25,835 nt of DNA, taken from positions 1-25,835 of the IMG/VR virus record IMGVR_UViG_3300005838_000060, one strand, 5' to 3'. A program made the translations under genes and the position numbers. Positions within the stretch are counted from its first letter, which is position 1, and the number at the start of each line of letters is the position of its first letter. This DNA is from a virus. Shown piece by piece: positions 1-25,835 of the stretch. Below the pieces are notes generated by a model. It saw only the letters and a list, made by a program, of their open reading frames with translations. It had not been told where the DNA came from and made no database searches.

Positions 1-2
1 GT

Positions 3-1730
3 GGAATGTTTACATCTGATGCAAAATTATCTAAATCAAATTTTGATAGTCAAATAAGAGTAAAATTTATTAAGAGGGTTTTGAGAAATGGAAAACCACT
101 TAAAGAATCCGTAAATGAAGCTAAAATAGCACATAGTAAAGGTGGATCCGTAGAAGTAGGGAAATGGTATTTACTTAACTATGGAAAATGGAAAGACAAA
201 GTTAAAGTATTGAGTATAGACTCTAAAGGAATGAAAGTTTATAATCCAAATGATAATTGGAGATACACCATACCAATGACTATGATAAAGAAGAAAAAGA
301 TTGGGGGATATATGACTCCACTACAAGAATCAGTAAATGAAGCTAGAAGCACAAATACCGAATGGAATAAGTTTGAAAAGGACTATGGAGATTTTTTCAA
401 AACAGTTGTTAAACTTGGTAAAGCTAATACTAAATTAACTGGTGATAAAACTGATGAAAAAATATTTTTAACAAACTTTACCAGAAATGTTGGTAAATTT
501 TATACTCTAATGAAATCTTGGAAACGTGGTCAAAACGAATCAGTAAATGAATCTATTGAATTACCACAGGGTGTGGAATTTGGTAAAGTATTTACAGGAT
601 ATGGTAAATCTTTTGTTAAAGAAGAATCCATAAATGAAGCTACTCCAAAAGAAAAAGGTAATCTAAAAGTAATGAAACCCAAGTTTAAAAAAACTATGGA
701 TAAGATTTATAAAGATGTAGCATCTATATACCAAAATTTAGGTAGTGTTGAAGCTGATAAATTAAAAAGGGCTTATATTGCAGCAATTAATAGAGGGTTA
801 AATCCACACACAAATATGTTTATGAAACATAATGCACAAAAGATATTAGATACCGCTTTTAAAAATGAATCTGTAAATGAAGAGTGTTGTGGTAATTGTA
901 AAGAAGGAAAAGTTTGTTGTGATGTACATGAAAAAATTTCAAAAGATGAGTGGGCAGAATATCCAAAATACGCAAGAAAATTAAAACCATATATGAAAAA
1001 ACTTCTTAAAGTACCTGTAAGGGTTAGAGTTATAAAACAAGCAAATCATAATCCCTGGATTGAAGTGAGAGTATCCAGATTTGGAAAAGATATTATACCA
1101 AATGATTTCAGAAAAAGAGCCCTAAAGGCAATTGGTGGTGGTAAACCGAGAGATATGGATAACATTACATATGGTAACATAACTGCTGGTTCAGTTTCAA
1201 TGAAACACGACCAATGGGTAAAATTATTAGGGAATAAAGTGAAAAGTGAATCCGTAAATGAAGCTAGAACTATTAATGTAGAACCTAATTGGGAAGGCAT
1301 GTGGAGATTTTTTAAGCGGATGGCAATAACTAACCCAAGAGATTGGAAAAAAATGGAACGTAAGTTGGGGGGTGAGTGGCTTAAAATAGATAAAATGGCA
1401 CAACAAAAAGGATGGAAATCCGAATCCGTAGATGAAAGTGGTATTTTATATCGTGCTGGTGTAAAAAAATATGGTAAAGAAGGAATGCGTAAAATACAAC
1501 AAGCCGCGGGTAAAAGAAAATCTCATGCAGAAATAGGTAAAATTAAAGATAAATATGAAAAAGAATCACTTGAAATAGATGAAGGATTTGGTAGCTCTGA
1601 ATTAATGGGGAAAAAAGATTTAGCAGTATTTGAAAAAACAAGACAGAAAAATGCTGAAGTTTTGGGTTATAAATTAACAGGACAAACAGATATTAAACCT
1701 ATAAAGGAAAAATCTAAAGTTACAAAGTAA
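3..1730 (+). CDS. Lys-rich protein with eight ESVNE-type motifs, probable packaged polyprotein (5' partial)
   Basis: The frame is open to the window edge, so the gene probably starts upstream. The ATG at position 6 is the first in frame but has no ribosome site visible. Numbering from that ATG (574 residues), the motif E-S-(V/I)-(N/D)-E recurs, ending at E38, E112, E182, E211, E292, E419 and E477, with a related LEIDE at E526, mostly followed by A, S or G. These fit the T4 gp21 cleavage rule (L/I/V)-x-E. Cutting there would give nine mostly Lys-rich pieces of 29 to 127 residues. The second piece (39-112) looks like a small SH3/KOW-type barrel. The sixth (293-419) begins with a Cys cluster (CCGNC...CC, residues 294-305). 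The others look helical. No enzyme is recognised. By analogy with T4 internal proteins I infer packaging in the head and delivery with DNA. It lies 5' of a lysozyme and a second probable polyprotein. Confidence 0.8.
   Translation, partial: GMFTSDAKLSKSNFDSQIRVKFIKRVLRNGKPLKESVNEAKIAHSKGGSVEVGKWYLLNYGKWKDKVKVLSIDSKGMKVYNPNDNWRYTIPMTMIKKKKIGGYMTPLQESVNEARSTNTEWNKFEKDYGDFFKTVVKLGKANTKLTGDKTDEKIFLTNFTRNVGKFYTLMKSWKRGQNESVNESIELPQGVEFGKVFTGYGKSFVKEESINEATPKEKGNLKVMKPKFKKTMDKIYKDVASIYQNLGSVEADKLKRAYIAAINRGLNPHTNMFMKHNAQKILDTAFKNESVNEECCGNCKEGKVCCDVHEKISKDEWAEYPKYARKLKPYMKKLLKVPVRVRVIKQANHNPWIEVRVSRFGKDIIPNDFRKRALKAIGGGKPRDMDNITYGNITAGSVSMKHDQWVKLLGNKVKSESVNEARTINVEPNWEGMWRFFKRMAITNPRDWKKMERKLGGEWLKIDKMAQQKGWKSESVDESGILYRAGVKKYGKEGMRKIQQAAGKRKSHAEIGKIKDKYEKESLEIDEGFGSSELMGKKDLAVFEKTRQKNAEVLGYKLTGQTDIKPIKEKSKVTK
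105..1439 (+). repeat. Dispersed 18-nt coding repeat for ESV(N/D)E(A/S)
   Basis: Seven copies begin at 105, 327, 537, 624, 867, 1248 and 1422, all in the reading frame of the first gene. The pattern is gaatcNgtaaatgaagct with third-position changes (tcc, tca, tct for Ser), one Val-to-Ile change (624) and one Asn-to-Asp change (1422). Synonymous drift with a conserved peptide suggests selection on the protein motif rather than recent DNA duplication. Spacing is irregular (87 to 381 nt), which rules out a CRISPR or tandem array. Confidence 0.85.
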
Positions 1731-1741
1731 TAAATGAAAGT

Positions 1742-1755
1742 TATATTTATAAGTG
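1742..1755 (+). promoter_or_regulatory. TATATTTATAAGTG element, putative late promoter
   Basis: This 14-mer is repeated exactly at 8256-8269, and its core TATATTTAT recurs in three more intergenic gaps. It lies just after the stop of the first gene and upstream of the lysozyme. The core TATTTATA is the reverse complement of the T4 late promoter TATAAATA. The strand on which it acts is not certain. Confidence 0.45.
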
Positions 1756-1842
1756 ATGGAATTACGTAAAATAATAGAATTTTTTATTTCATTGTTTAAA
1801 AAAAGCAATAGTGAAACTGTACCCAATATTAGGAGCAATACA

Positions 1843-2337
1843 ATGCGAGAAGAAGTTTTAACGTCATTTGACGATATAATTGAAGTAACTTTAGAACACG
1901 AAGGTGGTTATGTCCACGACCCAAAAGATTTAGGTGGTGAAACCAACTTTGGTATAGCAGGTAGATTCTATCCAGATGTAGATATCAAAAACCTTACAAA
2001 AGAAGGTGCAAAAGATATTTATAAAAAAGACTATTGGGATAAGAATAAGGTAGATGACTTACCAGAAAACTTAAAACATATATTCTTTGATATGGCAGTC
2101 AATCAGGGAAGAGGTTCGGCAGTCAAAATATTACAGAGAGCAATAAATGGTAAAGGTGGTAAGTTAACAGTTGATGGTGGTTTTGGACCTGGAACAAAGG
2201 CAGCATTAGCAAAACATACCCCCGAATTAGATAGAGTTCGTTGCTATAGAGTTAAATATTATATGGATTTAGTAGCGAGAAAACCTGAGCAGGAAAGATT
2301 TTTGTTTGGGTGGTTTAGACGTGCGTTGGAAGTATAG
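1843..2337 (+). CDS. Glycoside hydrolase family 108 lysozyme
   Basis: This is a predicted peptidoglycan muramidase, either an endolysin or a virion lysozyme. From the ATG at 1843 it has 164 residues, close to the usual size for the family. The N-terminal GH108 signature LEHEGGYVHDP carries the probable catalytic Glu at residue 20. It continues as GGETNFGIAGRFYP. The C-terminal half (about residues 72-121) matches the companion peptidoglycan-binding region, with DMAVNQGRG and VDGGFGPGTKAAL. I chose 1843 because AGGAG lies 7 nt upstream. An in-frame ATG at 1756 (or GTG at 1753) would add about 29 residues with a hydrophobic stretch (IIEFFISLF), but it lacks a ribosome site and overlaps the promoter-like element. 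No Cys-rich or secretion signal is seen with the short start, so export would need a holin. Function is confident; the start is moderately so. Confidence 0.88.
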   Translation: MREEVLTSFDDIIEVTLEHEGGYVHDPKDLGGETNFGIAGRFYPDVDIKNLTKEGAKDIYKKDYWDKNKVDDLPENLKHIFFDMAVNQGRGSAVKILQRAINGKGGKLTVDGGFGPGTKAALAKHTPELDRVRCYRVKYYMDLVARKPEQERFLFGWFRRALEV

Positions 2338-2362
2338 TGCTTAAATGGCATAGGAAAGTTAA

Positions 2363-5300
2363 ATGGATAAATTAACTGAATGGTTAACTAAACCTTTTTT
2401 GGATGAGAGTGTAGATTTACCTATAGAGATTGGTGATACAGTCAAGATGGGAAAATTCAAAAACAAAAAGGTAGTCGTTAAGAAAATAGATTGGAATGAA
2501 AAAGGTGATTTACTAATAAACGGTAGACCAGCTTTAAAGTTCAGATTAATGCCCAAAACTAATATTTTTGATAAAGAAGAAGTTACTGAAGAGTGGCCTA
2601 AAAATTGGATACCTACAGGGTTGGGTATGAGAAAGCGACAGAAGCGGGTTTATGGTAGATTAAATCGTTCTATTAGAGAAGGAGTAAATGACCCAGGTAT
2701 ATTTAAAGCAGTTTTTCTTGCAGGTGGTCCTGGAAGTGGAAAGTCATATGTTGCTGGTGGATTGTTTGGAATACCAGATAAAGTAAATGTTTCTGCTTAT
2801 GGATTAAAACTTGTTAATCAAGATACAGAATTAGAAAATTTTCTGAAAAAATACTTTGGTACAACGGATTTAGATAATATGCCAGATGATTTATTTAGAC
2901 AGATTACAGATCCAGGTTATAGTGCACATATGGGTGTTAGAAAACATGCTAAAGCCTTGAGTAAACAAAGATTAAAGTTATATTCACAAGGTAGACTTGG
3001 TGTTATTATTGATGGAACTGGACATAAATTTAATGAAGTAAAAATAGAACGACAAAAATTAATTGATTTAGGTTATGATACCTATATGGTATTTGTAAAT
3101 ACTTCATTAGAAGTTGCACAAATGAGAAACAAATTAAGAGATAGAGTTTTACCATCTGAACTTGTAGAAAAGTATTGGAATAATGTTCAAAAGAATATGG
3201 CATATTTTCAAGGACTATTTGGTGGGTCTAACTTTATGTTGGTAGATAATAATGCTACTTTAAATCCAAAACAAGCACAGAAAAAGTTTAATATGTTGGT
3301 GAAAAAGGGTATTGGTAAATTTATTAAAAAACCAATAAAAAGCAGACAAGCTAAAAAGTGGATTGAAAAACAAAAAATTGTCAAAGAGTTTATTGGAATA
3401 ACTGCTGGAGATGGAACTATAATGGGGGCACCTGATCCAAAAACAGTTAAGAAACAAGTAGATAAACAAAATAAAGATTTAAAATATACAGATACATTTA
3501 GTTTACAATATCTTAAAGAATTTGTAAATAAACCTAAAATGAAAAAGGCTTTAAAAACATTAATTGATAAAAACGTATTACCAAAAAATTATGCTAAGAA
3601 TATAAGTAAATTACAATCTTTTCTTACTCAAAACCCATTAGTAATGACTCAATTATTAAAATTACTTGGTGAAAATATTAATGAGAGTAAAAAAGAATTT
3701 GTAATTTGGGGTATTGCTCCTGGTAAGAGACACGAAGATATACTCTATACTAAAGCTAAATCACATATTGAAGCAAAAAAAATAGTTCAAATCTTAACTA
3801 AAAAACATGGTGTTAAGAATGCCAGAATACAAGTTTTAGATATGACACAAGATCCAAAAGATATTTGGAAAGCTGATAAATTATTTAAAGAGGAAACTTC
3901 AAAAATTAAAAAAGTAGTAGGAATATATGCGGGTAGATTTCAACCATTTGGACCTCATCATAAAAAAGTATATGAGTGGATGAAGAAACAATTTGATGAT
4001 GCGTATATAACTACATCAGATATTAAAAAACCGCCAAAGCATCCAATGAACTTTAAAGAAAAAGTTCGTCATATGAAAAAAATGGGAATTCCATCTAATA
4101 AAATTGTTAAAGAAAAGATACCATATGTAGCAACTAGTGTATTAAAAAAGTTTGATAAAGATACTACTGCCGTAGTTTATATTTTTGGAAAAAAGGATGC
4201 CGGAAGATTGGCAGGAGGAACAAAGAAAAGTGGTGGAAAAACTTATTATCAAGATTATAAAAAGAATAAGAATAATTTAGAGGGACATTACAAACATGGA
4301 TATATTTTAACCGCCCCACATTTTTCTATACAGGCTGGTGGAATGGAAGTAAGTGGAACTGCTATGAGACAATTACTTGGTTCACCAAAATATGCAGATG
4401 ATAGGGAACGGAGATTTAAAAAATTCTTTGGTTATTTTGATCAAGGTGTTTATAATATGATGACTAATAAATTTAAAAAATTATTTGGTGAAGATATTAC
4501 AATAACAAAAGAACTTATAAATGATTTTTTAGTAGAGGTTGATGTATCAAAATATTTGAATGAAGCTACTTTTCAGGCTAATGCTCCCATAGATGATGGA
4601 CCAGCTCATTATTATAAAGGTTTTAGAGATTATAAAAAAGGATCTACAGCTTGGTTAGATTCTATCTTTAAAGAAACTGGATGGGTAGTTTTAAATCATA
4701 TGCTTACTGATAAAGCACACGATCCTGCATTTGATTATACATTAAATTATAGATTTATGCCAACACCATCTTATGGGACGGTAGGAATAAAAGGTAAAAA
4801 GAGTGAACGTTCCTTACATAACAAGTATAAAGAAAGAATAAATTTCATATTGTCTGGTTTAGGATTTGAGGTTATTAAGTGGTTAGGTTTAGAAGATGGT
4901 GAAGTAAGAGTACAAGAACCAGTATTACCAGGTGCAGATGCTGAAACACCAAATACAGATTTAAAAGAATTAAAGTTGTTTTCAAAAGAGTGGTGGAATA
5001 AAGAATTGCTAATAGAAGCGGGACAAATCGATATATGGAATCCAGAATATTGGACGGATAAGTCCGTGAAAGGTCAACAAAAATATATAGCTAAACATGA
5101 TACTTCGAAAGCAGTGGAAAAAGAAAATCCATCAGGTAAAAAAGAACGAGGTAATGTAGTAAAAACAAAACCATATTCAAAAGAACAAGCTGAAGAAGAA
5201 GTTGGTGAGTATTTTGAGAATGATGACGCATTTGAAGCAATGCCTAACTTGGCAAAAGATGAAGATGATTTAATTCAAAAAATTCAAGATGCTCCAGAAG

Positions 5301-7687
5301 AAGTTCTTTCTGATGATGATTTGAGAAATATGATTAATAGTGATGCGGGTGATGTTTTAAAAGCAGATAACCCAATGAAACACGCTCATAAAAAGGCAAT
5401 AGAATATGATAAAAGTTGGGATTACATAACAAAAAGTATTAAAAGTGGAAAACCACAAGAAGCTCCAATAGCAGTTAGAGATAAAAATGGTAAGATGTGG
5501 TTATTAGCGGGTAATACAAGACTAATGGCACAGACAGGACATGGAAATAAAATTCCAGTTAAAATTATTGATTTTGATGGAGATATTAAAGTTCCACAAC
5601 AAGAATCAATAAATGAAAATCTAAAATTGATTTTAGAAATAGATGAAAGGATGACATTAGAAGAGGGAGTTAAGTTTAATAACTTTCTTAAAGATTGGGC
5701 TAAAAGAGGAAAACAACCATTAGATAAAGTTAGAAAATCAATGATGAATAAGAATACTTTTTCGATTGCTAAATTAAATAAATTTAGTGTAGATAAAGTA
5801 TTTGAGAGTGCTAAGAAAGGATTTAAGGCATATCAAAAAATTATGAATTATGTTCCTAATAAGATAGCACATAAATTATCACAAACTAAGTTTGGGCAAA
5901 AGAAAGAAAAGGCTTTAGTTAAATTAGATGATTATTTAAAAGAACATCCAAAACTAAAAAGAGTAATGGGTATAGGCGCAGCCGCAGCGGTAACTTATGC
6001 ATGGACAAAGATGACTTTCATCGGAGACCCAGAATATGATTTAGATTTATCAGCAGCGGCATCCGCAGCGGCACTTGGTGATGTTTCATTTGCAAATTTA
6101 TTTAGTGGTGAAATGGGAACTAAGTTCTTAGTATTAACTGCAGTGGGAGCAACAACAGGTTTGACTGCACCGTATGTAAAGGCTTTTGGTAGAGTTGGAA
6201 CAATGGCTGCTGGTCTTTCATTTGGTGCTTATAGAGCATATAAAGCTCGAAAACAAAAGAAATCAGATGATGAAAAGAAAACGAAAACATCTGCACCAGA
6301 TACCGTAAAGAATCCTAATCCAAAAGGTAGAAAGAAAACAGTTGGTAGAAAAAGTGCGATTCAATGGGTGGCTAAAAATAAGGGCGATAAGGCGGCTAAA
6401 AAGTATGTAAAAAGTTTGTCTGAAAAATTATCAATAGTTGAGGATTTAGATTTAATAATTGAAGGTGGAGCATATGGACATATGAATCATCCATTTGATG
6501 ATAAAGATTTGACATTTTCAGATTTAAAACAGATAATTATTAATGGATTGGGTGGAAATCTTGATAGAGAAGATGGTGTTACAGAAAAACTTGATGGTCA
6601 AAATTTAATGATTAGTTGGAAAGATGGTAAATTAGTTACAGCTAGAAATAAAGGACAATTAAAGAATTTTGGTGAAAAGGCTATGACTACTAAAGGAGTA
6701 GCATCTAAGTTTGCAGGTAGAGGTGATATTAAAGATGCCTTTGTTTTTGCAATGAAAGATTTAAGTAAATCTATAGGAGCGTTATCGGACTCTCAAAAAG
6801 AAAAGGTTTTTGGTAATGGCAAAAGGTGGATGAATTTAGAGGTTATGTGGCCTAAGTCATCAAATGTTATAGATTATGATAAAGCTCAAATAGTATTCCA
6901 CGGTACTTTAGAATATGATGATAGTGGAAATTCCATAGGACAGCCTAAAGGATCTGCAAGAATGTTGGCAGGAATGATTAAACAAGTTAATCAGCATATA
7001 CAAAAACATTATAAAATTGGTAAACCACAATTTTTAAGTGTTCCTAAATCACAAAACTTTGATGCTAAGAAGAAAACTTTTTTAAGTAGGTTGAGTAAAT
7101 TACAAAAAGAATATGCATTAAAAGATAAAGATACTTTAGCACTTTATCATCAAAAGTATTGGGAAGAATTTATTTTTAATGCAGAAAAACAATTTGGAGT
7201 AAAAATGCCAAATAAATCATATAAATCTTTAGTAAAACGTTGGGCATTTTTTGATAAGTCATATAAAATACCACAAATTAGAAAAGATTTTAAGAAATTT
7301 CCAGAATTTTTGGATTGGATATTAACTACAGATAAGGTAGATCATCAAAAAATGGTAAAACAAAATATGAGACCTTTTGAAGTTTTATTTTTTGCAGTAG
7401 GAACTGAAATTTTAAAAAATATTGGTGGATACTTAGCCGCATCTCCAGATGCTGCAGTACAAAAAATAAGAAAAAATGTAATTGGAGCAATATCTAAAAT
7501 AAAAACAGCCAAAGATGTTAAGAAATTGGAAACATTAAAACAACAAATAAGTAAATTAAATTCCATTGGTGGATTAGATTCAATAGTTCCATCAGAAGGA
7601 ATTGTATTTAAGTATAAAGGTAAAGTTTACAAATTTACGGGAGCATTTGCACCTGTAAATCAAATTTTAGGGTTATTAACTTTTTAG
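2363..7687 (+). CDS. 1774-residue multidomain protein (kinase, nucleotidyltransferase, ParB-like, ligase-like), probable packaged polyprotein
   Basis: Start ATG has AGGA 7 nt upstream. Domains in order: a small SH3/KOW-like module (about 22-64); a P-loop kinase of the zeta-toxin/polynucleotide-kinase type (GGPGSGKS at 121-128, IDGTGH at 216-221); a nucleotidyltransferase of the NadM/cytidylyltransferase fold (GRFQPFGPHH at 524-533, SGTAMR at 664-669); an unknown domain (about 742-855); a ParB-like domain (LLAGNTRL, 1047-1054); a hydrophobic Ala/Gly-rich region (about 1200-1290); and a C-terminal domain with ligase-like motifs (EKLDG at 1408-1412, EGIVFK at 1745-1750, KVYK at 1754-1757). Sites fitting (L/I)-x-E lie between these units: LDE15|S, IRE106|G, INE441|S, LNE734|A, LIE885|A, INE1085|N, LEE1101|G and IIE1367|G. 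I infer cutting by the phage prohead protease and packaging of the products. A single giant enzyme is the alternative. Confidence 0.85.
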   Translation: MDKLTEWLTKPFLDESVDLPIEIGDTVKMGKFKNKKVVVKKIDWNEKGDLLINGRPALKFRLMPKTNIFDKEEVTEEWPKNWIPTGLGMRKRQKRVYGRLNRSIREGVNDPGIFKAVFLAGGPGSGKSYVAGGLFGIPDKVNVSAYGLKLVNQDTELENFLKKYFGTTDLDNMPDDLFRQITDPGYSAHMGVRKHAKALSKQRLKLYSQGRLGVIIDGTGHKFNEVKIERQKLIDLGYDTYMVFVNTSLEVAQMRNKLRDRVLPSELVEKYWNNVQKNMAYFQGLFGGSNFMLVDNNATLNPKQAQKKFNMLVKKGIGKFIKKPIKSRQAKKWIEKQKIVKEFIGITAGDGTIMGAPDPKTVKKQVDKQNKDLKYTDTFSLQYLKEFVNKPKMKKALKTLIDKNVLPKNYAKNISKLQSFLTQNPLVMTQLLKLLGENINESKKEFVIWGIAPGKRHEDILYTKAKSHIEAKKIVQILTKKHGVKNARIQVLDMTQDPKDIWKADKLFKEETSKIKKVVGIYAGRFQPFGPHHKKVYEWMKKQFDDAYITTSDIKKPPKHPMNFKEKVRHMKKMGIPSNKIVKEKIPYVATSVLKKFDKDTTAVVYIFGKKDAGRLAGGTKKSGGKTYYQDYKKNKNNLEGHYKHGYILTAPHFSIQAGGMEVSGTAMRQLLGSPKYADDRERRFKKFFGYFDQGVYNMMTNKFKKLFGEDITITKELINDFLVEVDVSKYLNEATFQANAPIDDGPAHYYKGFRDYKKGSTAWLDSIFKETGWVVLNHMLTDKAHDPAFDYTLNYRFMPTPSYGTVGIKGKKSERSLHNKYKERINFILSGLGFEVIKWLGLEDGEVRVQEPVLPGADAETPNTDLKELKLFSKEWWNKELLIEAGQIDIWNPEYWTDKSVKGQQKYIAKHDTSKAVEKENPSGKKERGNVVKTKPYSKEQAEEEVGEYFENDDAFEAMPNLAKDEDDLIQKIQDAPEEVLSDDDLRNMINSDAGDVLKADNPMKHAHKKAIEYDKSWDYITKSIKSGKPQEAPIAVRDKNGKMWLLAGNTRLMAQTGHGNKIPVKIIDFDGDIKVPQQESINENLKLILEIDERMTLEEGVKFNNFLKDWAKRGKQPLDKVRKSMMNKNTFSIAKLNKFSVDKVFESAKKGFKAYQKIMNYVPNKIAHKLSQTKFGQKKEKALVKLDDYLKEHPKLKRVMGIGAAAAVTYAWTKMTFIGDPEYDLDLSAAASAAALGDVSFANLFSGEMGTKFLVLTAVGATTGLTAPYVKAFGRVGTMAAGLSFGAYRAYKARKQKKSDDEKKTKTSAPDTVKNPNPKGRKKTVGRKSAIQWVAKNKGDKAAKKYVKSLSEKLSIVEDLDLIIEGGAYGHMNHPFDDKDLTFSDLKQIIINGLGGNLDREDGVTEKLDGQNLMISWKDGKLVTARNKGQLKNFGEKAMTTKGVASKFAGRGDIKDAFVFAMKDLSKSIGALSDSQKEKVFGNGKRWMNLEVMWPKSSNVIDYDKAQIVFHGTLEYDDSGNSIGQPKGSARMLAGMIKQVNQHIQKHYKIGKPQFLSVPKSQNFDAKKKTFLSRLSKLQKEYALKDKDTLALYHQKYWEEFIFNAEKQFGVKMPNKSYKSLVKRWAFFDKSYKIPQIRKDFKKFPEFLDWILTTDKVDHQKMVKQNMRPFEVLFFAVGTEILKNIGGYLAASPDAAVQKIRKNVIGAISKIKTAKDVKKLETLKQQISKLNSIGGLDSIVPSEGIVFKYKGKVYKFTGAFAPVNQILGLLTF

Positions 7688-7695
7688 AGGTAATT

Positions 7696-8247
7696 ATGTC
7701 AGGATATAGTAAAGAAAATAAAAGACAAAACGAAGCATTACAAAGCATTATTAAGGGGGGAGAACCTGAAAAACGAATATTTGTTTCAGGGGTTGATAAT
7801 GAGTTTAAAAAGAAATTAGAAGAAAAAGATGCTATAGAGAAAAAAATAATAGATGAAAGAGAAGAGGTTTTTAAGGAAGCTAGAACGCCTTGGTTTTGTC
7901 CTAAATGTGATAGGATAATGAAAAAAAGAATTGATAGTCAGTATTATCGTAGATATAATCATTGTCTGGATTGTCAGGTAGAATTTGAGAATAAATTAGC
8001 TGTACAGGGAAAATTAAATGATCATATAGAGGAAACTGTTAAACAAAATAAAAAATCTTATCTTAAAGAAATGAAACAGTCTATTGAAGAGTGGAAAAAA
8101 GCTCCAGATACAGTTTCTTTTTTTAATCAGGTTAGACCAGATGGATATTCACTAGATGTAGAACAGTGGGAAGTAAATAAAAATAAAATTAATAAAGAAA
8201 TTGAAGAAGCTGAAGAATATTTAAAGAAATTGGAAGAATCAATTTAA
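7696..8247 (+). CDS. Zinc-ribbon protein of unknown function
   Basis: The product has 183 residues. A four-Cys zinc ribbon (CPKC then CLDC, about residues 68-95) is flanked by long charged helices rich in Lys and Glu that are probably coiled coils. GAGG lies 5 nt before the ATG, and the gene starts 8 nt after the giant gene, so the two are probably co-transcribed. The promoter-like element just downstream suggests it ends its transcription unit. It lies one cluster ahead of the large terminase. A DNA-binding role, even as a diverged small terminase subunit, is possible, but no gp16 signature is visible. I do not recognise the family. Confidence 0.75.
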   Translation: MSGYSKENKRQNEALQSIIKGGEPEKRIFVSGVDNEFKKKLEEKDAIEKKIIDEREEVFKEARTPWFCPKCDRIMKKRIDSQYYRRYNHCLDCQVEFENKLAVQGKLNDHIEETVKQNKKSYLKEMKQSIEEWKKAPDTVSFFNQVRPDGYSLDVEQWEVNKNKINKEIEEAEEYLKKLEESI

Positions 8248-8255
8248 TATATTTA

Positions 8256-8269
8256 TATATTTATAAGTG
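8256..8269 (+). promoter_or_regulatory. TATATTTATAAGTG element, putative late promoter
   Basis: This is an exact copy of the 14-mer at 1742-1755. It lies 8 nt after the zinc-ribbon gene and 27 nt before the next start codon, which has its own AGGAG. It probably opens the terminase-portal transcription unit. Confidence 0.5.
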
Positions 8270-8296
8270 TAGGATTATATACAACAGGAGAAGTTC

Positions 8297-8566
8297 ATGT
8301 CAGACATAAAGAAACTTAGAAGTGTGGTACGAGAAGAAATTAAATCTATTATGGCAGAAAAACAGCCAGATGGTGGATTAGATAAACTTGATGTAAAATT
8401 ACCAGCTCAAGCACAAAGATTTTTAGATAAGGCAGTTAGTGCTATTAAAGGCGCTAAATTAAATCGTAGGAAACAGATTGCAGCATTAGCTAAAATAATT
8501 GATGGTTTGGGGTTGGATAGAAGGGAATTAGCTAAATATATTACTAAAATAAAACGGGAGTTATAG
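8297..8566 (+). CDS. Small basic helical protein, unknown
   Basis: The product has 89 residues with AGGAG 7 nt before the ATG. The N-terminus reads KKLRSVVREEIKSIMAE, an amphipathic helix resembling the start of the small protein at 21310 (KLKEIIREEILNE). T4 internal proteins carry a comparable short N-terminal capsid-targeting peptide that ends in a gp21 cleavage site, so packaging in the head is possible. The rest is helical and basic, with KGAKLNRRKQIAALAKIIDGL. It is the first gene after the putative promoter. No family is recognised, and its position upstream of the large terminase does not by itself make it the small terminase. Confidence 0.7.
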   Translation: MSDIKKLRSVVREEIKSIMAEKQPDGGLDKLDVKLPAQAQRFLDKAVSAIKGAKLNRRKQIAALAKIIDGLGLDRRELAKYITKIKREL

Positions 8567-8568
8567 CT

Positions 8569-8862
8569 TTGGGAAAAATTATAGCTCTAATTTTAGCTTT
8601 TCTAGGAATATCAGGCAAAGCATCATCCATAAAACGGGCAAAAGTAAAAAAGATTGATAAAAAATTAAAAGATTCAGTTAAGAAAATTAAATCTATCGAT
8701 AAAACGATTAAAACAACAAAAAAAGAATCTAAAAATTTGAAAAATAAGGCTGCAGATATAGAAAAAGAAATAAAAAGTGTTAAAAAAGGTAGTAAGAAGC
8801 GTAAGGAAATTAAAGATTCAAAAGACGCTGAAGATTTTTTAAGAAAATTTGCAAAAAAATAG
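8569..8862 (+). CDS. Membrane-anchored Lys-rich coiled-coil protein
   Basis: The product has 97 residues and uses a TTG start with GGGAG 8 nt upstream. Residues 3-15 (KIIALILAFLGIS) form a short hydrophobic anchor or signal. The remainder is strongly charged and Lys-rich, with heptad-like spacing typical of a coiled coil. An N-terminal anchor plus coiled coil is the layout of inner-membrane spanins (Rz type), but no spanin signature is decisive and the protein is short. It is adjacent to another small protein with membrane features at 9188-9559. Lysis or membrane-associated function is inference only. Confidence 0.65.
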   Translation: MGKIIALILAFLGISGKASSIKRAKVKKIDKKLKDSVKKIKSIDKTIKTTKKESKNLKNKAADIEKEIKSVKKGSKKRKEIKDSKDAEDFLRKFAKK

Positions 8863-8871
8863 GAGTAAATA

Positions 8872-9168
8872 ATGGCAACAGCAGTACAAGGATCATTTGT
8901 AGGGAGAACTAAAGCAGTTGAAACTACTCAAAATGCATATGGAGAAGTTGTAGAGACCGTATCCGCAAGTACAACATTTTCGGCAACAGGTTCAAATTTT
9001 AGTACGGCATTTATGGTGCATACAGGAACTAACTATACTTTGACTCCAGTTAATGGAAGTGGAACAATAGTTGGTGGTACTAATCCAGTATCGGCTAATA
9101 TAATCCATCCAATTTCGTTGAGTAAAGTAGTAACAGGCGGTTCTACAGTCGTAACATTATTGAGATAA
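8872..9168 (+). CDS. Small Thr/Ser/Val-rich beta protein, unknown
   Basis: The product has 98 residues, with AGGAG 6 nt before the ATG and 9 nt after the preceding stop. The composition (many Thr, Ser, Val, Gly; almost no Lys or Glu after residue 30) predicts beta strands and differs sharply from its Lys-rich neighbours. It has no signal peptide. Such composition fits a small virion decoration or head-surface protein, but I recognise no family. Its place ahead of terminase within the late unit supports a structural role only by association. Confidence 0.7.
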   Translation: MATAVQGSFVGRTKAVETTQNAYGEVVETVSASTTFSATGSNFSTAFMVHTGTNYTLTPVNGSGTIVGGTNPVSANIIHPISLSKVVTGGSTVVTLLR

Positions 9169-9187
9169 TTGGATCTTTTTAATTATA

Positions 9188-9559
9188 ATGAAATGGATAT
9201 TAATATTATTAATAACTGTATTTTGTTCTGCTCAAGTTACGCTCACTGAGGAAGAATCAAAAAAAATTGCAATAAATGTTCAGAATTTACAGTTTGAAGT
9301 CGATTCGTTAAAAAATATTGTATTTGCACAATCTGACTTGATATTTAATTATAGGGAAATAGTGCGCACTGATAGTACTTTGACCGCACAGTTGGAAGAA
9401 AAGATTGAAATATTAGAGGGTGATACGGAATTACTTGAAAAAAAAGTTAAATTGGTTAAACCTTCTTGGTATGAAAATAAATGGTTATATTTTACATCCG
9501 GTGCAATTATATCTGCGGCGGTAACGTATACTTTTAATCGTATAACTAATATTCTATAA
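9188..9559 (+). CDS. Signal-peptide, coiled-coil and C-terminal membrane-segment protein
   Basis: The product has 123 residues. An N-terminal signal-like stretch (MKWILILLITVFCSAQ) is followed by a Glu/Leu-rich region with heptad pattern (about 18-88). A second hydrophobic segment lies near the C-terminus (WLYFTSGAIISAAVTY, about 99-114). The Cys at residue 13 lies in a poor lipobox context (VFC), so signal peptidase I cutting after CSA is more likely. The layout suggests an envelope-spanning or spanin/holin-like accessory protein. The ATG has no clear ribosome site. It ends 2 nt before the terminase gene, which also lacks a clear site, so the two may be coupled. Family not recognised. Confidence 0.65.
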   Translation: MKWILILLITVFCSAQVTLTEEESKKIAINVQNLQFEVDSLKNIVFAQSDLIFNYREIVRTDSTLTAQLEEKIEILEGDTELLEKKVKLVKPSWYENKWLYFTSGAIISAAVTYTFNRITNIL

Positions 9560-9561
9560 CA

Positions 9562-11139
9562 ATGAATACAGACAAAAAACAAATAAAAGAAGCTATTAGA
9601 CGAGAATTTAAAAAGTGTGCAAAAGATCCTGTACATTTTTTAAAAAGATATTGTTATATACAACATCCACAAAAAGGTAAAATAAAATTTGCGTTATACG
9701 ATTATCAAGAGAAAACTTTAAAAGAATTTGTTAATAAAGATTATAATGTTCTTTTAAAAGCTCGTCAGTTAGGTATATCAACACTTACTGCAGGATACGC
9801 ATTATGGATGATGACATTTTATGATGATAAGAATATATTGGTTATTGCAACTAAACAAGATGTAGCTAAAAATTTGGTTACTAAAGTTAGAGTAATGCAT
9901 GCTAGTTTACCAACTTGGTTGAAACAAAAATGTGTAGAAGATAATAAATTGTCATTAAGATATAAGAACGGGTCTCAAATAAAAGCAGTAGCAAGTTCTG
10001 AAGAGGCTGGTAGATCAGAAGCACTATCATTATTAATTTTAGATGAAGCTGCATTTATTCCTAGAATAGATTCAATATGGACTGCCGCATCTCAAACATT
10101 GGCATTAGGTGGTAGATGTATTGCACTTTCCACACCAAATGGTGTTGGTAATTGGTTTCATAAGACTTGGGTAGATGCTGAAGATGGTTTAAATGAGTGG
10201 AATATTTTAAAATTACATTGGTCAGTACATCCAGATAGAGACCAAGAGTGGAGAGATCATCAAGATAAATTATTAGGTCCTTCAGCGGCTGCACAAGAAT
10301 GTGATTGTGATTTTGTAACATCAGGTCAGATGGTAATTGATGGTGTTATTTTAGAAGAATATAAAGTTAATCATGTTAGAGAACCAATTGAGCGGCGAGG
10401 GGTAGATAGTAATGTTTGGGTGTGGGAACCACCAAATTATTCAAAGGATTATGTAGTGAGCGCGGATGTGAGTAGAGGTGATGGATCAGATTACTCTGCA
10501 TTTCATGTCATGGAAGTAGAAGAGTGTAAACAAGTAGCGGAATATAAAGGTAAGATTGGTACTAAAGATTATGGTAATTTACTAGTAAATATATCTAAGG
10601 AATATAATAATGCATTACTTGTTATTGAAAATGCATCAATTGGTTGGGCAGCTATACAACAATGTATAGATAGAGATTATGAAAACTTATTTTATATGTC
10701 AAAAGATTTACAAGTGGTAGATACACAAAAACAAATGTCTAATAAAATTTATAGACAAGAAAAACAAATGGTCCCTGGATTTACAATGTCTATGAAAACA
10801 AGACCATTAGTAATAGCAAAATTAGAAGAATTTTTTAGAGAGAAATCGGTAGAGGTTTATTCTTCGCGACTAATAGACGAGTTGTTCGTATTTATATATA
10901 ACAATAATAGAGCAGAGGCAATGTCAGGATACAATGATGATTTGGTCATTTCCTTTGGAATTGCTTTATGGATACGAGATACCGCTTTACGTTTAAGAGC
11001 GGAAGGAATAGAATTACAGAAGAAAGCTATTTCTAGTATAACTATGAATCCAGCAATATATAAGCAAACTGATGAAAATGATTCTTGGCAATGGGAAGTT
11101 GATAAGAAAAAAGAAGATTTAACTTGGTTAATAAAATAA
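9562..11139 (+). CDS. 17: Terminase large subunit (T4 gp17-like)
   Basis: This is the ATP-driven DNA-packaging motor and headful nuclease, 525 residues, which docks on the portal. ATPase motifs: a Walker A variant ARQLGIST (67-74), Walker B LLILDE (157-162) and the coupling motif STPNG (190-194). Nuclease domain (RNase H fold): D302 in SADVSRGDGSD, E356 in LLVIENASIG and D459/D460 in GYNDDLVISFG. The Walker A carrying R and Q before LG is usual in T4-type terminases. Length is somewhat below T4 gp17. The portal gene follows after 10 nt. A recognisable small terminase gene is not seen in the window. Confidence 0.97.
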   Translation: MNTDKKQIKEAIRREFKKCAKDPVHFLKRYCYIQHPQKGKIKFALYDYQEKTLKEFVNKDYNVLLKARQLGISTLTAGYALWMMTFYDDKNILVIATKQDVAKNLVTKVRVMHASLPTWLKQKCVEDNKLSLRYKNGSQIKAVASSEEAGRSEALSLLILDEAAFIPRIDSIWTAASQTLALGGRCIALSTPNGVGNWFHKTWVDAEDGLNEWNILKLHWSVHPDRDQEWRDHQDKLLGPSAAAQECDCDFVTSGQMVIDGVILEEYKVNHVREPIERRGVDSNVWVWEPPNYSKDYVVSADVSRGDGSDYSAFHVMEVEECKQVAEYKGKIGTKDYGNLLVNISKEYNNALLVIENASIGWAAIQQCIDRDYENLFYMSKDLQVVDTQKQMSNKIYRQEKQMVPGFTMSMKTRPLVIAKLEEFFREKSVEVYSSRLIDELFVFIYNNNRAEAMSGYNDDLVISFGIALWIRDTALRLRAEGIELQKKAISSITMNPAIYKQTDENDSWQWEVDKKKEDLTWLIK

Positions 11140-11149
11140 AGAGGAAAAA

Positions 11150-12988
11150 ATGGCTGATACAAGCTTAAGAAATAGATTAAAGAGATTATTTTCAACTAAC
11201 GTAATTGTTAGGAATGTGGGTGGAAAACGATTAAAAGTAATTGATACTAGTAAATCTCAATATATGCCAACTAGAGGGTTGATTGATAGATATAAAAAGA
11301 TTTATTCCACTGGTGGCGCAGGATTATCTGGTTACTCAGATAATCAATTAGTTAAGTCGTTACGACTTGGGTTATTTAGAGATTATGAAGCAATGGACGG
11401 TGACGCTATACTTTCTTCTGCATTAGATATATATGCAGATGAATCTACTATGAAAAGTGAGTATGGAAATGTTCTTGAAATAAATACACCAAATGATCAA
11501 ATTTTTAAAATTTTACATAATTTATATTACGATGTATTAAATATAGAATTTAATTTATGGCCTTGGGTAAGGAATATGTGTAAATATGGTGATTTTTATT
11601 TAAGATTAGATGTTGATGAACGTTTCGGTATTAGAAATGTAGAACCTTTATCTGTTTATGATGTAACTAGATTAGAAAACGAAGATCCAGAGAATCCAGA
11701 ATATGTAAAATTTAAATTAGAATCAGGAACTTCTGGAGGGGCTGCGCAACATTCTATTAGCAGTAGGGAAGAAGAATTTGAAAATTATGAAATTGCACAT
11801 TTTAGATTACTTTCCGATTCAAATTATCTTCCTTATGGTAAATCAATGATTGAAGGTGGTAGAAAGACTTGGAAACAATTATCTCTTATGGAAGATGCTA
11901 TGTTGATTCACAGAATCATGAGAGCACCTGAAAAAAGAATATTTAAAGTTGATATTGGAAATATACCACCTGCAGAAGTTGATAATTATATGAATCAAAT
12001 TATTGATAAGATGAAAAAAGCCCCCGTTGTAGATAAAGCAACTGGAGAATATAATCTTAGATATAATATGCAAAATATTACTGAAGATTTCTTTATGCCA
12101 GTTAGGGGTGGAGATAGTGGAACTCAAGTTGATTCATTACCAGGATTAACTTATGAAGCAGTAGAAGATATTGAGTATTTAAGAAATAAATTATTGGCTT
12201 CATTACGTATCCCAAAACCATATTTGGGATTTGATGAGAATGTTGGAGAAAAGGCAACACTTGCAGCTGAAGATGTAAGATTTGCTCGTACTATTGAAAG
12301 AATTCAAAGAATTGTAATGAGTGAATTAATGAAGATTGGTATTGTTCATTTGTATGCTCAAGGATTTACAGATGAAGAATTAGTTAATTTTGATTTAGAG
12401 TTGATGAGTCCTTCTACAATATATGAACAAGAAAAAATTTCACTTTGGAATGAAAAAACTTCTTTAGCGTCATCTATGATAAGTGATGGTTTACTTTCTA
12501 CAGAGTGGATTTATAAAAATATATTTAAATTTACAGATGAAGAAATTAAAAAAGAAGATAATAAGATTGTATATGATTACAAACAAAAATTTAGAAGAGC
12601 TCAGATAGAATCTGAAGGAAATGATCCATCTAAATCTGGTGAATCACAAGGAACACCTTCAGATATGGCGATGGGAAGAACTGGACATGAATTAGAAAAT
12701 GATGAATTAGGTCCAGAGGGTGGAAGTCCAGAAGGTGGCTGGGAAGGTGCAGGTAGACCCAAGGAACCATCACATTATAAAAAAGACAGTCATATTAGAG
12801 GCAGAGACCCATTAGGGGCGCATGAAAAGAAAAAACAAGCATCTAGTAATCCAAAATACGGTAAAATTATGGCTTTAGCACATTTGGATAAGCTTAAGAA
12901 TACTTTAAAACGTAAATCTGATATAACCCTAATAAATGAAGTTGATGAAATAGATGAAGAGTATAAAGAAGATGTTAATAATAAGTAA
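11150..12988 (+). CDS. 20: Portal protein (T4 gp20-like)
   Basis: This is the dodecameric portal vertex protein through which DNA is packaged and to which the neck attaches. It has 612 residues, longer than T4 gp20 (524). Typical segments are the N-terminal RNRLKRLFSTN, SALDIYADESTMKSEYG (about 93-109), NMCKYGDFYLRLDV, and the long helix with LLASLRIPKPYLGFDEN followed by GEKATLAAEDVRFART. The extra length is a hydrophilic C-terminal tail (from about 485) with a Gly/Pro/Glu-rich part and an end containing LINEVDEIDEE, which includes (I)-x-E sites. GAGG precedes the ATG. It follows terminase directly, without the sheath and tube genes that separate 17 and 20 in T4. Confidence 0.95.
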   Translation: MADTSLRNRLKRLFSTNVIVRNVGGKRLKVIDTSKSQYMPTRGLIDRYKKIYSTGGAGLSGYSDNQLVKSLRLGLFRDYEAMDGDAILSSALDIYADESTMKSEYGNVLEINTPNDQIFKILHNLYYDVLNIEFNLWPWVRNMCKYGDFYLRLDVDERFGIRNVEPLSVYDVTRLENEDPENPEYVKFKLESGTSGGAAQHSISSREEEFENYEIAHFRLLSDSNYLPYGKSMIEGGRKTWKQLSLMEDAMLIHRIMRAPEKRIFKVDIGNIPPAEVDNYMNQIIDKMKKAPVVDKATGEYNLRYNMQNITEDFFMPVRGGDSGTQVDSLPGLTYEAVEDIEYLRNKLLASLRIPKPYLGFDENVGEKATLAAEDVRFARTIERIQRIVMSELMKIGIVHLYAQGFTDEELVNFDLELMSPSTIYEQEKISLWNEKTSLASSMISDGLLSTEWIYKNIFKFTDEEIKKEDNKIVYDYKQKFRRAQIESEGNDPSKSGESQGTPSDMAMGRTGHELENDELGPEGGSPEGGWEGAGRPKEPSHYKKDSHIRGRDPLGAHEKKKQASSNPKYGKIMALAHLDKLKNTLKRKSDITLINEVDEIDEEYKEDVNNK

Positions 12989-13012
12989 AGTTAATCAATA
13001 TTTAAGAAGTTT

Positions 13013-13022
13013 TATATTTATT
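13013..13022 (+). promoter_or_regulatory. TATATTTATT element, putative late promoter
   Basis: This is a copy of the recurrent TATATTTAT core in the 60-nt gap between the portal gene and the next gene, 27 nt before its start codon. The last base differs from the other copies (T instead of A). Confidence 0.4.
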
Positions 13023-13048
13023 TATGACAAACTATATTGGAGTGATTT

Positions 13049-13933
13049 ATGTCTAAACGATTAAGACACACTAAGATTAAAAATACTGGTGTGCTATTTG
13101 AAGTATTGACCCGACAGGTGACTGCGGATATAATGGAAAATGTAGAGTCAAAGGCAGTAGCTTTGATTAAAAAGCATTTTCATAAAAATTCTGCTTTAGG
13201 AAAAGAGTTAGAATTATATAATATACTTACTACAGAAACATATAAGCGTCGTGATAAGGCTGATAGATTGGTGGACGCAGTAATTAAAAGTAGACAAAGA
13301 CTTTCAAATAAAACACTTAGATCAGAAAAGTTTAATCTTATTAAAGATATTAAAGAAACTTATGATGTAGGTGCTTTATTTTCTACTAGAATGCCAAATT
13401 ATAGACGATTAGCATCTATTTACAAATTATTTTTATATGAAACTACTGGGGAAGATATAAATCCGAAAGAAATTGTAGATTCTAGAGATTATATAGTTGA
13501 ATCGCTAATTACAGAAACTTCTAAACAGAAACCAAAAAGTGAATTAGCTCAAGAATATATTGATGAGTCTAAAGATGTTAAATTATTAGCCTATACTTTA
13601 ATGGTAGAAAAATTTAATAAAAAATATAGTACATTAAGTCATGCTCAAAAAGAAGTTTTGAGAAAATATATTAATAACGTATCAAATACAAACTCCTTAT
13701 CAGAATTTATTGAAGGTGAGGTGATTAATATTAAGGATGCTTTGAAAAATTTGGTACCTAGTGTAACTGATGATATTACTAGTATAAAATTAAAAGAAGT
13801 AATTGCACAGGCTGATGCACTTTCGGAGAATAATAAAGGGACTGAAAATAAAGTAATTACTCTAATGCGATATTATGAACTTGTTAAGGAATTAGAAGAT
13901 GTCTCAAGAAAATCTAAAAAACTTCATTCGTAG
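13049..13933 (+). CDS. Conserved helical protein downstream of portal, unknown
   Basis: The product has 294 residues, almost entirely helical and charged, with GGAG before the ATG. The N-terminus is basic (MSKRLRHTKIKNTGVLFEVL). I believe proteins starting this way are found next to the portal in marine T4-like phages, but I cannot name a function. It occupies the interval where T4 carries the small core genes 67 and 68, and it overlaps the next gene by 35 nt, implying coupled translation. A role in prohead assembly is inferred from position only. Confidence 0.8.
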   Translation: MSKRLRHTKIKNTGVLFEVLTRQVTADIMENVESKAVALIKKHFHKNSALGKELELYNILTTETYKRRDKADRLVDAVIKSRQRLSNKTLRSEKFNLIKDIKETYDVGALFSTRMPNYRRLASIYKLFLYETTGEDINPKEIVDSRDYIVESLITETSKQKPKSELAQEYIDESKDVKLLAYTLMVEKFNKKYSTLSHAQKEVLRKYINNVSNTNSLSEFIEGEVINIKDALKNLVPSVTDDITSIKLKEVIAQADALSENNKGTENKVITLMRYYELVKELEDVSRKSKKLHS

Positions 13934-14336
13934 AACAATAATAGAATTGTTAGATGATGAAAAGTTGGCCGAAACAACTTTTACTGGAAATGTACCAGGA
14001 TATCAGACTCCGTTTGCATTTAGTGGAAAGGGGAAAGTTAGTAAGAAGAAAAAGAAAGAGCTAGCTACTAATTCAACTGGGTATAAAATTGTTGAAGGTA
14101 AATATCACGATTATAGAAATGATGATAGTATAACACCTAAACAAAAAATTGGTCGATCTATGAGAGAGATTAGAGATCATCTTGCAGAAATTGATAAATT
14201 GACTAAAATGAATGTAAGATTGAAGAATGAGATGGATGTTGATTCAAGGTCATATTGGAAAAATACTCATAAGGCTATGCGAAGAATTAGTGAGCGATTA
14301 ATAAAGTTGGCTAAAAGAGTAGGACAATTATATTAA
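13899..14336 (+). CDS. Probable prohead core or internal protein, unknown
   Basis: The product has 145 residues. The ATG lies inside the previous gene, with AAGGA 10 nt upstream. The N-terminal helix NLKNFIRRTIIELLDDEKLAE is followed by TTFTGNVPGYQTPFAF. LAE|T at residues 24-26 fits the prohead-protease rule, giving a T4 internal-protein layout (short targeting helix, then cleavage). A Lys cluster (KKKKK) near residue 50 and a Lys/Arg-rich helical C-terminus would suit nucleic-acid contact. It is in an overlapping string with the protease gene. Core or packaged protein is the best inference. Confidence 0.75.
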   Translation: MSQENLKNFIRRTIIELLDDEKLAETTFTGNVPGYQTPFAFSGKGKVSKKKKKELATNSTGYKIVEGKYHDYRNDDSITPKQKIGRSMREIRDHLAEIDKLTKMNVRLKNEMDVDSRSYWKNTHKAMRRISERLIKLAKRVGQLY

Positions 14337-14578
14337 TGTTGAAATTAAAAAATCTTTTATTTACGGAAGATATAAAAGATATAGCAAAGGCTAAAAAAAT
14401 TAAAAGACAGATTCAAGGAGATGAAAGTCGTATGAGATTACATATGAATGCGTTAGCAGATAGGATGAGAGCTGATATACCGAATGGAAAGTTATCAGAC
14501 CAATTAACTAACTCATATCAGAAAAATGTAACAAAATTTATGAGAGAAATGATCTCATTAGTAAAGAGGATGAAATAA
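14336..14578 (+). CDS. Small basic helical protein, unknown
   Basis: The product has 80 residues. Its ATG shares the last base of the preceding TAA, and it ends 1 nt before the protease gene, so translation is coupled both ways. It is highly charged and helical, rich in Lys, Arg and Met (RMRLHMNALADRMRADI). In T4 the gene just before 21 is a small core protein (gp68). This protein has similar size and position, but no convincing sequence match is visible to me. Confidence 0.7.
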   Translation: MLKLKNLLFTEDIKDIAKAKKIKRQIQGDESRMRLHMNALADRMRADIPNGKLSDQLTNSYQKNVTKFMREMISLVKRMK

Positions 14579-14579
14579 T

Positions 14580-15203
14580 ATGAATCGAGAATTATTAGTA
14601 GATTATTTACCTTTTGAAATAACAAGAGAACAAATAAATGAATCTATGAAAGAAAATAACGGTAGATTAGTTGTTCGCGGAGTATTACAGAGGGCAGAAG
14701 CTAAAAATCAAAATGGTAGAGTATATCCAAAAGAAGTATTGATGAGAGAAGCTAAAAAATATACGGAATCTTTTATTAAAGAACAACGAGCTTTAGGTGA
14801 ATTAGATCATCCAGAAAGTTCGGTAGTAAACTTACAAAATGTTTCTCATAATATTAAAGAAATGCATTGGAATAATCATGATTTGGTTGGTACAGTAGAG
14901 GTATTAGGAACTCCGGCAGGTAATATTTTAACAGAATTATTTAAAGCAGGTATTAAGTTGGGTATTTCATCTAGAGGAATGGGTTCAGTAGAAACTGTAT
15001 CAGAATCAGAAGATGGTGATACACAAGAAGTACAACCAGATTTTGAATTGATAGCATTTGACTTCGTTTCCAATCCATCTACGCAGGGAGCTTTTATGTA
15101 TCCAATGCAAGAATCAGTAGATCGTAAGAATCCTACTGGTAGAACTTGTGGTGATTATTGTAAAGTAGAATCTATTATTAATGATATTTTGCGAGGTGCA
15201 TAA
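14580..15203 (+). CDS. 21: Prohead core protease (T4 gp21-like)
   Basis: This is the serine protease (herpesvirus-assemblin fold, peptidase family S77 type) that matures the prohead by cutting scaffold, core and capsid proteins after (L/I)-x-E. It has 207 residues, close to T4 gp21. Visible motifs: the N-terminal strand region RLVVRGVLQRAEAKNQNGRVYP; the catalytic His in GELDHPES (H77); the catalytic Ser in LGISSRGMGSV (S130 or S131); and a following FELIAFDFVSNPS. An INE|S site at residues 19-21 could serve self-processing. It lies among core genes and upstream of gp22 and gp23, as in T4. It is the enzyme I propose also cuts the two polyprotein-like products at the left end. Confidence 0.94.
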   Translation: MNRELLVDYLPFEITREQINESMKENNGRLVVRGVLQRAEAKNQNGRVYPKEVLMREAKKYTESFIKEQRALGELDHPESSVVNLQNVSHNIKEMHWNNHDLVGTVEVLGTPAGNILTELFKAGIKLGISSRGMGSVETVSESEDGDTQEVQPDFELIAFDFVSNPSTQGAFMYPMQESVDRKNPTGRTCGDYCKVESIINDILRGA

Positions 15204-15433
15204 TGAAAATGCATAAAACTTTTAGTTGGCGTAAATGGAATGACTTTATTCTTGAAAAGAATGATGTTTTAGAAGCTTCGGATTATAAATTTGTTTTAAC
15301 ACTACCTAAACATATTTACGGTGGGATGAGAGCAGTGTTTAATTCAAAGACGGCAGCGCAACGGTATATGGAAGATGAAATTGGTTCAGAAGCTTGGAAG
15401 CATGTAAAAATTAAAAAGGAACGAGTTAAATGA
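15203..15433 (+). CDS. Small protein with capsid-targeting-like N-terminus
   Basis: The product has 76 residues. The ATG overlaps the stop of the protease gene by one base, with GAGG 6 nt upstream. The N-terminus MKMHKTFSWRKWNDFILE resembles in character the T4 internal-protein targeting peptide (MKTYQEFIAEA). It is followed by VLE|A at residues 26-29, a good prohead-protease site. The remainder (SDYKFVLTLPKHIYGG onward) is small, mixed and basic at the end. I infer a packaged internal or core protein; no family is recognised. It overlaps the next gene by 4 nt. Confidence 0.7.
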   Translation: MKMHKTFSWRKWNDFILEKNDVLEASDYKFVLTLPKHIYGGMRAVFNSKTAAQRYMEDEIGSEAWKHVKIKKERVK

Positions 15434-15747
15434 GATCTCCTTATAAAGAATTAATGGAAAGTGAATTGAACGAACTTCCAGCATTTAGTTCTCCAGAAGC
15501 TTCTAAACAAGTTGATATAGACATTGTTAAAATGTCAAAGATTTTAGGTAAAGCATCACAACAAGTTATTAAAACTATGATGGATGGAGTAAAAAGTCAT
15601 AAGTATGATGCAATGGATTTACAAAGAGGGATTCGACAGGGTGATGTTCGAAGAACACATTATGGGGAAATGAATTTTATACAACAATTATGGACTAAGG
15701 TAAGAAGTGGATTTAGAAGATACACACCTACTGGAAAATTGAGATAA
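15430..15747 (+). CDS. Small probable core protein, unknown
   Basis: The product has 105 residues and starts at an ATGA overlap with the previous gene. Near the N-terminus, ELMESELNELPAF contains LNE|L, a possible prohead-protease site after about residue 16. The rest is helical with a basic C-terminus (KVRSGFRRYTPTGKLR). Its place between the protease and acidic core-like proteins suggests a prohead core component. I do not recognise it. Confidence 0.7.
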   Translation: MRSPYKELMESELNELPAFSSPEASKQVDIDIVKMSKILGKASQQVIKTMMDGVKSHKYDAMDLQRGIRQGDVRRTHYGEMNFIQQLWTKVRSGFRRYTPTGKLR

Positions 15748-15762
15748 TTATGGAGAATAAAA

Positions 15763-16689
15763 ATGGCTAAAAAGAAAACAACTTTAAAACAAATAGCAGA
15801 ACATATTATAGCTGGAGGATTTGTATCACAGCCAGCAATGATGGATATGGATATGTTTAGAACTAAAATTAAACCCAACAGTGAAGTTAAGACACCTGAT
15901 ATTAAATTAAAAAGTCTTGTTGAAGATGAAACTCACGAACCAGTAAATTCAGGTAAATTTAATCACGCATTGAAAGCATTTCCGAGATTGGGTGAAGCAA
16001 TTTATGGTAAACATGATCTGAAAAGTGTTGCTGAAACTCTTTCTTATTTAGCAAAAACATCTAGACAACATGCTTTAAGTGAAACCGAAGAATGGTTTGA
16101 TAAAATTACTGTTAATCGTAATATGAAAGAATTAGGTGCTCTTTCAGGACAATTTAGTAAAATTTCTTCTGAAGCAAAATCACTACAAGAGAGAATGTCA
16201 GCTTTATATGAAGATATGGGGCATATTATTAATAGATATTATGATTTAGATGAAGCAGATGAGGAAGAATTGGATCCAGTAGGACAGGAAGATGATGACA
16301 TTGATAATGATGGTGATTCAGATGATAGCGATGAATATTTGAGAAATCGTAGAAAAGCTATTGCTAAATCTGTAAAAAAAGAATCTACAGATCCTTGGAA
16401 AGATAGAAAATGGGGTGATCCTTTACCTACTTTAGAAGATTATGTAACATCTACGTTGAAAGAAGAGGATAAAGAGGTAGATGAAGCAGCTAATGACCCA
16501 AAACTTAAAAGTATGAGATCAAAGTTAAGTAAATTAAGACTTAGAATTGCACAAATGGAGAATGAGCCTGGTGGATCTGCAAGAGCTGAAAATCTTAGAA
16601 AACAAAGAGATTCTTTAAGAGATCAAATTGCTAAACTTTCAGGATCAGCTCCAAAACAAGGTAAATGGGCTAAAAAGTTAGGTAAATAG
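15763..16689 (+). CDS. Acidic core-like protein with Asp-rich motif and WGDPLPTLEDY module
   Basis: The product has 308 residues with GGAG before the ATG. The order is: a Lys-rich N-terminus; a helical middle containing KFNHALKAFPRLGEAIYG and LQERMSALYEDMGHIINRYYDLDE; an Asp-rich stretch DDDIDNDGDSDDSDEYL (about 178-194) resembling calcium-binding DxDxDG loops; the peptide KWGDPLPTLEDY (about 216-227); and a C-terminal coiled coil (KLSKLRLRIAQMENE). VDE|A after about residue 242 and LKE|E are possible prohead-protease sites. The WGDPLPTLEDY module recurs at the N-terminus of the next gene. Internal core or assembly role is inferred from position and composition. Confidence 0.75.
   Translation: MAKKKTTLKQIAEHIIAGGFVSQPAMMDMDMFRTKIKPNSEVKTPDIKLKSLVEDETHEPVNSGKFNHALKAFPRLGEAIYGKHDLKSVAETLSYLAKTSRQHALSETEEWFDKITVNRNMKELGALSGQFSKISSEAKSLQERMSALYEDMGHIINRYYDLDEADEEELDPVGQEDDDIDNDGDSDDSDEYLRNRRKAIAKSVKKESTDPWKDRKWGDPLPTLEDYVTSTLKEEDKEVDEAANDPKLKSMRSKLSKLRLRIAQMENEPGGSARAENLRKQRDSLRDQIAKLSGSAPKQGKWAKKLGK
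16411..16443 (+). repeat. 33-nt direct repeat, copy 1
   Basis: This stretch is identical over 33 nt to 16745-16777. It encodes WGDPLPTLEDY near the C-terminal third of the upstream gene. The identity includes third codon positions, suggesting recent duplication or gene conversion. Confidence 0.95.
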
Positions 16690-16693
16690 ATAA

Positions 16694-17392
16694 GTGATTA
16701 AATTAAAAGATATAATAAAAGAATCAAAATGGGCAGACCGTAACTGGGGTGATCCTTTACCTACTTTAGAAGATTATATGACTGAAGCCGAATCAATGAA
16801 ACTACAACCTAAAGGTGGTGGTAAAACAGTTACATTTAAAGATAAAGACAACTATGAAAAAGCTAAAAAATCTGGTGATTATGAAGACCCCGAAGGGTCA
16901 GGAGATGGCGGTGAAAAAGAAGAACCATCTGGTAAATTAGGTGCTGGAGATTTTGAGAGAGATACTGATACTACTCGTGGAGACCCTGATGATTCTTGGG
17001 ATGATGACGAAGGTAAACCAAAACCAAGTGGTGGAGATTTTACAAAAAGTGCTGATTATGATATGTGGTCAGATGATGATCCTGACGCAAAACAAAAAGG
17101 TATGGATAGAGCATCAGGTTTAGCTAAAAAAGGTATGGAAAAACGACCAGGTGGAGAACAAGCAGAAAAAGATTATCAGAAAGCTGACCAAATGATAAAG
17201 AAATACGCTGGTAGAGATATAGAAAAAGCAGAATTTTGGGCAAAGAAAAAGAAGCAGGCATCAGATGCAATGATGGGTGAAATTACAATCAATAGTAAAC
17301 AATATAAAATAATTTCTGAATCTATTAATTCTACAGTATTTGATCCCAAAGGTGAAATTAAAAGTTTCTGGAATAGAATTAAAGATAAATAA
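16694..17392 (+). CDS. Acidic, low-complexity core-like protein with WGDPLPTLEDY module
   Basis: The product has 232 residues and uses a GTG start 4 nt after the previous stop, with AGGT about 10 nt upstream. The GTG keeps the segment IKLKDIIKESKWADRNWGDP, which parallels the upstream gene (KKESTDPWKDRKWGDP). The next ATG at 16778 would lose the shared module, so GTG is preferred. The middle (about 35-150) is rich in Asp, Gly, Glu, Lys and Pro and is probably disordered. The C-terminus is ordered and basic, ending KSFWNRIKDK. SESIN near residue 210 looks like an ESVNE motif without the final Glu. It is probably an interaction partner or paralogue-by-module of the preceding protein, in the prohead core. 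Confidence 0.72.
   Translation: MIKLKDIIKESKWADRNWGDPLPTLEDYMTEAESMKLQPKGGGKTVTFKDKDNYEKAKKSGDYEDPEGSGDGGEKEEPSGKLGAGDFERDTDTTRGDPDDSWDDDEGKPKPSGGDFTKSADYDMWSDDDPDAKQKGMDRASGLAKKGMEKRPGGEQAEKDYQKADQMIKKYAGRDIEKAEFWAKKKKQASDAMMGEITINSKQYKIISESINSTVFDPKGEIKSFWNRIKDK
16745..16777 (+). repeat. 33-nt direct repeat, copy 2
   Basis: This stretch is identical to 16411-16443 and lies 334 nt downstream. It encodes WGDPLPTLEDY at residues 18-28 of the GTG-started protein. Confidence 0.95.
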
Positions 17393-17405
17393 ATAGAGGT
17401 TATAA

Positions 17406-17606
17406 TTGATAGAAGTTAAGGTTAAAAAGAATAACATTGAAAAGGCGTTACGAGAATTTAAGAGAAAAGTTAAAGACTCTAAATTAATGCTAGAATTGTC
17501 TGAAAATAGTTATTATACTAAGCCATCTGTTAAAAATAGGCGGCAAAAGCTAAGAGCTAAGCTCAGAATGAAGCAAAATACAGAAAAAATCAATAATTCT
17601 GACTAA
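17406..17606 (+). CDS. rpsU: Ribosomal protein bS21 homologue, phage-encoded
   Basis: bS21 sits on the 30S subunit near the anti-Shine-Dalgarno end of 16S rRNA and helps mRNA binding. The product has 66 residues, a normal bS21 length. The family pattern is clear: MIEVKVKKNNIEKALREFKR at the N-terminus, then YYTKPSVKNRRQKLRAK, the basic C-terminal helix. It starts at TTG with AGAGG 5 nt upstream. It lies 13 nt after an acidic core-like gene and before the scaffold, surrounded by phage head genes, so it is phage cargo rather than host flanking DNA. bS21 genes are known in some aquatic phage genomes. It may replace host bS21 and bias initiation toward phage mRNAs; that role is inference. Confidence 0.9.
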   Translation: MIEVKVKKNNIEKALREFKRKVKDSKLMLELSENSYYTKPSVKNRRQKLRAKLRMKQNTEKINNSD

Positions 17607-17632
17607 TTTTAGATCTTTTTGTTAAAAAAGTT

Positions 17633-17642
17633 TATATTTATA
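17633..17642 (+). promoter_or_regulatory. TATATTTATA element, putative late promoter of gp22-gp23
   Basis: This is a copy of the recurrent element, 26 nt after the bS21 stop and 129 nt before the scaffold start. It probably drives the abundant scaffold and capsid transcripts. A weak A/T hairpin (CTTTTT 17615-17620 with AAAAAG 17625-17630) lies just upstream. Confidence 0.5.
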
Positions 17643-17652
17643 TAAAAACAAA

Positions 17653-17758
17653 TACACTATGGGGAAAACCTTCCCATCATATAGTGTACCAATGAATATG
17701 TCATATAATAGTTCTCAATAACTATTTTAAATCCAAATAGTGATTATTAATTTAATCA
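17653..17758 (+). promoter_or_regulatory. Structured 5' leader of the scaffold gene (three hairpins)
   Basis: Three successive inverted repeats are visible. First, TACACTAT (17653-17660) pairs with ATAGTGTA (17681-17688), enclosing GGGAA (17662-17666) with TTCCC (17671-17675), loop AACC and a 5-nt bulge on the 3' side. Second, AATAGTT (17707-17713) pairs with AACTATT (17720-17726). Third, TGATTA (17741-17746) pairs with TAATCA (17753-17758), ending just before the AGGAG ribosome site. No T-run follows any hairpin, so these are not simple terminators. They may stabilise or regulate the gp22-gp23 message. An RNA function is inference. Confidence 0.45.
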
Positions 17759-17771
17759 TAGGAGAAAAGTA

Positions 17772-18983
17772 ATGGATGATCTTTTAAAAGAAGCCATTGC
17801 AGATGCAAAAGCAGTTCGTGAAACAGCTCTTGAAAACGCTAAAGTAGCTTTGGAAGAAGCTTTTACACCCCGCTTGAAATCTATGCTTTCTAAGAAAATT
17901 CAATCCGAGATTGAAGACGGAAGTACGGAAGATGAAGTAACAGAGCAGGATGAAGAAGTAGAAGAAGAAGTTCAAGATGAAGGTGTCTATGAAGATGATG
18001 AAGACCCTTCTGATGAATATTCTGATGAATATTCTGAAGAAGAAGCTGAAGAAGAAGAAGCTCCCGAAGAAGAAATGCCAGAAGATGGTATGGAAGAAGA
18101 AGGAGTTATCGAGATTAATGGTGTAAAATATGCACCAGTTGTTTCTGAAGAAGAAGATGAAGAGGGTGAAGAATTTGCCCCTGAAGATGATGAAGAAGTT
18201 GAAGATGATATGGGTGAAGGTGAGGATCTTGATCTAGAAGCCGTTCTGAGAGAATTAGAATCAGAATTGGAAGAAGATGAAGATGCTGATTTTAACGAAG
18301 AATCTGAAACTGATGAATCTGAATCAGTAGATGAAGCTGATGAAGAAGATGAAGATGAAGAAGAAGTCAAAGAAGAAGTTGACAAATCTTCTGGTATCGG
18401 TAAATCTGATAATCACAAAGGCGAATCTGACGAAACTTCTAAAATAGGCGTTCCAGGAAAAGCAAAACACGAATCAGTTGAAATAACTGAAGGTGATGAT
18501 GATCCTGACGTTGAAGAAGTAGAAGAAGAAATTGATTTAGAAGAAGTATTAAGAGCACTTCAAGAAGAAGATGAAGAAGATACTACCTCTGAAGATATGG
18601 AAAATCTTCAAACAGAACTTGACGAGCATCGCGATGTCGTAAAATATCTTCGTTCTAAGTTGAACGAAGTCAACTTACTTAATGCAAAACTTTTGTTCAC
18701 AAATAAACTGTTCAGGTCGTACGGTTTGTCTAATGATCAGAAAATGAAAGTAGTTGAAACGTTTGATAGAGCAAAGAACCTTAGAGAAGTCAAGTTGGTT
18801 TATGCAACTATGGCAGAATCTTTTGTTAATGGCTCTATTAGAGAAGAAATTGTTAAAGAATCAAAAAAGGGGTCAGCTTCAAAACCAGTTGCTAGCACGA
18901 AATCTGAAAAACAGGAACAAGAAATTATTACTGAATCAGATGTAATGAAGCAGCGGTTTAAAAAGTTGGCTAATATCCTTTAA
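17772..18983 (+). CDS. 22: Prohead scaffold (core) protein (T4 gp22-like)
   Basis: This is the major internal scaffold, which guides capsid assembly and is later degraded by the gp21 protease. It has 403 residues, longer than T4 gp22 (269). The N-terminal helix (ADAKAVRETALENAKVALEE, then AFTPRLKSMLSKKI) and the C-terminal part (DVVKYLRSKLNEVNLLNAKL, then NKLFRSYGL and MKQRFKKLANIL) are typical. Between them lies a very acidic expanded stretch (about 40-285) of Glu and Asp. Many (L/I/V)-x-E sites are present, such as LEE29|A and an ESVDE|A, consistent with breakdown into peptides. AGGAG precedes the ATG, and gp23 follows after 15 nt. Confidence 0.92.
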   Translation: MDDLLKEAIADAKAVRETALENAKVALEEAFTPRLKSMLSKKIQSEIEDGSTEDEVTEQDEEVEEEVQDEGVYEDDEDPSDEYSDEYSEEEAEEEEAPEEEMPEDGMEEEGVIEINGVKYAPVVSEEEDEEGEEFAPEDDEEVEDDMGEGEDLDLEAVLRELESELEEDEDADFNEESETDESESVDEADEEDEDEEEVKEEVDKSSGIGKSDNHKGESDETSKIGVPGKAKHESVEITEGDDDPDVEEVEEEIDLEEVLRALQEEDEEDTTSEDMENLQTELDEHRDVVKYLRSKLNEVNLLNAKLLFTNKLFRSYGLSNDQKMKVVETFDRAKNLREVKLVYATMAESFVNGSIREEIVKESKKGSASKPVASTKSEKQEQEIITESDVMKQRFKKLANIL

Positions 18984-18998
18984 ACATGGAGAATTATT

Positions 18999-20633
18999 AT
19001 GTCAAGTAAGGCAATAGCAGAAATTATGGATGGCTATAACCCGCATATTGAGCGTCGGAATGAAACGAAGAAGCTCATAGAAAAGTGGGAAGCTACCGGT
19101 CTGTTAGAAGGTCTCGGAGACGAAAATAAAGTTCATACAATGGCACAGTTGCTTGAAAATCAAGCACGTCAGCTTATTGATGAATCTTCAAGAGTTGGTG
19201 GACCCGGTACAGAAGAATGGAGTGGAGTTGCACTTCCTCTAGTTAGACGTATCTTTGGTGAATTGGCAGCACAGGAATTCGTTTCTGTTCAGCCTATGAA
19301 CCTTCCATCAGGTCTAATTTTCTATCTAGACTTTAAATACGGTACAGCCAATCAAGGCTTTAGCGTTGGAGAAGATGTTTATGGTAACACATCAGCATCT
19401 GGTGATGCAAGTGGTGGTCTTTATGGTGCAGGTAAGTTCGCTTACTCAACCAAGCAGCAGGAAACTGCCGCACAGTCCATTCACGCATCAAGTGTAGCAA
19501 GCGGAACCTATACAACTGGTTCTGTTGCAGCAAGAGATATTGACTATGAACCCGGCTTAACTATTGGAACAGCAGGCGCAGATAACTCACTTAATAAAGT
19601 GACAGTTTCTACCGCAGGTATGACTCGTCCCGATAAAGAAGCAGTTCGTTCAATGGCGATATCTGGTACGGGATTTGATGAGTATTTCCCTGCATATACA
19701 AAACTGTCTGGTTCAGCTAATACTGAAGTAGTTTTCATTGTTAGAAACTCCGCGACAGGAACATTAGGTGACCTGACTGTTAAGTATAGTGCACAACCTA
19801 CCGATTCAACTCGTGGTGACTTTGAAGTTAGCACAAGTGAAGATTGGGCAGGCGATACGGGCGATGTCGGAATTCCAGAAATTGATATTCAGTTAAGACA
19901 AGTTAGCATCGTTGCTAAAACTCGTAAACTGAAAGCAGTATGGACTCCTGAGCTAGCTCAAGATCTTAACGCTTACCATAGTGTTGATGCAGAAGCAGAG
20001 CTTACAGCAATGTTAAGTGAGTACGTTTCGATGGAAATCGATTTGGAAATCCTAGACATGCTTAGAGCAAACGCAGATGCTAAGACCGAATATTGGTCAG
20101 CAAGAGTTGGATATGAACGTCCAACTGGAGGCGGAGCTTTCGCACAGTCAAGTGGTGAATCTAATGCTTATACAAAGGGTGAATGGTTCCAGACTCTTGG
20201 AAACAAAGTCCAAAGTGTAAGTAACGCAATTCATCAGAAAACTCTACGTGGTGGTGCTAACTGGATGGTGGTTTCACCTGAAACAGCAACAATCATAGAG
20301 AGTATTCCTGGATACGCAGCAGACACAGATGGTAATGCATCAAATAGCTCATTTGCAATGGGTGTACAGAAGGTCGGTATGTTGAATAGTCGATATACAG
20401 TTTATAAGAATCCTTATATGTTAGAAAACGTAGTCCTTATTGGATTCCGTGGATCTAACTTCTTAGAAACTGGTGCGGTTTATGCTCCATACGTTCCTTT
20501 GATCATGACACCTCTTGTTTATGATCCAGCTAACTTTACACCTCGTAAAGGGGTAATGACCCGTTATGCTAAGAAAATGGTGAGACCAGAATTTTATGGT
20601 CAAATCGTTGTAGCAGACGTAAACTATGTATAA
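18999..20633 (+). CDS. 23: Major capsid protein (T4 gp23-like)
   Basis: This HK97-fold hexamer subunit of the head has 544 residues, near T4 gp23. The N-terminal region (1-62) is the probable cleaved propeptide: QLIDE|SSRVGGPG fits the gp21 rule, and T4 gp23 is cut after residue 65. Typical segments follow: VALPLVRRIFGELAAQEFVS, VQPMNLPSGLIFYLDF, TRKLKAVWTPELAQDLNAYH, and the C-terminal YAPYVPLIMTPLVYDPANFT. Compared with flanking genes it uses more C/G-ending codons and more CGT for Arg, as expected of a highly expressed gene. It ends shortly before a strong terminator. No separate vertex protein (gp24) gene is seen. Confidence 0.97.
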   Translation: MSSKAIAEIMDGYNPHIERRNETKKLIEKWEATGLLEGLGDENKVHTMAQLLENQARQLIDESSRVGGPGTEEWSGVALPLVRRIFGELAAQEFVSVQPMNLPSGLIFYLDFKYGTANQGFSVGEDVYGNTSASGDASGGLYGAGKFAYSTKQQETAAQSIHASSVASGTYTTGSVAARDIDYEPGLTIGTAGADNSLNKVTVSTAGMTRPDKEAVRSMAISGTGFDEYFPAYTKLSGSANTEVVFIVRNSATGTLGDLTVKYSAQPTDSTRGDFEVSTSEDWAGDTGDVGIPEIDIQLRQVSIVAKTRKLKAVWTPELAQDLNAYHSVDAEAELTAMLSEYVSMEIDLEILDMLRANADAKTEYWSARVGYERPTGGGAFAQSSGESNAYTKGEWFQTLGNKVQSVSNAIHQKTLRGGANWMVVSPETATIIESIPGYAADTDGNASNSSFAMGVQKVGMLNSRYTVYKNPYMLENVVLIGFRGSNFLETGAVYAPYVPLIMTPLVYDPANFTPRKGVMTRYAKKMVRPEFYGQIVVADVNYV

Positions 20634-20655
20634 TAGTTTGGTCAGTTAGTCGTCC

Positions 20656-20670
20656 GAGATTTTTAATCTC
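20656..20670 (+). other. Short hairpin 3' of the capsid gene
   Basis: GAGATT (20656-20661) pairs with AATCTC (20665-20670) around a 3-nt loop, 23 nt after the gp23 stop. No T-run follows. It may act with the terminator downstream as a 3'-end stabiliser. Confidence 0.4.
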
Positions 20671-20680
20671 AAATAAAATA

Positions 20681-20707
20681 AGCCCTCATTTATTGGGGGC
20701 TTTTTTT
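20681..20707 (+). terminator. Rho-independent terminator after gp23
   Basis: AGCCCTC (20681-20687) pairs with GGGGGCT (20695-20701), including one T-G pair, around a 7-nt AT loop. The second arm runs directly into seven T residues (20701-20707). It lies 48 nt after the gp23 stop and separates the capsid genes from the homing endonuclease. Confidence 0.92.
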
Positions 20708-20718
20708 ATGTCCGAAAC

Positions 20719-20726
20719 TATTTATT
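20719..20726 (+). promoter_or_regulatory. Weak TATTTATT promoter-like element
   Basis: It matches the 8-nt core of the element at 13013-13022 and lies between the terminator and the endonuclease start, 17 nt upstream of the ATG. In AT-rich DNA this could be chance. Confidence 0.2.
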
Positions 20727-20743
20727 ACTATATGGAGAGTATT

Positions 20744-21313
20744 ATGGAAATAACAATATACAAAATAACAAGTCCAAGTGGTAAAAACTATATAGGTAGG
20801 ACGCATGGATTTAGTCATAGGATGGCGTCGCATAAGAGTTTAGCTTTTAATGAAAAAACAGTTAAATATAATTACCCATTATACAAATCAATTAGAAAAT
20901 ATGGGTGGGAAAAAATGAAAGTTGAAAAACTTGCAATTTGTTCTAAAAATGATATGTGTGAGGTGGAATTGGCGTATATTATAAAATATGAAGGATTTGA
21001 TGGATACAATACTCAAAGAGATACTACACATGGTGGAGATATGTGGAAAGGAAGAAAAGACACTCCAGAATATAAACAGTTTATAGAAAAAATGAAAGAT
21101 ATAAATACTGGCTACAAAAACGGAATGTATGGTAAAAAACACAATGCTGAAACAATAGTAGAATTAAAAAAGAAAGCAAAAGGTCGTTTTTCACTTCCCT
21201 GGTTTCAAGATAAGTATGGGAAAACAGAGGGTCAAGTTAAATATGATGATAGATGCCTGATGTTAAAAAATAGAGTGGTAAAGAAGGATAAGTATGGAAG
21301 GTTTACAAAATGA
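20744..21313 (+). CDS. Free-standing GIY-YIG homing endonuclease
   Basis: The product has 189 residues from the ATG at 20744, which has GGAG 6 nt upstream. In-frame starts at 20732 and 20708 exist but lie in front of that site. The GIY-YIG nuclease domain (about 1-95) begins IYKITSPSGKNYIGRT, with the catalytic Arg in GRT followed by H and R residues and a Glu in CEVELAYIIKYEG. The C-terminal half has a NUMOD-like DNA-binding element (NGMYGKKHNAETIVELKKK). It lies after the capsid gene's terminator, a typical place for a mobile gene to insert without harm. It is likely self-propagating into related genomes lacking it. Its codon use is AT-rich, unlike gp23. Confidence 0.92.
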   Translation: MEITIYKITSPSGKNYIGRTHGFSHRMASHKSLAFNEKTVKYNYPLYKSIRKYGWEKMKVEKLAICSKNDMCEVELAYIIKYEGFDGYNTQRDTTHGGDMWKGRKDTPEYKQFIEKMKDINTGYKNGMYGKKHNAETIVELKKKAKGRFSLPWFQDKYGKTEGQVKYDDRCLMLKNRVVKKDKYGRFTK

Positions 21314-21534
21314 AAATGACTAAATCAAAATTAAAAGAAATCATTAGAGAAGAAATACTTAACGAGCTGGATTATAAAAAACTCGTTCCAATTCAATTAG
21401 ACAATGTGATGATATCATTAAATAAAATTGGTAGAGCAAATGCACTTGGTAAAGTAAAGGCAGTTAAACGATTTTACATGGATGCATTTAAGAATTTTAA
21501 AACACTTAAAAAATCAATAGATAAATTAACATGA
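21310..21534 (+). CDS. Small basic protein with KLKEIIREEI N-terminus, unknown
   Basis: The product has 74 residues. Its ATGA overlaps the endonuclease stop, and GGAAGG lies 7 nt upstream. The N-terminus KSKLKEIIREEILNEL resembles that of the protein at 8297 and contains LNE|L, fitting a T4-style targeting helix plus protease site. The remainder is Lys-rich and helical. It may be a packaged internal protein. It could have travelled with the endonuclease, but nothing shows this. Family not recognised. Confidence 0.65.
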   Translation: MKMTKSKLKEIIREEILNELDYKKLVPIQLDNVMISLNKIGRANALGKVKAVKRFYMDAFKNFKTLKKSIDKLT

Positions 21535-21560
21535 TATGGAAGATTTACCAGTTAAAATAT

Positions 21561-21574
21561 CCCTATTTATAGGG
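21561..21574 (+). other. Small hairpin between transcription units
   Basis: CCCTA (21561-21565) pairs with TAGGG (21570-21574) around TTTA, 26 nt after the preceding stop. No T-run follows, so terminator function is doubtful. Confidence 0.3.
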
Positions 21575-21579
21575 GGTGT

Positions 21580-21589
21580 TATATTTATA
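21580..21589 (+). promoter_or_regulatory. TATATTTATA element, putative late promoter of the neck genes
   Basis: This copy of the recurrent element lies 33 nt before the start of the gp13-like gene, which has its own TTTAGGAG ribosome site. It comes directly after the small hairpin. Confidence 0.5.
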
Positions 21590-21622
21590 GATGAAGAAAT
21601 ATATATATTTTAGGAGATTATA

Positions 21623-22798
21623 ATGCCACAAACAGCAATATGGCCAGGAAGTAGTTCATTTTCAGCATCTCAAACTCCGTTTGGGATTTACGATAATGAT
21701 ACAGAATTTTCTGGAACTGGAATTAATTCTGTTGACAGATTTTCAGACTGGTGTGCTAAAAGATTGGGATATCCAATAATGGATGTTGAAATGCAATCTG
21801 GATCGTTTTATGCAATTTACGAAGAATCCGTTACTGAATATTCCGCTCAAGTTAATCAATTTAATATTAAAGATAATTTGTTTAATTTGACAGGTCAATC
21901 TACTGGATCTAATTTGACACATAGAAATGTTACCCCTACTCTAGGTAGAACGGTTAAATTATCTAATAGATATGGTACGGAAGCTTCTTTACCCGTTGGT
22001 GGTAATGTAACTTTAAGAAGTGGTTCTATTGCTGCTAATAGTGGTTCACAAGTTTATGATTTAAATGCATTATGGGCAAATGTATCAGAAAGTGGTAACG
22101 CTATAGAAGTTAGACGACTTTTTCATGGACCAACTCCTGCAATTCAAAGATATTTTGACCCATATGCAACTACTGGATATGGAACTCATAAAATGATAGA
22201 AGGATTCGGATTTGGGGGAATGTCACCTGCAGTAACCTTCACAATGATGCCGATATTTGAAGATTTATTAAGATTGCAGGCTATTGAAATGAATGATTCA
22301 ATTAGAAAATCAGCATATTCATTTCATTTGGTGGATAATAGAGTTAGAATATTTCCAGCTCCAACAACTCCTTTTACAATATGGTTTGACTATTATGTAA
22401 CAAGTGAAAAGGACGATTCAACTAGCACTGATCACGGTGGATCTTCATTGGCTTCTATATCAGACTTTTCTAATGTACCATATAATAATATGGTATATAG
22501 TCAAATTAATGATGTTGGTAAACAATGGATTAGAAAGTATGGATTAGCATTAGCTAAAGAACTGTTAGGAGCAATTAGAGGTAAATATACGAGTATTCCA
22601 ATTCCAAATTCTGAAACTACTTTAGATGGAGATTCATTACGAAGTGAAGCATCTACAGAAAAAGAAATTTTAATTACTCAGTTGCGTGAAATGTTAGAGG
22701 ACTCAACTCGTAGATCATTGATGGAAAGAGATAAAGATGAATCAGATATGTTACTAGAAAAATTGCAAAAAGTACCTTTACCAATTTATGTAAAATAG
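21623..22798 (+). CDS. 13: Neck / head-completion protein (T4 gp13-like)
   Basis: The product has 391 residues with AGGAG before the ATG. Segments such as WPGSSSFSASQTPFGIYDND, CAKRLGYPIMDVEMQ, PAIQRYFDPYATTGYG and KQWIRKYGLALAKELLGAIR, then RGKYTSIPIPNSETTL, match my memory of the neck protein of marine T4-like phages placed after gp23. Such proteins join the portal after packaging and form the platform for the tail. It is longer than T4 gp13 (309). Order with the next two genes (13, 14, 15) supports the call. The name rests on recall of the family and synteny, so it is moderate. Confidence 0.6.
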   Translation: MPQTAIWPGSSSFSASQTPFGIYDNDTEFSGTGINSVDRFSDWCAKRLGYPIMDVEMQSGSFYAIYEESVTEYSAQVNQFNIKDNLFNLTGQSTGSNLTHRNVTPTLGRTVKLSNRYGTEASLPVGGNVTLRSGSIAANSGSQVYDLNALWANVSESGNAIEVRRLFHGPTPAIQRYFDPYATTGYGTHKMIEGFGFGGMSPAVTFTMMPIFEDLLRLQAIEMNDSIRKSAYSFHLVDNRVRIFPAPTTPFTIWFDYYVTSEKDDSTSTDHGGSSLASISDFSNVPYNNMVYSQINDVGKQWIRKYGLALAKELLGAIRGKYTSIPIPNSETTLDGDSLRSEASTEKEILITQLREMLEDSTRRSLMERDKDESDMLLEKLQKVPLPIYVK

Positions 22799-22807
22799 GA
22801 TTAAAAT

Positions 22808-23293
22808 ATGCCAAGTCGTTTTTTAAGTCAAACAGATAGAAATTTTTTTACTTCTATAAATCGAGAATTGGTTGGTAATTTAAAAAATGAAAAAGATGGA
22901 ATTATCAATCAAACCTGTGTATTATATAGAATATCAGCTGCAGATACTATGACAAATCTGTATGGGGAAGCGTCTGCAGGTAAAACATATTTAGATGGTG
23001 TTAAATTACCTTGTTTAATACAAGCTGATGATTTTGATTTTAATACAGAAGAATTTGGAGCTGATTTAAGACAAACTGCACAATTTTGGTTTGAAAGGGA
23101 ATATCTTACAGAATTGAGTTTAGTTATTGAACCAGGTGATATCTTCGATTGGAATTATACACATTTTGAAGTAGGAACTATGAATGAGAATCAACTTGTT
23201 GGTGGGCAAGTTGATAGTAATTGGTCTGTTGTGTGTAATTCATTCTTAATAAGACGATCTAATTTACAAATTGAAAGGCAAAGAGGTAGTTAG
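22808..23293 (+). CDS. 14: Probable neck protein (T4 gp14-like, short)
   Basis: The product has 161 residues with AGGA before the ATG, and it is one base from overlapping fully with the next start. It opens MPSRFLSQTDRNFFTSINRE and contains YGEASAGKTYLDGVKLPCLI and EPGDIFDWNYTHFEV. The last parallels a Gly-Asp-hydrophobic-then-FE pattern in T4 gp14. It is much shorter than T4 gp14 (256), so this is a diverged or minimal version at best. Position between gp13-like and gp15-like genes is the main support. Confidence 0.5.
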   Translation: MPSRFLSQTDRNFFTSINRELVGNLKNEKDGIINQTCVLYRISAADTMTNLYGEASAGKTYLDGVKLPCLIQADDFDFNTEEFGADLRQTAQFWFEREYLTELSLVIEPGDIFDWNYTHFEVGTMNENQLVGGQVDSNWSVVCNSFLIRRSNLQIERQRGS

Positions 23294-24666
23294 TGGCTAG
23301 ATCAAAACCCATACCAAGAAATATTAGACAAAGATTTACTACTCTATCTATGAATCGTGGACTTGCCAAAAAACGTGGTGATAATGTAAAAAATGTAGAA
23401 GTTACATTGATGGATCATGATGCGGCTATTATGTATTATTTTACTAATGTGATACAACCTACAATTATGGAAGCTGGTGAAGTTGTAAAGGTACCAGTTT
23501 TATATGCAAATCCTGAAAGATGGCAATCTATTCGTAAAACAGGTCATTTGAGAGATAAAAAAAGACAATTAATTACACCTTTGATTGTTTTTAGAAGGTC
23601 GTCTATACAAAAAGATGAAACTTTACCTGTAGATAAGTTAGATGCTAATGACCCAAAATTATTTTATACTTTTGAAAGAAAATATACAAGTAAAAATAGA
23701 TATGATAAGTTTAATGTTCAAAAAGGATTAACAAAATCAAAAGAATATTATACTGTGGCAATGCCAGATTATATGACAATGACATATGAATGTATAATTT
23801 GGACACCGTTTATTGAACAAATGAATGCTATAGTTGAAAAAATTAATTATTCTGATGGAGCATATTGGGGAGAACCTGGAAAATTTAAATTTAAAGTAAA
23901 TATAGATAGTTTTGAAAATAATACAGAGATGGCGGATAATGAACGTCTTATTAAAACTACCTTTTCTTTTAGTTTTAGGGGATATTTGGTTCCAGAATCA
24001 TTTAATGATTATGTTACTACTACAAAATATTTTAGTCCATCAAGAATAGATATTATGGATGAAACAGATGGAAGTTTTTCAACAATGTATAGACCAGATA
24101 CTAAAACTGAAACAGTTAGGATTTTAGGAACAGCATTGGGGTCGAGTTTACCAAGTGGATTGGCGGGCGCAACAGATTTTATTAGAGGAGTGTCACCTTC
24201 ATCAGGTCAAGAAATACAAGATTTACAATTTACTAATATCTATGGTGGAGATACTAGATATATAATGAGATATGGTGGAGAGCCTACTAGTTCAGCAGAT
24301 ATTAAAGCGGTTTTGACTCTTGGATATGTAAGTGCTTCTTTTTTGGAACAATTTACATATATGTCTGGGTCACAATCTTCTTCATTGGATACTGTGCCTA
24401 CACCAGATAGACAAAATTATACTATATCGATACCTTCAGGACATAAAATAAGAAATGGGTCTGTTTCAGTTGGAATAAATGGTCAAATTTTAACTAGTCC
24501 AGCTAATCAAGAGGATACGACAAGTTCCAAAGATTTTTTTATGTCTTCATCAAGTGCTGGATTTATTAGTATTAATAAAAAACATAGTAGCGCAAATACA
24601 ATACAGGGTATTGATTTAGATGTAAATGATAATATTACAATAAACTATAGTTTGATAATAGTATGA
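23293..24666 (+). CDS. Probable tail-sheath stabiliser/completion protein (gp15-like) with C-terminal extension
   Basis: The product has 457 residues. The GTG start shares the last base of the previous TAG, with AGAGG upstream. The N-terminal two-thirds has the gp15 layout: VVKVPVLYANPERWQSIR, a patch ending RQLITPLIVFRRSS, and MPDYMTMTYECIIWTPFIEQ then MNAIVEKI, similar in pattern to the strand-helix unit of T4 tail terminator gp15. A further 200 or so residues are Ser/Thr-rich and beta-like, including SGSQSSSLDTVPTPDRQ, and have no counterpart in T4 gp15 (272). The extension may be a decoration or fused beta domain. Moderate confidence; a generic neck structural protein is the alternative. 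Confidence 0.5.
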   Translation: MARSKPIPRNIRQRFTTLSMNRGLAKKRGDNVKNVEVTLMDHDAAIMYYFTNVIQPTIMEAGEVVKVPVLYANPERWQSIRKTGHLRDKKRQLITPLIVFRRSSIQKDETLPVDKLDANDPKLFYTFERKYTSKNRYDKFNVQKGLTKSKEYYTVAMPDYMTMTYECIIWTPFIEQMNAIVEKINYSDGAYWGEPGKFKFKVNIDSFENNTEMADNERLIKTTFSFSFRGYLVPESFNDYVTTTKYFSPSRIDIMDETDGSFSTMYRPDTKTETVRILGTALGSSLPSGLAGATDFIRGVSPSSGQEIQDLQFTNIYGGDTRYIMRYGGEPTSSADIKAVLTLGYVSASFLEQFTYMSGSQSSSLDTVPTPDRQNYTISIPSGHKIRNGSVSVGINGQILTSPANQEDTTSSKDFFMSSSSAGFISINKKHSSANTIQGIDLDVNDNITINYSLIIV

Positions 24667-25196
24667 TAACACAATTAGAAGGATATAAGGGAAATTTAAG
24701 GAAATTTGTTTCGGCGGTAAGCGAATCAATATTTAATGCTGATAAAATTGAATTTACTGATGAGTCAGGTTCAAATTTACCTTATAGAATGAATAATTTA
24801 GACGGAGCTCCAACGATTAAATATGATATTATGTCTATGGGGGCGATGAAAGATTTTAGTAGGGAAAGAGTAAGGGAATTAGGATTTACTGATATATCTA
24901 CATCTACTTCAGATTATCAGGAGTTTGATTTAAGTGTATTTCATTCTGTTTCGAAACATCAACCTAGACCTGCTTCTTTTAAGTTTTCAGTTAATCAAAT
25001 TCAACAAATTAGTAAACCGCCATGGACAACTGCAATAGGCACAGACTTTTATTTTGCTGATAATTATAAAAAAGTAAGGCTTAGAAAAAAAACTAATGAC
25101 ACCAGTGGAGTAGCGGGGACTATTAAGGGTATAACTTTAAAAAGTGGAGATCAAATTATTTTTAGATATAAAATACAACCAATAGATTTGGATTAA
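24663..25196 (+). CDS. Unknown virion-region protein
   Basis: The product has 177 residues and starts at an ATGA overlap with the previous gene. It has mixed alpha/beta composition, with NADKIEFTDESGSNLPYRM near residues 25-43 and a C-terminal strand-rich part (SGDQIIFRYKIQPIDLD). There is no signal or membrane segment. Tight coupling with neck and tail-completion genes and the following fibre-like gene suggests a tail or neck component. I do not recognise the family. Confidence 0.7.
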   Translation: MITQLEGYKGNLRKFVSAVSESIFNADKIEFTDESGSNLPYRMNNLDGAPTIKYDIMSMGAMKDFSRERVRELGFTDISTSTSDYQEFDLSVFHSVSKHQPRPASFKFSVNQIQQISKPPWTTAIGTDFYFADNYKKVRLRKKTNDTSGVAGTIKGITLKSGDQIIFRYKIQPIDLD

Positions 25197-25199
25197 ATT

Positions 25200-25835
25200 A
25201 TGGCATTAATTGATTTAACAAGACAAGCACAAGCTTCAACAATTGCAAAACAAGTTTTGAGAGTTGGTAGTGCTATAAACCCAGCTACGGGATTATATGA
25301 TGTAATTTGGGATGACTTTACTCAAGATGATTTAGGAACTGGTTCTCTAGATGCAGGTCTTACAGGGATTGTACAAGGTGCAAATTATTATTTATATGAT
25401 GATACTGGTGGTAATATATATACTTCTGGAAGTTATGGTAGTCAGTTAATAATGACTTTAAATCCAGCGGGTTATATGACTGGATCATTGAAAATTTATG
25501 GTGATTTAATTGTAGAGGGTAGTCAAAGTGTAGCAAATGTTGCTACAATGCAAGTAGAAGATCCAATTATAGATTTAAATTTTACAGGTTCCACTGCGTT
25601 AAGTTCAGCGGACGCTGGAATGAGAGTTGGTAGAAGTGGTGCGACAAACGCACAGTTAATATGGGATCATTCTGAATCAAGATGGGCATTAGATAATGCT
25701 ACTGGAGCAAATATTAATATAGTTGGTGTTTCTACAACCGATACATTAACCAACAAAACAATTACTTCACTTGCATCTTCTACTATGGGGAGTAACGCCG
25801 ATTTAACATTTAGTGGTGGGGGAGAAGTATTAGGA
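25200..25835 (+). CDS. Fibre-like virion structural protein (3' partial)
   Basis: The open frame runs 212 codons to the window end with no stop, so the gene is cut off. It starts MALIDLTRQAQASTIAKQVL 3 nt after the preceding stop. The rest is Gly/Ser/Thr-rich and beta-strand-like. It contains LKIYGDLIVEGSQSVANV, VEDPIIDLNFTGS, GMRVGRSGATNAQLIWD and DTLTNKTI, all phrases typical of repeated segments in marine phage fibre and virion structural proteins. The receptor-binding end would lie beyond the window. Confidence 0.75.
   Translation, partial: MALIDLTRQAQASTIAKQVLRVGSAINPATGLYDVIWDDFTQDDLGTGSLDAGLTGIVQGANYYLYDDTGGNIYTSGSYGSQLIMTLNPAGYMTGSLKIYGDLIVEGSQSVANVATMQVEDPIIDLNFTGSTALSSADAGMRVGRSGATNAQLIWDHSESRWALDNATGANINIVGVSTTDTLTNKTITSLASSTMGSNADLTFSGGGEVLG

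Follow-up and report, generated by a model that had tools for sequence, protein, structure and literature searches.

A 1774-residue protein of a T4-like phage as a probable capsid-cargo polyprotein of the head protease

The open reading frame at positions 2363-7687 (plus strand) of the window, the 25,835-nucleotide stretch of viral DNA analyzed here, is quite probably the gene of a marine T4-like phage for a capsid-cargo polyprotein processed by the head protease. In the window and in 79 related IMG/VR loci, we observe sites of the form hydrophobic-x-Glu (hxE) between modules, conservation of these sites, exchange of modules at them, a match to the specificity expected at the phage's own capsid protein, an intact protease gene, and an N-terminal leader. 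The frame is open throughout its 1774 codons. Since three other IMG/VR contigs (L001, L002, and L004) carry the same chain at full length with 100% identity, an assembly fusion is unlikely and was rejected as its origin.

The chain begins with a leader resembling T4 capsid-targeting sequences, MDKLTEWLTKPFLDE|S (residues 1 to 15; 2363-2407; plus strand, like the modules below and the ESVNE, protease, and major capsid genes; the bar marks the predicted cut), which ends at site E15. It is followed by a variable segment (residues 16 to 106; 2408-2680) that is shorter or substituted in L017, L021, and L063 and ends at IRE106|G, where aligned relatives have Glu in 15/17 and Gly in 17/17 cases. Residues 107 to 342 (2681-3388), starting with GVNDPGIFKAVFLAGGPGSGKS, form a P-loop kinase module whose Pfam matches (AAA_33/Zeta_toxin) lie near the cutoff and whose low-confidence model matches polynucleotide kinases in Foldseek. 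A helical module (residues 343 to 441; 3389-3685) contains predicted helices at 379 to 434 (pLDDT, 54 to 81) and ends at INE441|S, within the low-confidence stretch 438 to 444. The small module that comes next (residues 442 to 510; 3686-3892) is swappable: it reads SKKEFVIWG here, is exchanged in L007, L008, L021, and L031, and has AFAVRG or NDKAQL counterparts in relatives. Residues 511 to 734 (3893-4564) make up a nucleotidyltransferase module of the cytidylyltransferase or NadD/NadM type (Pfam CTP_transf_like, 4.8e-05; Foldseek NadD/NadM probability, 0.91 to 1.0, best E 2e-3), which ends at LNE734|A (Glu in 34/36 aligned relatives).

The second half opens with a module containing DDGPAHYYKGF, to which no function was assigned (residues 735 to 885; 4565-5017), ending at LIE885|A (Glu in 21/24). 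A module with a ParB-like GNTRL motif, recognized by inspection only (residues 886 to 1085; 5018-5617), ends at INE1085|N; it is missing en bloc in L011, L012, L021, and L024 and substituted in L010, L017, and L042. In L011, L012, and L021, the missing stretch is residues 886 to 1089, and the deletion junction falls at site 885. A helical module with hydrophobic stretches (residues about 1096 to 1367; 5618-6463) is missing en bloc in L008 (residues 1093 to 1349), L031, and L037 and ends at IIE1367|G, where Gly is found in 47/47 and Glu in 40/47 aligned relatives, 7/47 lacking the Glu. The C-terminal module (residues 1368 to 1774; 6464-7684; GGAYGHMNHPFDD) is ligase-like, with EKLDGQN, SEGIVFKYKG, and YKFTG. 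This assignment rests on covalent nucleotidyltransferase motifs recognized by inspection, because a Foldseek search with the C-terminal half found no significant match, with T4 RNA ligase 2 appearing only at E 2. In the isolate Mel-JY01, which carries a cytidyltransferase/ligase fusion, IIAE|GGLGGHMNHPFDD precedes the ligase-like module (IIAE|GGLGGHMNHPF).

Thus, several unrelated enzymatic domains (kinase, nucleotidyltransferase, and ligase-like) are joined in one polypeptide, to which relatives add CCA-adding, HD, and PAP2 domains. Counting the CCA-adding enzyme of the relatives, the modules appear to resemble enzymes of RNA repair and of NAD or nucleotide metabolism. The set of kinase, ligase-like, NMN-adenylyltransferase-like, and CCA-adding modules therefore suggests, speculatively, a cargo for RNA repair or for restoring NAD soon after infection begins; such enzymes would suit a cargo that is needed before phage gene expression. 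A PDB sequence search returned nothing significant, and PADLOC gave no meaningful defense-related match.

The eight motifs that an earlier note had proposed as protease-type sites (at E15, E106, E441, E734, E885, E1085, E1101, and E1367) are all present at these residues. Their abundance is a less clear matter. The pattern of that note, [LI]xE[ASG], occurs 7 times against 2.5 in shuffled sequences (P = 0.01), but the wider [LIVMF]xE[GASN] gives 10 matches against 6.1 (P = 0.08), with a per-residue density no higher than in the terminase, so that we rejected raw motif counting as stand-alone evidence. The polyprotein claim therefore rests on the position and conservation of the sites. P1' varies at several boundaries, where it may be D, E, R, F, or K, and two weaker boundaries that the earlier note had missed lie near VKE342|F and FKE510|E; at these places, relatives have the cleaner sites VKE|S, VNE|A, and LNE|N.

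The position of the sites was assessed in AlphaFold2 models of the two halves of the protein. These are poor models (19 to 23 sequences; mean pLDDT, 51.9 and 53.8) and usable only for a coarse contrast between linker and core. At this resolution, the eight sites have lower pLDDT than 38 control motifs of the form hx[KDQRT][GASN] (P = 0.002), and those at 15, 106, 441, 734, 885, 1085, and 1367 fall in coil, at helix ends, or in low-confidence stretches. The claim that all eight separate domains thus holds for seven of them. The exception, LEE1101|G, lies in the first helix of the module at about 1096 to 1367. It probably belongs to a fold rather than being cut, because it sits in a helix where the model is more confident (pLDDT, 75) and, together with its domain, is kept in 17/17 relatives. 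Just upstream of MTLEEG, the window protein has IDE1095|R, and L010 and L013 have IIE|G or LIE|G; judged from these sequences, the boundary probably sits at IDE1095|R.

Stronger evidence for the modular polyprotein comes from the relatives, which were needed because the junction test described below is weak for the window protein alone (P = 0.16 for hxE[GASN] and 0.04 for hxE). Across the 79 loci, chain lengths vary widely (e.g., 1210, 1543, 1642, and 2463 residues), and whole modules are gained, lost, or swapped. For instance, L010 contains an inserted CCA-adding enzyme with an HD domain behind YRTIDE| (PolyA_pol, 5.5e-31; HD, 3.9e-08), as does L017, and L013 carries a PAP2 phosphatase module. 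In L017 (2366-9489), the chain is broken between two open reading frames inside the CCA-adding/HD module. L063 has a module of about 300 residues (about 330 to 660) that, by eye, looks like an N-terminal nucleophile hydrolase (CIAVAKKFGDDIVLGKNRDRNYN); it starts after YEEIDE| and stops before LNLNE|N.

We took a junction to be a boundary between collinear blocks, counted it if it lay within 10 residues of hxE[GASN], and used random shifts as the null. Over all relatives, 95 of 365 junctions were counted against 35 expected, a 2.7-fold excess. Neither the junction statistics nor the swap counts below are fully corrected for shared ancestry, which inflates the swap counts, although the upstream modules differ. 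Near junctions, hxK[GASN] and hxD[GASN] are depleted, and E[GASN] and [GASN]E are about 1.8-fold enriched. Among ten representatives sharing less than 80% identity, 22 of 70 junctions lie near hxE[GASN] (6.6 expected; 0 of 2,000 shifts reach this number), and the control hx[KDQRT][GASN] is not enriched. The earlier proposal of a modular polyprotein is supported here, in that junctions coincide with the sites in divergent relatives and control motifs do not. It is further supported by modules that recur in differing contexts. The P-loop module GVxDPGIFKAxFLAGGPGSGK is directly preceded by [LIVF]xE in 39/39 distinct contexts, and P1' is Gly in every one of them; the search pattern in part presupposes this Gly, but neither the Glu nor the hydrophobic residue. 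Similarly, hxE directly precedes the APRxPRKKG module in 11/12 cases, the AFAVRG module in 8/8, and the ligase-like module in 45/54, compared with a background in which hxE occurs at 1.6% of positions. P2 and the residues upstream of P3 are free to vary. With the exception of LEE1101|G, the conserved sites thus lie between and not inside domains.

The same genome carries a homologue of the prohead protease gp21 (Peptidase_S77; 14580-15203; Pfam, 9.4e-27; PHROG head maturation protease, 1.3e-52). The gene is complete, and its ELDHP, SSRGMGS, and FDFV blocks, with the catalytic His, Ser, and Asp, align with T4 gp21; the protein has an N-terminal site of its own, INE21|S. It lies between the portal and capsid genes, as in T4, and in the same operon as the cargo gene, which precedes the terminase, portal, and protease genes both here and in Mel-JY01 and precedes the terminase gene in L264. 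The major capsid protein (18999-20633) has a predicted maturation site, QLIDE62|S, at which 80/80 relatives have I or V at P3 and E at P1, with A, S, or T at P1'. The cargo sites agree with this predicted specificity of the protease on the phage's own capsid protein, [IV]xE|[AST], which in its broader form, hydrophobic-x-E|[AST], also matches T4 sites: LTE65|A of gp23, LRE10|S of gp24, and the leaders of internal proteins (MKTYQEFIAE|A twice and TITE19|A). Since the motif is shared with the capsid site and with sites that are cleaved in T4, it is what the S77 protease should cut, and we consider this enzyme the candidate processor of the 1774-residue chain. Directly after the major capsid gene lies an open reading frame (20693-21313) resembling a GIY-YIG homing endonuclease by eye.

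Two further head-region proteins of the window may be additional core or cargo substrates. Those at 13049-13933 and 16694-17392 are both enriched in hxE[GASN] (5 against 1.7 and 3 against 0.75 expected), and the latter starts with VIKLKDIIKE|S, which together suggested this possibility. Furthermore, an acidic motif reminiscent of a calcium-binding loop, DxDNDGDxDxSDxYLxxRRKAI, recurs in head-region proteins, namely, in the window protein at 15763-16689 (residues about 168 to 200), in L172, and in L266 (4946-6301). The PHROG match of this window protein to a cytidyltransferase is probably due to the motif.

A second string of modules appears to be encoded at the start of the window (6-1730) by the ESVNE protein, of which at least 574 residues are present, the frame being open at the window start. 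Its modules are separated by sites of the ESVNE|A type, and S[VI]NE occurs six times against 0.02 expected. Among 23 nonredundant relatives, the median spacing of the sites is 74.5 residues, and P1' is A, G, or S in 64/109 sites, whereas the search itself required Glu at P1. Of 22 comparable pairs, 15 show an inverted order of modules. Similarity blocks end at these sites (z = 7.1), and no such coincidence is seen for the controls hxK and hxD[GASN]. As far as its sequence goes, the protein is a second and extensively shuffled string. Because the ESVNEA sites share near-identical codons (GTA AAT GAA GCT in most), recombination at repeated site DNA may contribute to this shuffling. A tblastn search of the ESVNE protein against phage records gave no match.

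The hydrophobic-x-E of the leader of the 1774-residue chain, MDKLTEWLTKPFLDE|S, is kept in 13/13 aligned relatives. The chain thus has a leader of 10 to 20 residues ending in hydrophobic-x-E, by a pattern calibrated on the T4 internal proteins. In some relatives the protein is divided between two genes, the second of which starts with a leader of its own, MKTLSEDLIKRFLKE|S in L013 (L018 is divided in the same way) and MQKLVKELIEPFLIKE|S in L056. Standalone kinases likewise carry leaders, such as MIPFILKE|G in gp129 of Pelagibacter phage HTVC008M, MKTFAELQE|G in OM43 phage Melnitz-2, and MIKLMDLLIE|G in contigs, and cyanophage cytidyltransferases start with MKSFSQFLTE|T (P-SSM2) or MKKFSAFLTE|A (Syn33). 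In a census over the loci, hxE was about twofold commoner at residues 5 to 25 than further in, a modest signal from redundant genes.

Leaders of this type also track with detection in virions. NMNAT/cytidylyltransferases have been found in virions of the cyanophages S-CREM2 and S-SCSM1 (PMC10665884, PMC9602691), and the virion proteome of S-CREM2 was determined by mass spectrometry (Table 3 of PMC10665884). Among 128 genes of S-CREM2 that we scanned, virion proteins made up 6/7 genes with a T4-like leader against 15/121 others; the P value of 6e-5 is indicative only, because the pattern was written after some of these leaders had been seen. The leader-bearing virion proteins include the SAM hydrolase gp6, the Cas9-like gp12, the kinase gp14, and the cytidylyltransferase gp154 (MKNFSSFLTE|A). 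As its authors point out, the enzymes detected in this proteome might be carry-over (PMC10665884). Possibly, the F-x-x-F-L-x-E type of leader found in S-CREM2 (L271, L272, and L273) is a general predictor of injected cyanophage proteins.

Shortly after the leader, otherwise unrelated cyanophage cargo proteins (L266, 3659-4933; L267, 2758-3915; L271, gp12 and gp14) share, by eye, a module of about 35 residues, GDGHGxWxD...TGxxVAxTxxGxLxF. Another leader-like start, MKWNDLNE|A, is found in gp053 of Agrobacterium phage Atu_ph07 (L265, 2254-4590), which later continues with VTE252|G and the P-loop module. The N-terminal region of gp053 is repeated in gp054 (L265, 758-2230) and may be ADP-ribosyltransferase-like (YRGM motif, by eye); if the numbering agrees, gp053 falls in the virion cluster of CDS 31 to 76.

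From these features we infer that the 1774-residue chain is packaged, cut, and ejected. During late gene expression, the T4-type leader would draw the whole chain into the prohead core. The S77 protease, activated at head maturation, would then cut after Glu at hydrophobic-x-E|small sites between the modules, and the kinase, nucleotidyltransferase, ligase-like, and other modules would be freed as separate proteins, packed with the DNA, and ejected into the next host cell. Modules could be added, lost, or swapped because packaging needs one leader and release a short degenerate site. The earlier note had suggested that any domain flanked by sites is packaged and released. The modularity and the release at internal sites fit our observations, but a domain should not be packaged just because sites flank it: we expect the N-terminal leader of the entire chain to govern packaging and the internal sites to govern release.

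An uncleaved multidomain protein of the "polyvalent" kind, carried in the virion or injected and acting as a whole, would also have flexible, recombination-prone linkers with Glu-rich helix ends at its module borders. There is a precedent in the virion RNA polymerase of N4, a multidomain early effector that is packaged unprocessed, without the action of a prohead protease (PMC5512222), and the linkers of our protein are indeed rich in Glu, as reflected in the 1.8-fold enrichment of E[GASN] and [GASN]E near junctions. We nevertheless find this explanation unlikely. The enrichment of hxE[GASN] exceeds that of these Glu controls and is accompanied by depletion of hxK and hxD[GASN], the hydrophobic P3 and the Glu at P1 are fixed before modules regardless of the upstream context, and standalone modules retain the site behind a short leader.

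The Glu motif might instead be the by-product of recombination, a scar left when modules are exchanged at short stretches of conserved DNA (GAATCNGTAAATGAAGCT, for example). The near-identical codons of the ESVNEA sites could seed such exchange. We regard this as highly improbable for the 1774-residue chain, since its sites (FLDES, SIREG, NINES, YLNEA, LLIEA, and LIIEG) use different codons for a common protein motif, and the capsid protein is marked by the same motif. Equally, a protein encoded in the head operon might be a core or scaffold component that is processed only for degradation, as are T4 gp22, gp67, and gp68, which have many such sites. Here, however, the sites are not dense but lie about 70 to 400 residues apart, between folded enzymatic modules. 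Moreover, the modules include a CCA-adding enzyme with an HD domain as well as a PAP2 phosphatase, and cytidyltransferases persist in mature cyanophage virions (PMC10665884), which makes processing for degradation the least likely of these explanations.

The capsid-cargo polyprotein that we favor has partial counterparts in known systems. Closest in kind are the T4 internal proteins IPI to IPIII and Alt, which share with our chain the short [LI]xE|A leader and the S77 protease in the head operon; T4 gp21 removes the leaders from the internal proteins and cuts Alt at both ends (ITE6 and LTE619) (PMC9958956, PMC5694885). Each of these genes yields one mature product by terminal cuts, whereas here many modules stand behind one leader, with internal sites and frequent exchange. 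The closest match in domain mixture is provided by the polyvalent proteins of phages and plasmids, very large proteins in which unrelated enzymatic domains are likewise joined (Iyer et al. 2017, PMC5512222). They have been proposed to enter the host with the DNA, and an analogy with polyproteins was drawn (PMC5512222). Their processing is assigned to embedded zincin-like metallopeptidases, the most common though not universal domain of this class (PMC5512222). In contrast, we found no HExxH in the 1774-residue protein, its nonredundant relatives, or the ESVNE family, and no peptidase Pfam match among the cargo modules of the window protein or relatives; an embedded zincin-like metallopeptidase is thus lacking here, and the candidate is a separate prohead protease. 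The giant-phage ejection proteins that are processed by phiKZ gp175 (family S80) and SPN3US gp245 resemble our chain in their cleavage after Glu in a short motif, as at our predicted sites, and in being cut several times, packed in the head, and ejected, as we propose (PMC10052503, PMC5694885). Their cuts fragment a propeptide and leave one mature product, where we predict several modules.

The cyanophages S-CREM2, S-SCSM1, S-SZBM1, and S-CBWM1 have virion-detected NMNAT/cytidylyltransferases and kinases of the same enzyme superfamily as ours (PMC10665884, PMC9602691), and S-CREM2 gp154 has, like the cargo chain, a T4-type leader, ending in LTE|A. In the passages of these reports that we consulted, the enzymes are mostly encoded by single-module genes, as opposed to a multimodule chain, and leaders and cleavage are absent from the discussion. 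Our search of open-license papers retrieved none that combines a phage prohead protease with a cargo polyprotein.

In conclusion, we lean towards a more general view in which T4-like phages of the sea use the head protease as a polyprotein processor, so that one leader followed by interchangeable, site-bounded modules offers an open-ended way of packaging many different early-acting enzymes. At least two separate genes of one genome, the enzyme string and the ESVNE string of mini-domains, would follow this scheme, with their order and content reshuffled. Polyproteins are characteristic of RNA viruses and of retroviruses. If our reading is true, a capsid protease of a DNA phage that releases a tray of packaged enzymes would represent a new use of a well-studied protease and suggest how a single tag can bring several proteins into a T4-type head. 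It would also account for giant marine phage proteins with puzzling domain mixtures, and it would supply a sequence rule, a leader plus hxE|small boundaries, for predicting the phage proteins that are injected as infection begins. The lists of modules (kinase, ligase-like, CCA-adding, and NMN adenylyltransferase-like) would then hint at what such phages need during their first minutes in the host.
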